A program made the position numbers and the translations under genes. The notes beneath the pieces are model-generated. The model saw nothing but the letters and a program-made list of their open reading frames with translations. It did not search any database and was not told the DNA's origin. This document shows, one piece after another, positions 1 to 64,000 of a DNA stretch of 64,000 nucleotides (position 1 is its first letter; each line of letters begins with the position of its first letter). The DNA comes from Candidatus Dormiibacterota bacterium (lineage in GTDB: Bacteria > Acidobacteriota > Polarisedimenticolia > Gp22-AA2). The stretch spans positions 1 through 64,000 of the forward strand of contig DASQAT010000056.1 of the NCBI GenBank assembly GCA_035635555.1. Reading direction: 5' to 3'.

Positions 1-704
1 GCGCCGCGTCCGTTGCGGCGGGCGATCTCGTTCAGCAGGAGACGATTCGGGACGCGCCGCAGGGCCCAGCCCCCCGCGAACAGCAGGCGCACGCCGAAGC
101 GGCGCCCGACGAGAGGCGGCAGCTCGAGGATCGATCCCCCCGGCCGCTCGATGCGGTAGGGATCGCGCGGCCACGCGGGGTCGCCGATGTAGACGATCGG
201 CGCCAGGCTGGAATCGTAGCGGATGCCGGCCGCGATGAGCGCGTCCAGCGCCGCCGTCACGACCCCCGAGGCGCGGCCGCGCCGCCCGGCTCCGGGCGCG
301 CCTCCGAGACTCCAGCGCGGCGCGCGGTAGCCGAGGACCGGCTCCCCCGTGCCCCCTTCGACGGCCCGGCGCGCGGCGATCAGGTCGGCGCGGAACTCCG
401 TGTCGGACATGGGGGCGACCGCCATGTGCAGGTAGCCGTGCACCCCCACCTCGTGACCGCGCTCGTGGATCTCCCGGATCAAGTCCTGGTGGCGCGCCGC
501 GACCCAGCCGACGGCGAAGAACGTTCCCCGCACCCCGCAGACATCGAGGAGATCCAGGAGCGCGCGCGTGTTCTCGACCGCGCGTCCGGGCAGCCGGTCC
601 CACTCGCCGGGCGGGATGATCCGCTCGTCGATGTGGAACCACTCCTCCAAGTCGACCGTCAGGACGTTCGCGATCGCCGCCACGGGACGCCTCGGCCGAA
701 TCAT
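1..704 (-). CDS. Polysaccharide deacetylase family protein (3' end cut by window)
   Basis: Reading leftwards from the ATG at 704, the product begins MIRPRRPVAA and then runs into a TVDLEEWFH motif, typical of NodB-fold polysaccharide deacetylases of the exopolysaccharide-associated subgroup, where the Asp takes part in metal binding. Further on are a GTFFAVGW strand, the histidine-bearing segment HEVGVHGYLHM and the YRAPRWS motif, all in the family order. The enzyme would remove N-acetyl groups from a surface polysaccharide. The last visible codons are still open at position 1, so the C-terminus is missing. It is divergent from the kinase that starts at 755, with about 50 bp between them. Confidence 0.85.
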   Translation of the reverse strand, partial: MIRPRRPVAAIANVLTVDLEEWFHIDERIIPPGEWDRLPGRAVENTRALLDLLDVCGVRGTFFAVGWVAARHQDLIREIHERGHEVGVHGYLHMAVAPMSDTEFRADLIAARRAVEGGTGEPVLGYRAPRWSLGGAPGAGRRGRASGVVTAALDALIAAGIRYDSSLAPIVYIGDPAWPRDPYRIERPGGSILELPPLVGRRFGVRLLFAGGWALRRVPNRLLLNEIARRNGRG

Positions 705-754
705 ACTCGACAGGACGGGCCGCGGCGCCCGCGCGCGGCGGTACAATGCGCCGC

Positions 755-2320
755 ATGCCGGCGGGGGTCGATCTCGGATCGTCCAGCGTCAAGGCCGTCC
801 TGGTTTCGGACCGCGGCCGGCCGGGCCGGGCTGCGCGCCGCAGGATCGCGACCCGGCGCGGCCGGGCGGGCCGCGTCGAGCACGACGCCGAGGAGATCCT
901 CGGCGCCTCGCTCCTGGCGTTGCGCGCCGCCATGCCGCGGCGTCCCGAGCCTCTCGACCTCGGGATCGCCACGCAGCGTTCGACGATCCTGTTCTGGGAC
1001 AGCCGGACCGGCCGGCCTCTCACGCCCGCGTACTCCTGGCAGGACCTGCGCGGCGAAGCGCTGTGCGAATCGATGCGGCGAGCCGGACGGCTCGACGACG
1101 CTGTCGTGGCGCGCACGGGTCTGAGGCTCACGCCCTACTATTCCGCATCCAAGCTGGCCTGGGCCCTCTCGCATGTCAGGGGGCTTCGCCGTCTCGTGGC
1201 GGCGGGTCGGGCGCTGTGGGGCACGCTCGGCACCTTCCTCCTCTGGCGCCTCGGCGAGGGGGCCTCGTACGCGATCGATCACGCGAACGCGCAGCGCACT
1301 CTCCTGTTCGATCTCGAGACCCTGTCCTGGGATCCGGATCTGTTCGAGGCCTTTGGCCTTGCGCCCCTCCTGGACGCTCCGGCGCTGCCCGCGCTCGTCC
1401 CCACGACACTGGCGACGCCCCTGCATCTCGCGGTGGCCGGACGGGCCCTGCGCCTGGGCGCGATGACGGGAGACCAGCAGGCGGCCCAGATCGGCCTGGG
1501 CTGCAGGGCCGAAGGGGTCACGACAATCAACTACGGTTCGGGAGCATTCGTGCTGATCAGCACCGGCCGCAGGCTTGCGCGCGTCCCGGGTCTCCTCACG
1601 ACTCTGCTGACGTCCTGGGGAGATTCGGGAACCGAGGGGAGGACGGCCAGGCGTTTCGCGGTCGAGGGACCGGTGAACGCCGCCGCGACCGCGATCGACT
1701 GGGCGATCAAAAGGTTGAGACTCCGGCTGCGGACCCGCGACCTGGACCGCTTCCTGGGCGCCGACGACGGCCGGCCGCGCACGGTCCATTTCCTGCCCGC
1801 GGTCGCCGGTCTGGGGGCGCCCCGCTGGGATACGACCGCCAGGCCGCGCTTCGTCGGGGACACGCGCGGCGCCTCGCCGCGGTCCCTCCTGCGGGCCGTG
1901 GTCGAGTCGGTCGCCTGCCGCTGCGCGGAGATCATCAGGGTCGCCGAGCAGCACGCGGCGCCGGGCCGGGTCCCGGGCGGCGCCGCTTCCGCCTCCGGAC
2001 CGCTCCCCGTCCTGGTGGCCGGCGGCCTGACGCGGTGCCGGACGCTGCTCCAGGCGCAGGCCGATCTCCTGCAGCGTCCGATCGTCGTGCGCGAGTCTCC
2101 CGATGCCACCTGTCTCGGGGCCGCCCTGCTGGCGCGAAGCCCCGCGCTGTGGTGGGGGGACGGCATCGCCGTGGACGCCGGCGGTGGCGGCAGGAACGTC
2201 ACGTGGCCGCGCCTTTCGCCCGACGAGGGGGAGAGGCGCTACCTGGACTGGGCGACCGCCGTTTACGGGACCGAGGGGGTGACGCGCCCCGGCGTGGCGG
2301 CGGCGCGGGCTTCGAGATAG
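755..2320 (+). CDS. FGGY-family carbohydrate kinase
   Basis: The protein opens MPAGVDLGSSSVKAVL, the phosphate-1 motif of FGGY sugar kinases. It continues with an RSTILFWD segment, the MTGDQQAAQIGLG segment, NYGSGAFV and, near the C-terminus, VAGGLTRC plus SPDATCLGAALLA, the adenosine and phosphate-2 region. Length (521 aa) is normal for xylulokinase/glycerol-kinase relatives. The substrate cannot be named from sequence alone. I take the ATG at 755 because xylulokinases have exactly three residues before the Gly-Val-Asp; an in-frame ATG lies at 746. No Shine-Dalgarno is visible, and a TACAAT hexamer ends 7 nt before 755, so the mRNA could be leaderless. The 3' end overlaps the convergent TlpA-like gene by 58 bp. 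Confidence 0.88.
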   Translation: MPAGVDLGSSSVKAVLVSDRGRPGRAARRRIATRRGRAGRVEHDAEEILGASLLALRAAMPRRPEPLDLGIATQRSTILFWDSRTGRPLTPAYSWQDLRGEALCESMRRAGRLDDAVVARTGLRLTPYYSASKLAWALSHVRGLRRLVAAGRALWGTLGTFLLWRLGEGASYAIDHANAQRTLLFDLETLSWDPDLFEAFGLAPLLDAPALPALVPTTLATPLHLAVAGRALRLGAMTGDQQAAQIGLGCRAEGVTTINYGSGAFVLISTGRRLARVPGLLTTLLTSWGDSGTEGRTARRFAVEGPVNAAATAIDWAIKRLRLRLRTRDLDRFLGADDGRPRTVHFLPAVAGLGAPRWDTTARPRFVGDTRGASPRSLLRAVVESVACRCAEIIRVAEQHAAPGRVPGGAASASGPLPVLVAGGLTRCRTLLQAQADLLQRPIVVRESPDATCLGAALLARSPALWWGDGIAVDAGGGGRNVTWPRLSPDEGERRYLDWATAVYGTEGVTRPGVAAARASR

Positions 2321-2844
2321 GGGCGGACGGAACTCTCGAAGACCGGTCCCCGGGTCGCGCCCCAGAAGACCCGGGCGATCGAGCCCTGTCTGTCGATGAG
2401 GAGTGTGATGGGGGCGATCGGCGCCCGGCCGTAGTCGTCGTACACCTTGCGATCGGCCACCAGGACAGGATAGGGAATCTTGTAGCTGTCGATGAATCGC
2501 CGCAGCATCTCCCCGCCGTCCTGCGGCATGATCAGAGGGTCGGTGTTGATTCCCAGGACGACCAGACCGCGTTCCTTGTACGCCTCGTACAACGCGATCA
2601 GATCGGGCGTCTCCATGCGGCAGGGAAAGCAGCTGGAGTACCAGAAGTTCAGGAGGACCACCCTGCCGCGATAGTCGGACAACTTGACGGGGACTCCCTT
2701 CATGTCCTTCAGGACGAGGGGGGGCGCCGGTTTCCCGACGAAGCGCTTCAGATAGGCGTCCTTGAGGGGCGTCTGCGCGCCTGCGATCGAGAACGGGGCC
2801 AGGAGGCTCGCTGCGAGCAGAAGACCCGCCGCACGGCTCCTCAT
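2263..2844 (-). CDS. TlpA-like exported thioredoxin-family protein
   Basis: A 193-residue protein with a Sec-type signal peptide (residues 1-23, ending in AGA) followed by an AhpC/TSA-TlpA type thioredoxin fold. The fold includes VGKPAPPLVLKDMKG, the NFWYSSCFPC active site with a CFPC redox pair, and the cis-proline region IAPITLLIDRQG. It should act in the periplasm as a thiol-disulfide reductase, for instance in cytochrome c or envelope protein maturation; the actual partner is unknown. Its start codon overlaps the stop of lysK by 4 bp (2841-2844), so the two are translationally coupled. The 3' end runs 58 bp into the convergent sugar kinase. Confidence 0.88.
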   Translation of the reverse strand: MRSRAAGLLLAASLLAPFSIAGAQTPLKDAYLKRFVGKPAPPLVLKDMKGVPVKLSDYRGRVVLLNFWYSSCFPCRMETPDLIALYEAYKERGLVVLGINTDPLIMPQDGGEMLRRFIDSYKIPYPVLVADRKVYDDYGRAPIAPITLLIDRQGSIARVFWGATRGPVFESSVRPYLEARAAATPGRVTPSVP

Positions 2845-4379
2845 GCCGCGGCCGCCCGTCCCGCCTCGCGCAGGCGCGCCAGGACGAAGTCACGCTCCAG
2901 GAAGGCGAGGAACCAGCCGGCGCGCGGCCCCTTGGGCTGTCCCAGGAACGCCAGGTAGATCGCTTCGAAGGCCGCCGTCGTCTTCTCCATTCCCACTTCC
3001 TTCGCGACCTCATAGATGAGCGCGTGGATCTCCTCGCCGCTCATCCCCTCGCGCAGGCCCTCGGCAAGGCGGGAGAGAAACGCGCGCTGCGACGGTTCGA
3101 GAGCGCGCGCCGCCATTGGAAGGGCGCGCTCGACCGAGAACTTCACGTCCTCGGGCGCGAACTCACGCAGCCAGCGGATGGCATAGCCGGCCCGCTCCTT
3201 GAGCGCCTCCGGGTCCGGGACCGGGTAGCCGTTGCGCTTCAGGATCACGACCGCCTGATCCAGGTCGAAGTCGGCCATCTGCACCACGTTCACCAGGTGC
3301 CGGAACGGCACTCCGACCGCCTGGAACCGGCCGGCCTCAGAGAGCTGCAGGGCGCGCGGGTCGCGGCTCTGCGAGGTGGCGTCGTCGAACTCGTCGATCA
3401 GCGACAGGAGCGGCAGGCCGGGGTCGAATCCGATCGAGCGCATCGGCCGGGTCTTGACGATGAGATAGCGCAGCACCTCGGGTGGCAGGACTTCGAGCAT
3501 CCGGTGGACCGACAGGATGTTCCCCTTGCTCTTCTTCAGCTCCCCCTTCCCCTTGAACGAGATCCACTCGTAGGTGATGGGAAACGGCGGAGGGGCCTTG
3601 AAGACGTCCCGGCAGATGAGGGCGCCGGTGTCGTACGAGCCGCCGCGCGTCGCGTGGTCCTTGCCGAACGGCTCGATGGTCACCGGGATCCGCGCCCAGC
3701 GGGCGGGCCAGTCCACCCGCCAGGTGAGCTTGCCGCCCCCCTGCATCGACACCGTGCCGCGCCCGCCGCATTTGCAGACGTAGTCGACCGTCAGGTTCTT
3801 CTCGGAGAACCCCTTCACGATCGTCTCGGTCATCCTGCCGCACGCCTGGCAGATCGGGTTGAACGGGCTCCACTCCGGCTCGACCTTGCGACCCGTGCAC
3901 TCCTGCAGGATCCGGGCGATGACGTCCCGCCCCTTGAGCGCCTGGAGGATCTGCGGCACGAGGATCCCGGACTTGTACATCCGATCGGCGTAGTAGACCT
4001 TGACCTGGATGCCGAGCGTCTCGAGCGACGCGAGGAACGGCTCGAGAAAGTGGGACGCGTAGGATTCGTGCTTGCCGCACGGGCAGGGGAATTCCGAGAG
4101 CGGCTTGCCGATGTGGCCCGAATAGACCGCGGCGTCCAGGAACGGATAGACCTTCCGGAGAGGGTCGAAATTGTCGGCCACGTAGTTGAGCGTCACCTGG
4201 ACACCGCGCTCCGTCAGGACGCGGTAGATGACGTCGGCGGTGATCACCTCGCGCAGGTTGCCGATGTGGATCTCCCCCGAAGGCGAGATCCCTGTGGAGA
4301 TCTCGTGCGGGCCGGGACCCTGCTTCAGGATCTCGTCGGCGATCTCGTCGGCCCAGTGTCTTTCGCGAACGTGGACCAT
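2841..4379 (-). CDS. lysK: Lysine--tRNA ligase, class I
   Basis: This 512-residue protein is the class I (archaeal/spirochaetal-type) lysyl-tRNA synthetase. It has the class I signatures ISPSGEIHIGN near residue 35 and KKSKGNIL in the second half. Two CxxC pairs between them (CQACGRM and CKCGG) form a zinc-binding insertion. It charges tRNA-Lys with lysine. Most bacteria use the unrelated class II LysS, so the class I form is informative for taxonomy (alphaproteobacteria, spirochaetes and some other phyla carry it). It sits 7 bp after the YceI gene and overlaps the TlpA-like gene by 4 bp in one minus-strand operon. Confidence 0.95.
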   Translation of the reverse strand: MVHVRERHWADEIADEILKQGPGPHEISTGISPSGEIHIGNLREVITADVIYRVLTERGVQVTLNYVADNFDPLRKVYPFLDAAVYSGHIGKPLSEFPCPCGKHESYASHFLEPFLASLETLGIQVKVYYADRMYKSGILVPQILQALKGRDVIARILQECTGRKVEPEWSPFNPICQACGRMTETIVKGFSEKNLTVDYVCKCGGRGTVSMQGGGKLTWRVDWPARWARIPVTIEPFGKDHATRGGSYDTGALICRDVFKAPPPFPITYEWISFKGKGELKKSKGNILSVHRMLEVLPPEVLRYLIVKTRPMRSIGFDPGLPLLSLIDEFDDATSQSRDPRALQLSEAGRFQAVGVPFRHLVNVVQMADFDLDQAVVILKRNGYPVPDPEALKERAGYAIRWLREFAPEDVKFSVERALPMAARALEPSQRAFLSRLAEGLREGMSGEEIHALIYEVAKEVGMEKTTAAFEAIYLAFLGQPKGPRAGWFLAFLERDFVLARLREAGRAAAA

Positions 4380-4386
4380 GACCCCC

Positions 4387-4956
4387 TCAGCGCGGCGCCG
4401 TCCCCGCCACCAGGCGGAAATGCACGGCGATCACGTCGTCCATGACCAGCCAGAGGAAGCGCGGGATCGGAATCCGGAAATCGCTGTAGGTCAGATCGGC
4501 GTTCCCTTCGGCTGTCAGGACACCGCTATCATACCGGATCGTCGCCGGGACCATGAGCGTCCTGTCGACCCCGTGCAGGCTGAGGACGCCCTCGACCAGC
4601 GCCTTTCCGGATCCGACCCGGATCGACGTCGACTTGAAGACGATCTCCGGGAAGCGCTCGATCTCCAGGTGCGTGTTGCGCATCTTGCGGTCGCGCAGAC
4701 GATTGCCGGTCTCGAGCGAGACCGCCTGCACCCTGAGGACGGTCGAGCCTCCACGCGTCAGATCCTGCGGGTCGAACGTGACCTCCCCCTCGAACCGCCG
4801 GGCCGTGCCTTCGATCGTCTCGCCGGGGCGGCTGATCGTGAAGCTCAGGCTGCTCGCCTGCGCGTCGAGGGGAAGCGTGATCTCGCCGGCGGCCGCGGCC
4901 GGTGCCATGCAGCACACGACCAGAAGCGCAGCGACCCCGGTCCTCGCCCCCTTCAC
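4387..4956 (-). CDS. YceI-family periplasmic protein
   Basis: A 189-residue exported protein. The signal peptide covers residues 1-23 (VAALLVVCCMAPAAAAG), followed by a YceI lipocalin-like beta barrel. Recognisable strands include SSLSFTISRPGETIEGTARRFEGEVTFDP, RNTHLEIERFPEIVFKSTSI and VEGVLSLHGVDRTL. Family members bind isoprenoid or amphiphilic ligands in the periplasm; the ligand here is unknown. I choose the GTG at 4956 because it gives an immediate signal peptide and a 4-bp overlap with the stop of the upstream methyltransferase-like gene. Pairing with an isoprenylcysteine-methyltransferase-like membrane protein fits lipid or isoprenoid handling, but that is inference. Confidence 0.87.
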   Translation of the reverse strand: MKGARTGVAALLVVCCMAPAAAAGEITLPLDAQASSLSFTISRPGETIEGTARRFEGEVTFDPQDLTRGGSTVLRVQAVSLETGNRLRDRKMRNTHLEIERFPEIVFKSTSIRVGSGKALVEGVLSLHGVDRTLMVPATIRYDSGVLTAEGNADLTYSDFRIPIPRFLWLVMDDVIAVHFRLVAGTAPR

Positions 4957-5537
4957 CGCCCGCCCCCCGGGACGAAGCGCCGCCGGTCTCCCATCGCCGC
5001 CGCGTACTCGGCACGGGCCAGGAGCGCCCGCTCCTCCGTGAGGACGCGCGCCCGGAGGAGCGCCAGGAACAGGACCGCGGCGGCCGAGGCGGTGATCCAG
5101 GCTCCCCCGGCGAGCGGCAGCGCCGTCACCTCGACCAGGACCGCGACGTAGTTCGGATGCCGCACGTGGCGATACGGACCCGCGGTGACGACGCGCAACG
5201 GTCGCGGCAGGATCACGCGCATGGTCCACAGATCTCCCAGACTCCGGATCGCCCACAGCTTGAGACCCTTGGCCGAGAGGAACAGGACGACCATCGCGGC
5301 CGCGAACGGCGCGGGTGGGTGTCTGCCCAGGACGACATGCTCGGCGATCGCCGCGGGAAAGACCGCGATGTAGACAGGCACCATCAGGCGGTAGACCCAG
5401 GGGGCCACTTCCTCGGCCCCCGACTCCAGAAGACGCGTCTCATGACCCAGTGCGTGCAGACGCTCCAGGATCGCCGCGAGCGCGGCCGCGGCGACGAGCG
5501 CGATGTAGCCGATCGACGTGGCTTCGAGTTCGTGCAT
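4953..5537 (-). CDS. Isoprenylcysteine carboxyl methyltransferase-like membrane protein
   Basis: About 194 residues with several hydrophobic segments and the C-terminal signature of the ICMT/PEMT membrane methyltransferases: YRHVRHPNYVAVLVEVTALPL followed by RVLTEERALL and a Tyr-rich end. In this family the HPNY and the Glu-Glu pair bind S-adenosylmethionine. Bacterial members methylate small or lipid substrates that are mostly undefined. The start at 5537 (MHELEATS) places the first membrane helix directly after a short N-terminus. It is first in a minus-strand run with YceI, lysK and the TlpA-like gene, and is divergent from the radical SAM operon across about 250 bp. Confidence 0.82.
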   Translation of the reverse strand: MHELEATSIGYIALVAAAALAAILERLHALGHETRLLESGAEEVAPWVYRLMVPVYIAVFPAAIAEHVVLGRHPPAPFAAAMVVLFLSAKGLKLWAIRSLGDLWTMRVILPRPLRVVTAGPYRHVRHPNYVAVLVEVTALPLAGGAWITASAAAVLFLALLRARVLTEERALLARAEYAAAMGDRRRFVPGGGR

Positions 5538-5693
5538 GGGATGACAGGATACCGCGCCTCGCCACCGGACAGATCGGGCCGGCCGGGGGCCGGCGATGTC
5601 CGGGAGCGTGACACGACGCGGAGAGGCGCGCGCACGTCTCGCCTGAAAGACCCGCCCAGCAAGGAATACAGGATAATCGATCGCATATTTCGG

Positions 5694-5721
5694 TTGACTT
5701 GGCGCCGGCGCGTCGTATACT
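5694..5721 (+). promoter_or_regulatory. Sigma70-type promoter of the radical SAM operon
   Basis: A TTGACT hexamer at 5694-5699 and a TATACT hexamer at 5716-5721 are separated by 16 bp. The pair lies 65 bp before the radical SAM start codon in an AT-richer patch of otherwise GC-rich DNA. Both hexamers differ from the E. coli consensus by one base. No operator-like repeat is evident next to it. Confidence 0.6.
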
Positions 5722-5786
5722 CGGGGCCGACATCCCGCCCCGCACTTTTTCGCGATCGCTTCCCCGCCCCCAGGAACGAGGTCCCC

Positions 5787-6908
5787 ATGAAGGTCGATCC
5801 CCTGGCGCACGGGCCGACGCACCTGACCATCCTGCCGACGTACCGTTGCACGGCCGCCTGCGCGCAATGCTGCTTCGAGAGCAATCCGCACGTGCAGGGA
5901 CGCATTCCGATCGAGCGCATCCTCGACTACATCGACCAGGCGGCCGGCGACTTCCCCAGCCTCCGGCTGGTGGTCTTCTCGGGCGGCGAGTGCTTTCTCC
6001 TGCGCCAGGATCTCGACGCGGCGATCGAGCGCGCCACCAGCCGCGGCCTGGCGACGCGCTGCGTCACCAACGGCTACTGGGCCACCTCGCCGCGGGCGGC
6101 GCGCGAGCGCATCCTTCCCCTGTACGAGGCGGGACTCACCGAGCTCAATTTCTCGACCGGCGACGACCACCAGAAATTCGTCCCCTTCGAGCGGATCGTC
6201 CACGGCGCCGTCGCCGCCGCCGAGTCCGGTATCCGGGCGCTCATCGTCGTCGAGGGGCGCTCGGGCGCCCGGTTCACGATGGAGCAGGCCCTCGCCGACC
6301 CGGTCCTCGCCGAATTCATGCGCACGAGCCCGGCCCGCTCCTCACTCGACCTGCTCAACAACATCTGGATCCCCTTCCAGGACGACGTGGAGATCGCGCA
6401 GCCGGAGGGGATCTATCGGACGCGCGAGCGGCTGGACCGCTTCCAGGGCTGCGACAACGTGATCGAGAACCTGGTGATCACGCCCGACGAGAAGGTGGCG
6501 TCGTGCTGCGGCCTGACCTTCGAGCACATCCCCGAGATGAAGATCGGCGACGCGCGCCGGACCCGCCTGCGCGATCTGTACGACCGCCAGATGGAGGACT
6601 TCCTGAAGATCTGGATCCGCGTGGAGGGTCCCGAGAAGATCTTCTTCTTCGCGACGGAAAAAGACCCCGCTCTTGCCTTCCCGGACGGCGCGACGCATCC
6701 CTGCCAGACGTGCGCCGCGCTGTTCCTGAACCCGCGCGTCCGAAAAATCCTGGCCGCACATTACCTCGAGAAGGTCCCGGAGGTGATGTTCCGCTACCAG
6801 ATGATGCGGACGCTGGAACGGCGCTCCGACCCGAGCTTCGCCCCCGCCCGGCAGGACGCGCCCCCGGCACCGGACGGCGGCCCGCCGCGTGTCGGGTTCG
6901 GATCGTGA
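5787..6908 (+). CDS. Radical SAM protein with SPASM-like C-terminal cysteines
   Basis: A 373-residue radical SAM enzyme. The 4Fe-4S-binding motif is C21-x3-C25-x2-C28, followed by the SAM-binding GGE (66-68) and a CVTNGYW strand. Beyond the barrel, cysteines at 222, 240, 241, 306 and 309 are arranged like a SPASM/twitch domain that would hold further Fe-S clusters. Such enzymes often modify peptides (thioether, C-C crosslink or epimerisation). Directly downstream lies a protein with leader-like repeats and a Val/Ala-rich segment, which makes a peptide-modifying role attractive but unproven. The start ATG at 5787 follows a weak GAGG sequence. It is first in a five-gene plus-strand operon. Confidence 0.88.
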   Translation: MKVDPLAHGPTHLTILPTYRCTAACAQCCFESNPHVQGRIPIERILDYIDQAAGDFPSLRLVVFSGGECFLLRQDLDAAIERATSRGLATRCVTNGYWATSPRAARERILPLYEAGLTELNFSTGDDHQKFVPFERIVHGAVAAAESGIRALIVVEGRSGARFTMEQALADPVLAEFMRTSPARSSLDLLNNIWIPFQDDVEIAQPEGIYRTRERLDRFQGCDNVIENLVITPDEKVASCCGLTFEHIPEMKIGDARRTRLRDLYDRQMEDFLKIWIRVEGPEKIFFFATEKDPALAFPDGATHPCQTCAALFLNPRVRKILAAHYLEKVPEVMFRYQMMRTLERRSDPSFAPARQDAPPAPDGGPPRVGFGS

Positions 6909-6939
6909 CGGTCGTCTGGCGAAATCACAGGGGGTTCCC

Positions 6940-7905
6940 ATGAAGCGCAGGACGTTTCTCAAACGCAGCTCGATCGGTCTGTCGGCCCTCGTGGCCGGCG
7001 TCGCGGGACTGAAAAATGTCTCAGGCTCGGGGCCCGGCGCGGGCCGGGTGTACGGCGTGCCCGAAAGTGTCAGACCGCGCACGCCTCTCCAGCACGATCT
7101 CCTCAGGCTGTCGATGAGCCGCACCGACGTTCCGCCCGAGGCCTGGAGGGATGTCGCAGCACTCAGCCTCCTGGCGCAGGACGTGTTCGACAATCCCGAT
7201 GTCGCCTCGGCCTTCCACCGCGACCCGCAGAACTACCTGAAGGCGGTCGGCCTCGACGACGTGAGGCTCGACCCCGAGGCGGTCGAGGTGAAGGTGGCGC
7301 TGGCCCTCGGCGATCCGGATGTCCGCTCGGCCATCGACCGGGATGACCCGCGCGCCTTCGTGCAGGCCCTGGAAGGACGCGGTCTCATCCGCTCACCGGA
7401 GCCGTCCGTGCTCGCGCAGCGGATCGGCTCGCAGCTCGAAGGTCTCAAGGGGCGCCTCGACACCAACCCGGTCCCCGAATCGTGCACGGCCGTCGCCATC
7501 TGCATCGCGGCCGTCTGGGTCTGGGTGGCCGTGATCCAGGACGCCGTCGTGGCGGTCGCGGTGGCGGCCGTCGTGAGCCTGTACGCCTACGCGCTGATCT
7601 CGACCAGCGCCTACGGGGGCGGGGGCGGCGGGCGCCGGCGCAGGAAGGCACGGCTGTCGACGGCCCTGGACCACAACCCTTCGTTCAGGCTGGCCGGCGC
7701 ACTCGGAGGCCCCGAGTTCGGCGATCGGGTGGCCGAGTCCTTCGTTGAGGAGAACGTCGAGCGGATCGCCTCAGCGGTCGAGACGCTGGAGGCCTACCAG
7801 AAAGCAGGGGTCCTGCCCCCCGAGCGGCTGCGCGCGCTCCTGCGCTCCCAGATGCTGCGCCAGCTCCAGGGGAACGCCGTGGACTTCGAGGCGCCCCTCT
7901 CATGA
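6940..7905 (+). CDS. Tat-signal protein with duplicated leader-like motif and Val/Ala-rich segment
   Basis: A 321-residue protein of unrecognised family. Residues 1-22 are a twin-arginine signal (KRRTFLKRSSIGLSALVAG). Two related segments follow. Residues 84-105 read NPDVASAFHRDPQNYLKAVGL, and residues 124-149 contain GDPDVRSAI.RDDPRAFVQAL. Both resemble the NPELR...L.DP...L...GL pattern of Nif11/nitrile-hydratase-like RiPP leaders. Residues 183-221 form a hydrophobic stretch rich in Val, Ala and Trp (VWVWVAV, VVAVAVAAVV), followed by six glycines and RRRRK. The C-terminal 70 residues look helical. It starts 31 bp after the radical SAM gene and its stop overlaps the next start (ATGA). It may be a modified substrate of the radical SAM enzyme, or simply a Tat-exported membrane-attached protein. 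Confidence 0.75.
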   Translation: MKRRTFLKRSSIGLSALVAGVAGLKNVSGSGPGAGRVYGVPESVRPRTPLQHDLLRLSMSRTDVPPEAWRDVAALSLLAQDVFDNPDVASAFHRDPQNYLKAVGLDDVRLDPEAVEVKVALALGDPDVRSAIDRDDPRAFVQALEGRGLIRSPEPSVLAQRIGSQLEGLKGRLDTNPVPESCTAVAICIAAVWVWVAVIQDAVVAVAVAAVVSLYAYALISTSAYGGGGGGRRRRKARLSTALDHNPSFRLAGALGGPEFGDRVAESFVEENVERIASAVETLEAYQKAGVLPPERLRALLRSQMLRQLQGNAVDFEAPLS

Positions 7906-8573
7906 ACGCCGTCTCCTCCCCTCCGGCCGATCCGATCGTCCGGGCCTGCGGGACCGGCCGGTTCGTCCCGTACTTCCGGAACCGGCCGATAGGCTCCGAG
8001 ACGGTCCGGGCTGAGGCCGGGGCGAGCGGCCGCATCCGCCTCCGCGCCGAGACCGAGATCGCGATCCATAGGTTCGATCTCCGGCAGACGGTCGTGGCCG
8101 AATTCGCGGCCGACCTGCGCCCGCGCTTTTGCACGGTCGAGGCCGTCGTGAACGCCCGACCGTTCTCTCTCGAGCTGGAGGTGGAGCGCGACAGGGCCGT
8201 GGTGGCGTCCCGGTCAGGAACGGAGCGGCGATCCGCCCTCTGCGACGTCACGCGCCCCCCGCTGCTCCTGGTCGACAACTGCTTCGCGTCTCACGCCTTC
8301 GCGGCGCTCGCGGCGGCGCGCCACGCTTCAGCCATCGACGCGTTCCTGTCGCTGCCGGCGTGCGAGGAACTCCGTTTGACCCGCCCCGGCGTGCTCAAGG
8401 TCCTTCTCGGGGGGCGCGAGTTCGGCCCCCCGGCGCTCAGCCTGCACCTGACGCCGGACCTCGACGAGCACGCCTGGCTCCTGGGGGACTGGATCGAGCG
8501 GCTGGTGATCCCGCAGACGCAGATGCGCATAGAATGGATGGCAAATCTTCCGCCACCTGGAGGGCACTCATGA
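7902..8573 (+). CDS. Conserved-operon protein of unknown function
   Basis: A 223-residue protein that I do not recognise. It has no signal peptide or membrane helix. The composition is Arg/Ala/Leu-rich with six cysteines and alternating beta-like segments (RIRLRAETEIAIHRFDLRQTVVAEFAAD). Both ends are linked by 4-bp ATGA overlaps with the Tat protein upstream and the PH-like protein downstream, so the three are almost certainly co-translated. That coupling is the best clue to its role in the radical SAM operon. Confidence 0.72.
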   Translation: MNAVSSPPADPIVRACGTGRFVPYFRNRPIGSETVRAEAGASGRIRLRAETEIAIHRFDLRQTVVAEFAADLRPRFCTVEAVVNARPFSLELEVERDRAVVASRSGTERRSALCDVTRPPLLLVDNCFASHAFAALAAARHASAIDAFLSLPACEELRLTRPGVLKVLLGGREFGPPALSLHLTPDLDEHAWLLGDWIERLVIPQTQMRIEWMANLPPPGGHS

Positions 8574-9100
8574 CGGACACGGCCCTGTTCTCGGCTCCCT
8601 GGGACCAGAAACTGACCCTTGTGACGGTCGCGGGCTCGACGCTGCTTCTCCTGGGCGCGACGCTCGCGGTCTGGGTGTCGCTGACGATGGTCCCGCCCGG
8701 CCCCGGTCGCCTCCTGATTCTGGCCGGCGGCGTGCTGTCGCTCGGCGCCTTCGTCTTCGGCGCGCTCCTGGCGCCGCGCGGCTACACCGTCGCGGGGGAT
8801 CGCCTCACGATCGATCGCCTTCTCCGCCCCGTCGAGATCCCCCTGGCCGCGATTCGATCGGTGGAGCTCCTGTCATCCGACCGCCTGGCGGGCTCGTCGA
8901 GGACCCTCGGGTCCGGAGGGCTGTTCGGCTACTACGGTCTATTCCGCAACCAGGCCCTCGGCAGCTACCGGATGTACGCCACGCGGGGGGATGGCTACGT
9001 GCTCGTCCGCGCCGCGCAATCGTTCGTCCTGACACCCGATAGCCCCGAGCGGTTCATCGAGGCGATCGAGCGCCGCCGCGGTCCTTCGGGCGGGTCGTAG
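8570..9100 (+). CDS. PH-domain-like membrane protein
   Basis: A 176-residue protein with two N-terminal membrane helices (about residues 14-38 and 46-66) followed by a short beta-rich domain. The domain contains GYTVAGDRLTIDRLLRPVEIPLAAIRSVELLS and ends FVLTPDSPERFIEAIERR. This is the bacterial PH (bPH/DUF304-like) pattern of strand-rich cytosolic domains next to a membrane anchor; it also includes a glycine/tyrosine-rich loop, GGLFGYYGLF. The start ATG at 8570 overlaps the preceding stop. Function is unknown; membrane association within the radical SAM operon is the only firm inference. Confidence 0.75.
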   Translation: MTDTALFSAPWDQKLTLVTVAGSTLLLLGATLAVWVSLTMVPPGPGRLLILAGGVLSLGAFVFGALLAPRGYTVAGDRLTIDRLLRPVEIPLAAIRSVELLSSDRLAGSSRTLGSGGLFGYYGLFRNQALGSYRMYATRGDGYVLVRAAQSFVLTPDSPERFIEAIERRRGPSGGS

Positions 9101-9109
9101 GAGGATGGC

Positions 9110-10489
9110 ATGAGAGGGTTCTCGAATCTCGCGTGTCTCGCGCTTCTCCTCGTCGCGGCAGGGCGGGCCGGGGCGGCCGACCGGAAGCAGCCGGCCGACG
9201 ATCTGCAGGGAATCGCCGGAGGGTTCGTCGATCTTCTGGCGGCCGGCGATTTCGCCGCGGCGGTCAAGCGCTTCGATCCCGCCATGACGGCCGCCCTGCC
9301 GGCGGACAAGCTGCGCGACGTCTGGAAGAGCCTCAACACCCAGGCGGGCGCCTTCCAGAAGCAGACCGGGACTCGGGTCGCGAAGGAGTCGGGCTACCAG
9401 GTGGTCTTCGTCGCGTGCACGTTCGAGAAAGCGGTCCTGGAGGCGAAGATCGTGTTCGACGGCTCGAAGCGCATCGCCGGGCTGTTCTTCGTACCGCCGC
9501 CGGCGAGATCGGAATACACGCCGCCGGCGTACGCCCGGCCCGGGGCCTACGGCGAGGCCGACGTGCGCGTCGGGAGCCCGGACTGGCCGCTGCCGGGGAC
9601 GCTGTCGACCCCCGCGGGGCAGGGGCTCGTTCCGGGGGTCGTGCTGGTCCACGGCTCCGGTCCGCTCGATCGGGACGAGACTGTCGGCCCGAACCGGCCG
9701 TTCCGTGACCTGGCCTCAGGGCTGGCCTCGCGCGGCATCGCGGTGCTGCGCTACGACAAGCGGACGAGAGTCTACGCGGCCCGGTTGCAGGCGGAGTCCG
9801 ATCGGCTCACGCTCAACGAGGAGACCGTCGCCGACGCGGTGGAGGCGGTGCGGCTCCTGCGCGGAAGCCGCCGTGTGGACGCTTCCCGCGTGTTCGTCCT
9901 CGGCCACAGCCTGGGCGGGGTCGCCCTCCCTAGGATCGCGAGACTGGAGCCGGGGATCGCGGGGTTCGTCATGCTGGCCACTCCGAGCAGGCCCCTTCAG
10001 GAAGCCTACCTCGAGCAGATGGCCTATCTCGCCGCGCTCGACGGTGTCACGACCCCCGAAGAGCGCGCGCGGCTCGAAACGATACGGCATCAGGTCGAGC
10101 GGGTCGCTGCGCACGATTCCACGGCCGCCTCCGGCGCGGACCGGCCGGATGACCTTCCGCTCGGGCTCGGCCGCACCTACTGGGACGATCTCGCACGTCA
10201 CGACGCCGGCGAGGCGGCGACTCTTCTCAGGGGGCCCGTGCTCGTGCTCCAGGGGGGGAGGGACTACCAAGTGACGCGGGCCGACTTCGAGGGCTGGCGG
10301 CGGCTCCTCGCCGGACGCACCGACGTCGCGTTCAGGATCTATCCCGCCCTCAATCACCTGTTCATGGAAGGGGAAGGGATGGGAACGCCGGACGAGTACC
10401 TGGTCGCCGGCCACGTCGCTGCCGAGGTCGTCGAACAGATCGCGACCTGGGTCAAGGACCGGCCGGCCGCCACGCCCGCGCGCTCCTGA
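9110..10489 (+). CDS. Exported alpha/beta hydrolase with N-terminal DUF3887-like domain
   Basis: A 459-residue protein preceded by a clear GGAGG ribosome-binding site. Residues 1-20 form a signal peptide. Residues 28-125 resemble the DUF3887 module (DLLAAGDFAAAVKRFDPAMTAALP), which is common in front of hydrolases. The rest is an alpha/beta hydrolase of the dienelactone-hydrolase/acyl-peptidase type, with an oxyanion strand (VVLVHGSGPLDRDE), the nucleophile elbow GHSLGG and a C-terminal His in ALNHLFMEG. It is likely a periplasmic or lipoprotein-associated esterase or peptidase. It lies 9 bp after the PH-like gene and is the last gene of the operon, convergent with the FAD reductase gene. Confidence 0.87.
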   Translation: MRGFSNLACLALLLVAAGRAGAADRKQPADDLQGIAGGFVDLLAAGDFAAAVKRFDPAMTAALPADKLRDVWKSLNTQAGAFQKQTGTRVAKESGYQVVFVACTFEKAVLEAKIVFDGSKRIAGLFFVPPPARSEYTPPAYARPGAYGEADVRVGSPDWPLPGTLSTPAGQGLVPGVVLVHGSGPLDRDETVGPNRPFRDLASGLASRGIAVLRYDKRTRVYAARLQAESDRLTLNEETVADAVEAVRLLRGSRRVDASRVFVLGHSLGGVALPRIARLEPGIAGFVMLATPSRPLQEAYLEQMAYLAALDGVTTPEERARLETIRHQVERVAAHDSTAASGADRPDDLPLGLGRTYWDDLARHDAGEAATLLRGPVLVLQGGRDYQVTRADFEGWRRLLAGRTDVAFRIYPALNHLFMEGEGMGTPDEYLVAGHVAAEVVEQIATWVKDRPAATPARS

Positions 10490-10516
10490 ACGACCCGGGG
10501 CGGCCGACCCGCCGCC

Positions 10517-11728
10517 CTATGCGCGTATCAGTCGCGCCAGGAAGGCGGGGCGCAGGACCTCCGCCGCGTCCGTCGTGTCCCCCGTGACGCGCGCGAGGAG
10601 ATCGGCCAGGGACGGGTCGCGCCGCAGCCGGCGCGCGACCCAGTCGGTGAGCCGCGGGCTCTTCAGAAGTAGCTGAAGCAGTCGGTCGAGCCACAGACGG
10701 GAGCGGAAGAGGCGGCGTCGCTCCGCCTCGTACGGCTCGAGGGCGCGGCGCCCGGTCCGCCCGCGCACGAGGGCGCCGTCCAGGATCTCCGCCGCGAGCT
10801 CGGCGCCGCGCAGCGCCATGCCGATCCCCTCCCCAGTGAACGGGTCGTAGAATCCGGCAGCGTCTCCGACCAGAAGGACCGCATCGTCCACGCACCGGGC
10901 CGCACGGCAGGCCAGCGGACCGGTGGCCCACGGACCGGCCGCGATCTCGGCCCCCTCCAGGCGAGCGCGGGTGAGTGGGTGGGAGGCGAACCGCTCGCGC
11001 AGGAAATCGGCCAGGTGCGCGCGCCCACCCGTCACGCGTTCCAGATCGCCGCGATCGACCACGACACAGGCGTTGGCGAGACCTCCGGGGAGAGGGTTGA
11101 TGCCGCAGTAGCCGTACGGCGTGACGATCATCTCGCCGTGATCGACAGGCACCCTCGCCCCGCGGACGTGGGCCATCACCGCCCACTTGCGATGCCGGGG
11201 CTCGGGGCGTCTCAATCCGAGCCGGCGGGCCACGAACGAGTTGCGGCCGTCCGCCCCGACCAGGATCCGGGCGCGCAGCACCTCGCCGGCCGTGCCCCTC
11301 CGCACGGTCACCTCGAACCCGCCCGCGGCCGGACGCTGCAGCGATACGACGCGCGTCCCCTCGAGGACCACGGCGCCGCTCCGCCGCGCCCCTTCCAGGA
11401 GCACGCCGTCGAGGTCGAGACGCCGCATCGACAGGCCGCGAGCGTCCCCGGCGTAGCGCCCCAGGACCTCAGTCCCGTCCGGGGAGACCACCGCCATGCC
11501 GACGGGACGGCGTGGGGCGAGGAGGAGGATCCCGTCCAGCACCCCGAGGCGCGCAAAGATCGGGAGGGCCGACGGCGGGACGTACTCGCCGCAGATCTTG
11601 TGGCGCGGGAAACGTGCGGCGTCGCACAGCGCTACGGTGCGGCCGGCGCGCGTCAGGAGAGTCGCGAGGGTCGACCCGGCCGGTCCGCCGCCGGCGATCA
11701 CGACGTCGAACGACTGGCGGCCGGTCAT
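10517..11728 (-). CDS. FAD-dependent oxidoreductase of the geranylgeranyl reductase family
   Basis: A 403-residue flavoprotein. The N-terminal dinucleotide-binding motif is VVIAGGGPAGSTLATLL. It is followed by the CGEYVPPSAL segment, a GADGRNSFVARRLG strand and the second FAD motif VGDAAGFYDPFTGEGIGMAL. This order matches geranylgeranyl reductase/tryptophan halogenase-like class A flavoenzymes that reduce isoprenoid double bonds or oxidise polyketide-type substrates. Its ATG at 11728 overlaps the end of the ketoacyl synthase gene by 4 bp, so the two proteins probably act in the same lipid or polyene pathway. The actual substrate is unknown. Confidence 0.87.
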   Translation of the reverse strand: MTGRQSFDVVIAGGGPAGSTLATLLTRAGRTVALCDAARFPRHKICGEYVPPSALPIFARLGVLDGILLLAPRRPVGMAVVSPDGTEVLGRYAGDARGLSMRRLDLDGVLLEGARRSGAVVLEGTRVVSLQRPAAGGFEVTVRRGTAGEVLRARILVGADGRNSFVARRLGLRRPEPRHRKWAVMAHVRGARVPVDHGEMIVTPYGYCGINPLPGGLANACVVVDRGDLERVTGGRAHLADFLRERFASHPLTRARLEGAEIAAGPWATGPLACRAARCVDDAVLLVGDAAGFYDPFTGEGIGMALRGAELAAEILDGALVRGRTGRRALEPYEAERRRLFRSRLWLDRLLQLLLKSPRLTDWVARRLRRDPSLADLLARVTGDTTDAAEVLRPAFLARLIRA

Positions 11729-12969
11729 TGATCGGTCGCGCGCAGGACGATCGCCGAGTTCTTCGAGCCGAAGCCGATGCAGTTGCACAGGGCCAGGCGC
11801 GGGCGCGCCGCGCGCGCCCGGTTCGGCACGTAGTCGAGATCGCACTCGGGATCGGGTGAATCGTAGTTGATCGTCGGCGGCAGGAAACCCTCCCGCATCC
11901 CGAGGATCGTCGCCACGACCCCCGCCGCCCCGCTGGCCCCCTGCGCATGACCGATCATCGACTTCGTCGCCGAGGCCGGGACCCCGCTCGCCCGCCCTCC
12001 GAGGAGGCTCCTCACGGCCATCGTCTCGACGCGATCGTTCTGCCGGGTCGAGGTGCCGTGCAGGTTGATGTAGTCCACCTCCTCCGCCGGCGCCCCGGCG
12101 GACAGCAGCGCCAGCTCCATCGCGCGCGTCGATTCGGCGCCTTCCGCGCTCATGTGGACCCGGTGGTGCGCGTCGCAGGTCGAGCCGTACCCGGCCACCT
12201 CGGCGTAGACGCGGGCTCCGCGCCGCCGCGCGTGCCCGTCGTCCTCGAGGACCAGCATGAAGGCTCCTTCCCCGAGGACGAAACCGCTCCGGTCGCGGCT
12301 GAAGGGGCGCGAGGCCTTCCCGGGACGATCGTTCCAGCCGGTCGCGGCGGCGCGCATCCGGCAGAACCCCTCCATCATTCCGAGGGTGATGCAGGCCTCC
12401 GCCCCGCCGGTCAGGACGATCGGCTGATCGCCCCGGCGCACGGCGTGCAGGGCGTAGCCGATCGCGTCGGTGCTGCTGGTGCAGCCGTTGCTGAGGACGT
12501 GCGACGGGCCGGCGAACCCGAAGCGGATGCTCAGCTCGCTGCTCACCATCCCGATGACGGAGGACGAGATGGCGAATGGATTGACGCGCCTGATCCCGTG
12601 TCGGTAGTACCTTTCGTACTGGCGCTCGGCGAAATCGGCGGCGCCCGCGCCGGTGCCGATCACGACGCCGACGTCGCCGCGGGTGCCTTCGGGCGGGTCC
12701 ACCGGCAGCCCGGCGTCGCGCAGCGCCTCCTGCGCGGCCACGATCGACAGCGGCACGATCCGGCCGACGCGCGGCAGGTCCTCCGCGTCGAGGTGTGCTG
12801 ACGGATCGAATCCCGGGACCTCGGCCGCCACCTGGCAGGGCAGGTCGTCCGGATCGAAGAGGGTGATGCGCCGGGTGGCGCTCGCTCCCTCGCGCAGGCC
12901 GCGCAGGTACGCATCCACTCCGAGGCCGAAGGGGGAGACGACGCCGAGACCGGTGACGACGGCGGCCAT
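11725..12969 (-). CDS. Beta-ketoacyl-ACP synthase (FabF-like)
   Basis: A 414-residue thiolase-fold condensing enzyme. The N-terminus VVTGLGVVSPFG is the KAS II signature. The catalytic Cys lies in SNGCTSSTDAI, and the two catalytic histidines in NLHGTSTRQND and KSMIGHAQGASG. It would perform decarboxylative Claisen condensation on acyl carrier protein substrates. Its place between a membrane glycosyltransferase (14 bp upstream) and an FAD reductase (4-bp overlap), away from other fab genes, suggests a specialised lipid, aryl-polyene or polyketide pathway. Neither an acyl carrier protein nor a chain-length-factor partner is visible nearby. The ATG at 12969 is the only start that keeps the family N-terminus. 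Confidence 0.9.
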   Translation of the reverse strand: MAAVVTGLGVVSPFGLGVDAYLRGLREGASATRRITLFDPDDLPCQVAAEVPGFDPSAHLDAEDLPRVGRIVPLSIVAAQEALRDAGLPVDPPEGTRGDVGVVIGTGAGAADFAERQYERYYRHGIRRVNPFAISSSVIGMVSSELSIRFGFAGPSHVLSNGCTSSTDAIGYALHAVRRGDQPIVLTGGAEACITLGMMEGFCRMRAAATGWNDRPGKASRPFSRDRSGFVLGEGAFMLVLEDDGHARRRGARVYAEVAGYGSTCDAHHRVHMSAEGAESTRAMELALLSAGAPAEEVDYINLHGTSTRQNDRVETMAVRSLLGGRASGVPASATKSMIGHAQGASGAAGVVATILGMREGFLPPTINYDSPDPECDLDYVPNRARAARPRLALCNCIGFGSKNSAIVLRATDQ

Positions 12970-12983
12970 GGCGATCGAGTCTA

Positions 12984-14414
12984 TCACCCGGCCCGGGAGT
13001 CGGCGACGCGCGCCGCGGACTCCTCCCGGGCGCGGAGCGCTTCCCGCAGGCAGTCGGCGCCCAGAAGGACATAGAACGGCGCGTACTCCACCACGCGAAT
13101 CCACGGGTACGGCTCCAGCGCACGGCCGGCGGCCCCCAGGTTGACGTACGCCAGGGAGACGAGGCCGGTGAGGAGCAGGAAGGGGCGCGACGGGAACAGG
13201 CAGAGCCACGGGAGCACCCACAGGAAATACCAGGGGTGTGCGGTCGGAGACAGAAGCAGGGCCGCGGCGGTCAGGAGAAAGCAGCCGCGCAGCGGGTCGG
13301 CGCGCCTGAGCCAGAGCCCGACGGCGAACACCAGCAGGGCAAGAGCACAGAGGCCCTTCGCGAGATCGACCGGGTAGACGTAGGCGTACAGACGGTCGAG
13401 TCCTCCCGTGTGCGGGATGCAACTCCGCGTCCAGGCAATGGCGCTCTTGAGTCGCGGTGTCGGATCGAGTGCGTCGATCGCGGCATAGACCAGCGCGAAC
13501 AGCGACTCGTTCGCCAGCCAGCGATCGGAGTAGGCTCGCAGCCCGGCGAAGAGGCGCCGCCCGGCGGCGTGGAACGGCCAGTACGCCGCGATCAGCAGGG
13601 TCGGGACGAGCAGCAGAGAGCGGGCCCGGACCGAACGCAGAAGCGGCGCCATCAGGACGAGCGGGAACAGCTTCACGAGACCGCCCATCGTGAGGGCCAG
13701 GGTCGCGCGGTGTTCCCTTTTCTGTATAATCGCTCGGGCCGCCAGGAGAACGAACAGGATGGCGGCCGGCTCGAGGTGGCCACTCCAGGCCGTCTCCGTC
13801 ACCGCCAGCGGATTCCAGGCATAGATCAGCGAGAGCACCGGCGGCCGACCCCGCGCCCGGAGAAGAGCTCGCAGGGCGACGATCACGAGCAGGTCCGCGA
13901 CGATCACGAGGAGCTTGATGCCGTAGACACCGGCCTGGAGCGCCGCCCCCGCCGCGAACAGCGCCTGCGCCGCCGGCGGATAGATCGTCGGGATCTCCGC
14001 GTGCTCGATGCGCGCGATCTCCTTATCGTCCGGGGACGCCGCGACACGCGAGGCGGGCGTCTCGAGAAACGGATTCCCGCCGGACAGCGTGACGCGGCCG
14101 TCCAACAGATAGCGGTACAGATCATGACTGAGGGCCGGGGGAGCGGCGAGAAATGTCAGCCGGAACAGGCACGCGAGTCCGAGGACGAGAGGACCCGCCC
14201 CCTCGCTCTTCCCCCGGAGCGTGTCACGGACCGCGAGGAGGTAGAGGAGGAACACGACGAAGTACAGGACGAGGAAGAAAGAGGTGCGGCCGGGAGCGGG
14301 TTTCGCCGCGAGCAGGAGGAGGAAGCCGCACTCCATCGCCAGTCCGAAGACGAACAGACGGGAAAGGGACCGCTGCAAGGTCCGCGCATCGTAACAGAGG
14401 CCCCGGCGACCCAC
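12984..14414 (-). CDS. Polytopic membrane glycosyltransferase (GT87/mannosyltransferase-like)
   Basis: About 476 residues with ten or more hydrophobic helices. A conserved early loop reads LSHDLYRYLLDGRVTLSGGNPFLETP, followed by IPTIYPPAAQALFA, which is the pattern of DUF2029/GT87 polyprenyl-phosphate-dependent mannosyltransferases (Asp-His loop acceptors). A later loop, TAHPWYFLWVLPWL, also fits. It would transfer a sugar from a lipid-linked donor on the outer side of the inner membrane. The start is uncertain: GTG at 14414 avoids overlap with the divergent GT2 gene, a TTG at 14378 is possible, and an upstream GTG at 14450 would run into that gene. It leads the operon with the ketoacyl synthase and FAD reductase. 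Confidence 0.82.
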   Translation of the reverse strand: MGRRGLCYDARTLQRSLSRLFVFGLAMECGFLLLLAAKPAPGRTSFFLVLYFVVFLLYLLAVRDTLRGKSEGAGPLVLGLACLFRLTFLAAPPALSHDLYRYLLDGRVTLSGGNPFLETPASRVAASPDDKEIARIEHAEIPTIYPPAAQALFAAGAALQAGVYGIKLLVIVADLLVIVALRALLRARGRPPVLSLIYAWNPLAVTETAWSGHLEPAAILFVLLAARAIIQKREHRATLALTMGGLVKLFPLVLMAPLLRSVRARSLLLVPTLLIAAYWPFHAAGRRLFAGLRAYSDRWLANESLFALVYAAIDALDPTPRLKSAIAWTRSCIPHTGGLDRLYAYVYPVDLAKGLCALALLVFAVGLWLRRADPLRGCFLLTAAALLLSPTAHPWYFLWVLPWLCLFPSRPFLLLTGLVSLAYVNLGAAGRALEPYPWIRVVEYAPFYVLLGADCLREALRAREESAARVADSRAG

Positions 14415-14421
14415 AAGTGAG

Positions 14422-15969
14422 GTGCCCCGCGTGACCGTCGTCCTTGGCACGATCGTCGCGGCCTACTACGCGACGCTGCTCCTGCTCTCGATCTACGGCG
14501 CGCACCGTTATTCCCTGCTGCGTCTTTATCACAGGCACAAACCGTCCGACACGCGCCCCCCGCCGCCGCTCGACCCGCTCCCCGTGGTGACAGTGCAGCT
14601 TCCCGTGTACAACGAGCGCTACGTCGTCGAGCGCCTCATCCGCGCCGCCTGCGCCCTCGACTACCCTGCCGATCGCCTGGAGATCCAGGTGCTGGACGAC
14701 TCGGCGGATGACACGCAGCGCCTCGCGGCGGACACCGTTGAATCGATGCGCCGGCTCGGGCACGACGTCGTGCACCTGCGCCGCGGGGGCCGCGAGGGGT
14801 TCAAGGCCGGGGCGCTGGCGTACGGTCTGGCGCGCGCGAAGGGAGACCTGATCGCGATGTTCGACGCCGATTTCGTACCGCCCCCGTCGTTCCTCCTCGA
14901 CCTCGTGCACCACTTCGGCGACCCGCGCGTCGGAATGGTGCAGGCGCGCTGGGGGCACCTCAATCGCGAGTACTCGGTCCTGACCCGCATCCAGTCGATC
15001 TACCTGGACGGGCACTTCGTCATCGAGCACGCCGCGCGGCACCGCGCCGGCTGCTTCTTCAATTTCAACGGCACCGCCGGAGTCTGGAGACGGGCCTGCA
15101 TCGAGTCGGCCGGCGGCTGGCAGTCCGACACCCTCACCGAGGACCTCGACCTGTCGTACCGCGCGCAGCTCAAGGGATGGGAGTTCGTGTTCCTGCCGGA
15201 CGTCACGGCCCCCGCCGAGCTGCCGGCCGACAACGACGCCTTCAAGACGCAGCAGCACCGCTGGACCCTGGGTTCCATCCAGTCGGGCCGGAAGATCCTG
15301 CCGCGGCTCCTGCGCGCGCGCCTTCCGCTCAAGGTGAAGGTGGAGGCGTTCTTCCACCTCACCAACAACAGCGCCTACGCCCTCATGCTGCTCCTGGCGA
15401 TCCTCATCGTGCCGGCCGTGCTCGCCCGCCGCGCGCTGGGCCTCGACGGGCTGGTCTACATCGACCTGCCGCTCTTCCTCCTGTCGACCCTCTCGATCTC
15501 CATCTTCTACGTGTGCGCGGAGCGCGAGGTGCACGAGGACTGGCTGACGAGCCTGGCCTACCTGCCGTTCCTGATGTCCCTGGGAATCGGGCTCAGCCTC
15601 AACAATGCGCGCGCGGTCTGGAGCGGCTGTTCCGGGAGACGCGTCGAGTTCCTGCGCACCCCGAAGCACAGTCTGCAGGGGACGGACGGGGACTGGAGCC
15701 GTTCGTCCTACCGCGGGCTCCGCCGACGCGGCTGGACGGCCGCGGAAATGCTCCTGGGTATTTATTTCACCGCCGCAAGCGCCTGCGCCATCATCACGGG
15801 GAATGCGTCCGTCCTTCCCTTCTTCCTCCTGTTCCAGATGGGGTACCTCTACACCTCGTTCCTGTCGCTCGCCCAGGCACTGCGCCGGCGTCTCGAGTCG
15901 GCGGCCCTTCTCCGAGCCTTGCGAGAAGCGGAGAAGAAACGCCTTGACGCCGACCCCGGTGCGGCGTAG
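14422..15969 (+). CDS. Cellulose-synthase-like family 2 glycosyltransferase
   Basis: A 515-residue processive GT2 enzyme. An N-terminal helix (about 5-25) precedes the GT-A domain, which has DDS, the metal-binding DAD in [10 protein letters not shown], the catalytic TED in [11 protein letters not shown] and QQHRW (QxxRW) in order. Several membrane helices form the C-terminus. This is the architecture of beta-glucan/glucomannan synthases (CslA/CslC-like), which polymerise and export a polysaccharide. No PilZ domain, BcsB or other subunit is fused or adjacent. The GTG start at 14422 is divergent from the membrane glycosyltransferase. A TED-loop and QxxRW this complete argue for a functional enzyme. 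Confidence 0.9.
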
Positions 15970-16062
15970 ATGAGTGCGCGACACACATCACTCGAACCCG
16001 TCATTCGCTGATCGTCCATCGCCGCCCCCCGGTCTGAGCCGGTTGCAGCCCAGGGAGGGACT

Positions 16063-17256
16063 GTGCTGCCGCTGCGGACCATCGTCGCTCCCGGTATCCT
16101 GGCCTGCATCTTCATCTGTCCCGCCGGTGCTTTCGGCGTGCCGCTCGTTTCCGGCCCGGCCGGCTGCGCCCTGGAGCTGCGGGCGCGCGACGCCTCCGGT
16201 AACACGATCCTGATGACGGTCGCCTACGCGCTCGATCGCCCCGGTCTGGTCCTGGCCTCCCTGTCGGCCGCGGCGCGCCTGCGGACTCAATGGCAGCGCC
16301 TGCAGACGGTGCCCGATCCCGGATCGGCGGGGCCGGGGGATGGCCCCGCCCCGATCGAGGTGACCGAGGTCCTCCTCCAGGACCCGAGCCGGGATCTGGT
16401 GCTCCTGCGCGCCCCGGGGCTCGCGGCGTGCGGCGGAGAAGGGGACGGTGCCGAGGACGAACAAGCCGCCCCGGCGCCCGCCCCGGCAGAAGGGGACACG
16501 CTCGTCGGCCTGCGGGACCGCGACGGCTACCGGCCGCGCGTCTTCCAGGCGCGTCTCGACAAGATGATCGCCCTGGGGGCCGGCCCCGGGCTCCTGCGCG
16601 TCCGCATTCCCGACGGGGGCGGCGCGGGATCAGGTTTCCTGTTCGACCGTCACCACCGTCTGTTCGGCTCCATCCTGCCGCCTCCCCCCGGCGGCGATCG
16701 ATTGTTCGCCTGCGCCGTGCCGATCGATCGCAGCGAGATCGACGTCGCCGCGTCCGGCCCCGGTCTTCCGGTGCCGGACGCGCTGGCGCGCCCCGCGGAC
16801 GACTTCTCGCGCAGCGCCGCGGGGCTCTGGGCGCAGGCGCTCCTCCTGACGCGCGACGACCAGGCGGATCGGGCGCTGCACCTCCTGGACGACGTGGCGC
16901 GTATTTCGGGAGATTCCGATGTCCTGATGCTGGAGCGCGGCGGCCGCCTGTTCCGCATCGGCAGGACCGATGCCGCCATCGCGGACTTCGAGCGCGCCGC
17001 TCGGCTCAGCCCGCGCCTGCACCTCGCCCGGTTCAATCTCGGCGTGGCCTACGGCACGGCCGGCCGCTACGAGGACGCGATCGACTCGTTCACGCACGCC
17101 CTCGAGATCGAGCCGCTCCACGCGCAGACCCACTTTCAGCTCGCGCTCGCGCTGATGGCGACGCACCGGGCCGAGGGGGCGCGACGCGAATGCGACAGCC
17201 TCGAGAAGATCGATCCGGCGCTGGCGCGCGATCTGCGCGCCGCGCTGCCCTTCTGA
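16063..17256 (+). CDS. Exported protein with trypsin-like-fold N-terminal half and TPR C-terminus
   Basis: A 397-residue protein starting at GTG 16063, 6 nt after AGGGAGG. Residues 1-25 are a signal peptide. The N-terminal half looks like a degenerate S1 trypsin-type fold: strands with LVLLRAPGL and a PDGGGAGSGFLFD segment replacing the usual GNSGGP. I see no intact catalytic triad. The C-terminal 150 residues hold TPR helices, including AIADFERAARLSPRLHLARFNLGVAYG and YEDAIDSFTHALEIEPLHAQTHFQLALAL. It is probably a periplasmic scaffold or chaperone-like protein. It precedes the TonB-dependent receptor but has its own 200-bp gap. Confidence 0.75.
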   Translation: MLPLRTIVAPGILACIFICPAGAFGVPLVSGPAGCALELRARDASGNTILMTVAYALDRPGLVLASLSAAARLRTQWQRLQTVPDPGSAGPGDGPAPIEVTEVLLQDPSRDLVLLRAPGLAACGGEGDGAEDEQAAPAPAPAEGDTLVGLRDRDGYRPRVFQARLDKMIALGAGPGLLRVRIPDGGGAGSGFLFDRHHRLFGSILPPPPGGDRLFACAVPIDRSEIDVAASGPGLPVPDALARPADDFSRSAAGLWAQALLLTRDDQADRALHLLDDVARISGDSDVLMLERGGRLFRIGRTDAAIADFERAARLSPRLHLARFNLGVAYGTAGRYEDAIDSFTHALEIEPLHAQTHFQLALALMATHRAEGARRECDSLEKIDPALARDLRAALPF

Positions 17257-17319
17257 GCCGGCCGCCCCGCCGCCCGATCACAACTCCGTAATACCGCTCC
17301 GACAATCCTCGTACCTCCC

Positions 17320-17347
17320 TTGCGTTCGCCCGCACGGACCTTATATT
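17320..17347 (+). promoter_or_regulatory. Putative sigma70-type promoter of the TonB-dependent receptor
   Basis: TTGCGT at 17320-17325 and TATATT at 17342-17347 are spaced by 16 bp and lie about 110 bp before the receptor start. The -10 hexamer is good and the -35 is moderate. The intervening leader (17348-17455) contains no obvious riboswitch fold or small ORF that I can support. Confidence 0.45.
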
Positions 17348-17455
17348 GCGATTGCGTGATTCCCGAGGCCCGTCGATGGCCCGGAGAATCGGAGCACGCC
17401 CCGTGCGTCGGCGACGACGTCGCGTGGCGGCGTCGATTGACGGAGTCGGAGGGAG

Positions 17456-20400
17456 ATGATGACAAGGACAGCCTTCTCGTGGGCGGCGCTGCTTCTGCTC
17501 GTCCTGGCCACGGTGACGCCCGCCCTGGCCCAGGAGCTGACGACCGGCACCATCTCGGGCAAAGTCAGCGATCCCACCGGCCGCGGCATCCCTGGCGCGG
17601 TGATCATCGCGACCTCCCAGTTCGGGACACGGACCGCGGAGACGGACGCGAACGGCGCGTACATCCTGCCGTTCCTGCGCCCGGGGACCTACACGGTCCG
17701 GGCGGAGGCTCCCGGCGGCTTCACCACGGTGATCCGCAATGACGTCGGAGTCGGTCTGAACCAGAAGACGAGCCTCGACTTCACCCTCGAGCCGGGCAAG
17801 ACGGAGACGGTCACCGTGAGCGGCCAGGCGCCTCTCGTCGACGTCACCTCGACCTCGACAAGCACCAACATCAAGTACGGCGACTTCGCCAACTCGGTCC
17901 CGCTCGGCCGCGCGTTCACCGACACCTACGCCGTGGCGGCGGGCGTCGTGAGCGGTCTCGGGACCGGCGACGGGAACTACTCGATCAGCGGCGCCTCCGG
18001 CCTGGAGAACCAGTACCTGATCGACGGCGTCAACATCACGAACACGGGCTACGGCGGAATCGGCGCCTACAACATCAATTACGGATCCCTCGGCACCGGC
18101 GTCACGAGCGAGTTCCTCGACGAGGTGCAGATCAAGACCGGCGGGTTCGAGGCGGAATACGGTCAGGCTCTCGGCGGGATCATCAACACCATCGTCAAGT
18201 CGGGCACCAATGATTTCAAGGGGAGCGTGTCCTTGTACTCCAGCCCGAGCATGCTGCAATCGTCCCGGCAGCTCGTGAAGCTGGACGCCGGCACCTCCAA
18301 CGTCGTCAACGAGAATGTCCAGGACTTCGCCTTCAGCGTGGGCGGACCTTTCGTCAAGGACAAGCTGTTCTACTTCTTCGCTTACAATCCGGTCCTCACG
18401 ACGCACAGCGTGACCGCCCAGCCTCTGTCCGACCCCGCCTTCATCGCCGCCAGCGCGGGCGTTTCGGTGTTCGACGAGACCTCCGCGACCGGGTTCAACG
18501 CCCCCAACGCAGTGGCCTTCCCGTCGGCGGGTCGCGAGTTCGACCGGAAGCGCACCGCCAACAACTACGCGGGGAAAATCAACTGGCAGGCGTCCCCCAA
18601 GCACCAGGTCGAGTTCTCGTTCTTCGGCGACCCGGCCACGGGCGCGGACGGCCCGCAGCGCGGCAGCGCGGTGCGGTACGGTGACTTCGCCACCGGCGGC
18701 GGCGAGAGCGAGATCAAGTTCGGCTCGAACAACCAGACCCTGAAGTGGAGCGCCGTGTTCACGCCGCGCTTCTTCATGGAGGCGCAGATCGGCCACCACG
18801 CCGGGACGTTCCGCGAGACGTCGGCGCTCGACCAGTACTCCTACACCGACCTCAGGAACACGCTCGAGTTCTTCCGCGGCGCCGACAGCTACGACCCCGG
18901 CGGCGGCCCCGTGCCGCTCACCCTGTCGCCCGTGGCCGAGCGCCGCGGCGGCGTCGGCTTCATCTCGAACCAGGACGACAAGGACACGGCGTATTCGGTG
19001 AAGATCACCGAGGTCTTCGGCAAGCACGAGGTCAAGTACGGCGTGCAGTACGACGACATCTCGTACAAGGACACCGCCACCTACACGGGGCCGTCGTTCA
19101 ACATCCAGCTGCCGGTGAGCGATCCCGCCACCGGTGCGCCGGTTGACGCCGATCTGAACGGGATCCAGGACACCGTCTCCGTGCCGACCCGCGGGGGCGC
19201 CCTCGTCAGCGTGCGCAACGGCATCGGCACCGACGTGGCGGTGGCCTACGACAGCGCCAATCGCTTCCGCGTCACCCGGGCGCAGCTCGGGCCCGAGCTG
19301 CCGCCCACCACGGCAAACGAGATCGCCGGGTTCGTGCAGGACACCTGGCAGGTCCTGCCGCGCGTCACCGTCAAGGCCGGCGTGCGCCTGTCGACCGAGT
19401 CGGTCCAGGGGGCCGGGTCGTTCACGCTGCCGTTCGGGACGCAGAACATCACCCTGGGGGGCGTGACCAGCCGGATCTTCACTCCGGGAACCTCGAGCTA
19501 CACCCCCGACTCGTACGTCTTCGCCGGCAACCTGGCGCCGCGCCTCGGCGTGAGCTGGGACGTCCTCGGTAACGGCAAGAGCCGCGCCTACATGAACTGG
19601 GGCCGGTATTTCGAGAGGATCCCCAACGACTTGGCGATCCGGGCGCTGAGCAACGAGGTCGGCATCAGCCGCCAGGAGTTCAGCGACCGCGACTTGACGA
19701 CGCCCCGGCTCGGCGGCCCCACGGGCAGCTGCTCCGACGGCGCGGGCGGCTCGACCACCTGCCAGCCGCTGGCGGGAGGAGTGTTCACCCAGGGAGTCGA
19801 CAAGACCAACGTCGTCTCCGGCACCAGGCTGCCTTACGAGGACGAGCTGTCGGGCGGCTTCGCCTTCGAGGTGACTCCCAACTCATCGTTCGAGGTCCGC
19901 AGCATCTACAGGACCCAGGGGCGCGCCCTCGAGGACGTGCAGGTCAACGCCATCGAGCAGATCCAGAACTTCTACTACGGCACATCCTACGGGTATCCGT
20001 ACGACCCGTTCGGCGGCGTCAACGGTGTCGACCAGGGCGCGGGGACGGGGGCCAGCGTGAAGTTCCCGGCGACCACGTTCGGCTCGTACGAGCTGGCCAA
20101 CCCCGGGACCAAGAACGTGCCGAAGGGCGGGCTGTTCAATTTTCCCAAGCCGCAGCGCCGCTACAAGTCGCTGGAATTCATCTACACCAAGCGGTTCTCC
20201 GACAACTGGTCCGTGTACGCCAACTACCGCTTCGCGCGGCTGATCGGGAACTACGAGGGCCTGTTCCGGAACGACAACGGCCAGAGCGACCCGAACATCA
20301 CGTCCCTCTACGACTTCCCGAACTCGCCCCTCATGTCGGGACAGTTCAACGCCGGGCCGCTGCCGTCCGACGTCTCGAACGTCCTGCATGTCTACCCGTC

Positions 20401-20902
20401 GTACCAGTTCGCCAACAAGCTGCGTCTCGGAGCCAACTTCTCCTGGGCGTCCGGAGTGCCGCGCACCTCGATGCTCGCGCACCCGATCTACCAGAACTCG
20501 GGAGAGATCCCCGGGATCAACCCGACCTACGCGTACTGGGCCGATCCGGGCACCGGTTCCGAGCTGCGCAAGACCAAGAGCCTGGGCACGGCGCTCGCCG
20601 ACCCGGACCTGCTCCCCTTCGGCGGTCCGTTCCTGTTCTCGTACGACCCGGTCAAGAGAGGCAACCTCGGGCGGACACCGGATCTCGTGACGCTCGACCT
20701 GCACGCCGACTACCCGATCCAGTTCGGGAAGTCGAAGATGAGCGTGATGCTCGACGTGTTCAACGTCTTCCAGAGCCAGGAGGCGACGCTCTACGACGAC
20801 AACGTCGAGCTCACGGCGGGCGTCACCGACCCCGACTTCCTCAAGCCGATCCAGTACCAGGCTCCGCGACAGTGGCGCCTGGCGGCCCGCTGGGATTTCT
20901 AG
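17456..20902 (+). CDS. TonB-dependent receptor with N-terminal carboxypeptidase-regulatory-like domain
   Basis: A 1148-residue outer-membrane protein. A signal peptide (1-25, ending ALAQ) is followed by a CarboxypepD_reg/SusC-like beta-sandwich (GTISGKVSDPTGRGIPGAVI to about residue 115). Next come a plug domain (SGLENQYLIDGVNITN, GGFEAEYGQALGGIINTIVKSG) and a long C-terminal beta barrel ending in an aromatic residue (RLAARWDF), the outer-membrane insertion signal. The layout matches the Oar/OmpA-like receptors abundant in Acidobacteriota. The substrate is unknown; no SusD partner or iron box is visible. An ATG at 17459 is an equally good start. An intrinsic terminator follows at 20936. Confidence 0.92.
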   Translation: MMTRTAFSWAALLLLVLATVTPALAQELTTGTISGKVSDPTGRGIPGAVIIATSQFGTRTAETDANGAYILPFLRPGTYTVRAEAPGGFTTVIRNDVGVGLNQKTSLDFTLEPGKTETVTVSGQAPLVDVTSTSTSTNIKYGDFANSVPLGRAFTDTYAVAAGVVSGLGTGDGNYSISGASGLENQYLIDGVNITNTGYGGIGAYNINYGSLGTGVTSEFLDEVQIKTGGFEAEYGQALGGIINTIVKSGTNDFKGSVSLYSSPSMLQSSRQLVKLDAGTSNVVNENVQDFAFSVGGPFVKDKLFYFFAYNPVLTTHSVTAQPLSDPAFIAASAGVSVFDETSATGFNAPNAVAFPSAGREFDRKRTANNYAGKINWQASPKHQVEFSFFGDPATGADGPQRGSAVRYGDFATGGGESEIKFGSNNQTLKWSAVFTPRFFMEAQIGHHAGTFRETSALDQYSYTDLRNTLEFFRGADSYDPGGGPVPLTLSPVAERRGGVGFISNQDDKDTAYSVKITEVFGKHEVKYGVQYDDISYKDTATYTGPSFNIQLPVSDPATGAPVDADLNGIQDTVSVPTRGGALVSVRNGIGTDVAVAYDSANRFRVTRAQLGPELPPTTANEIAGFVQDTWQVLPRVTVKAGVRLSTESVQGAGSFTLPFGTQNITLGGVTSRIFTPGTSSYTPDSYVFAGNLAPRLGVSWDVLGNGKSRAYMNWGRYFERIPNDLAIRALSNEVGISRQEFSDRDLTTPRLGGPTGSCSDGAGGSTTCQPLAGGVFTQGVDKTNVVSGTRLPYEDELSGGFAFEVTPNSSFEVRSIYRTQGRALEDVQVNAIEQIQNFYYGTSYGYPYDPFGGVNGVDQGAGTGASVKFPATTFGSYELANPGTKNVPKGGLFNFPKPQRRYKSLEFIYTKRFSDNWSVYANYRFARLIGNYEGLFRNDNGQSDPNITSLYDFPNSPLMSGQFNAGPLPSDVSNVLHVYPSYQFANKLRLGANFSWASGVPRTSMLAHPIYQNSGEIPGINPTYAYWADPGTGSELRKTKSLGTALADPDLLPFGGPFLFSYDPVKRGNLGRTPDLVTLDLHADYPIQFGKSKMSVMLDVFNVFQSQEATLYDDNVELTAGVTDPDFLKPIQYQAPRQWRLAARWDF

Positions 20903-20935
20903 AAGCTCGCCGCACCTCGGTACCTCCTGATTCGG

Positions 20936-20960
20936 ACGGCCCCCGCGAGGGGGCCGTTGT
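20936..20960 (+). terminator. Intrinsic terminator after the TonB-dependent receptor
   Basis: A perfect 9-bp stem (ACGGCCCCC at 20936-20944 pairing with GGGGGCCGT at 20949-20957) around a GCGA tetraloop lies 34 bp after the receptor stop and is followed by a short TTGT tail. The T-run is weak, but the stem is very stable. Confidence 0.6.
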
Positions 20961-20996
20961 ACTGTCCGGCTCTCGTCGCGCGGACTCCGTCTCCTC

Positions 20997-21002
20997 TATA
21001 CT
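20997..21002 (+). promoter_or_regulatory. Candidate -10 element immediately before the phosphatase-TPR gene
   Basis: TATACT at 20997-21002 ends 6 nt before the GTG start at 21009. Transcription from it would begin at or next to the start codon, predicting a leaderless mRNA. No convincing -35 hexamer is present at the usual spacing, and there is no Shine-Dalgarno before the GTG. Confidence 0.35.
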
Positions 21003-21008
21003 CGAAGC

Positions 21009-24000
21009 GTGACCGCCGCGCGCAACACCACGACCCCGGCGCAACCCACCGGTTCGTACCCCCGAAGACGGGCGTTCCCGCGCCGCGGCGCCCTCCTGGC
21101 CGCGCTCGCGGCCGTCGCCGCAGTCCTCGGCGCCGCCTCCATCCTGCGCGTGCCCGAGGGGATGCTGGGGATGACCGGCGGCAGGCTGCACGGGGCGGGC
21201 TTCGGCTTCCGGCCGCCGTTGGCGCCCGTCCTGCTGTTCCCCCTCTCCGGTCGCCTCGACGGAGTGGATATCGACAGGCGGACCGAGGAAGGGGCCGCGG
21301 TCCGCGTCCGTCTGTCGTTCGCCTACCGGATCGATCCCGGAGCGCTCGCGGGAGGTGCTGCGGAGATCGAGTCGTCCGGACTGCGCGGCCTGGCGGCGTC
21401 CCGCGCCGGGACGGCGCTCGATCCGATGCCGCTGGCGGCGCTCTTGCCCGCCGACCCTTTGCAGGGGAGCGCTCCCCTGCCGCGATCGGCGAGTGTTGCG
21501 ATCGACCGGTCGCTGCGCGCCGCGGGGATCGAGCCCCACGACCTGTTCGCGCGGATCGGTCCGCCGGGCTCGTTCGCCGAGGCGGCGCCGACGGCGGAGC
21601 CGACCGGTCTGCGCGTGCTTCTCATCGGTCTCGACGGCGCCGACTGGGACACGATCGATCCGCTGATGCGGGCCGGCCGGCTGCCCAACCTGGCGCGTCT
21701 CGCGAACGGCGGGGCGCACGGTCCGCTGCGCTCGTACGATCCGATGATCTCACCCCTGTTGTGGACGACGATGGTCACCGGGGTCGGTCCGGACGTCCAT
21801 GGAGTCGCCGATTTCCAGGCGATCGACGACGCGACCGGCCGGCGCGTGCCGATCACCAGCCGTTTCCGCAGGGTCAAGGCGCTGTGGAACATCCTGGGCG
21901 ACGCCGGCAAGTCCAGCGCCTTCGTCGCCTGGTGGGCGTCGTACCCGGCGGAGAAGGTGGACGGCGTCCAGGTCTCGAACCTGGTCGTGTTCCAGACCCT
22001 GCGGCCCCGGCCGCCCGGTGCCACGGCACCCGCCGGCCTCACCTATCCGCCCGGCTACTTCGACGAGGTCCTGCCTGCTCTGCACACCGCCGCGGACCTG
22101 ACGTACGAGGAGGTCGCTTCGATCCTGCACATCGACCGCGCCGAGTACGAGGCGGCGCTCCACGAAGTTCTGCAGCCCGCCGCCACCGACGACGAGAAGG
22201 AGACTCGGAAGCTGGCGCAGCGGCCGGTCCCGCTGGCCATCTCGATCCTCGCCGGATCGAAGAACTACGCGGCCATAGCCTCGAACCTCGTCGCGCGGAG
22301 GATGGACCTCACGGCGGTGTACTTCGAGGGGATCGACATGATGGGCCACCGCTTTCAGCACTGCATGGCGCCGCGCCTGGCGATCTGCCCCGAGGAGGAC
22401 TACCGCCGCTACCGGGACGCCGTCGCCGGTTTCTATGTCAAGCAGGACGAGTTGATCGGCCGCATCGTGAAGGCGGCCGGTCCCGGGACGACGATCATGG
22501 TGGTGTCGGATCACGGCTTCAAGACCGGCGCCGGCAGGCCTCAAAATGTCTTGCCGTACACGACCGAGCAGCCGGTCGAGTGGCACCGCGAGAACGGCAT
22601 CTTCATCCTGATCGGACCCGGGGCGCGTCCCGGTCCCCTGGCGCCGCGCGCTACACTGTTCGACATCGCGCCGACGCTCCTGTACCTGGTCGGCCTCCCC
22701 GCTTCGGAGGAGATGCCCGGTCGCGTCCTGCTGGAGGCGATCGATCCGGCCTTCGTGGCGGCCCACCCGGCGCGCACGATCCCCTCCTACGAGCGCATCG
22801 GGGCGCCGCGCGAGACGACCGTCGTCGCCTCGGGCCAGGGCACGCGCGAGGCGGAGGAGGAGCTCCTCGCCAACCTGCGCGCCCTCGGCTACATCTCCGG
22901 CGACCCGGCCGGCGGGGCGCACGCGACCGGTCCCGAGCCGGAGGAGGCCGCGACCGGCCCGGGTGGAAAGGACGTGCCGGCTTCGGCCGGTGTCGGCGGT
23001 TCCCCCGGGGGCGGGACGCCCACGGCGGGCGCTTCGAGCGGTCCCGGCGCCACGACGCAGGTGTTCTATCACCGCAACCTCGCGACCTATTTCATGAAGC
23101 GGCGCGACTACACGCAGGCGGCGGAGCAGCTGCGTCTCGCCAACGAGCGCCAGAAGCTGCCGAAGAACTACCAGCTGCTGTCCGAGGCGTACCTCGGACT
23201 GGGCCAGCACGACCTGGCGCTCGGCGCCCTCGAAGAGGGGCTGCGCACCATGGAGTCGATGGATCCCGAATCCGTGCTTTGGATGGTTCAGCTGGTCCTG
23301 TCGCGCCCTGGCGGCCGCGACATCGCATCCGACATCGCCCGGCGCTGGGCGGCGCGCACCGCGAAGCGACCCGGCCTGGACGACGCGATCGCCGGCCTCC
23401 TCGCCGAGGACAGGGGCGGGAGGGAGGCGGCCATGGCGCTCTACGCCAAGTCGCTCCAGGCCGACCCGGCCCGCGTGGTCGCGGCACAGCACCTGTTCGC
23501 CCTGCTGCCACCGGGAAAGCGCGGGATGCTCGAGCCGATCCTGAGGCGCGCGCTTCTGCGCGACCCGCGCATCGACGAGTTCCACAATCTCCTCGGAATC
23601 CTCCTGGCGGGCTCGCGTCGGGCCCCCGAGGCGCTCGAGGAGTTCCGGCGCGCCGAGGAGCTCGACCCCGAGAACCCCCGCTTCCTCGCGAACCTGGCCG
23701 GGGCCTTCGCGCAGCTGCAGCGCTGGGACGAGGCCGCCGCCGCGTACGAGCGCGCCTGCGCGGCTTCGCCGTCGTCGGCCCTCTATCTCAAGCTGGGATC
23801 GGTGTACAGAAGGCTGGCTCAGCCCGAGCGGGCGCTCACCGCGTTCCGGCGGGCGCGCGACCTGGGGGACGACGGGAGCGCGCCGTTTCTGGGAATGGCG
23901 CTGGCCAAGGCCGAGATGAACCGGGTGGATGAAGCGATCGACCTGGCGCGGCAGGGACTGGGGCGGCATCCCGAGGACGCGGCCCTGCGCTCGGTCTACG

Positions 24001-24065
24001 ACGATCTCGTCAGGAAGTCACGTAGTCCAGGATCGCCTCCTGGTCCGCCTGGCTCAGGTCGATGA
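21009..24065 (+). CDS. SPFH-like / alkaline-phosphatase-fold / TPR fusion protein
   Basis: A 1018-residue membrane-anchored protein. Residues 25-45 form one hydrophobic helix. Residues 48-190 read like an SPFH/prohibitin head: VPEGMLGMTGGRLHGAGFGFRPP, then TEEGAAVRVRLSFAYRIDPGAL. Residues 200-620 are an alkaline-phosphatase/nucleotide-pyrophosphatase fold, with LLIGLDGADWDTIDPL for metal and Asp, ISPLLWTTMVTG carrying the likely Thr nucleophile, GIDMMGHRFQH and VVSDHGFK for metal ligands. After an Ala/Gly-rich linker (about 640-685), residues 690-1010 hold TPR repeats. The AP-fold proteins with TPRs are seen in related genomes; the SPFH-like head is unusual. It overlaps the convergent regulator by 56 bp. 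Confidence 0.85.
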   Translation: MTAARNTTTPAQPTGSYPRRRAFPRRGALLAALAAVAAVLGAASILRVPEGMLGMTGGRLHGAGFGFRPPLAPVLLFPLSGRLDGVDIDRRTEEGAAVRVRLSFAYRIDPGALAGGAAEIESSGLRGLAASRAGTALDPMPLAALLPADPLQGSAPLPRSASVAIDRSLRAAGIEPHDLFARIGPPGSFAEAAPTAEPTGLRVLLIGLDGADWDTIDPLMRAGRLPNLARLANGGAHGPLRSYDPMISPLLWTTMVTGVGPDVHGVADFQAIDDATGRRVPITSRFRRVKALWNILGDAGKSSAFVAWWASYPAEKVDGVQVSNLVVFQTLRPRPPGATAPAGLTYPPGYFDEVLPALHTAADLTYEEVASILHIDRAEYEAALHEVLQPAATDDEKETRKLAQRPVPLAISILAGSKNYAAIASNLVARRMDLTAVYFEGIDMMGHRFQHCMAPRLAICPEEDYRRYRDAVAGFYVKQDELIGRIVKAAGPGTTIMVVSDHGFKTGAGRPQNVLPYTTEQPVEWHRENGIFILIGPGARPGPLAPRATLFDIAPTLLYLVGLPASEEMPGRVLLEAIDPAFVAAHPARTIPSYERIGAPRETTVVASGQGTREAEEELLANLRALGYISGDPAGGAHATGPEPEEAATGPGGKDVPASAGVGGSPGGGTPTAGASSGPGATTQVFYHRNLATYFMKRRDYTQAAEQLRLANERQKLPKNYQLLSEAYLGLGQHDLALGALEEGLRTMESMDPESVLWMVQLVLSRPGGRDIASDIARRWAARTAKRPGLDDAIAGLLAEDRGGREAAMALYAKSLQADPARVVAAQHLFALLPPGKRGMLEPILRRALLRDPRIDEFHNLLGILLAGSRRAPEALEEFRRAEELDPENPRFLANLAGAFAQLQRWDEAAAAYERACAASPSSALYLKLGSVYRRLAQPERALTAFRRARDLGDDGSAPFLGMALAKAEMNRVDEAIDLARQGLGRHPEDAALRSVYDDLVRKSRSPGSPPGPPGSGR

Positions 24066-24687
24066 ACTCGATGCCCGCCTGAGGGGCCCCTTCCGGGGTC
24101 TTCCCCGCCCGCACGACCTTGGCCTTCACCTTGACCTGGGATCTCGTCCCGGGCAGGTAGAACTCGAGCTCCAGGACCGATCCGACCGAGATGGCTGTCG
24201 AGGTCTCGAGCAGGAGCCCCTTCTCCCCCAGGTCCTTCGCCTGACCGATCACCTGCCGGGAGGCGTGCGTGCCCGTGACGTTGAAGACCACCGTGATCCG
24301 CTTCGCCTCGCGTTTCTTGATCGACAGGATGCGCGCCACGATCCCGAGAAGCTCGTCGGGCTTCTCCGGCTTGATGACGAACTCCGTGCACCCGGCCTTC
24401 AGGCAGCGCTCCCGGTTCTGCGGCGTCCCGGTGGCGCTCATGATGATGATCGGCGTCGCCTGCAGCACCGCGACCTTGCGCATCGCCGCGCAGGCGGCGA
24501 CACCGTCCATCTTCGGCATCTCGAGGTCGAGCAGCACGAGGTTGGGCTGGCGCTTCTGGGCGATGTCCACCGCCTCCTCGCCGGAGGTCGCGGTGAGGAC
24601 CTCGAAGCCGCCGCGCTGCAGGTAGGATTTTTCGATCTCGAGGAAGAACTTCAGGTCGTCCGCGATCAGGACCGTGACCTTCGCCAA
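24010..24687 (-). CDS. Response regulator with PilZ domain
   Basis: A 225-residue protein with an N-terminal receiver (VLIADDLKFF acidic pair, phosphoacceptor Asp in LVLLDLEMPKMDG, conserved Lys in FVIKPEKPDE) and a C-terminal PilZ-like beta barrel beginning KKREAKRITVVFNVTG and continuing DLGEKGLLLETSTAI and AGIEFIDLS. PilZ domains usually bind c-di-GMP through an RxxxR and a D/NxSxxG motif. Here the arginines are reduced to a KREAKR-like stretch and the second motif is DLGEKG, so binding is uncertain. It lies at the downstream end of the long minus-strand block, 51 bp after moeA, and overlaps the convergent phosphatase gene. Confidence 0.87.
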   Translation of the reverse strand: MAKVTVLIADDLKFFLEIEKSYLQRGGFEVLTATSGEEAVDIAQKRQPNLVLLDLEMPKMDGVAACAAMRKVAVLQATPIIIMSATGTPQNRERCLKAGCTEFVIKPEKPDELLGIVARILSIKKREAKRITVVFNVTGTHASRQVIGQAKDLGEKGLLLETSTAISVGSVLELEFYLPGTRSQVKVKAKVVRAGKTPEGAPQAGIEFIDLSQADQEAILDYVTS

Positions 24688-24738
24688 GCGCTTCTCCCGC
24701 GGTGCCGGGCGGAGGCTACCACGCGCTCGAAGAGGGTG

Positions 24739-26004
24739 TCAACGCGACGAATCGCGCGACGCGGCCGGCGCGATGCGGTCGGCGTGATCGTCCAGAAGAA
24801 GCACGTCGATCGTGGATCCGGCAGGCAGGACAGCCGTCTCCGAGGGGACGATGGCGAGGGCGTTCCCGCGGGCGCAGGACACGAAATCCGCGGAGCCGGT
24901 CGTGGGCAGCACCTCGACCTCGTACACGCCGCCCGACCACCTGGCCCGTGCCTGGTAGTAGCCGGCGCGGCCGGGGTGCTGGCGGACGGGGGTCTTCAAG
25001 ATGCCGCGCACCGGCGCGGCGGCCGGATCGGGACGCCCCATCATCCGGCGCAGTGCGGCGCGCCCGAAGACCTGGAAGATGACGTAGGTGGAGACCGGGT
25101 TGCCCGGGCAGCCGAAGACCAGCGTGGGGCCGCGGCGGCCGAACGTGAACGGCTTGCCCGGCTTGATCGCCACTCTCTCGAACAGGATCTCGACCCCGAG
25201 CGAGCGGAGCGTCCTGCCGACCAGGTCGTGCGTGCCCATCGACACGCCGCCCGAGAGAACCAGAACGTCGTCGCGCAGGCCATCCTCGATCATCCCCCGC
25301 AACGCCCTCTCCTCATCGGGGGCGATCCCGAGATACCGCGTCACGACACCGGCGCGGCGCGCGAGGGCGCGCAGGAGCGGGCCGTTGCTGTTGCGGATCC
25401 GACCCGGACCCGGCGCAATCTCCGGCTCGACGAGCTCGTCGCCGGTCGCCACGATGGCGAGACGCGGCAGGCCGCCGACCTCGATCGTGGTGCGGCCGCA
25501 GGACGCCAGGACACCGATCTCCCCCGGGCCGATGAGCCCGCCCGGACGCAGGAGGACGTCGCCGGCGCGCACGTCGACGCCACGGCGCGCCAGGTTCGCC
25601 CCCGGCCGTACGGCGCCGAGCGGCCGGATCGCCGTCGCGTCGCCCGCCGCCGGCACCGTCTCCTCGACGATCAGGACGGCGTCCGCGCCCGGCGGGATCG
25701 GGGCCCCGGTCATGATGCGCGACACCGTGCCCGGCGTGACCGGGCGCAGGGCCGCGGGATCCATACCGGCCGGGATCTCCTGCACGACACGAAGGGGCCG
25801 GCCCCCGTCCTGAGTGTCGGCGGCGATCACTGCGTACCCGTCCATCAGCGACTTGTCGAAATCGGGGTAGTCGTGGTCGGCGCGGATCTCCTCCTGGAGA
25901 TATCGCCCGAGGGCGTCGTCCATGCCGACCCGCTCCGAGGGCAGGACCGGCGCGGCTTTCAGGACGATCGACAGCGCGGCATCGACGGGCAGCGGGTCCG
26001 GCAT
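24739..26004 (-). CDS. moeA: Molybdopterin molybdenumtransferase
   Basis: A 421-residue MoeA/gephyrin-E-type protein. Family landmarks appear in order: VGMDDALGRYL, DFDKSLMDGYAV, RIMTGAPIPPGADAV, VATGDELVEP, VLSGGVSMGTHDLV and FGCPGNPVSTYV, followed by the C-terminal beta-barrel domain IV. It inserts molybdate into adenylylated molybdopterin to form active Moco in the cytosol. No other moa/mob/mod gene lies in the window. It follows prmC by 32 bp on the same strand. Confidence 0.95.
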   Translation of the reverse strand: MPDPLPVDAALSIVLKAAPVLPSERVGMDDALGRYLQEEIRADHDYPDFDKSLMDGYAVIAADTQDGGRPLRVVQEIPAGMDPAALRPVTPGTVSRIMTGAPIPPGADAVLIVEETVPAAGDATAIRPLGAVRPGANLARRGVDVRAGDVLLRPGGLIGPGEIGVLASCGRTTIEVGGLPRLAIVATGDELVEPEIAPGPGRIRNSNGPLLRALARRAGVVTRYLGIAPDEERALRGMIEDGLRDDVLVLSGGVSMGTHDLVGRTLRSLGVEILFERVAIKPGKPFTFGRRGPTLVFGCPGNPVSTYVIFQVFGRAALRRMMGRPDPAAAPVRGILKTPVRQHPGRAGYYQARARWSGGVYEVEVLPTTGSADFVSCARGNALAIVPSETAVLPAGSTIDVLLLDDHADRIAPAASRDSSR

Positions 26005-26036
26005 GAACGGAGTATACCGCGCCGGGACTGGGGCCC

Positions 26037-26902
26037 CTACGACCGCGCCCGGATGATCGCGACGCGCGGAATGCCGGCGAGGTCGGGCTCGATGGCGACG
26101 ACCTGGAGACGGTCCTGTCCGGCGTACAGGTCGCGCAGGGCGGCCTCCTGGCCGAGACCGATCTCGACGATCAGGTGGCCGCCGGCCTTCAGGAACACGC
26201 CGGCCTCCCGCGCCAGACGGCGATGGCAGACCAGGCCGTCCGGACCGGCGGCGAGGGCGGCGCGCGGCTCGAAATTCCGCACCTCGGGCGGCGACCGCGT
26301 GAGGTCGTCGTCGCTCAGATACGGTGGGTTGGACAGGATGAAATCGACCGCCCCCTCCAGGCCTGTCCCGCGGTGCGGCAGGAGGAGATCACCGGCGGCG
26401 AACCGGATGCGCGCCGCGACGCCGTGGGCGAGGGCATTGTCGCGCGCGACCCGCAACGCCTCCTCCGAGACGTCGCTGGCGTGGACGCGGGCGCCGGGGA
26501 CCTCGCGGGCGACCGCCACGGCGAGACAGCCGCTGCCGGTGCCGATGTCGAGCACGACCGGCTCGGGCGAGCGGTTCAGGCGGAGAAACGCTTCGACGAT
26601 CCCCTCGGTCTCGGGGCGCGGGATCAGGACGGCCGGTGCGACCTTGAACGCGAGCGACCAGAACTCCTGCACGCCGGTCAGGTACTGCAGCGGCTCGCGC
26701 GCCGCCCGCCGGGCGATCTGGGAGCGGTAGCGGGCCGCCAGCGCGGGCTCGACAGACAGCTCGGGGTGGGCGTGCAGTCGCGCGGCGTCGAGACCGAGGA
26801 GGTGGGCCAGGAGGACTTCGGCGTCGCGCGCGGGGTCGGGAACTCCGGCCGCCTCCAGACTGGCCCTCCCCTCGGCGGCCAGCGACGAGGCGGTGGCCCT
26901 CT

Positions 26903-26906
<4 letters not shown>
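26037..26906 (-). CDS. prmC: Peptide chain release factor N5-glutamine methyltransferase (CTG start)
   Basis: A 289-residue PrmC/HemK protein. An N-terminal helical domain ([18 protein letters not shown]) precedes [12 protein letters not shown]. The Rossmann methyltransferase has [16 protein letters not shown] and the catalytic [10 protein letters not shown]. It methylates the Gln of the GGQ motif in release factors, and it sits directly after prfA, its substrate. No ATG, GTG or TTG exists in frame near the N-terminus. The best start is CTG at 26906, which overlaps the prfA stop as CTGA and follows GGAGGT by 6 nt. That gives the normal family length. Confidence 0.9.
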
Positions 26907-27973
<1,067 letters not shown>

Positions 27974-28138
27974 GTCGAGAATCTATCACCGCGGCGCGCG
28001 GGGCGCCACACTCAGCGGGACTCGGCGCACGCGCGCCGGTCCCGGGGACCTGTGTCCGGATGCCAGTCCTGGACTCAACGATGTCATGGGGCGATGCGGC
28101 GCCGGGATCGGGACCGGGCCTTGCGGCGCCGGCCGGCG

Positions 28139-28414
28139 CTACGCGCCGGTGGCCGGGCCCTTGCCTGCGGGAGAGGCGGCCTTGTCTTTCGAGGTGGCCG
28201 GCGCGCCCCCCTTCGGGACGTTCTTGTAGCGCTTCTCGAACCGCTCGACACGGCCCGCCGAGTCGATCAGCTTCTGCTTGCCGGTGAAGAAGGGGTGGCA
28301 CTTGGCGCAGATCTCGAGGCGCATGTCGTCCTTCGTCGAGCGGGTCGTGAAGGTCTCTCCGCACGCGCAGGTGACGGTGACGATCTTGTAGACGGGATGG
28401 ATCCCGTTCTTCAT
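28139..28414 (-). CDS. rpmE: Large ribosomal subunit protein bL31
   Basis: A 91-residue protein beginning [27 protein letters not shown], with the zinc-binding C+ type cysteines (CACG and [14 protein letters not shown]). It therefore belongs to the zinc-containing L31 class that can be replaced under zinc limitation. The C-terminus carries an extra Lys/Ala/Gly/Pro-rich tail of about 20 residues ([20 protein letters not shown]) compared with the usual 66-75 residue protein. The start at 28414 is fixed by homology; a longer in-frame ORF upstream lacks support. It lies 81 bp after rho, the common rho-rpmE arrangement. Confidence 0.95.
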
Positions 28415-28495
28415 GTGACGACTCCTCTGCTGGAAGTGCGCATTATAGACGCATCGGGGCGCCGGCGCCAAGTGTTCTTGGTGACCCAACCGGAC

Positions 28496-29986
28496 CTACC
28501 CCATGTTGCTCATGGAGGACAGGAACTCCTCGTTGTTCTTGGTCTTCTGCATCCTCTCGATCAGGAGCTCCATGGCCTCGACGGGCGACAGGGAGTTCAG
28601 GACCTTGCGCAGGACCCAGGAGCGGTCCAGCTCGAGCTTGGCGAGGAGCAGCTCTTCCTTGCGCGTCCCGGAGCGGGTGATCTCGATGGACGGGTAGATC
28701 CGGCGGTCGGCGAGCTTCCGGTCGAGGTGGATCTCCATGTTGCCGGTTCCCTTGAACTCCTCGAAGATGACGTCGTCCATGCGGCTGCCGGTCTCGATGA
28801 GGGCCGTCGCGATGATCGTGAGCGACCCTCCCTCCTCGACGTTGCGCGCCGCGCCGAAGAAGCGCTTCGGGCGCTGCAGGGCGTTGGCGTCGACACCGCC
28901 CGACAGCACCTTGCCCGACGGCGGCACGATGGTGTTGTAGGCGCGGGCCAGGCGGGTGATCGAGTCGAGCAGGATGACGACGTCCTTCTTGTGCTCGACC
29001 AGGCGCTTGGCCTTCTCGATGACCATCTCGGCGACCTGCACGTGGCGGGTGGCCGGCTCGTCGAACGTCGAAGAGATGACCTCGCCGTTGACCGAGCGCT
29101 GCATGTCGGTCACCTCTTCCGGCCGCTCGTCGATGAGCAGGACGATCAGGATGACCTCGGGATGGTTCTGCGTGACGCTGTTGGCGATCGCCTGCAGCAG
29201 CATCGTCTTGCCGGTGCGCGGCGCGGCCACGATCAGGCCGCGCTGTCCCTTGCCGATCGGGCAGAGGATATCGAGGACGCGTGACGAGGCGTTCTCGCGC
29301 GTGGTCTCGAGCTTGATCCTCTGGTTCGGGTACAGCGGCGTGAGGTTGTCGAAGAAGATCTTCTCGCGCGCCTGGTCGGGGTGCTCGAAGTTGACCGCCT
29401 CGACCTTGATGAGGGCGAAGTAGCGCTCCCCCTCCTTGGGCGGCCTGACCTGGCCCGAGATCGTGTCGCCGGTGTGCAGGTCGAACTTGCGGATCTGCGA
29501 CGGCGACACGTAGATGTCGTCCGGCCCGGGCAGGTAGTTGTACTCGGGCGCCCGCAGGAAGCCGAAGCCGTCCGGCAGGGTCTCGAGGACCCCCTCGGCG
29601 AAGATCAGTCCGGACCGCTCGGTCTGGGCCCGCAGGATCTCGAAGATGAGCTCCTGCTTGCGCAGGGCCGTGGCGTTCGGGACGTCGAGCGCCTTGGCAA
29701 TGCCGGTCAGCTCGGCGATCGACTTCTCCTTGAGGGTGCGGATGTCCAGCTTCTCGCCGGAGAGCTCGGCGGGCGGGGCGTCGATCCGCTCCGCCTCGTC
29801 CTCGGCGATGACGGCCGCCTCAGGCGGTTCGGCACCGCCGTTGGTGGCGACGGCCGGCGCCACGGGGGTCTCGGCGTCGGCGGTCGGGCGGCGAGGCGGG
29901 CGGCCGCCTTCGCGGCCTCCCCCCTGCCGCGGGGGTCTTCCTTCACGGGGTGGCTTCACTTCACGTTCCATTTTGTCTCCGTTCAC
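28496..29986 (-). CDS. rho: Transcription termination factor Rho
   Basis: A hexameric RNA helicase with the usual three parts. The N-terminal extension is Arg/Pro/Gly-rich (residues 1-75, including [20 protein letters not shown]). Next are the Rho_N and cold-shock RNA-binding domains ([49 protein letters not shown]). The ATPase has Walker [12 protein letters not shown], Walker [19 protein letters not shown] and [11 protein letters not shown]. The GTG at 29986 overlaps the engB stop (GTGA). An ATG at 29971 with GGAG 5 nt upstream is an alternative start that removes five residues. Confidence 0.96.
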
Positions 29987-30642
29987 GGGATGGTCCTTCC
30001 TCCTTGAATGACCGCGCGGCCGCGGAGCCTGTCGCTCTGCGCCGCGCGGAGTGTCTCGTTCTCACAGACTTCGTCGATGACCCGCCACAGGGCGGGTACT
30101 CCGTCCCCGGTCGCCGCCGACACGGCGATGGGGGTCCTGCCGTCCGGAAGGCCGAGCCAGCGGGCTGCGTCCTTCAGAGCGCGCGTCTTCTCGTTGCCGG
30201 AAAGCTTGTCGATCTTGGTCAGCACGATCTCGCGGCGCACGCCGAGGGCGCCCAGCCAGTCGCACAGCTCGCGGTCCATCTCGGCCGGCTCGCGGCGGCT
30301 GTCCACAAGGTGCACCGCCAGGTCGGGGCGCCCGGGCTCGGCCATGTAGGCATCCACGAGACCCTTCCACTGAACGCGCACCGCGTCCGGGACGTTGGCA
30401 TAGCCGTACCCCGGGAGATCGACGAAGTACAGACGTTCGTTCACCGAGAAGAAGTTGATCGCCCGCGTGCGTCCCGGCTCCTTGCTGGTGCGGGCCAGGC
30501 CGCGCGCTCCCAGCAGCCGGTTCAACAGGCTCGACTTGCCGACGTTCGACCGGCCCATGAAGGCAATCTGAGCCCATCCGTCGCGCGGAAAGTCCTCCGG
30601 GCGCGTGGCGCTGACGTGGAAACGGCAGGCGGTGATCTTCAT
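29983..30642 (-). CDS. engB: Ribosome biogenesis GTPase EngB/YsxC
   Basis: A 219-residue TRAFAC GTPase with P-loop [14 protein letters not shown], switch G2 [15 protein letters not shown]3 DLPGYGYA, G4 LTKIDKLS and G5 SAATGDG, matching the YihA/EngB family needed for large-subunit assembly. The ATG at 30642 (MKITACRFH) is chosen because family members start with this strand. A TTG 15 nt upstream is possible. Its end is coupled to rho by a 4-bp overlap. About 200 bp separate it from lon. Confidence 0.95.
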
Positions 30643-30845
30643 GTCCGGTTGGGTCAAAAGACTTCGGATTCAACCCGCAGGCGCGCCGCTTAGCGGCGCC
30701 GTCCGTCGGTGGGCCCGTCCGCGCGGTACGGCGAGGGCGGACCGTGATGCTGGGGAAATCCCGCGGGACGGACCCGCGGGCTCTCTTTCGGGACTGCAAC
30801 GCGCCGCTCTAGGGATTTTGCAGGAACGGACGCGCCGGGACGATC

Positions 30846-33260
<2,415 letters not shown>

Positions 33261-34499
33261 CTACCCTGCCTTCTCCATGAGGATGATGGGCGCGGTCTTG
33301 TTCTCGACGACTTCCTTCGTGATCACGCACTCCGTGATGTCCGAGCGCGACGGAAGCTGGTACATCAAGTCGAGCATCAGGTCCTCGAGAATCAGCCGCA
33401 GCCCGCGTGCTCCGATCTTCCGGAGCAGGCTCTGCTCGGCGATCGCCTCGAGCGCGTCCCGTGTGAACGTCAGCGTGACGTTCTCGTACTCGAATATCTT
33501 CTGGTACTGCTTGCTCAAGGCGTTGCGCGGTTCGGTCAGGATCTTCACCAGCGCATCCTTGTCGAGGTCGCCGAGCACGCCGATCACGGGAAGCCGCCCG
33601 ACGAACTCGGGGATGAGCCCGTACTTGATGAGGTCGCCGGGCTGAACCTGCTCGAGGACCTCCTGCACGTTCTTCTGCGACTTCGACTTGACCTCGGCCT
33701 TGAAGCCCATCGCCTTCTTGCCGATGCGCTGCTCGATGATGCCGTCCAGACCGACGAACGCGCCACCGCAGACGAACAGAATGTTGGTCGTGTCCATCGG
33801 GATGAAGTCCTGGTGCGGGTGCTTGCGCCCGCCCTGCGGCGGGACGTTGGCGACCGTTCCCTCCAGGATCTTCAGGAGCGCCTGCTGCACGCCCTCGCCC
33901 GAGACATCGCGGGTGATCGACGGCGAGTCGCTCTTGCGGCTGATCTTGTCGACCTCGTCTATATAGATGATGCCGCGCTTGGCCTTCTCGAGATCGTTGC
34001 CCGCGGCCTGCAGAAGGCGCAGCAGGATGTTCTCGACGTCCTCGCCGACGTATCCCGCCTCGGTCAGGGTCGTCGCGTCGACGATGGCGAACGGCACGCT
34101 CAGGAGCTTCGCCAGTGTCTGCGCCAGGAGCGTCTTGCCCGTCCCCGTCGGCCCGATGAGCAGGATGTTGCTCTTCTGGACCTCCACCTCGGAGCGGCGC
34201 TTCGACAGCTCGTTCCTCTTGTAGTGGTTGTAGACCGCCACCGCCAGCTTCTTCTTGGCCTTGTCCTGGCCGATCACGTATTCGTCCAGGAACTCGCGGA
34301 TCTCGACCGGCTTCGGCAGCTTCACCTTGGCCTTAGGCTCGTCCGGCTCGCGCTCCTCGGCGATGATGTCGAGACAGATATCGACACACTCATCGCAGAT
34401 GTATACGGTCGGACCGGCGATCAACTTCTTGACGTCGCGCTGGTCCTTGTTGCAGAAACTGCACCGGAGTGATTCGCCGTCGCCACGCTTGCCGGCCAT
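33261..34499 (-). CDS. clpX: ATP-dependent Clp protease ATP-binding subunit ClpX
   Basis: A 412-residue AAA+ unfoldase. The N-terminal C4 zinc domain is [13 protein letters not shown]...[10 protein letters not shown]. The AAA+ core has [25 protein letters not shown] and sensor segments, and a [10 protein letters not shown] helix precedes the IGF-like ClpP-docking loop region (RIGKKAMGF). It delivers substrates to ClpP, whose gene lies 48 bp upstream; lon follows immediately. Confidence 0.97.
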
Positions 34500-34547
34500 T
34501 GCCGATCTCCTGGGTCCGACCCTTGAATGTGTCCTGGGATTCTCGTG

Positions 34548-35132
34548 CTATTCGCGCTTGGAAATGACCTGGTCGATAATGCCGTACTCCTTGCCGGCGC
34601 TGGCCGTCATGATGAAATCGCGATCCGTGTCGCGCTGGATCCGCTCCATCGGCAGCGCCGTATGGTGGGCTATGATGTTGTTCAGACGCTCGCGGATTCG
34701 CAGTATTTCCTTGGCATGAATGTCGACGTCGGTCGCCTGCCCCGAAAAATCGCCCATCGGCTGGTGCAGAATGATGCGTGAATTGGGCAGCGCAAAGCGC
34801 TTTTTCGGCGAGCCTGCGGCCAGGAGCACCGCCGCCATGCTCGCGGCCTGGCCGATGCAGATCGTCGAGACGTCGGGCCTGATGAACTGCATCGTGTCGT
34901 AGATGGCGAGACCCGCGGTGACGGAGCCCCCGGGGCTGTTGATGTAGATAGAGATGTCCTTCTCGGGGTCTTCAGCTTCGAGGTACAGGAGCTGGGCGAT
35001 CACCAGGTTGCTGAGGGTGTCGTCGATTCCACTCCCGATGAAAACGATGTTGTCCTTCAGGAGCCGGGAGTAGATATCGTACGCACGCTCACCCCGGTTG
35101 GTCTGCTCGACCACCATCGGAACGAGTGGCAT
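34548..35132 (-). CDS. clpP: ATP-dependent Clp protease proteolytic subunit ClpP
   Basis: A 194-residue serine peptidase with the complete triad: Ser in [16 protein letters not shown], His in [10 protein letters not shown] and the Asp in the C-terminal [12 protein letters not shown] region. It also has the N-terminal [21 protein letters not shown] typical of the family. It assembles into a tetradecameric barrel and partners with the adjacent ClpX. Only 6 bp separate it from the trigger factor gene, giving the widespread tig-clpP-clpX-lon order. Confidence 0.97.
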
Positions 35133-35138
35133 GGGGAT

Positions 35139-36425
35139 TTACTTCACCTCGTGCCTAATATTAGCACCATTCATCACAAAGTCAAGCGACTTTTCCCTGA
35201 CGATCTGCCGCCTAAGCCCTGCCAGACGCGCATTTTGCGCGAGACGATCCTTCAGAGCGCTGACAGTAATGTTATGCCGCTTCGCTTCGTCCCGGAGCCA
35301 GTTGTTGACGTCATCTTCCGTCGCTTCGAGCCCCTCCTGGACCGCGATCGCCTCCAGGATCAGCATGGCGCGGACGGCCTGCGTGGCGGCGGGGACCAGA
35401 CGGGCGCGCTCCTCCTGCCAGTCGACCTGCGCCTTCGACGGGTCCTTCCCCTCCGCGATCATCTCCCTGACGATCGCCTCCAGGCGTCGATCCACCTCCG
35501 ATTCCACCATCGCCGATGGAACGACGATGGCCTGTCGTTCCACGAGGTAGGACAGAATCTTGTCCTTGGCTTCCGCATCCTCGGCGGCCCTGGCGCGCTT
35601 GTCGAGCCCGCCCTTCACCCGCTCCCTGAGCTCGGCCAGGCTCTGGAAATTGCCCAGCTCTTTGGCCAGTTCGTCATCGATATTCGGCACGACTTTCTTC
35701 TTGATTTCCTTGATTAAAAGCGTGTACGCGACGGTGGCGCCGCGCAGCGACCCGGCGCGCTCCTCGTCCGGATAGGCGGTCTCGAACGAGCGGGTATCGC
35801 CCGCCTGCGTCCCCAGGATCGCCGCGTTGAAGTCGGGATGGTTGTTCTCCGCGCCGGCCTCCAGGAACAGCGGCTCGTCCGCCAGATTCTTCCCTTTCCC
35901 CTTGATGAACCGGCAGGACAGGGTGCCGACGATGAAGTCCCCCTTCTGCGCCGGCCGGTCCGTGACCAGATCGAGCTTGGCCGCCCGGTCGGCGAGCTCG
36001 CGCACGGAGGCCTCGATCATCTCATCCGTGACCTGGCGCCGCGTAATCTCGACCTGGATCCCGTGGTAGTCCGAGACCGACACGACGGGCCGGACCTCGA
36101 AGGTGGCCTTGAAGGTGAGCGGCCGGCCGTCCTCGTAGTTCACCTCGTCCAGGACCGGGTCCGTGACCGGCTCGAGCTTCTTCTCCTCGAGCGCCTTGAG
36201 CGAGAGCTCGCGGACCATCCGGCCGATCACCTCGTCCCGCACTTCCTTTCCGAAGCGACGGCGGACGATGTCGATCGGGATCTTTCCCTGGCGGAAGCCC
36301 GGGACGCGGGCGTGGCGCGAGTACTCCTTGAAGGAGCGCTCCACCTCCTCCACCACCTGCTCGCTCGGAACCTCGACCTCGAGACCCCGCTTGCATCCTT
36401 CCAGCTCGTTGACGACCACTTTCAT
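35139..36425 (-). CDS. tig: Trigger factor
   Basis: A 428-residue ribosome-associated chaperone/prolyl isomerase. The N-terminal ribosome-docking signature is VPGFRQGKIPIDIVRRRFG (compare GFRxGKxP). A FKBP-like PPIase segment follows (QKGDFIVGTLSCRFIKGKG...FETAYPDEERAGSLRGATVAYTLLIKEIKKK), and then the helical C-terminal chaperone arms. ATG 36425 (MKVVVNELEGCKR) is fixed by the family N-terminus. It is first in the housekeeping block and has a clear promoter upstream at 36514-36542. Confidence 0.95.
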   Translation of the reverse strand: MKVVVNELEGCKRGLEVEVPSEQVVEEVERSFKEYSRHARVPGFRQGKIPIDIVRRRFGKEVRDEVIGRMVRELSLKALEEKKLEPVTDPVLDEVNYEDGRPLTFKATFEVRPVVSVSDYHGIQVEITRRQVTDEMIEASVRELADRAAKLDLVTDRPAQKGDFIVGTLSCRFIKGKGKNLADEPLFLEAGAENNHPDFNAAILGTQAGDTRSFETAYPDEERAGSLRGATVAYTLLIKEIKKKVVPNIDDELAKELGNFQSLAELRERVKGGLDKRARAAEDAEAKDKILSYLVERQAIVVPSAMVESEVDRRLEAIVREMIAEGKDPSKAQVDWQEERARLVPAATQAVRAMLILEAIAVQEGLEATEDDVNNWLRDEAKRHNITVSALKDRLAQNARLAGLRRQIVREKSLDFVMNGANIRHEVK

Positions 36426-36513
36426 CAGATCCAAAGACCTCGCTCCGACAGGGTTCTTGAGGTGTTGGGGAATCGACCCGGGGTTGGAACCCAACGTGCG
36501 ACCGAGAGATGGG

Positions 36514-36542
36514 ATCATAGCAGGAAGGGAACCCGGGTACAA
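36514..36542 (-). promoter_or_regulatory. Sigma70-type promoter of the tig-clpP-clpX-lon block
   Basis: Read on the minus strand, TTGTAC (36542-36537) and TATGAT (36519-36514) are separated by exactly 17 bp and lie about 90 bp before the trigger factor start. The 5' leader contains a short GTTGG-GTT-CCAAC hairpin near 36480-36495. I see no heat-shock CIRCE element. Confidence 0.6.
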
Positions 36543-36587
36543 GGCCGGCGGTTGACCGTTCGCGGATTTCACCAGACCTTTCAGGAC

Positions 36588-37289
36588 ATGATCGGCGCTG
36601 TGGACCATCCGCACCACAGGACCATCGTCTTCTCCGAGAACGTCGCGCGGTACCTCCTGCGTGGTGAGAGCTATCTTTCCCGGTCCGAGTTCGTGCTCGT
36701 GGCGGGCGCGAGCGGCCGGGAGGTCCTCGATCTCGCGGCTCGTGAGCGGGCGGTGGCAGCGGTGCTCGGCTTCGATCTCGGAGACCTCCGGGCCGACGAA
36801 ATCTGCCGCGGCCTGAAGCGATCCCTCGATCATCCCCCCGTGGTCCTGGTCGTCGGACCGGGGCGGCCGCCGGACGCAGCCCGGCGCTGCCGGGAGGCCG
36901 GCTGCGACGACTATCTCGTCTCCCCGGTCGATCCTCCCGCCCTCCTGATCCGTCTGGCGTCCCACCTCGGCATCCACTTCCGGATACATCCCCGCCGGCG
37001 GGTGGTCGTGCCGGTATCCTACGGCCGGGTGATCCGCGAGTTCCTCGGCTACACGCGCGACCTGGGCGAGGGCGGAGCGCTCATCGAGTCGGTGCTCAAG
37101 CCCGGCCCCGGCCGGCGTCTCGTGCTGCGTCTCTATCCCGAGGGTCAGGACGCGCTGGTGCTGCCCGCGGTCCTCCTGAGGGCGCGGCAGTCGATGGACC
37201 ACGGGCAGAACCTCCTGGGGGTGCAGTTCCCGGATCCGCCGGCGACGGAGAGGGGGAGGCTCAAGGACCTGATCGACCGGCGCATCTGA
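36588..37289 (+). CDS. Degenerate receiver-like protein with C-terminal PilZ domain
   Basis: A 233-residue protein. The N-terminal half has receiver-like alternation (TIVFSENVARYLLRG, VAAVLGFDLGDLRADEICRGLK, PVVLVVGPGRPPDAARRCREAGCDDYLVSPVDPPALLIRLASHLG), with GFDLG at the acceptor strand and a Ser-Pro where the conserved Lys normally lies. The C-terminus is a PilZ barrel (RIHPRRRVVVPVSYG, YTRDLGEGGALIESV, LLGVQFPDPPATERG), with an RRR basic box and DLGEGG for the second motif, so c-di-GMP binding is plausible. ATG 36588 is chosen; a TTG at 36552 would add 12 residues. It lies 31 bp upstream of the candidate selenoprotein. Confidence 0.75.
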   Translation: MIGAVDHPHHRTIVFSENVARYLLRGESYLSRSEFVLVAGASGREVLDLAARERAVAAVLGFDLGDLRADEICRGLKRSLDHPPVVLVVGPGRPPDAARRCREAGCDDYLVSPVDPPALLIRLASHLGIHFRIHPRRRVVVPVSYGRVIREFLGYTRDLGEGGALIESVLKPGPGRRLVLRLYPEGQDALVLPAVLLRARQSMDHGQNLLGVQFPDPPATERGRLKDLIDRRI

Positions 37290-37320
37290 TACTCTGGAGG
37301 GCGTCAGAGATGGAGGAACC

Positions 37321-38241
37321 GTGGGTCGCCTGAGCCGCCTGCGCCCCGACCAGGTCGGAGAGGACATCCGGTCGCTCTTCGAGACCTTCCTCAGGGAGCG
37401 CGGCAACATCCCGAACATGTTCCGGACGGCGGCGCACCGTCCCGAGATCCTGAGCACCATGCTAGCCCACTTCCGGGCCGTCATGGGACCGGGCACCGTC
37501 CCCGTGGCGCTGAAGGAGATGCTGGCGGTCCGCGTGTCGCGGATCAACTCCTGCGACTACTGACTCGCGTCCCACACTGCTTTGGCAAAGCAGTTCGGAG
37601 TCAGCGACGCCGCTCTCGATGGATTGAAGGACCCCGGCCGCCATCCTTTTCCCCCCGAACAGAAGGCGGCCTTCCTGTTCGCGGACGCCATGACCGACGG
37701 CCCCGGGCACGTGCCCGACCCGGTCTACCAGGAAGTGCGCCGTCATTTCAGCGAGGCGCAGGTCGTCGAGATCGCCTGCGTCGTCGGATTGTTCAACTAC
37801 TTCAACAGGTTCAACAACGCCCTGCACGTCGAGGTTACGCTCACCGACCCGGACGTGATCGTGCGCCTCGTCGAGGAGGCGGGGGCCGTGGGGATCGCCG
37901 TCGCGGATTTCTGCGACCGCGTGGCGGACATCCTGCACCAGGGGCGCCGCTACATCCGGGTCGGCATCTACCAGCGTGACAAGGACCGTCTCGTCCTGCG
38001 CGCCTGGCGCGGGGCCTCATCCCCGCCCACTTCGCCAGGACTGGGCGAGGGGGACGCCGGCGTGACCGGCCAGAGCGGCGTGACCCGCGTGGCCGGTCCT
38101 CTTCTCGTCGTTCCGGTGCTGGTGGACGGCGCGGTCGTGGGAGTCATCGAGGTGGAAGGCGATCGCCCCGCCGCCATCGACGAAGAAGACCGCCCTCTCG
38201 TGGAGCGTGTCGCGACGGTCCTCGCCGCGCGGCTGACCTGA
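37321..38241 (+). CDS. Candidate selenoprotein: AhpD-like (CMD) domain fused to GAF domain, in-frame TGA read as Sec
   Basis: Reading through one TGA (37561-37563) gives a 306-residue protein. It starts at GTG 37321, after GGAGG. Residues 20-170 are an AhpD/carboxymuconolactone decarboxylase fold. The proton-relay motif E66-x11-C78-D-Y-U81-x3-H85 is intact except that the second redox Cys codon is TGA. The frame after TGA continues for 226 codons with normal AhpD helices, then a GAF domain (about 190-306: RRYIRVGIYQRDKDRLVLRAWRG, GPLLVVPVLVDGAVVGVIEVEG). CxxU AhpD-like selenoproteins are a known family. A SECIS-like hairpin follows the TGA at once. Alternatives are a TGC-to-TGA nonsense mutation or sequencing error. 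No sel genes lie in this window. The role would be thiol peroxidase or redox sensing. Confidence 0.75.
37561..37603 (+). promoter_or_regulatory. Bacterial SECIS-like recoding hairpin
   Basis: Starting at the TGA itself, TGACTC (37561-37566) pairs perfectly with GAGTCA (37598-37603). An inner 7-bp stem, CTGCTTT (37577-37583) with AAAGCAG (37587-37593), is capped by a GGC loop. The apical GG lies 21 nt after the TGA, inside the 16-37 nt window described for bacterial SECIS elements, and has the required G at the loop start. The hairpin is embedded in the coding sequence just after the CxxU motif. Confidence 0.7.
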
Positions 38242-38255
38242 GCGCTCGGGAGGAC

Positions 38256-38340
38256 TGGTGCGAAAGGAGGGATTCGAACCCTCATGGGTTGCCCCACCGG
38301 ATCCTAAGTCCGGCGCGTCTGCCAGTTCCGCCACTTTCGC
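38256..38340 (-). tRNA. tRNA-Leu (anticodon UAG)
   Basis: An 85-nt class II tRNA read leftwards from 38340. The acceptor stem is GCGAAAG/CTTTCGC, the anticodon stem CCGGA/TCCGG encloses loop CTTAGGA (anticodon TAG), the variable arm GGG-CAA-CCC is long as expected for tRNA-Leu, and the T-arm has GGTTCGAATCC. The discriminator A and the CCA end are encoded. It starts 14 bp beyond the stop of the candidate selenoprotein gene, on the opposite strand. Confidence 0.95.
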
Positions 38341-38368
38341 GAGATCGAGAACGGGCACTTGCAGGAGA

Positions 38369-38396
38369 GCCGGGACGGCGGTGCCACCGTCCCGGC
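38369..38396 (-). terminator. Strong hairpin between six-cysteine peptide gene and tRNA-Leu
   Basis: GCCGGGACGG (38369-38378) and CCGTCCCGGC (38387-38396) form a perfect 10-bp stem with an 8-nt loop, 12 bp after the stop of the small secreted peptide gene on the minus strand. There is no T-run, so it would be a non-canonical terminator or a transcript-stabilising hairpin. Confidence 0.35.
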
Positions 38397-38407
38397 CGTC
38401 GAAACGT

Positions 38408-38662
38408 CTAGCAGGCAGCCGTGACGCAGTGCGTGGGTGCGCCAGGGTTGATGCACTTGAAGTCCTTGCGGTGGCCACAGCTGGCGGGGCCATCACAACC
38501 CTTGTTCTCGCACGTTGGGCTCGCGTAAGCTGCGCCCACTGTCACGTTCGAGAGAGACGACACGTAGGGAGAGCCGGTCGGGGCCGATGGAACAAGCGGA
38601 ATCACGGTCAGAATTGCGGCGACGACCAGCAACCGGAGGGCGATCTTGACGACATTGCTCAT
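38408..38662 (-). CDS. Small exported six-cysteine peptide (copy 1)
   Basis: An 84-residue protein with a good AAGGAGG ribosome-binding site. Residues 5-25 are a hydrophobic signal or anchor, and a short linker contains SPYVSSLSNVTVGAAYA. The C-terminal 34 residues carry six cysteines spaced C-x4-C-x5-C-x7-C-x8-C-x4-C, the last Cys being the C-terminal residue. The same plan occurs in the 84-residue protein at 51402-51656, which shares the PY.S.LS...YA linker, so these are paralogues of a family I do not recognise. The cysteines could form three disulfides after export, bind a metal cluster, or be modified. No processing enzyme is adjacent. Confidence 0.75.
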   Translation of the reverse strand: MSNVVKIALRLLVVAAILTVIPLVPSAPTGSPYVSSLSNVTVGAAYASPTCENKGCDGPASCGHRKDFKCINPGAPTHCVTAAC

Positions 38663-38912
38663 ACCCGCATCCTCCTTCTACGGCCAGTGAAACCCGCCCC
38701 GGGTCGGCCGAGGCTTGCCCGGGTCGGCCGGCGGCACCGCCGGCATGCTTGGGCTGCGATTGGAGACCCTACCGCGAAATCCGACGCGAGGCAAGCAGGA
38801 GACGCGGCGCGATGACCTCCTCAGGGCGCATCATCTATATTAGAGCGCTGCGGCGGCCCGCGAACGGTCGCGGGCGTCCTCGTCCCGGGCCGCGCCCGGG
38901 AGCGGAGGTCGT

Positions 38913-39890
38913 GTGGCCGAGCGTGCGCCCTTCTACCGGATCGTCTTCGGCCTGGCGGCCCTCTACAACCTTGCCTTCGGTCTGTGGGCCGGATTCGCGC
39001 CGTACGCCTTCTTCGACCTCTTCCATCTGAGGCCGCCGCTCTATCCGTCGATCTGGTCCTGTCTCGGGATGGTGGTGGGGACGTACGGCCTGGCTTACGG
39101 CTACGCCGCGCTGCGGCTCGATCGCGCCGCGCCGTTCATCGCCATCGGGCTCCTCGGCAAGGTGCTGGGGCCGATCGGCTGGGTGCTCACGGTGCGCTCC
39201 GGCGAATGGCCGGTGCGGACGTTCACCCTCGTCCTCTTCAACGACATCGTGTGGTGGCTGCCGTTCGCGCTCTTCCTCCTCGACGGGACGCGGATCGCCG
39301 GGAGAGTGCGCGACGCTGCGGCACCCGCCTGCGCCGTCCTCAACGCGATCGCCGCGCTCGCGATCCTGGCCGTGCTCCGGCCGGGGACGGAGCTCGTCCC
39401 CGATGTATCGGACCGCGTCGCGTACATCTCGTCCCACGCCCTCGCGTGGCGGGCCGGCTGGGCCCTCTGGATCGCGGCGGCGCTGAGCCTTCTCGCGTTC
39501 TACGCCTGGTGGGGAGCGCGCCTGCCGCGGCGCTCGTGGGCGCTCGCGGCCTTCGTGGTCGCCGCCGCGGGCGTCGCCTGCGACCTGACCGCCGAGTCGC
39601 TGTTCATCGGCTGGCTGCCGGAGCGCATCGAGGAGGTGCAGCGGATCGGGTCGCTCCTGACCGGAGGGGCCGCTAACGGTCTGTACACTCTGGCCGGCGT
39701 CATCCTGACACTGCAGACGAGGTCTCTGCGCGGCGGTCTGCTCGTCTGGACCTGGGCCGTCTGGGCCGCCGGCGTCGCGCTCACCGCGACGTCCGTGGCC
39801 GGGAGCCTGTCCGGCATGATGGTCTCGACGTCGGCGCTGATGATCCTGTTCTGTCCCTGGGCGTGGGTGATGAGACGAGCGCTTCGATGA
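38913..39890 (+). CDS. Polytopic membrane protein of unknown function
   Basis: A 325-residue protein with about nine hydrophobic helices from the N-terminus (FYRIVFGLAALYNLAFGLWAGF) to the end. There is no recognisable transporter or enzyme motif. A loop with LYPSIWSCLGMVVGTYGLAYGYAALR and VRTFTLVLFNDIVWWLPFALFLL recalls small membrane proteins annotated only as DUF families. The GTG start at 38913 follows GGAGG by 5 nt. Its stop overlaps the start of the next gene (ATGA), tying it to a saccharopine-dehydrogenase-like enzyme. Confidence 0.7.
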   Translation: MAERAPFYRIVFGLAALYNLAFGLWAGFAPYAFFDLFHLRPPLYPSIWSCLGMVVGTYGLAYGYAALRLDRAAPFIAIGLLGKVLGPIGWVLTVRSGEWPVRTFTLVLFNDIVWWLPFALFLLDGTRIAGRVRDAAAPACAVLNAIAALAILAVLRPGTELVPDVSDRVAYISSHALAWRAGWALWIAAALSLLAFYAWWGARLPRRSWALAAFVVAAAGVACDLTAESLFIGWLPERIEEVQRIGSLLTGGAANGLYTLAGVILTLQTRSLRGGLLVWTWAVWAAGVALTATSVAGSLSGMMVSTSALMILFCPWAWVMRRALR

Positions 39891-40927
39891 GACGGGTCGT
39901 GGTCGTCGGGGGGACCGGGTTCTTCGGCCGCGTCGCGGCCGAGCGTCTGCGGTCCCACGGAGTTCGGGCGGTCCTGGCATCGCGCCGGGCGGGGGCCGAG
40001 CTGCGCGTGGACGTCGAGAATCGCTCCTCGATGAAGACCTCCTTGAAACCGTACGACGTCGTCCTCGACGCGGCCGGCCCGTTCCAGGCGCGCACCACGG
40101 CGCTGATCGAGGCGGCGATCGAGACCGGCTTCGACGTCGTCGATCTCTCCGACAGCCTGCGCTACGCCGAGCGGGTCGCCGATCTGCGTCTGAGGATCGA
40201 AGCCGCGGGGGTCCGTGTCCTGACGTCCTGCAGCTCGGTCTCGGCGGTCGGAGCCGCGGCGATCCACCTGAGCGGCGTCGAGAAGCCGGTGCGGCTGGAT
40301 GTCGTCCTGCGGCCTGCGACGCGCGACACGGCCCACAGGGCGACCGCCCGGGCGCTCTTCGAATCGGTCGGCCGTCCGATCCGTGTCCTGCGGGACGGAC
40401 GGCTGACGCAGGTTACGGGCTGGCGCGAGTCGCGGCGGCTGCGCTTGCCCGCGACCGGACGGAGGATCCGCGCCTACCTGAGCGAAAGCGCCGACGCGCT
40501 TCTCCTGCAGCCCGCCTGGCCGTCGCTGCGGCGCATCGAGTTCCACGTCGACGCGCATGTCCCGGGAATGAATCTCCTCCTCGCCCTGTCGGCGCGCTCG
40601 CAGGCGATCCGGCGTGCAGTGGGCGCGCTTCTGCCGCTCGGTCTGGCTCTCTGCCGGCTGTTCGGAAGTCGCGGCGGCGGCATCCTGTTCGAGGTCGAGG
40701 ACTCGGACGGTGCCTTGGTCACGCTCGCCCTGCAGGCGCCGGCGAAGAGCTATCTGGTCGCGATCGCACCGGCGGTCCTGGCCGCGCGCGCCATTGCGGA
40801 AGGACGCTTCAAACCGACCGGGCTCGTTCCGCCCGAGCAGCACGCCGAGGCGAGCGAGCTCGCCGCGTATCTCGGCTCGCTGGGCATCGATCGTGTCACC
40901 GTCAGGCACGGTCGGAGAGGCGTGTGA
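39887..40927 (+). CDS. Saccharopine-dehydrogenase-like NAD(P)-binding protein
   Basis: A 346-residue protein beginning MRRVVVVGGTGFFGRVAAERL, a Rossmann GxxGxxG nucleotide-binding motif. It continues with DVVLDAAGPFQARTTALIEAAIETGFDVVDLSDS, characteristic of the saccharopine dehydrogenase/trans-acting enoyl reductase-like superfamily. The C-terminal half is diverged (FKPTGLVPPEQHAE near the end). The substrate is unknown; members act on amino-acid or lipid-linked substrates. The start overlaps the stop of the preceding membrane protein, and its stop overlaps the GTG of the hydantoinase fusion, so all three are co-translated. Confidence 0.8.
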   Translation: MRRVVVVGGTGFFGRVAAERLRSHGVRAVLASRRAGAELRVDVENRSSMKTSLKPYDVVLDAAGPFQARTTALIEAAIETGFDVVDLSDSLRYAERVADLRLRIEAAGVRVLTSCSSVSAVGAAAIHLSGVEKPVRLDVVLRPATRDTAHRATARALFESVGRPIRVLRDGRLTQVTGWRESRRLRLPATGRRIRAYLSESADALLLQPAWPSLRRIEFHVDAHVPGMNLLLALSARSQAIRRAVGALLPLGLALCRLFGSRGGGILFEVEDSDGALVTLALQAPAKSYLVAIAPAVLAARAIAEGRFKPTGLVPPEQHAEASELAAYLGSLGIDRVTVRHGRRGV

Positions 40928-43900
40928 GCGCCGGGAGCGGCTGGCGGATCTTCGTCGATACCGGCGGGACGTTCACCGACGCCCTGGCGGTCAACACTTC
41001 GGGCGAGGTGCGGCGGGCGAAGATCCTGAGCAGCGGCGCCCTGCGTGGGACGATCGACCGGGCGGACGGCCGCTCGCGCCTGCGCGTGCGGGCCGACTGG
41101 TCGCTGCCGGACGATTTCCTGCGCGGCTTCCGCTTCCGCGGCCTCGAGCCCGGCTCCCCCGAAGTCACGGTGAGCCGCTACGACGCTGGGACGTCGACGA
41201 TCGATCTGTCTGAGGCGTGGCCCACCGACCTCGTGCCAGGACAGCCGTTCGAAGCAATCTCTCCCGAGGAGTCGCCGGTCCTCGCGGCCCGCATCCTGAC
41301 GCGCACCCCGCCCGGCCGGCCGCTCCCGGTCGAGAGTCTGCGTCTCGCCACGACCCTCGGGACGAACGCGCTCCTCGAGCGGCGTGGCGTGCGCACGGCG
41401 CTGTTCGTCACGCGCGGCTTCGCCGACCTCATTCTGATCGGAACGCAGCAGCGTCCCGATCTCTTCGCGCTCGACGTCCGCCGGCCGGCCCCCCTCTACG
41501 AAAGCGTGGTCGAGGTCGACGAGAGGCTCACGGCCGACGGCTCGATCCTGCGCCCCCTGGAGGAACGGGAGATCGTCGACAGCGCCTCGCGTCTCGCCGC
41601 CTCCGGGATCGAATCGGCGGCGGTGGCCCTCCTGCACAGCCACAGGAACCCGCGTCACGAGGAGCGGGTCCAGGAGATCCTCGAGCGCTGTGGCATCCGC
41701 CACGTGTCGCGCTCGTCCCTGCTGGCGCCGTTCATCAAGATCCTGCCGCGCGCCGAGACGGCCGTCGTCGACGCGTACCTCGCTCCCGTCGTCCGCTCGT
41801 ATCTCGACCGGGTGGGGAGGAGCCTCGTGGGAGGCCGCCTGCACGTCATGACCAGCGCCGGAGGCGTGGTGACGATGACGGCCGCGAGGCCGAAGGACAT
41901 GCTTTTGAGCGGCCCCGCCGGGGGCGTCGTGGGGGCCGCGATCGCCGGCCGAAAGTCCGGGTTCACGAAGGTCATCGCCTTCGACATGGGCGGGACGAGC
42001 ACCGACGTCGCCCGCTTCGACGGCGATTACGAGTACACCTTCGAGCACCAGGTCGGAGACGCCCATCTCGTGGCGCCGGCCCTGGCGATCGAGAGCGTCG
42101 CCGCGGGGGGCGGATCGATCTGCGCGTTCGAGGCCCGGCGGCTGCGGGTCGGACCGCGCAGCGCGGGCGCCAGTCCCGGTCCCGCGTGCTACGGAGCCGG
42201 CGGACCGCTGACGCTGACCGACGTCAATCTGCTCCTGGGACGCCTCGACCCCGCCCGGTTCGGCATCCCGATCGGGGAACAGGCCGCGCAGCGCGCGGCC
42301 GAAATCCTCGTGCGCGCGCTGGCGGAGGAAAGCGCGCCATCCCCCGCGCGCGAGGCGGTGCTGTCGGGGCTCGTCGACATCGCCGACGAGCGGATGGCCG
42401 ACGCCATCCGGACCGTCTCGGTGCGGCGCGGCTACGACCCCGCGGACTACGCCCTCGTGGCGTTCGGCGGAGCTGGCGGCCAGCACGCGTGCGGGGTCGC
42501 CTCGCGGCTGGGGATCCCGATCGTCGTGGTGCCCGCGGATGCCGGGCTCCTCAGCGCCCTCGGTCTGCGGCACGCGGTGATCGAGCGCTTCGCGGAGGAG
42601 CAGGTGCTCGCGCCGCTCGAGACCGCCGCGAAGCACCTGGCCGCCGTGGTCGGACGTCTCGAGCGCCAGGCGATCGAGAGGGTCGCGTCGGAAGGGGTGG
42701 CGCAAAGCGAGATCGACATGCGCCGTCGCACCGTCCACCTGCGCTTCGCGGGACAGGACTCGGTGGTCGAAGTGCCGTACACGGGGGAGGCCTCCCTCGA
42801 GGAGGCGTTCGCCCGGCGCTACGCGGCGCTGTTCGGCCACCGGCCTGAGGGGCGGCCGGTCGAGATCGAGTCGATCCGTGTCGTCGCCTCGTCCCGCCCC
42901 GTCCCGGACGGCGGAGAGCGCCGGCCGCCGGCTGCCTTCGAGGCGGCCCCAGCCGGCACGAGACGCGCCCACTTCTCCGGACGATTCATCGACGTGCCGG
43001 TCTTCGATCGCGACCGGCTCGAGCCCGGGGCCCGCCTGCGCGGGCCGGCCCTCGTGTTCGAGGCGCACGCGGCCACCGTCGTCGACACAGGCTGGAGCGC
43101 TCTCGTCGACGCGGCGCTCGCCCTGGTCCTGCGCCGCGACGGGAACGCCGCGTCGTTATCCGAGTCGGCGCGTCCGGAGGCGGTCCGCCTCGAGCTGTTC
43201 ACGAACCGCTTCCGCGCCATCGCCTCGGACATGGGGGAAAGGTTGAGACGCACCGCCATCTCGACGAACATCAAGGAGCGTCTCGATTTCTCCTGCGCGA
43301 TCCTGGATGCCGCCGGCGAGCTGGTGGTCAACGCACCGCACATTCCCGTGCACCTCGGCGCCCTGGGTCTGTGCGTGCGCCGCCTGCGCGAAACGCTGCG
43401 GCTCGGGCCCGGAGACGTGGCGGTCACCAACCATCCCGCCTACGGAGGCTCGCACCTTCCGGACGTCACGGTCGTCACGCCCGTGTTCTCCGACGGAGCG
43501 GCAGCGGACCCGATCGGCTACGTCGCCAGCCGCGCCCACCACGCCGAGATCGGCGGCAGCCGCCCCGGCTCGATGCCGCCCGCCGCCACGACCCTCGCCG
43601 AAGAGGGGGTCGTCATCCCGCCGCTCTACCTGGTGCGGCGCGGCGAAGCGCTCTGGGACGAGATGCGTCGCCTGCTCCAGGGCCCCCCCTGGCCGTCGCG
43701 CGCGGTCGAGGACAACCTCGCCGACCTGCGCGCAGCCGTCGCGGCGAACCACGCCGGCGCCGAGGCGCTGCGCGGCCTGGCGGGCGAGCACGGCGCCGCG
43801 ACGGTCGCCCTCTACATGGAGAGGCTGAAAGACCTCGCCGCGTCGAGCATAAGCGAGGCCCTGAGCGAGGTCCCGCCCGGCCGTTACGCGGCCGAGGAGA

Positions 43901-44715
43901 GTCTCGACGACGGCACCGTCCTGCGCGTCCTCCTCACACTCAAGGACGGCCGCGCGGCGATCGACTTCACCGGCTCGGCCGGCGTCCACCCAGGCAATCT
44001 CAACGCCACGACGGCCGTGGTGCGCAGCGTCGTCATGTACGTGCTGCGGCTGCTCCTGCGCCGGCCGCTCCCTTTGAACGAAGGGCTGATGCGCGCGGTC
44101 GATCTCACGATCCCGCGCGGCCTGCTGAACCCGGACTTCGACCTCGACCCGGGGCGCGCCCCGGCCATCGTCGGCGGCAACATCGAGACCAGCCAGCGTC
44201 TCGTGGACACGCTCCTCAAGGCGCTGGGGCTCGCGGCCTGCAGCCAGGGGACCATGAACAATGTCCTGTTCGGCGACAAGCACTTCGGCTACTACGAGAC
44301 GATCTGCGGAGGCTGCGGCGCCGGGCCCGGATTCCACGGCGCCAGCGCGGTGCACAGCCACATGACCAACACGCGCATGACCGATGCGGAGATTCTGGAG
44401 CACCGCTACCCGGTGCGCGTCGAACGCTTCGCCGTGCGCCGCGGATCGGGCGGTGCGGGGCGGTACCGGGGCGGCGACGGCGCCGTCCGCGAGATCGTGT
44501 TCCTGTCGAGCGTGTCGTTGTCGGTCCTCGGCCAGCACCGCACGGTGGCACCGTACGGTCTCGCGGGAGGGGCCCCGGGACGCACCGGCGCGCAGCGACT
44601 CGTGCGCGCGAACGGCGAGGTCGTCCCGCTCGGCTCGATCGACAGCTGCGAGGCGGGCCCGGGTGACCGACTGATCGTCGAGACGCCGGGGGGAGGAGGG
44701 TACGGAGCGCCCTAG
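40924..44715 (+). CDS. Hydantoinase A/B fusion (5-oxoprolinase family)
   Basis: A 1263-residue protein in which a HyuA-type ATP-binding half precedes a HyuB-type half. The first half has FVDTGGTFTDALAV at residues 12-25, AFDMGGTSTDVARF and VAFGGAGGQHACGVA. The second half starts near residue 755, with ERLDFSCAILDAAGELVVNAPHIPVHLGALG, TNHPAYGGSHLPDVTVV and a C-terminal GGGGYGAP. This is the single-chain layout of 5-oxoprolinase, which hydrolyses 5-oxoproline or related cyclic amides with ATP; N-methylhydantoinases have the two halves as separate subunits. Substrate specificity is not deducible. It ends 4 bp inside the convergent histidine kinase gene. Confidence 0.92.
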   Translation: MSAGSGWRIFVDTGGTFTDALAVNTSGEVRRAKILSSGALRGTIDRADGRSRLRVRADWSLPDDFLRGFRFRGLEPGSPEVTVSRYDAGTSTIDLSEAWPTDLVPGQPFEAISPEESPVLAARILTRTPPGRPLPVESLRLATTLGTNALLERRGVRTALFVTRGFADLILIGTQQRPDLFALDVRRPAPLYESVVEVDERLTADGSILRPLEEREIVDSASRLAASGIESAAVALLHSHRNPRHEERVQEILERCGIRHVSRSSLLAPFIKILPRAETAVVDAYLAPVVRSYLDRVGRSLVGGRLHVMTSAGGVVTMTAARPKDMLLSGPAGGVVGAAIAGRKSGFTKVIAFDMGGTSTDVARFDGDYEYTFEHQVGDAHLVAPALAIESVAAGGGSICAFEARRLRVGPRSAGASPGPACYGAGGPLTLTDVNLLLGRLDPARFGIPIGEQAAQRAAEILVRALAEESAPSPAREAVLSGLVDIADERMADAIRTVSVRRGYDPADYALVAFGGAGGQHACGVASRLGIPIVVVPADAGLLSALGLRHAVIERFAEEQVLAPLETAAKHLAAVVGRLERQAIERVASEGVAQSEIDMRRRTVHLRFAGQDSVVEVPYTGEASLEEAFARRYAALFGHRPEGRPVEIESIRVVASSRPVPDGGERRPPAAFEAAPAGTRRAHFSGRFIDVPVFDRDRLEPGARLRGPALVFEAHAATVVDTGWSALVDAALALVLRRDGNAASLSESARPEAVRLELFTNRFRAIASDMGERLRRTAISTNIKERLDFSCAILDAAGELVVNAPHIPVHLGALGLCVRRLRETLRLGPGDVAVTNHPAYGGSHLPDVTVVTPVFSDGAAADPIGYVASRAHHAEIGGSRPGSMPPAATTLAEEGVVIPPLYLVRRGEALWDEMRRLLQGPPWPSRAVEDNLADLRAAVAANHAGAEALRGLAGEHGAATVALYMERLKDLAASSISEALSEVPPGRYAAEESLDDGTVLRVLLTLKDGRAAIDFTGSAGVHPGNLNATTAVVRSVVMYVLRLLLRRPLPLNEGLMRAVDLTIPRGLLNPDFDLDPGRAPAIVGGNIETSQRLVDTLLKALGLAACSQGTMNNVLFGDKHFGYYETICGGCGAGPGFHGASAVHSHMTNTRMTDAEILEHRYPVRVERFAVRRGSGGAGRYRGGDGAVREIVFLSSVSLSVLGQHRTVAPYGLAGGAPGRTGAQRLVRANGEVVPLGSIDSCEAGPGDRLIVETPGGGGYGAP

Positions 44716-46847
44716 AGGGACGTCCCGGTCGAGCGGACCGGTCCGGCGTCGTCCTTCGAATCAGGGAAGAGCCGGCCCATCGCGTCGCGCAGGGCATCGA
44801 GGCGGAACGGCTTCCCGAGCAGGAGGGTCCCGGAGGTCGAGGTCAGCTCGATCAAGTTCGGTCGCGTCGTGTCGCTCGCCAGGAAGATGACCCGGCGCGC
44901 GAGCCTGGGTCTCGCGGCCTGGACCGCGTCCAGAAGCATGCGTCCCTCGAGCTGCGGCAGATCGAAGTCGGCGATCACCGCCTCGTACTCCTGGCCGCGG
45001 ATCTTCGCCAGCGCCGTCTCGCCGTTGTCGGCGGTGTCGACCCGGTACCCCAGCCTCTCGAGAAGCTCGAGCACGACACTCTGCACGTCCGCCTCCGGCT
45101 CGGCGATCAGGACGCGCGGTCCGGACGGGCGGCGCACCCCCTCCCCCTTTTTTCGCGATCGGGCGGCGATCGTCTTTGTATCGCGCCCGCGCCCGGCGAG
45201 CACCTTCTTCGCCTGCTCGCCCGCCAGCGCCTCGGCGGGGGCCGCCGGCAGCTCGACGGTGAACACGGCGCCGCGTCCGGGTTTCCCGGAGGCCCGCAGC
45301 GTGCCGCCATGATCGCGCACGATCGCGAAGCAGACCGAGAGACCGAGACCAGCCCCCTGGCCGACCGCCTTGGTGGTGAAGAACGGATCGAACACGCGGC
45401 GGGCGTGCTCCGGCTGGATCCCGGGGCCGTCGTCGGTGAACGTCAGGACGACTTTCCCCCCCTTCTGCCCGCCGCCGATCCTCAGGACGCCGCGGCCGCG
45501 ATGTCCGAACATCGCCTGCTGGGCGTTGGTGATCAAGTTCGTGAAGGCCACACTCAGCTGGTGGAAGTCCCCCAGGACGAGCGGCAACTCGGGGTCGAGA
45601 TCCGTCTCCACTTCGATGCGCGACGACTTGAGATCGTAGGACTTGCGCTCGAGGGTCCTGAGCAGCACCCCGCTCAGGCCGAGGAGCCTCTTCTCCGGCC
45701 TCTCCCGGCGGGCGAAGCGCAGCAGGTCGGCGACGATGCGGGCGGCGCGCTCCCCTTCCCGCACGATCACCTCGACCCCCTTGCGCAGCTTGGAGTCGAG
45801 GTCCCCCGCTTGTAGAAGTTGCCCGTAACCGAGGACCGCGCACAGCGGGTTGTTCAGCTCGTGCGCCACGCCCGACAGCAGACTGCCGAGCGCGACCATC
45901 TTCTCGTTCTGGATGACTTCCTCCTGCGTGTCGCTGATCTGCTGCAGCCGCGTCTGCAGCTCCTTGTGCAGGCGGGCGTTCCCGAGCGCCAGGGCCACGA
46001 GCGACGAGACGATCGCGGCGGTCTGGCGGTCGCGCTCGGTGTAGGGCATCTCCTGGCTCAGGCGGTTCACGTTGAGCACGCCGAGCAGCTCGCCGCGCAT
46101 GGTCAGCGGACAGACGATCGCGGCCCGGATTCTTCGCAGCGACGGCACACCGCCGAACCGCCTGTCACCGGCCACATCGTCGTTGATCAGGGCCGGCTCG
46201 GCCTGCTGCGCCACCCGCCCCGCCACGCGCTCGCCGAGGGCCAGCCGAGTCGCCGTCAGGGTGTCGACCACGCTCGACGTCGAGCGCGCGATGTACAGCT
46301 CGCGGTTCTCCCCCAGGAGCATCAGGGAGGCGTCGTCGGCGCGCAGGATCTCCATCGCCGACTGAACCAGGCGGCCGTACAGCAGGTCGGGATCGAGCGT
46401 CGAGAAGATCGTGCGGCTGAGATCGAACAGCGCCGACCGCTCCAGCAGATTGCGCCGTTCGAGCGCCCTGCCGATCGAAAATTGCAGATCTTTCAGCACC
46501 ACCGGCTTCTGCAGGAAGTCGAACGCTCCCATCCGCAGACTCTCGATGGCGCTCTCGAGCGTGCCGTGCGCCGTCAGGATGATGAACTGGATGTCGGGAT
46601 TGATCTGCCGGATGCGCGAGATCGTCTCGAGACCGTCGATCCCCGGCATCTTCAGATCGCAGATGGCGATGTCGTACGGCGTCGTGCGGGCCTTCAGGAT
46701 CGCACTCTCGCCGTCCGCCGCCACATCGACCGAGAAGCCGCTCTCGCCGAGGGCGTCCTTCAGGACAGTCCTCACCTGCGGCTCGTCGTCGACGACCAGA
46801 AGACTCGCGGGGACCGGTCCCGCCAGCAGTCGGGACTCGATCGGCAT
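44712..46847 (-). CDS. Hybrid sensor histidine kinase (REC-GAF-HisKA-HATPase-REC)
   Basis: A 711-residue soluble kinase with no membrane helix. The N-terminal receiver (12-125) has phosphoacceptor D64 in IAICDLKMPG. A GAF domain spans about 140-295. The dimerisation H-box is GVAHELNNPLCAV, with H329. The ATPase follows, with LITNAQQAMFG, FTDDGPGIQPEHA and GQGAGLGLSV. After a basic linker (about 560-590) a second receiver ends the protein, with acceptor Asp in AVIADFDLPQ. GAF and receiver at the N-terminus suggest that cytosolic signals and an upstream kinase feed into it. No cognate DNA-binding regulator is adjacent; a TPR protein gene lies 34 bp upstream. Confidence 0.92.
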   Translation of the reverse strand: MPIESRLLAGPVPASLLVVDDEPQVRTVLKDALGESGFSVDVAADGESAILKARTTPYDIAICDLKMPGIDGLETISRIRQINPDIQFIILTAHGTLESAIESLRMGAFDFLQKPVVLKDLQFSIGRALERRNLLERSALFDLSRTIFSTLDPDLLYGRLVQSAMEILRADDASLMLLGENRELYIARSTSSVVDTLTATRLALGERVAGRVAQQAEPALINDDVAGDRRFGGVPSLRRIRAAIVCPLTMRGELLGVLNVNRLSQEMPYTERDRQTAAIVSSLVALALGNARLHKELQTRLQQISDTQEEVIQNEKMVALGSLLSGVAHELNNPLCAVLGYGQLLQAGDLDSKLRKGVEVIVREGERAARIVADLLRFARRERPEKRLLGLSGVLLRTLERKSYDLKSSRIEVETDLDPELPLVLGDFHQLSVAFTNLITNAQQAMFGHRGRGVLRIGGGQKGGKVVLTFTDDGPGIQPEHARRVFDPFFTTKAVGQGAGLGLSVCFAIVRDHGGTLRASGKPGRGAVFTVELPAAPAEALAGEQAKKVLAGRGRDTKTIAARSRKKGEGVRRPSGPRVLIAEPEADVQSVVLELLERLGYRVDTADNGETALAKIRGQEYEAVIADFDLPQLEGRMLLDAVQAARPRLARRVIFLASDTTRPNLIELTSTSGTLLLGKPFRLDALRDAMGRLFPDSKDDAGPVRSTGTSL

Positions 46848-46881
46848 TCGGTTTCGGATTCTCCCCGGGGAAACCTCGCGT

Positions 46882-47520
46882 TCAGGGACGGGCGAGCGCG
46901 GTGGTGGGTATCAGTCTCCGGGCGGCTTCGGCCTCGCGGCTGCCCGGCCAGCGCTCGACGATCTCGTCCAGGATCGGGCGCGCCTCCACGTCGCGTCCGA
47001 CCTTCACCAGCACCTCCGCCAGGCGGACCTTGAACAGCGGCTCGTCGGGCGTCTCCTTTGCGCCGCGCTGGAAGTAGCGCACCGCCACGTCCAGGCTGCC
47101 GGCGTCCTGCATCATCGTCCCCAGTCCCAGGAGCGCCGGCGGATATCCAGGCGAGATCGACAGCGCCTCGTGGTACAGCTCGAAGGCGCGTGGCAGGCTG
47201 CGCGTTCCTTCCTGGTACATGCGAGCCAGGACCGCCGCGACCTCGGCGTCGCGCGGCTGCGCCCGGCGCACGCCCTCTTCGATGGCGATGGCGCGCGACC
47301 AGTCGCGCTCCATGGCCAGGGCCAGGGCCGTCTCGTGGCACGCCCGCCAGTCGGCCGCGCGGCCGCACGACATGCAGGACTCCGGAGAGACCTTCTGCTG
47401 CGACGGCGAGGAACCCGCGGGTCCGGCCATCGGCCCCATCGCCATGCCGATCGAAACCGCCATCACGCTCACGAGCGCGAGGACCGCGATCCTGTTCGAC
47501 TGTCGAGCGATCTGCGTCAT
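46882..47520 (-). CDS. TPR-containing membrane-anchored protein
   Basis: A 212-residue protein beginning MTQIARQSNRIAVLALVSVMAVSIGMAMG, a single N-terminal hydrophobic helix that may be a signal or anchor. A short segment follows with cysteines (SPESCMSCGRAADWRACH) and then at least four TPR-type helix pairs (WSRAIAIEEGVRRAQPRDAEVAAVLARMY through LPRAFELYHEALSISPGYPPALLGLGTMM and beyond). The CMSC pair is not a haem motif, because no His follows the second Cys directly. It is transcribed towards the histidine kinase, so it may be part of that signalling unit. Confidence 0.75.
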   Translation of the reverse strand: MTQIARQSNRIAVLALVSVMAVSIGMAMGPMAGPAGSSPSQQKVSPESCMSCGRAADWRACHETALALAMERDWSRAIAIEEGVRRAQPRDAEVAAVLARMYQEGTRSLPRAFELYHEALSISPGYPPALLGLGTMMQDAGSLDVAVRYFQRGAKETPDEPLFKVRLAEVLVKVGRDVEARPILDEIVERWPGSREAEAARRLIPTTALARP

Positions 47521-47641
47521 CCGGAGCCCCCGGGCGAAAAGATAGGCTCCGCCTGGAAAAGGGCAAGCGATCACAATTTGGTGCTCCTCGCGTAGGATCC
47601 CCCCGTCCCGGCCCCACTCGGTATTTCAGGAGGTGACACAG

Positions 47642-49438
47642 ATGCGAAGGCCCTGGTCGTCCATCATTCTGACAGCGCTGGCAGGCGTCCTCGTGGCGGG
47701 ACTGGTGTTCGGGGCCCCGCCGAGCCCGGGACCGGTAGGGGCCGGTGGCCGTCCCGCCCCGGGGGTCGGTCCGGGGCTCGCCGGCCCGTCGCGGGCCCGG
47801 GAGGCCGACCTGGTGCTGCGCGGCGGTGCTATCTACACGCTGGACGCGGTCCGCTCGTGGGCCGAGTCGGTGGCGATCCGCAAGGACACCATCCTGTACG
47901 TCGGACCGGACAGCGGCGTCGGTCCGTACGTCGGCTCGCGCACGCGCGTGGTGAACCTAGAAGGGCGCATGGTCCTGCCGGCGTTCCAGGACGCGCACAT
48001 CCACCCGATCAGCGGCGGCATCAGCCAGATGCAGTGCGCCCTGTACGATCTTGAAACGAAGGAGAGGTACCTGGTCGCCGTCGCCAAGTACGCGTCGGAG
48101 CACAAGGACGCCCCCTGGATCAGAGGGGACGGCTGGTCCCTCGCGGCCTTCGCGCCGACCGGGATCCCGGACAAGAGGCTGCTCGACCCGGTCGTGCCGG
48201 ACAGGCCGGTCTACCTCGAATCGAGCGACGGCCACTCGGCCTGGGTCAACAGCAAGGCACTGTCGATAGCAGGGATCACGAAGGACACCCCCGATCCCCC
48301 CGGCGGGCGCATCGATCGCGACCCGCGGACAGGCGAGCCGGTCGGCAGCCTGCAGGACTCCGCCATGAATCTCGTCAGCCGCAAGGCCCCCCCTTACACC
48401 GCGCAGGAAAGACAGGACGGACTGCGCCGCGCGCTCAGACTCCTGAACGGCTTCGGCATCACCTCGTTCCAGGACGCCAGCGTCGACACCGACTCGCTCG
48501 AGACGTACCGCGCGCTCGACGAGAAGGGAGAGCTGACCGCGCGCGTCGTGGCGTCATTGTGGTGGGAGCGCGACAAGGGGGAGGAGCAGATCGCCGGCTT
48601 CCTGGAGGAGCGCCGCAAGTACACCAAGGGGCGCGTGCGCGCCACGACGATCAAGATCATGCAGGACGGCGTCATGGAGGTGCAGACCGCCGCCATGCTC
48701 GAGCCCTACAAGGGAAAGCCCGGCGCGCGCGGCCTGGAGATGGTCGAGCCCGAGGCGCTGAAGAAGTACGTCACGCGCCTCGACAAGGAAGGGTTCCAGG
48801 TCCACTTCCACGCCATCGGCGACGCCGCCATAAGGCACTGCCTCGACGCCCTCGAGGCGGCGCGCCGCGCCAACGGGGCGCGCGACAGCCGTCACCACAT
48901 CTCGCACCTCGAGATCTTCAACCCCGCCGACATCCCGCGTTTCCGCGCCCTCGGCGTCGTGGCGAACTTCCAGCCGCTCTGGGCCTTCGCCGACGATTAC
49001 ATTGTGAAGCTCACGCTGCCGTTCCTCGAGCCCGAGCGCGCCCGCTGGATCTATCCGATCGGCAGCCTCTACCGCAGCGGCGCCGTCATCGCCTTCGGCA
49101 GCGACTGGTCGGTCTCCTCCCCCAACCCGCTCGAGGAGCTCGAGGTCGCCGTCACACGCATGGGCCCGCAGGGGGAGACGAAGGAGCCGTTCATCCCGGA
49201 GGAGCGGATCGATCTCCCCGAGGCGCTGGCCGCCTTCACCATCAACGCCGCCTACGTGAACTTCCAGGACGACAAGACCGGCTCGATCGAGACGGGCAAG
49301 CGCGCCGACCTCGTCGTGCTCGACCACAACCTGTTCACGATCAAGCCGGAGGCGATCTCCGACACGAAGGTCCTCCTGACGCTTCTCGACGGCCAGCCGG
49401 TGCACGGGAACTTTTCGCTCGCGGCAGCCTCGAAGTAG
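47642..49438 (+). CDS. Exported amidohydrolase (YtcJ-like)
   Basis: A 598-residue metal-dependent hydrolase. A signal peptide (residues 1-27) precedes the amidohydrolase-3 domain. It starts ADLVLRGGAIYTLDAVRSWAESVAI, then has GRMVLPAFQDAHIHPISGG with the HxH-type metal ligands, the His of GFQVHFHAIGDAAIRHCLDA, SHLEIF for the next His, and FGSDWSVSSPNPLEEL for the Asp. C-terminal GKRADLVVLDHN closes the beta-sandwich. YtcJ relatives hydrolyse amides or related bonds; the substrate is unknown. ATG 47642 is chosen because AGGAGGTGA lies 7 nt upstream, which rules out the in-frame GTG at 47633. Confidence 0.88.
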   Translation: MRRPWSSIILTALAGVLVAGLVFGAPPSPGPVGAGGRPAPGVGPGLAGPSRAREADLVLRGGAIYTLDAVRSWAESVAIRKDTILYVGPDSGVGPYVGSRTRVVNLEGRMVLPAFQDAHIHPISGGISQMQCALYDLETKERYLVAVAKYASEHKDAPWIRGDGWSLAAFAPTGIPDKRLLDPVVPDRPVYLESSDGHSAWVNSKALSIAGITKDTPDPPGGRIDRDPRTGEPVGSLQDSAMNLVSRKAPPYTAQERQDGLRRALRLLNGFGITSFQDASVDTDSLETYRALDEKGELTARVVASLWWERDKGEEQIAGFLEERRKYTKGRVRATTIKIMQDGVMEVQTAAMLEPYKGKPGARGLEMVEPEALKKYVTRLDKEGFQVHFHAIGDAAIRHCLDALEAARRANGARDSRHHISHLEIFNPADIPRFRALGVVANFQPLWAFADDYIVKLTLPFLEPERARWIYPIGSLYRSGAVIAFGSDWSVSSPNPLEELEVAVTRMGPQGETKEPFIPEERIDLPEALAAFTINAAYVNFQDDKTGSIETGKRADLVVLDHNLFTIKPEAISDTKVLLTLLDGQPVHGNFSLAAASK

Positions 49439-49483
49439 TCCTGCGCACCGTGGTAGACTGACCGCACACCTCAGGAGGAGCCT

Positions 49484-50998
49484 ATGAAACCTTCCGGGCG
49501 CATTCCCTTCGTTGCGTTCCTCGTCGCAGTCTGCTGCGGAGCCACCTGGCCGGCGAACGTCCAGGTGAGCCGGGACCACTCCGGCGATCCCCAGGCCGAG
49601 ACGTCGCTGGCGGCAGACCCGCGTGATCCCCAGCATCTCGTCGCGGTCTGGTGGGAAGTGACGATGTCCACCTCGGGAAGTCGGGACAAGCGCATCAATT
49701 ACGCATGGACGAGGGACGGCGGCCTGACCTGGCAAAACGGGCGGCTCGACACCGACGTTTACAGCAGCGATCCGGCCATCGTCGCCGACAGTCAGGGAGA
49801 CTTCTATATCGAGACCATCATGGTGTCCGATTTCCAATCAGGTTCGGGAGCGAGGATCGGCATCTTCAGGTCCACGGATGGCGGCGAATCTTTTTTCCAG
49901 ACGGCCGAAGTGGCGCGGGACAATTTCATCGACAAGCCGTTCATCGCCGTGGACCCGGTCAGCGGCGCCCTCTACCTGACGTGGACGGACCTCGGCTCCG
50001 GCCCGTCCAGGGGGATCGAGCTGATTCAAATCCAGTTCGCGGCAAGTCTCGACCACGGCGCCACGTTCACCGCGCCCCGGAGCATCTCCACCGCGTTCAG
50101 CTTCGGAAGCATGGCTGTTCCTACGGTGGGTCCTGGCGGGGAGGTCTACGTCATCTGGGGTGGGGCGTTCAACGGTCGAATCTGGTTCGATCGCTCGCTC
50201 GACGGCGGCATGACCTGGCTGAAGCACGACGTCTTCGTGGCGTCCACGAATCGTGGCGAGGGCAAGGGACACTTCGGATACTTCTTCCCGGCCATCGCTG
50301 TGGACAGGAGCGCCGGCCCCTATCGCGGGCGGGTTTACGCAGTCTGGGACAACAGGCTTCCGGAAGGGGATGACATCCTGCTGGCCTGGTCGGACGATCG
50401 AGGCGACCACTGGAGCGATCCGCTCCGGGTCAATAACGACGCCCCGGGCAATGGGACTCTCCATTTTCATCAATGGGTGGTCGTCGATGAGCGCGGGCAC
50501 GTCCACGTCGCCTGGGTCGATGAGCGACTGGCCTGGGACGTCCCCCTGAGGGCCGAATACATGGCTACGTCGACCAATGGGGGCGTCACGTTTGGCCCGA
50601 ACATCCGCGTCTCCGACGGGGCCTACCCGCCCGCCCGGTTTGTGGGGGAATACAATCAGCCGGCGGCCGCGGGGAACCGGTTTCACGCGATCTGGGCGGA
50701 CTCACGGCTGGGACATAACGAAGTCTTCACGCAGAGCGCCGACCTGGACGATTTTGACGGGGACGGCGTCCTGAACGACGGCGACCTGGACGGACAGTAC
50801 GCCGACCACCGCTGCACGGGCGGAGCCACCGCGCCCTGCGACGACAACTGCCCGGGCGTCCCCAACATCGACCAGGCCGACACGGACGGCGACCTGGTCG
50901 GAGATGCGTGCGACAACTGCCCGACGACGCCGAACACGAACCAGAGCGACATCGACCGCGACGGAATCGGGGACGCCTGCGACCCGGCAGGGCCCTAA
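49484..50998 (+). CDS. Secreted Asp-box beta-propeller protein with thrombospondin type 3 repeats (copy 1)
   Basis: A 504-residue protein with an AGGAGG site 5 nt upstream and a signal peptide (1-21). Six Asp-box motifs (for example [45 protein letters not shown]) mark a sialidase/BNR-type six-bladed propeller. The C-terminal 85 residues are thrombospondin type 3 calcium-binding repeats ([53 protein letters not shown]). No sialidase catalytic Arg/Glu/Tyr set is evident, so it may be a binding or adhesion protein. Related copies lie at 55702 (decayed) and 61694. An upstream GGTAGACT motif is shared by all three. Confidence 0.83.
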
Positions 50999-51043
50999 AA
51001 AGCGACGGGCAGGGCGTCCACCCGAGAGTGAACGGCCCTGCCC
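50997..51043 (-). terminator. Intrinsic terminator for the 45-residue basic protein gene
   Basis: On the minus strand GGGCAGGGC (51043-51035) pairs perfectly with GCCCTGCCC (51015-51007), and five T residues follow at 51001-50997. It lies 22 bp after the stop of the small minus-strand gene and just past the stop of the plus-strand propeller gene, where it may also act as a barrier. Confidence 0.55.
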
Positions 51044-51065
51044 TGAAGTGTGCCGGGTTCGAGCC

Positions 51066-51203
51066 TTACGCGGCCTGACGATACGCCCGTAGTGCCTTCC
51101 GGAAGTTCGCAGCGGCCCGCTTGGCCATCTTCTCGGCCTGATTGCGATTACGACGAGCCTGCCGGAGTCTCACAGCCAACCGACGGTGTGCCTTATCGGA
51201 CAT
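51066..51203 (-). CDS. Small basic protein, 45 residues
   Basis: An ORF starting ATG at 51203 is preceded by a near-perfect Shine-Dalgarno GGAGGTGA with 4 nt spacing, and is followed by an intrinsic terminator. The protein (MSDKAHRRLAVRLRQARRNR... ending RQAA) is about 40 % Arg, Lys, His and Gln, predicted as one long amphipathic helix with no Cys and no hydrophobic segment. It could bind nucleic acid or the ribosome. The helical pattern and length recall small ribosome-associated or histone-like proteins, but I recognise no family. Confidence 0.6.
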   Translation of the reverse strand: MSDKAHRRLAVRLRQARRNRNQAEKMAKRAAANFRKALRAYRQAA

Positions 51204-51401
51204 TGGTCACCTCCAACGCCGCAACATAGTGCCCGTCCGAACATGAGTCCAGCCAACGGTTGTGGAAGATTCGCCGCGTCAGAAATTGTCAGTGACGCTG
51301 TTTGGCAGTGATGCGCCCGAAGCGGCTCGCCCCCCCTCACTTTGCCGAGCCCCGTCATCCGTGATAAAACCTGCTCATCTTCACAATAAGGAGGATGGAT
51401 C

Positions 51402-51656
51402 ATGCGCAAGTCGATCAACTACGCGCTGAAGATCGCGGCCCTGGCCGCCGTCATAGCGTCACTGTCGATCCTGCTGGCTCCACCTGCGCCGGCGCATACT
51501 CCGTACACGTCGGCCCTCTCGAGCCTGATGACCTCCCCCGTCTACGCGATGGGATGCCCGGACAAGGCCTGCCTCGATCGGGCCACCTGCTCCCCCGCAG
51601 CCGGGTACAAGTGCCTCCACTTCAACGGCAAGGGGTGCCGCAGCATTCTCTGCTGA
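51402..51656 (+). CDS. Small exported six-cysteine peptide (copy 2)
   Basis: An 84-residue protein with AAGGAGG 9 nt upstream of its ATG. Residues 7-27 are a hydrophobic signal, and a short linker with TPYTSALSSLMTSPVYAM follows. The last 34 residues hold six cysteines spaced C-x4-C-x5-C-x7-C-x7-C-x4-C, ending in Cys. The spacing and linker match copy 1 at 38408-38662, 13 kb away. It is immediately followed (6 bp) by a zinc-ribbon/TPR membrane protein and an HEGAH metalloprotease, which could conceivably process it. No family name is known to me. Confidence 0.75.
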   Translation: MRKSINYALKIAALAAVIASLSILLAPPAPAHTPYTSALSSLMTSPVYAMGCPDKACLDRATCSPAAGYKCLHFNGKGCRSILC

Positions 51657-51661
51657 TAGCG

Positions 51662-52477
51662 ATGGAGACGGAGCCGAGCGGGCCCCCTCCGCGCATCGAA
51701 GACCGGCCGGCGAACGCCTGTTTCCGCTGCGGAACGGACTACGGAAGCGTGGCGCTGCCGCGGATCGCCGGATTGCCCGTGTGCGATGGGTGCGCACGGA
51801 TCCTGCGGAACCGCCCGTTCCCCGGCTGGATCAAGATCGCCTTCGGCGCGCTGATCCTCCTCGCCGTCCTCGCCTTCGTCTACAACCAGAGATTCTTCCT
51901 CGCCCACGTCGAAATGCAGCGGGGCCTCCGCGCGCTGAAGAGCGGAAACGTGGAACGGGCCGTCGCCCTGTTCGACGAGGCGGCGGAGCGCGTGCCGGAC
52001 GAACCGGGGCTCCGGGCATTGTCCCTCTATTTCCGTGCGTTGCTGCTGGTCGGCCAGGAGCGCTCTGCCGAGGCGATCCCCCTCCTGAAGGAGGCGCTGG
52101 CGATCAATCCGAACGAGCCGACAATCGCGGCGGCGCTCCTCCAGGCGGAGGCCGGCCTGGCCTACGAGCAGAAGGACTACGATCGTTTCCTCGAAGTCGA
52201 GCAGACGGTGGCGAAGAAGCAGCCGGACGATCCGATCGCCGCGCTCGGCGTCGCCTCGGCGCACGCCTGCAGGTACGCCGCCACCGGCGACGAGGCCGCG
52301 AAAGACCTGGCCGAACGACAGATCGAGAGCGCCTCGAAGATGAAGGGCGCGGAGGGGCCCGAGTTCGCCGAGTACCTCGATCGGATCCGCTACCGGCTCG
52401 AGACGCGCGAGATCATCTCACGCAACGAATACGTGCGCCGATTCCCGAACGGGCGGCTCGCGAAGGACGGAGGGTAG
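51662..52477 (+). CDS. Zinc-ribbon/TPR membrane protein
   Basis: A 271-residue protein. Residues 18-40 have CFRCGTDYG...VCDGCARIL, a CxxC...CxxC zinc-ribbon-like pair. A single membrane helix (about 55-73, FGALILLAVLAFVYN) follows. The remainder is TPR-like (MQRGLRALKSGNVERAVALFDEAAERVPDEPGLRALSLYFRALLLVG, AEAIPLLKEALAINPNEPTI). The ATG at 51662 is 6 bp after the six-cysteine peptide. The protease gene begins 4 bp after its stop, so the three genes are likely one operon. Confidence 0.78.
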   Translation: METEPSGPPPRIEDRPANACFRCGTDYGSVALPRIAGLPVCDGCARILRNRPFPGWIKIAFGALILLAVLAFVYNQRFFLAHVEMQRGLRALKSGNVERAVALFDEAAERVPDEPGLRALSLYFRALLLVGQERSAEAIPLLKEALAINPNEPTIAAALLQAEAGLAYEQKDYDRFLEVEQTVAKKQPDDPIAALGVASAHACRYAATGDEAAKDLAERQIESASKMKGAEGPEFAEYLDRIRYRLETREIISRNEYVRRFPNGRLAKDGG

Positions 52478-52480
52478 CGC

Positions 52481-53017
52481 ATGTTCTTCATCCCCGGCTT
52501 CCTCGTCTCGATCGCCACGTTTCCCGGGGTGATCGTGCACGAGGGGGCGCACATGCTGTTCTGCCGCCTGGGCGGCCTGGCCGTCCTCGACGTCTGCTTC
52601 TTCCGGGTCGGCAACCCGTCGGGCTACGTGATCCACGAGGAGACGGACAACTTCAACACCGCGTTCCTGGTGTCGGTCGGACCGCTCATCGTCAACTCGA
52701 TCCTGTGCGTCGTCTTCTGTTTTCCCGCCTTCGTGCCGGTGCGCGTGTTCGGCCGGTCCGACCCGATCTCCTACGTCCTGCTCTGGCTCGGAATCTCGAT
52801 CGGCATGCACGCCTTCCCCTCGACGCACGACGCGAAAAACGTCTGGAGGCTGGCGCGCCAGCAGGTCCGGACGCTCAAGCCTCTCGTGCTGCTCTCGTTC
52901 CCCCTGGTGGTCGCGATCTACGCCGCCAACATCCTGAGCGTTGTCTGGTTCGACTACTTCTACGGCTTCGCCCTGGGCATTCTCCTGCCGGAGTATCTCT
53001 TCCAGCACCTCGTCTGA
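52481..53017 (+). CDS. Polytopic membrane metalloprotease with HEGAH motif
   Basis: A 178-residue membrane protein with four to five hydrophobic segments. A zinc-peptidase motif HExxH lies within the first helix (GVIVHEGAHMLFCRLGG), as in M50/DUF3267-type intramembrane metalloproteases. A later segment, LVSVGPLIVN followed by a PSTHDAKNVW loop, could supply the third ligand Asp or His. It is likely a regulated-intramembrane or exported-peptide protease. It follows a zinc-ribbon/TPR protein and a six-cysteine peptide, suggesting maturation or turnover of that peptide (inference). Confidence 0.75.
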   Translation: MFFIPGFLVSIATFPGVIVHEGAHMLFCRLGGLAVLDVCFFRVGNPSGYVIHEETDNFNTAFLVSVGPLIVNSILCVVFCFPAFVPVRVFGRSDPISYVLLWLGISIGMHAFPSTHDAKNVWRLARQQVRTLKPLVLLSFPLVVAIYAANILSVVWFDYFYGFALGILLPEYLFQHLV

Positions 53018-53048
53018 CGTTCCTTCTCGGAGCGCGAACGGCGGCATG

Positions 53049-53125
53049 TGGCGCGCCCGGAGGGGCTCGAACCCCCGACCACCGGATTCGAAGTCCGGTG
53101 CTCTATCCAGCTGAGCTACGGGCGC
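53049..53125 (-). tRNA. tRNA-Arg (anticodon UCG)
   Basis: A 77-nt cloverleaf read leftwards from 53125. The acceptor is GCGCCCG/CGGGCGC, the D-arm GCTCAGCTGGATAGAGC, the anticodon stem CCGGA/TCCGG with loop CTTCGAA (anticodon TCG), and the T-arm GGGGGTTCGAGCCCC. The discriminator G and CCA are encoded. A TATAAA -10 hexamer lies upstream on the minus strand at 53141-53136. The gene sits in the accessory stretch but no duplicated 3' end (attachment site) is visible nearby. Confidence 0.95.
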
Positions 53126-53301
53126 GTTAGGCATCTTTATAACACGGCGCAGGATAGCGGTTCACGTCACCTCGGCGCCACGATGGCCGAAAGTAGCCGG
53201 AGTTCATGGGGAGTTCACAGGGGGATCGGCCCTGTTGGAGCGGGCGGTACGACCGCGCGTGGCCACCCGAGACTACGACGCGCTGCCGTCACCGTGGGGA
53301 G

Positions 53302-54294
53302 TTACCTCGCCATCCGGTATCCGTTGTACGTGAAATCGACGATGATCGTGAAGTAAACGTCGACCGGCTCACCATTCTTCATGCCGGGCTTGTAGCGCCA
53401 TTGGCGGACCGCCTCGATCGCCGACTGCTCGAACCCGCAGTCGCCGCCCGCGCCTTGCAGCACCTCGATATGCCCGATGCTGCCGTCCTTGCTGACGACC
53501 GCCTGGAGCACGACTCGCCCCAGAACTCCCTTCCCCTCGGCGGCCTTGGGGAATCGCGGCTTGACCTTGGAGCTTTTGATGATTTCAGGATTTTGGACGT
53601 TGCCGACGCCTGCTACAAACACGCCTTCGGGAGGGTCGCGCTTGGCTGGTGCCGGCGGCACCGAAGGCAACCTCGGCGCTTTCCACAGATCGGCCATTCT
53701 CTTGAAGATCGCCAGGTCGTCTCCCGACATCTTGTAGCGCACGGTGATCCTGTAACCCGGGAGAGCGATCTCGGCACGAGTCACGGCGGCCAGCTTCTCC
53801 ACGAGAGCAAGCTGGTTCTGCAAAAGGATTGTCTGCGTCACACGACATCCCGAATCGTGGATTCTGATCTCGTCCGAATCGGCGATCGGAACGGACCACG
53901 GCCCTTCCTCGGTCGTTACCTGGATTGATGTGGGACGTCCCTTCGGCGAGTCCTTCACCTCGATCATGAAGACGATCTTGCGCGCGCCATCATCGGCGAC
54001 CGCGAGGATTGGGATTGCCCGGACCTTGAACTCCTGCCAAGGATCCAGCTTCGGTTTGTACCAGGTGATCCTCCCGCTCTTGTCGTAGCTGACCTCGACT
54101 CCTTCCGGCACGGGAATGCCGGCCGGGGACTCGGGAGTGCTGCCCGGGAACGGAGAGGCCGCTTCAGCAGGCCGGAGGGGTTCGTCGCGACCGGCAGCAC
54201 CCGCGCGAGCGGTATCCCCGAGCGGTGCCGCGCTCGCGAGAATCCCGACGATCAACAAAGGTCTGAGGGCTGGCCGCGCGTGATTTCGGCGCAT
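53302..54294 (-). CDS. Exported protein with TonB C-terminal domain
   Basis: A 330-residue protein with a signal peptide (RPLLIVGILASAAPLGDTARA). A middle region of about 170 residues contains GIPVPEGVEVSYDKSGRITWYKPKLDPWQEFKV. A TonB C-terminal domain at 235-325 reads VLGRVVLQAVVSKDGSIGHIEVLQGAGGDCGFEQSAIEAVRQWRYKPGMKNGEPVDVYFTIIVDF. Energy transducer TonB normally has an N-terminal membrane anchor and a Pro-rich spacer. Both are absent, so this may be a periplasmic TonB-like partner or an unrelated use of the fold. ATG 54294 gives the shortest signal-peptide start. Confidence 0.8.
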   Translation of the reverse strand: MRRNHARPALRPLLIVGILASAAPLGDTARAGAAGRDEPLRPAEAASPFPGSTPESPAGIPVPEGVEVSYDKSGRITWYKPKLDPWQEFKVRAIPILAVADDGARKIVFMIEVKDSPKGRPTSIQVTTEEGPWSVPIADSDEIRIHDSGCRVTQTILLQNQLALVEKLAAVTRAEIALPGYRITVRYKMSGDDLAIFKRMADLWKAPRLPSVPPAPAKRDPPEGVFVAGVGNVQNPEIIKSSKVKPRFPKAAEGKGVLGRVVLQAVVSKDGSIGHIEVLQGAGGDCGFEQSAIEAVRQWRYKPGMKNGEPVDVYFTIIVDFTYNGYRMAR

Positions 54295-54485
54295 GGGTTT
54301 CCAGTGCGCGATTATGCCACGTCGACCGGGCCGGGTGAAACTCTGCTCCCGTGTGCGCTTCATCCAGAAGGGAGTGCGAGCGGACGGGCAGATCAGCGTC
54401 CTCCGCCCTGGCGGGAGCGGGAGCGATCCGGCGGCGTCGCTCCGCCAGGTCCCGGGTGGGCACGGATGCGGGTCTGCGCCCCGCC

Positions 54486-55484
54486 TCAGTCCATCGTGCC
54501 CAGGGCGATGACCACGTCGGTGCCTTCGATCGGAGTGCCGTCCTTCAGCTGCCCGCTCAGGCTCAGGGTCAGCACCTCGCGGTCCGCCGGCGGGCGCCCG
54601 AGGGCTGATGTGATCGCCGCCACGAGCTGCCGCGTGTCGAACTTCAGCGCGAGATCCAGAAGACCGTCGGGGCCCGAGGCGGTGCAGGGCTCGCCCGTTC
54701 CCGGGGCGCCGACATCTTCGAAGTCAGTCCTGAGGGGAGCGACGCCGACCAATCTGATGGACGCCGGATCGATGTCATGTGCGTCCACGGCATCGGTCCC
54801 GAGGATCGCGGCCGGAAGCACGCCGCGACTTCCGAGGTTGAGCAAGTTCGGGCAGGACGACGGCTTGATGTCGAGCGGCACGGTCAGCGCGGGCTCCCCG
54901 AACGTCACCTCGATGCGCGGCGGGATCGTGGCGAGCTCGCCGAACGCCGAGCCGCCGGCACCGCCGCCACACTGAGGATCGCATGTGAGCTTGACGCGAA
55001 ACCCGAGCCCCTTCCCGCGGAACTGCGCGAGGACCGCTGTGACATCGAAGGTGAACACCCCCGTAGGCTCGTTGTTGTCCGTCTGGAACGTCGCGTTCGG
55101 AGTCGTGGGGCGATCGTAATCCTCGACCGACACGGCGAGGTCCGCGGCATAGTAGGACAACTCGTGGGTGTCCGGTGGCACAGGGTCGGAGATAGTCCCC
55201 CTGGTCTCCGTCAGGACCAGCGTGGCTTTCTGCACGGACGTTTCGAACGCGGGGATCTGGAACTCGGCGAATCCCCGGCGGAATTCCAGGAGGTTCAATT
55301 GCCACCAGGTGGACTCTATCAGTCCTCCTACCGGGGCCGGTTCGAGGAGGCCGATTTGCGGCAGATAGCGGATGCTGCCCGTCACCTGGGGCAGGAGGAC
55401 GACATCCTGGGCGTGTGCGTGGACGGCGGCGATCGCCGTCATCGTGAGAGCGGCGATCGCCGCGATCGGGAAACGGTGAGTCAT
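54486..55484 (-). CDS. Secreted beta-rich protein with repeated C-terminal domain
   Basis: A 332-residue exported protein after GGAGGG. The signal peptide is MTHRFPIAAIAALTMTAIAAVHAHAQ. Residues 30-200 look like a DNRLRE-type beta-sandwich: SIRYLPQIGL, NLLEFRRGFAEFQIPAFETSVQKATLVLTETRG, FDVTAVLAQFRGKGLGFRVKL. The C-terminal part carries the segment PLDIKPSSCPNLLNLGSRGVLPAAILGTDAVDAHDIDPASIRLVGVAPL, a motif I know from many extracellular proteins of Acidobacteria and Planctomycetes. The function is unknown. The gene is isolated, between the TonB-domain gene and the decayed propeller copy. Confidence 0.8.
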   Translation of the reverse strand: MTHRFPIAAIAALTMTAIAAVHAHAQDVVLLPQVTGSIRYLPQIGLLEPAPVGGLIESTWWQLNLLEFRRGFAEFQIPAFETSVQKATLVLTETRGTISDPVPPDTHELSYYAADLAVSVEDYDRPTTPNATFQTDNNEPTGVFTFDVTAVLAQFRGKGLGFRVKLTCDPQCGGGAGGSAFGELATIPPRIEVTFGEPALTVPLDIKPSSCPNLLNLGSRGVLPAAILGTDAVDAHDIDPASIRLVGVAPLRTDFEDVGAPGTGEPCTASGPDGLLDLALKFDTRQLVAAITSALGRPPADREVLTLSLSGQLKDGTPIEGTDVVIALGTMD

Positions 55485-55701
55485 CGGGATCCCTCCTTAG
55501 CGTGGGAATTTCGGATTGCTGAAATGTACCCAACGCCGTCGCCGCCCGCGCCGCGATCTGCAACGAAATGCGGTGGGAAGACCGCGTCCGCCCGTTCGCT
55601 TGCTTCAGGTATTCACCCGATCTCCCATCCGGTCGGCGCCTCCTGGTGTGCCGACCAGCCCTTCTCCACAACGAGCTGGTGCCCGGCCAATTTTCGGGTA
55701 G

Positions 55702-56460
55702 ACTAACGGGCACTCGGAAACACAGCCGCCGTCGCAGGGCCAGGCCCCGGCGGCACCTTCTGCGACCGCGGCACACCGCTTCGCGTTCGCCGATACGTCA
55801 GGACAGGGCGCCCCATCCCCATGGCCGGCGAACGTCCGCGTCAACCAGGACTCAACCGGCAATCCCCAGGCGGAGTCCTCGCTCGCCGTGGATCCGCGGG
55901 ATCCGCACCATCTGGTCGCCGTTTTCTGGGAGGCGATCAGCTACGACCCCGCAAACCCGGGGAATCGGCAGAAGCGCCTGAACTGGGCCTGGAGCCGGGA
56001 CGGCGGGCTGACCTGGCAGAGCCGGCGCTTCGAGAATGACCTCTACAGCAGCGATCCCTCCATCGTCGCCGACCGTGACGGAAATTTTTATATCGAGGCA
56101 ATCCTCACCCCCGACGTCCATTTGGACGTGGGATCGAGCATCGGGGTCCTCAAATCCACCGACGGTGGGGAGACGTTCGTCAAGACGGCCGATATCGGCC
56201 TCAACCGATCCATGGACAAGCCGTACATGACGATCGATCCGGCCACCGGCGCTCTCTACGTGGTCTTCACGCAGAGCATCGACCTGGACGATTTCGACGA
56301 GGACGGCATCCTGAACGACGGCGATCTGGACGGACAGTACGCCGATCACCCATGCACGGGCGGAGCCACCGCGCACTGCGACGACAACTGCCCGGGCACG
56401 CCCAACGGCGACCAGCGCGACACGGATCAGGACGGGATCGGGGACGCTTGCGACGATTGA
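55702..56460 (+). pseudogene. Decayed copy of the Asp-box/thrombospondin-3 protein (copy 2)
   Basis: The frame is open from 55702 to the stop at 56460 but has no ATG and no signal peptide. The first in-frame GTG is at 55888, inside the propeller. It aligns closely with copy 3 ([68 protein letters not shown]). At YVVF it jumps straight to the [23 protein letters not shown] segment, so about 240 residues with four of the six Asp boxes are missing in frame. The thrombospondin-3 tail is intact. The GGGTAGACT upstream motif is retained at 55696-55704. Confidence 0.7.
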
Positions 56461-56500
56461 CCGCGGGGAGGCCGCAATCCTCCGCGATCGGCGCCGGAGT

Positions 56501-57445
56501 TCACCTGGGGTCAACGACGGTTCCCGGCGAGACGTTCTTGTAGATCCCGATGACCCGGTCGAGAAGCCTCAGGGCGTCGACCTTCTTCCGCTGGAAGGAG
56601 TTGCGGCCGATGATCGAGCCGAAGCCGCCTCCATCGTGGATGCTGCGGACCTCGTTGAGCACGGTGTCGTCGGACTCGGCCGGGCCTCCGGAAAAGATGA
56701 CGATTCGGCGGCCGTTGAAGGCGCACTGGACTACGTGACGCACCCGTTCGGGGACGGTCTCCACCGGAATCTTTTCCTTCAAGTAGACCTTGCGGGCGGC
56801 CTCCTGCTCGATGTGCGCGGAGGGAAGCTTGACCTTGATGATGTGCGCTCCGAGCTGGGCGGCGATCTGGGCGGCGTAGCCGGTGACGTCGATGGCGGTC
56901 TCCCCTTCCTTGCTCAGGCCCGAGCCGCGCGGGTAGGACCAGACTACGACGACCAGCCCGTGGCGCTTGGCCTCCTCGGCGTAGGCCCGGATCCGGCCGT
57001 ACATCTCCAGACGATGCGACGAGCCGGGATAGATCGTGTAGCCGATGGCCGAGCAGCCCAGACGCAGGGCGTCGCCGACGCTGCCGGTCATCGCCTGGTC
57101 GGGGTCCCTTTCGTCCCCGAGGGCGTCGTGGTTGTTGACCTTCAGGATGAGCGGAATCTGCCCTGCGAAGTCGCGCGCCGCCGCCTCGAGGAAGCCGAGC
57201 GGCGCGGCGTAGGCATTGCAGCCGGCCTCGATCGCCAGCTCGAAGTGATAGCGGGGGTCGTAGGCGGGGGGGTTCGGCGCGAAGCTGCGCGCCGGGCCAT
57301 GCTCGAACCCCTGGTCGACCGGCAGGATCACCAGCTTGCCGGTGCCGCCGAGCTTGCCGTGGTTGAGCAGCCGGGAGAGGTTGGCCAGGGTGCCGGGGTT
57401 GTCACTGCCGTACCAGCTCAGGATCTCTCGGACTCGTTCGGTCAC
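56501..57445 (-). CDS. Class I fructose-bisphosphate aldolase (DhnA/FbaB type)
   Basis: A 314-residue TIM-barrel aldolase of the archaeal/bacterial DhnA type: LVILPVDQGFEHGPARSF, GCNAYAAPLGFLEA, IGYTIYPGSS, VVVVWSYPRGSG and AHIIKVKLPS with the Schiff-base lysine, then GGPAESDDTVLNEVRSIHDGGGFGSIIGRNSFQR closing the barrel. It cleaves or forms fructose 1,6-bisphosphate from dihydroxyacetone phosphate and glyceraldehyde 3-phosphate. GTG 57445 follows GAGGAG by 6 nt. The bisphosphatase gene lies 10 bp upstream, so the pair forms a gluconeogenic operon. Confidence 0.92.
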   Translation of the reverse strand: MTERVREILSWYGSDNPGTLANLSRLLNHGKLGGTGKLVILPVDQGFEHGPARSFAPNPPAYDPRYHFELAIEAGCNAYAAPLGFLEAAARDFAGQIPLILKVNNHDALGDERDPDQAMTGSVGDALRLGCSAIGYTIYPGSSHRLEMYGRIRAYAEEAKRHGLVVVVWSYPRGSGLSKEGETAIDVTGYAAQIAAQLGAHIIKVKLPSAHIEQEAARKVYLKEKIPVETVPERVRHVVQCAFNGRRIVIFSGGPAESDDTVLNEVRSIHDGGGFGSIIGRNSFQRKKVDALRLLDRVIGIYKNVSPGTVVDPR

Positions 57446-57455
57446 GTCGCTCTCC

Positions 57456-58445
57456 TCACTCCATGAATGATTCGTACAGGGCCACTTCAGCCGCGCTGCC
57501 GATGACGAGCGGCGTGCGTTGATGAATGGTCCGTGCCGGGATGTCGAGAATCCGGCCGGTTCCGGTGCTGGCGCGCCCGCCCGCCTGCTCAACGATCATC
57601 GCCATCGGGGCGCACTCGTACATGAGCCGGAGCTTGCCGTCGGGATGGGCGGCGTCCACCGGGTAGAAATAGATCCCTCCATTGATCAGGCTGCGGTGCA
57701 CGTCTCCGACCAGGGCCCCGATGTAGCGCAGCGAATACGGTCGCCGGGTCGCAGGGTCCGGCGCGGTCACATGCTCGACGTAGCGGCGCACGCCTGGCGA
57801 CCAGCGGTTGAGGTTGCCGAGATTGGCGCTATAGAACATACCGCGCTCGGGGCACTTCATCGCCTCGTGTGTCAGGACGAAGGCGCCCCGTTCCTCGTCG
57901 AGCGTGAAGCCGTGCGCGCCGGCGCCGGCGGTGTAGACCATCATCGTGCTCGGACCATACAGGATGTAGCCCGCGGCGACCTGCTCCGAACCTTTGCGGA
58001 GCAGATCATGCGCCGGATCGATCGGGCCGGCGGCGGACTTTCGATAGATCCCGAAGATTGTCCCCATCGGAGCATCGATGTCGGTGTTCGACGAGCCGTC
58101 GAGCGGATCGGCGCACAGGACGTAGCGCCCCTCCCGGCCGGCAAGAGCCCGCGGCTCCTTGAGCTCTTCGGACACGATCGCGCCCACCAGTCCGGTCGAT
58201 CCGACCGCTTCCAGAACGGCCTCGTCGGCCAGGACATCGAGCTTCTTCTGGGTGTCGCCGGTGGCGTTGATCTCGCCGCCCGCTTGCAACCCCAGGCTTC
58301 CCGAAAGAGCGGCGCGCCGCACCACGAGTGTCAGGCGCCTGCCGCACTCCCCCATCTGCCTCAGGAGCGTCACCAGGTCGACCGTCAGCGCCGGGGTGCT
58401 CCGGCCCTCATCCTCGAAATGATCGCTCAGGGTCTTCGGCGCCAT
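57456..58445 (-). CDS. fbp: Class 1 fructose-1,6-bisphosphatase
   Basis: A 329-residue sugar phosphatase with family signatures in order: GGEINATGDTQKKLDVLAD, IVSEELKEP, the metal-binding CADPLDGSSNTDIDAPMGTIFGIYR, YSLRYIGALVGDVHRSLINGGIYFYP and KLRLMYECAPMAMIVEQAGGRAS. It hydrolyses fructose 1,6-bisphosphate to fructose 6-phosphate. ATG 58445 follows GAGGGAGCG. It precedes the aldolase gene on the minus strand and has a TATAAT element about 100 bp upstream. Confidence 0.95.
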   Translation of the reverse strand: MAPKTLSDHFEDEGRSTPALTVDLVTLLRQMGECGRRLTLVVRRAALSGSLGLQAGGEINATGDTQKKLDVLADEAVLEAVGSTGLVGAIVSEELKEPRALAGREGRYVLCADPLDGSSNTDIDAPMGTIFGIYRKSAAGPIDPAHDLLRKGSEQVAAGYILYGPSTMMVYTAGAGAHGFTLDEERGAFVLTHEAMKCPERGMFYSANLGNLNRWSPGVRRYVEHVTAPDPATRRPYSLRYIGALVGDVHRSLINGGIYFYPVDAAHPDGKLRLMYECAPMAMIVEQAGGRASTGTGRILDIPARTIHQRTPLVIGSAAEVALYESFME

Positions 58446-58540
58446 CGCTCCCTCTATGCCACGGGATCTTCGCGGCTCCGCGTCCCTCTCGGCTGCGACG
58501 GCTCTTCGCCGCGGCACGGGTCGCGCAGGAACAGGGGGAT

Positions 58541-58546
58541 ATTATA
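58541..58546 (-). promoter_or_regulatory. Candidate -10 element for the fbp-aldolase operon
   Basis: A perfect TATAAT on the minus strand (58546-58541) lies about 95 bp before the fbp start. Upstream sequence is GC-rich with no good -35 hexamer at 16-18 bp, so the promoter may be activator-dependent. Confidence 0.35.
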
Positions 58547-58639
58547 GAGCGCCGGGCCCGACAGCACGCGTTCCCGGCTCACATGTTCATGGATGAGGCG
58601 TAGGTGTGCCAGCCGATCGCCTTCGGCACCGCCTTCGCC

Positions 58640-61198
58640 TTACTCCGACGCGAGCGCCTGCAGGACGTCCACGCGCGAAGCACGCGCCGCCGGCACCAGG
58701 GAGGCGACCACGGCCGCGCCCATGAGAACGGTGGCTGCGCCGAGGACCGGCAGCACGCCCGGCATGCGCGCGGTCTCGAAGTAGCTTTCCGCGATGCGGG
58801 CGAGCAGATAGCCGCCGGCAACGCCGGCGACGATCCCTGTCGCGGCGATCTGCGCGCCCTCCAGGAGGACGCGCGTCAGCAGCTGCCGCGGCGTGGAGCC
58901 GATCGCCAGCCGCACGCCGAATTCGCGCGTCCGCGCGCTCACCGAAAACGCGAGCACCCCGGCGATGCCGACGACCGCGATGAGCAGCGCGGTGCCGGCG
59001 AATCCGGTGAACACGAACGCGTTCAGCCGCTCCGGAGCGAGCACCTGGGCGCGGACATCCTCCAGCGTGGTGAGGCGTTCCACGGCCTGATCGGCGGAAA
59101 GGTCGCGGAGGGTGCGCGTCACGGCCGGCACGAGCGTGTACGGATCCCCGGCGGCGCGGACGAACAGGCGGGTGGCATAGCGCCCCTGCCAGGCCGGCTG
59201 GTAAACCGTCAGGGCCGGAGCCTGCACGACGTTTTCGTCGTCAACGTCCGCCACGACGCCGACGATGCGGAGGGGTGGCGCCTTGGCGAAGAGCGGGTCG
59301 GTCCACCACACGCGTCGGTTCAGTGCATCGCCGTTCGGAAACAGCCGCTGTGCGACGCTCTGACTGACGATCGCCACGGGCTCGCTGGCGTCACGGTCCG
59401 CATCCGTAAAGTCGCGGCCCGCGAGGAGCGGAACTCCGAGCACGGCAAAGAACCGCGGCGAGATGAGCCGCATTCGCCCGGTCGGGTTGTCCTCGCCATC
59501 CGCGGGGTGGTAGCCCTCCACGGCAAACTGCCACTTGAGGCCCGAGCTGGGGTCGCGCCAGGGCACGACCATCCCGGCCGCGACCCCCTGCACGCCCGGC
59601 AGGGTTTCGATCCGCCGGATCGCTTCCTGAAAGAAGGTCATCGCCGAGGCGCCGCCGACGCCCGGCGCCGAGGGTGGCACGTCGATCGCCAGCACGTGTC
59701 GCATGTCGTAGCCCGTGTTCGCCGTCTGCAGCACCGTGAGCGCGACGACCAGCATGCCGGCGCCGGCAAGCAGCACGAACGAACAGGCGATCTGAGTCGT
59801 CGCAAACATCCGCAGACGGCGGTTGGTGCCAGGAGTGATCCGGGCGCTGCCGCTGGCCAGCCTGAAGCCTGCCGTTGCCGTGGACGAGGGAAGACGTGGA
59901 ACGTACGCGAGCAGCACGGCCGCGGCCATGGCCAGCCCCGCACCGACCAGGAGCACGCTGTGATCCACGGTGGCGTCGAGCGCACGAATGGAGAAACGCG
60001 AGGCATAGCGGGCGACCGCGGTCACAAAGGGATCCGCCAGCATCAGTCCCAGCACGGCGCCGGCCCCGCAGAGCAGGAGACTCTCGGCGAGCAGGGTGCG
60101 GCGGAGCGCGCCATGACCGGCGCCCAGGGCGGCGCGCAGAGCGAGCTCTCCCTCCCGGCGCACCGAGCGGGCCAGAATCAGGTTCGCGACGTTCGAGCAC
60201 GCTATGACGAAGACGACAGCGGCCGCGGCAAGCAGGACGAGAAGGATGGTCCGTGCGGACGACGCGAGCTGATCGCGAAGCGTCGTGATCCGGAGCTGAA
60301 CGTGCGCCGACTTGGCGTACGCCTCGGGGTGTTCGTGCATGATCGCCGCGTGCAGGGCGGTCAGCTCCGTTCGCGCCGCCTCGAGCGTGGCGCCCGGTGC
60401 CAGGCGGCCGAACAGCTCGGTCATCCGGTGGGAGCGGTCGGTCACCATCGTCGCCCCGAGGTGATGCGGGCTGGTCACAACGTTCGCGATGATCTGCGTC
60501 TCGGCCGGATAGGGCAGCGACGGCTCGAGGACGCCGACGACGGTGGCGGTGCCCGGACCGAGCCGGATCGTCTTGCCAATCACCCCCGGGTTGCTGTTGA
60601 GCGTGGAGCTCCAGAAACGGTGTGTAAGGACCGCCGCACCCGCCGCCTTGGGACCGTCGTCGCCGGCGTTCAGCAGGCGGCCGAGCACAGGCCGGAGCCC
60701 CATGACGTCGAAGAACGACCCGTTGACGACGCCGGCCGTCACCACACGAGGCTCGGCGCCGAATCCGATCATCGTGAAGTCGACCGTGGAGAAATCGCCG
60801 AACGCGGCAATCGTCTTGGCACCGGACTTGAGATCGATAATTTCCGGCATGGAGAAGGTCATGTTCTCGGTGCCGACGCCCGGAGCGCTCTGGCGGATGT
60901 AGATCAGGCGATCGGCGTCGCGATTGACCAGCGGAACGAGCAGCACGGCCCGCACCACGCTGAAAATCGCCGCGTTGGCCCCGATGCCCAGAGCGAGCGT
61001 CACGACCACCGTGACAGTCAGGCCCTTGGCTCGCATGAGAGAGCGCAGGGCGAACCGGATGTCCCGCCCGAAGGCCCAGGCCGCCTCGAGCCAGCGTGAC
61101 CGCCAGACACGCCGAACGGCGTCGCGAGTGGGAGTGACGCTCCGCCCCGCCTTGCCCCGAATCTTGTCGTCGAGTTTGTCCAGCATGTCAGGCTGCAT
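58640..61198 (-). CDS. ADOP-type ABC transporter permease
   Basis: An 852-residue membrane protein with the duplicated FtsX/MacB architecture of acidobacterial duplicated orphan permeases. It has a short cytosolic N-terminus (DIRFALRSLMRAKGLTVTVVVTLALGIGANAAIFSVV), a large MacB-PCD periplasmic domain, and an FtsX core of three helices near residues 330-450. A second periplasmic domain and a second FtsX core follow (VFTGFAGTALLIAVVGIAGVLAFSVSARTREFGVRLAIGSTPRQL). No ATPase subunit or PadR regulator is adjacent. Start codons at 61198 and 61186 are both possible; neither has a good ribosome-binding site. It may move lipids or peptides, or act in signalling. Confidence 0.9.
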   Translation of the reverse strand: MQPDMLDKLDDKIRGKAGRSVTPTRDAVRRVWRSRWLEAAWAFGRDIRFALRSLMRAKGLTVTVVVTLALGIGANAAIFSVVRAVLLVPLVNRDADRLIYIRQSAPGVGTENMTFSMPEIIDLKSGAKTIAAFGDFSTVDFTMIGFGAEPRVVTAGVVNGSFFDVMGLRPVLGRLLNAGDDGPKAAGAAVLTHRFWSSTLNSNPGVIGKTIRLGPGTATVVGVLEPSLPYPAETQIIANVVTSPHHLGATMVTDRSHRMTELFGRLAPGATLEAARTELTALHAAIMHEHPEAYAKSAHVQLRITTLRDQLASSARTILLVLLAAAAVVFVIACSNVANLILARSVRREGELALRAALGAGHGALRRTLLAESLLLCGAGAVLGLMLADPFVTAVARYASRFSIRALDATVDHSVLLVGAGLAMAAAVLLAYVPRLPSSTATAGFRLASGSARITPGTNRRLRMFATTQIACSFVLLAGAGMLVVALTVLQTANTGYDMRHVLAIDVPPSAPGVGGASAMTFFQEAIRRIETLPGVQGVAAGMVVPWRDPSSGLKWQFAVEGYHPADGEDNPTGRMRLISPRFFAVLGVPLLAGRDFTDADRDASEPVAIVSQSVAQRLFPNGDALNRRVWWTDPLFAKAPPLRIVGVVADVDDENVVQAPALTVYQPAWQGRYATRLFVRAAGDPYTLVPAVTRTLRDLSADQAVERLTTLEDVRAQVLAPERLNAFVFTGFAGTALLIAVVGIAGVLAFSVSARTREFGVRLAIGSTPRQLLTRVLLEGAQIAATGIVAGVAGGYLLARIAESYFETARMPGVLPVLGAATVLMGAAVVASLVPAARASRVDVLQALASE

Positions 61199-61295
61199 GC
61201 AGCAACGCACAGCAGGTTGCATGCCACGTGGCACTACAGGATAAGGGATGAAACAGCAATGAGTTACAGTCAGGGCACCTTCAGGCGTCCGTTCG

Positions 61296-61604
61296 ATGCT
61301 GGGACATGAACGTCCGGATCCGGACAGCATCAAGAAGTTCTGGAAAGGCGAGACCGATTCGTGGAAGAAGAATCACCTTCCCGATCCGAAGGACACGTCC
61401 ATTGTGAAGATCGACAAATGGGATGCGGTTCTCTACGACATGAAGACCCCCGATGGCAGCAATACGCACATCCGCAGCGAATGGGTCGACCTGGGAACCT
61501 GGATAGACGTCCACATCTCGGTGACGACCGCCGAGCCCATCGACGCCGCCCGAGCCAAAGCGATGAGCGTCCTCAAGAGCATCCGCATCACGGAAGCTTC
61601 CTAG
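61296..61604 (+). CDS. Hypothetical protein, 102 residues, possibly 5'-truncated
   Basis: A 102-residue ORF (MLGHERPDPDSIKKFWKGE...) with no signal peptide, no ribosome-binding site and no recognisable domain. The C-terminal half, WVDLGTWIDVHISVTTAEPIDAARAKAMSVLKSIRITE, looks like the end of a periplasmic beta-rich domain, so it may be the remnant of a longer exported protein. It sits between the divergently transcribed permease and the third propeller gene. Confidence 0.45.
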   Translation: MLGHERPDPDSIKKFWKGETDSWKKNHLPDPKDTSIVKIDKWDAVLYDMKTPDGSNTHIRSEWVDLGTWIDVHISVTTAEPIDAARAKAMSVLKSIRITEAS

Positions 61605-61693
61605 AGTCGACAGCACATTTTCGGTGGTAGACTGGCCCGAACCCCAAAACTCACCGCGTCCGGCCTCCGGATGACCGGACTCTGGAGGAACCG

Positions 61694-63166
61694 ATGCGAC
61701 AGGGCAGACGCCTTCCCCTCCTCACGTACCTCGTGGCAGTCTTTGCGTTCGCCGATACGACAGGACAGGGCGCCGAATCCGCGTGGCCGGCGAACGTCCG
61801 CGTCAACCAGGACCACATCGGCAATCAGCAGGCGGAGACTTCTCTCGCCGTGGACCCGAACGATCCGCTCCACCTCGTCACGGTCTTCTGGGAGGTGATC
61901 TCCGTTGATCCGCAGAATCCCGGGAACCGGCAGAAGCGCCTGAACTGGGCCTGGACCCGGGACGGTGGACAGACCTGGCAGAGCCGGCGATTCGAGAACG
62001 ACGTCTACAGCAGCGACCCCTCCATCAAGGCGGACCGGCAGGGGAACTTCTACATCGAGACGATCCTCGTGCCGCACTTTCGCGACCAGACGGATGTCAG
62101 CATCGGAATTCTCAAGTCCACCGACGGAGGGGAGACATTCGTCAAGACCGCCGATATCGGGCTCAACCGGTCCATGGACAAGCCTTACATGACGATCGAT
62201 CCGGTCTCCGATGCGCTCTTCGTGTTCTGGAACGATTTCTCTCGCACGCGCGGGCCGAACTCCTGGCGGATTTTCTTCGCTGCAAGCACGGATCACGGCG
62301 CCACGTTCTCGACACCCCATCAGATCTCGGCCGAGAGCGCCTTCGGGGGCTTTGCGACGGCCGCCGTAGGAATCGAGGGCGAAGTCTACGCAACGTGGGC
62401 GACCATCTACCATGCGCAGAGGATCTGGTTCGCTCGATCCCTGGACGGCGGTCGAACGTGGCCGACCACCGATCGACACGTCACGGATACTCCTGCGGGC
62501 GGAGTCCGCCAGTTCGACGCTGTCGGCTGGCCCACCGTCGCCGTGGATCGAAGCGGCGGCCCGCATCACGGTCGGGTCTACGTCGCCTGGACGAGATCCA
62601 CCTCTTTGATCGGCTCGGTCGAGCTGGCGTGGTCCGACGATCGCGGTGATCACTGGAGCCCATCCGTCCGCGTAGACGATGTCAAGCTCTCGGGCGACTC
62701 CCACAGTCTGGCCTGGGTGGTCGTCGACGGCGAGGGTCGAGTGTGCGTCACCTACCGTCTGCTTCGGCCGGACGCCGCCGGCAGCCTCCGCGCGGAATAC
62801 CTGGCCTTCTCGACGGACGGGGGGGTGACCTTCGGCCCGAGCGTCCGCATCTCCGACGGCATCTACCCCAACCGCCTATTCAACGGAGACTACGACGAGC
62901 CGGTCGCCGTGGGGAACAGACTGCACGCCATATGGGCCGATGCGCGCTTCGGAGACAACGACGTCTTCACGCAGAATGTCGACCTGGACGATTTCGACGA
63001 GGACGGAATCCTGAACGACGGCGACCTGGACGGACAGTACGCGGACCACCCCTGCACTGGCGGCGCGACCGCGCACTGCGACGACAACTGTCCGGGCGTG
63101 CCGAACCCGGATCAGCGCGACAGCGATCTGGACGGGATCGGGGACGCCTGCGACGGGGCGCCGTGA
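61694..63166 (+). CDS. Secreted Asp-box beta-propeller protein with thrombospondin type 3 repeat (copy 3)
   Basis: A 490-residue protein with GGAGG 5 nt upstream and a signal peptide (1-29, VFAFADTTGQGAES). Six Asp boxes ([54 protein letters not shown]) indicate a propeller like copy 1, followed by [64 protein letters not shown], a thrombospondin type 3 segment. The tail has one fewer calcium repeat than copy 1. It is closely similar to the decayed copy 2 and less so to copy 1. The function is unknown; a cell-surface or extracellular binding protein is likely. Confidence 0.83.
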   Translation: MRQGRRLPLLTYLVAVFAFADTTGQGAESAWPANVRVNQDHIGNQQAETSLAVDPNDPLHLVTVFWEVISVDPQNPGNRQKRLNWAWTRDGGQTWQSRRFENDVYSSDPSIKADRQGNFYIETILVPHFRDQTDVSIGILKSTDGGETFVKTADIGLNRSMDKPYMTIDPVSDALFVFWNDFSRTRGPNSWRIFFAASTDHGATFSTPHQISAESAFGGFATAAVGIEGEVYATWATIYHAQRIWFARSLDGGRTWPTTDRHVTDTPAGGVRQFDAVGWPTVAVDRSGGPHHGRVYVAWTRSTSLIGSVELAWSDDRGDHWSPSVRVDDVKLSGDSHSLAWVVVDGEGRVCVTYRLLRPDAAGSLRAEYLAFSTDGGVTFGPSVRISDGIYPNRLFNGDYDEPVAVGNRLHAIWADARFGDNDVFTQNVDLDDFDEDGILNDGDLDGQYADHPCTGGATAHCDDNCPGVPNPDQRDSDLDGIGDACDGAP

Positions 63167-63327
63167 TAGCAACTTTCGCGGCAGCCTGCGATGTCGAACG
63201 CCGGTCGAGCATCGCAAAGCACGCCAGAGATCTCGTCCATCCCCCGCGTCGTCGTCAGCGGCGCGACCCACGCGTCTCGCCACCGCCGGTTGACCAGGCG
63301 GACCTGAGCCTCGACTCTCTGCGCTGA

Positions 63328-63376
63328 TACAAGCAATCCAACTTGTATTCAGGGTATACAAGCCCGAAAACTTGTA
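63328..63376 (+). repeat. Tandem 20-bp dyad (TACAAG-N8-CTTGTA, twice)
   Basis: Two perfect inverted repeats, TACAAG-N8-CTTGTA, lie at 63328-63347 and 63357-63376, with a 29-bp period and different spacers. They sit 11 bp upstream of a TTGACA hexamer and about 105-150 bp before the metallo-beta-lactamase-fold gene. The intergenic sequence around them is distinctly AT-richer than its surroundings. Tandem dyads of this size are typical of dimeric regulator binding sites; the regulator is not in the window. The 160 bp before them hold no gene I can support. Confidence 0.65.
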
Positions 63377-63387
63377 ACCCTGCGGCA

Positions 63388-63417
63388 TTGACACTCGCGC
63401 ACGGCGGGGGGTACAAA
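63388..63417 (+). promoter_or_regulatory. Putative promoter of the metallo-beta-lactamase-fold gene
   Basis: TTGACA at 63388-63393 (consensus -35) and TACAAA at 63412-63417 are spaced by 18 bp. Transcription would begin about 58 bp before the gene's ATG. The tandem dyads immediately upstream suggest control by an activator, or a repressor overlapping the -35 region. Confidence 0.5.
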
Positions 63418-63481
63418 CCGTGGCATGAGTCCTCCGACAACCCGATAGACACCCGCGCGCGGATGCGCATCGAGGTCTGCC

Positions 63482-64000
63482 ATGAGCCCCACATGGCGAT
63501 GGTCCGTCGTTCTCTGTCTCGCTTTGCTCGGAATCGTTCCCCTGCAGGCCCAGCCGCTGCAGCTCCACTTCATGGACGTCGGCCAGGGGGACGGTGCGGT
63601 GCTGATCGCCCCCGACGGCCAGTTCGTGCTGTTCGATGACGGGCTTCTCAACAATTGCGACAAGCCGGTCGGTTATCTGCGTGGCCTCGGCATCGACCAC
63701 GTCGACTACCACATCGCCAGCCACTACCACAGCGATCACATCGGCTGCGCCGGGGAGGTCCTGGGACGGTTTCCGCTGACCACGGCGGCCATCGACAGGG
63801 GCGGGAGCTACCCTTCCTCGACGTACGCCTTGTACGCCGACGCGGTGAAGGACAAGAGGCGGACCGGGCAGGCCGGCCAGAGAATCGTGCTGGGCGCCGG
63901 CTCGGCGCGGCCCGTCACGATCGAAATCGTCGCGCTCGACGGCAATGGTCAGTCCACGAGCAACGAGAACGACCTGAGCCTCGTTGCGGTGGTGCATTAC
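63482..64000 (+). CDS. Exported metallo-beta-lactamase-fold hydrolase (ComEC-like), 3' end cut
   Basis: The visible 173 residues start MSPTWRWSVVLCLALLGIVPLQAQ, a Sec signal peptide. The metallo-beta-lactamase domain of the ComEC/Rec2 type follows, with LHFMDVGQGDGAVLIAPDGQFVLFDDG and the zinc motif HYHSDHIG (HxHxDH). The window ends inside the domain, so the other metal ligands are not visible. Unlike ComEC, the domain is free and exported. It may be a nuclease or phosphodiesterase in the periplasm. The GAGG about 6 nt upstream supports the ATG at 63482. Regulatory dyads lie upstream. Confidence 0.85.
   Translation, partial: MSPTWRWSVVLCLALLGIVPLQAQPLQLHFMDVGQGDGAVLIAPDGQFVLFDDGLLNNCDKPVGYLRGLGIDHVDYHIASHYHSDHIGCAGEVLGRFPLTTAAIDRGGSYPSSTYALYADAVKDKRRTGQAGQRIVLGAGSARPVTIEIVALDGNGQSTSNENDLSLVAVVHY

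Follow-up and report, generated by a model that had tools for sequence, protein, structure and literature searches.

The question raised by this locus is how the cell reads an in-frame TGA that falls at the active site of an AhpD-like gene in the window (the whole 64,000-nucleotide stretch of DNA analysed). The alternation of TGA with Cys codons in homologues, a covarying hairpin, the sel genes of the source genome and purifying selection all agree with the earlier note's reading of this codon as selenocysteine (Sec). We place at roughly 0.96 the probability that the gene encodes a 306-residue AhpD-like selenoprotein with a GAF tail, in which Sec81 would be inserted via SelB and the hairpin. 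The predicted gene and its elements are as follows.

37321-38241, + strand: AhpD-like selenoprotein gene (predicted), GTG start, TGA stop, 306 residues including Sec81
37312-37316, + strand: GGAGG, a likely ribosome-binding site 4 nt ahead of the GTG, read from the sequence
37321-37836, + strand: AhpD/CMD domain (peroxidase-related, TIGR01926-like), residues 1 to ~172
37552-37554, + strand: codon of the first redox Cys, C78
37561-37563, + strand: in-frame TGA, predicted Sec81
37576-37594, + strand: SECIS-like hairpin, ACTGCTTT-GGC-AAAGCAGT, with the GGC apical loop at 37584-37586
37852-38238, + strand: GAF domain resembling free methionine-R-sulfoxide reductase (fRMsr), residues ~178-306

Codon 81 of the frame opened by the GTG at 37321 is TGA, and reading through it yields the motif E66-x11-C78-x2-U81-x3-H85, which places the TGA at the second redox Cys of AhpD and E66, C78 and H85 where the earlier note had put them. 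A further 225 sense codons lead to a TGA stop at 38239-38241. Mechanical ORF calling splits the gene, as had been foreseen for standard gene callers, into two false pieces at 37321-37563 (80 aa) and 37582-38241 (219 aa, TTG start). Because the window is 68% GC and holds 18-22 equally long open segments per frame, the length of the frame past the TGA is unremarkable and counts as weak evidence, and the case therefore rests on comparison. When the window is compared with three relatives, dN/dS after the TGA is ~0.12-0.34 in the CMD part, close to its value ahead of the TGA, and ~0.36-0.53 in the C-terminal GAF part. The earlier note had named decay of the downstream frame in relatives as evidence against its reading; none is seen, and purifying selection is maintained. 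Its claim that the frame continues past the TGA is borne out by homology and selection, whereas the "normal AhpD helices" that it described there do not extend beyond ~residue 171, where the sequence is GAF.

The N-terminal part carries the E-x11-C-x2-C/U-x3-H motif in a CMD helical core. It scores 50.3 bits with the CMD profile PF02627, above the cut-off of 23, and 80.2 bits (E 1.5e-22) with TIGR01926, for which the curated cut-off is 81.8. The protein is not a member of NF053654 (66.8 bits against an equivalog cut-off of 310, residues 2-170 aligned) or of NF041238 (40.7 bits against an equivalog cut-off of 175, residues 66-169 aligned). Sequence comparison with the PDB leads to peroxidase-related AhpD proteins, and the sequence and fold matches include 2prr, 2pfx, 2oyo and 6k40. 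A structure model built from 28 sequences has a mean pLDDT of 89 and superimposes on 2prr, 2pfx, 6k40 and 3c1l with TM scores of ~0.82-0.85 by target length. The relay of PA0269 consists of Glu, Cys, Tyr, Cys and His (PMC3141380); E66, C78, Y80, U81 and H85 of the window protein are the same five residues, with selenium predicted at the second Cys.

Residues ~178-306 form a GAF domain and are not AhpD. The AhpD-GAF fusion was met in no genomes other than those of the family to which the window belongs (G000, G003, G004 and G005), and a search of the literature collection used found no description of AhpD fused to GAF. The nearest PDB sequences of the GAF domain in the relative L024, a better preserved copy, include fRMsr (4mmn, 1.4e-17; 3mmh, 1e-16), Foldseek matches likewise include 3mmh, 3ksf and 4mmn, and a Cys of L024 aligns with the Cys of Thermoplasma type II fRMsr (CFAATRSELVVP against CFPSTQSEIVVP). 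The L024 likenesses would suit a C-terminal part that is an active fRMsr reduced by the AhpD-Sec domain, a reading that we judge very unlikely. Among four aligned copies, those of the window, L023 and L105 are without the Cys-bearing fRMsr stretch, the Cys being present only in L024, and the window copy has no Cys in the C-x5-SE-(I/L)-VVP region by which an active fRMsr would be recognised. The GAF part also evolves faster than the AhpD part, as its higher dN/dS indicates, and model confidence drops below 50 at residues 238-250. Because the fRMsr Cys segment has been lost from the window copy, its GAF domain is probably regulatory or decaying rather than an active sulfoxide reductase. It is doubtful, too, that the AhpD selenoenzyme and the fRMsr-type GAF make up a two-domain redox relay or sensor whose Sec site and GAF pocket communicate, the selenium site reducing the methionine sulfoxide reductase in relatives that have the GAF Cys, such as L024.

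Homologues were drawn from named species genomes and from a set of 100 genomes related to the source. Among named matches the nearest, "gp22" Acidobacteria MAGs at 66% identity, point to an acidobacterial source. The alignment covers 110 loci in Acidobacteriota, Firmicutes, Chloroflexota, Planctomycetota and Gemmatimonadota; 57 of them have TGA as codon 81 and all the others, 53 in number, have TGC/TGT. Two pairs of loci, L104/L024 and L106/L023, are apparently the same genes obtained through two collections, leaving 55 distinct TGA sequences. TGA copies occur in Acidobacteriota, Firmicutes (Anaerosolibacter, Geosporobacter, Thermotalea and Alkaliphilus), Chloroflexota, Planctomycetota and Gemmatimonadota, and codon 78 is TGC/TGT, that is Cys, in every one of the 57. 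Selenocysteine is classically recognised by such alternation of Cys and TGA at a redox residue. Plasmid records gave only distant matches, at 33-36% identity among the matches listed.

The GGC loop of the hairpin starts 20 nt past the TGA and closes an 8-bp stem. With a folding energy of -15.4 kcal/mol for the 45-mer, the hairpin lies within all published bSECIS limits, namely a loop of 3-9 nt with G at loop position 1 or 2, an upper stem of 4-16 bp, a spacing of 16-37 nt and an MFE <= -7.5 kcal/mol (PMC13188914). The folding energy of a 71-nt hairpin segment is no more stable than that of dinucleotide shuffles (z 0.01), so the case for the hairpin rests on covariation. On average 7.1 of the 8 pairs form in TGA copies versus 2.1 of 8 in comparably close Cys copies (at least 44% identity). 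The synonymous-codon null for the TGA copies has a mean of 3.9 +/- 0.13, with none of 500 re-draws reaching the observed value, whereas pairing in the Cys copies equals their own null. Within 29 TGA sequences, standard pairs fill 99.5% of the cells and 37 cells are changed on both sides; the covariation score is 0.527 versus 0.242 for shuffled data (0/500), and slid registers score lower. The covarying hairpin is carried by TGA copies and by almost no Cys copies. Three of the 57 TGA copies (L041, L048 and L050) are without a hairpin in the window register; these are excluded from the 29-sequence covariation count and included in the comparison of pairing with the synonymous null.

Some Cys homologues depart from the common pattern. 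About two dozen from Acidobacteriaceae (L054, L057, L063, L070, L072-L074 and L078-L081 among them) read T-x-x-C, having lost the first redox Cys and kept the second, and are without a SECIS. The homologue of Terriglobia JOPF158 (L029:3001-3513) has TGT at the Sec position and retains 8/8 SECIS pairs and the GGC loop in a selB-bearing genome, and is apparently the product of a recent change from Sec to Cys in a single step.

The earlier note had pointed to selA, selB, selC and selD as the genes to look for and to absence of selB or selC as fatal to its reading, just as it had left to homologues the choice between Cys and U in the column of codon 81. The column divides between TGA and Cys as described above, and all four genes are found in the source genome.

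Contig C55, 48446-50332: selB, 333.7 bits
Contig C28, 28379-28472: tRNA-Sec with a TCA anticodon (UCA in RNA), 75.9 bits
Contig C46, 119634-120566 (L016 of G000): selD, 365.8 bits, with its own TGA in SGGUAAK
Contig C31: selA, 542 bits

In the search of relatives, own genome included, 14 genomes have a TGA copy, and selB is above the cut-off in 13 of them. The exception is the draft assembly G014, which yielded neither selB over the cut-off nor a strong tRNA-Sec although its TGA copy (L116, 33% identity) has the hairpin; either the assembly is incomplete or the selenoprotein gene is an orphan. Among 20 genomes behind named loci, selB is present in 7/7 with TGA copies, and 4/13 with Cys copies have none above the cut-off. 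Searches of the source genome gave no match over the cut-off for the NF041238 selenoprotein model and nothing informative for dsbE. The selD gene of the source genome is a selenoprotein gene too, with Sec in SGGUAAK. Directly adjoining the tRNA-Sec gene is the gene for a 387-aa protein resembling a tyrosine recombinase (L008:1642-2805, - strand); recombinase genes beside tRNA genes are common at tRNA integration sites.

Instead of encoding Sec at residue 81, the UGA might be reassigned to Trp, be read as Cys by a suppressor tRNA or terminate an 80-aa product. We allow these readings only a slim chance: homologues have Cys and never Trp at position 81, a full Sec pathway with a UCA tRNA is present, and conservation extends past the UGA to H85 of the active site and to the SECIS hairpin. 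Code reassignment was rejected because TGA is an ordinary stop here, ending both the selenoprotein gene and the upstream gene (37287-37289). A sequencing error hiding a true TGC, or a pseudogene of a broken AhpD, would fit one nonsense codon at a Cys position in a draft assembly of 59 contigs but is excluded in practice, because independent assemblies show the same TGA at 57 loci, isolates such as Geosporobacter, Anaerosolibacter and Alkaliphilus among them, purifying selection acts on the frame past the TGA, and the hairpin covaries.

On the selenoprotein reading, what follows on the insertion of Sec, on substrate and reductant and on what the GAF domain does is inference. SelB with Sec-tRNA (UCA anticodon) would recognise the hairpin just past the UGA and deliver selenocysteine to position 81. 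In the helical core of the AhpD/CMD domain, C78-x-x-U81 would then form a redox pair, served by E66, Y80 and H85 as a proton relay like that of AhpD. The AhpD domain is most likely a peroxidase or a thiol-disulfide-type reductase, whose selenolate and C78 would form and resolve a selenenylsulfide. For the GAF domain of the window protein, ligand binding or a part in dimerisation is the most likely role, and it would not be catalytic.

The gene lies among the following features.

36555-37289, + strand: REC-like and PilZ protein, upstream, 31 nt before the selenoprotein start
38256-38340, - strand: tRNA-Leu, downstream of the selenoprotein gene
38408-38662, - strand: small protein of 84 aa, with a hydrophobic stretch at its N-terminus and many Cys in its tail, adjoining tRNA-Leu

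The REC-PilZ gene is possibly co-transcribed with the selenoprotein gene; it is also found upstream in L023/L106 and L105 and was not found in L024. The genes clpX, clpP and tig (trigger factor) lie on the opposite strand. The neighbouring genes point to no functional partner, and none of those adjacent is an obvious reductant.

AhpD-like CxxU proteins are, as had been supposed, an established bacterial selenoprotein family, published since 2005: 27 sequences were described from the Sargasso Sea (PMC1088965), the 299 in GOS rank among the commonest selenoproteins there (PMC2398784), and a 2026 review lists the family with TIGR01926 in its Table 1 (PMC13188914). For Acidobacteria, four selenoproteins of three families were known in 2006 (PMC1794560). 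The kind of selenoprotein encoded here is already known, and the GAF fusion is its only unusual point, a lineage-specific addition open to ordinary assays. Relatives in Acidobacteriota, like the window gene, are likely annotated as two false genes cut at the active site. With 57 Sec copies and 53 Cys copies, a covarying SECIS that is unusually clean, and L029 as a Cys copy still bearing it, the homologues form a good natural data set for the exchange of Sec and Cys.

Compared with known systems, the window protein shares only its superfamily with the NF053654 "YciW-related (seleno)protein" and the NF041238 "alkylhydroperoxidase-related (seleno)protein", scoring far below both cut-offs. Relative to the Cys-type peroxidase-related AhpD structures (2prr, 2pfx, 2oyo, 6k40 and PA0269 2o4d), the helical core, the Cys pair and the relay His are shared, whereas those structures have CxxC rather than CxxU and are without a GAF domain. 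The fRMsr proteins (3mmh, 4mmn, YebR 1vhm and YKL069W) are the closest sequence relatives of the GAF domain and among its closest folds, but the window GAF is without their cysteine-bearing stretch. The AhpD-like CxxU selenoproteins (TIGR01926/COG2128/CMD PF02627) have the same domain, the same CxxU motif with Sec in second place and a SECIS directly downstream; the window protein, whose TIGR01926 score falls just under the cut-off, adds to these a C-terminal GAF domain.
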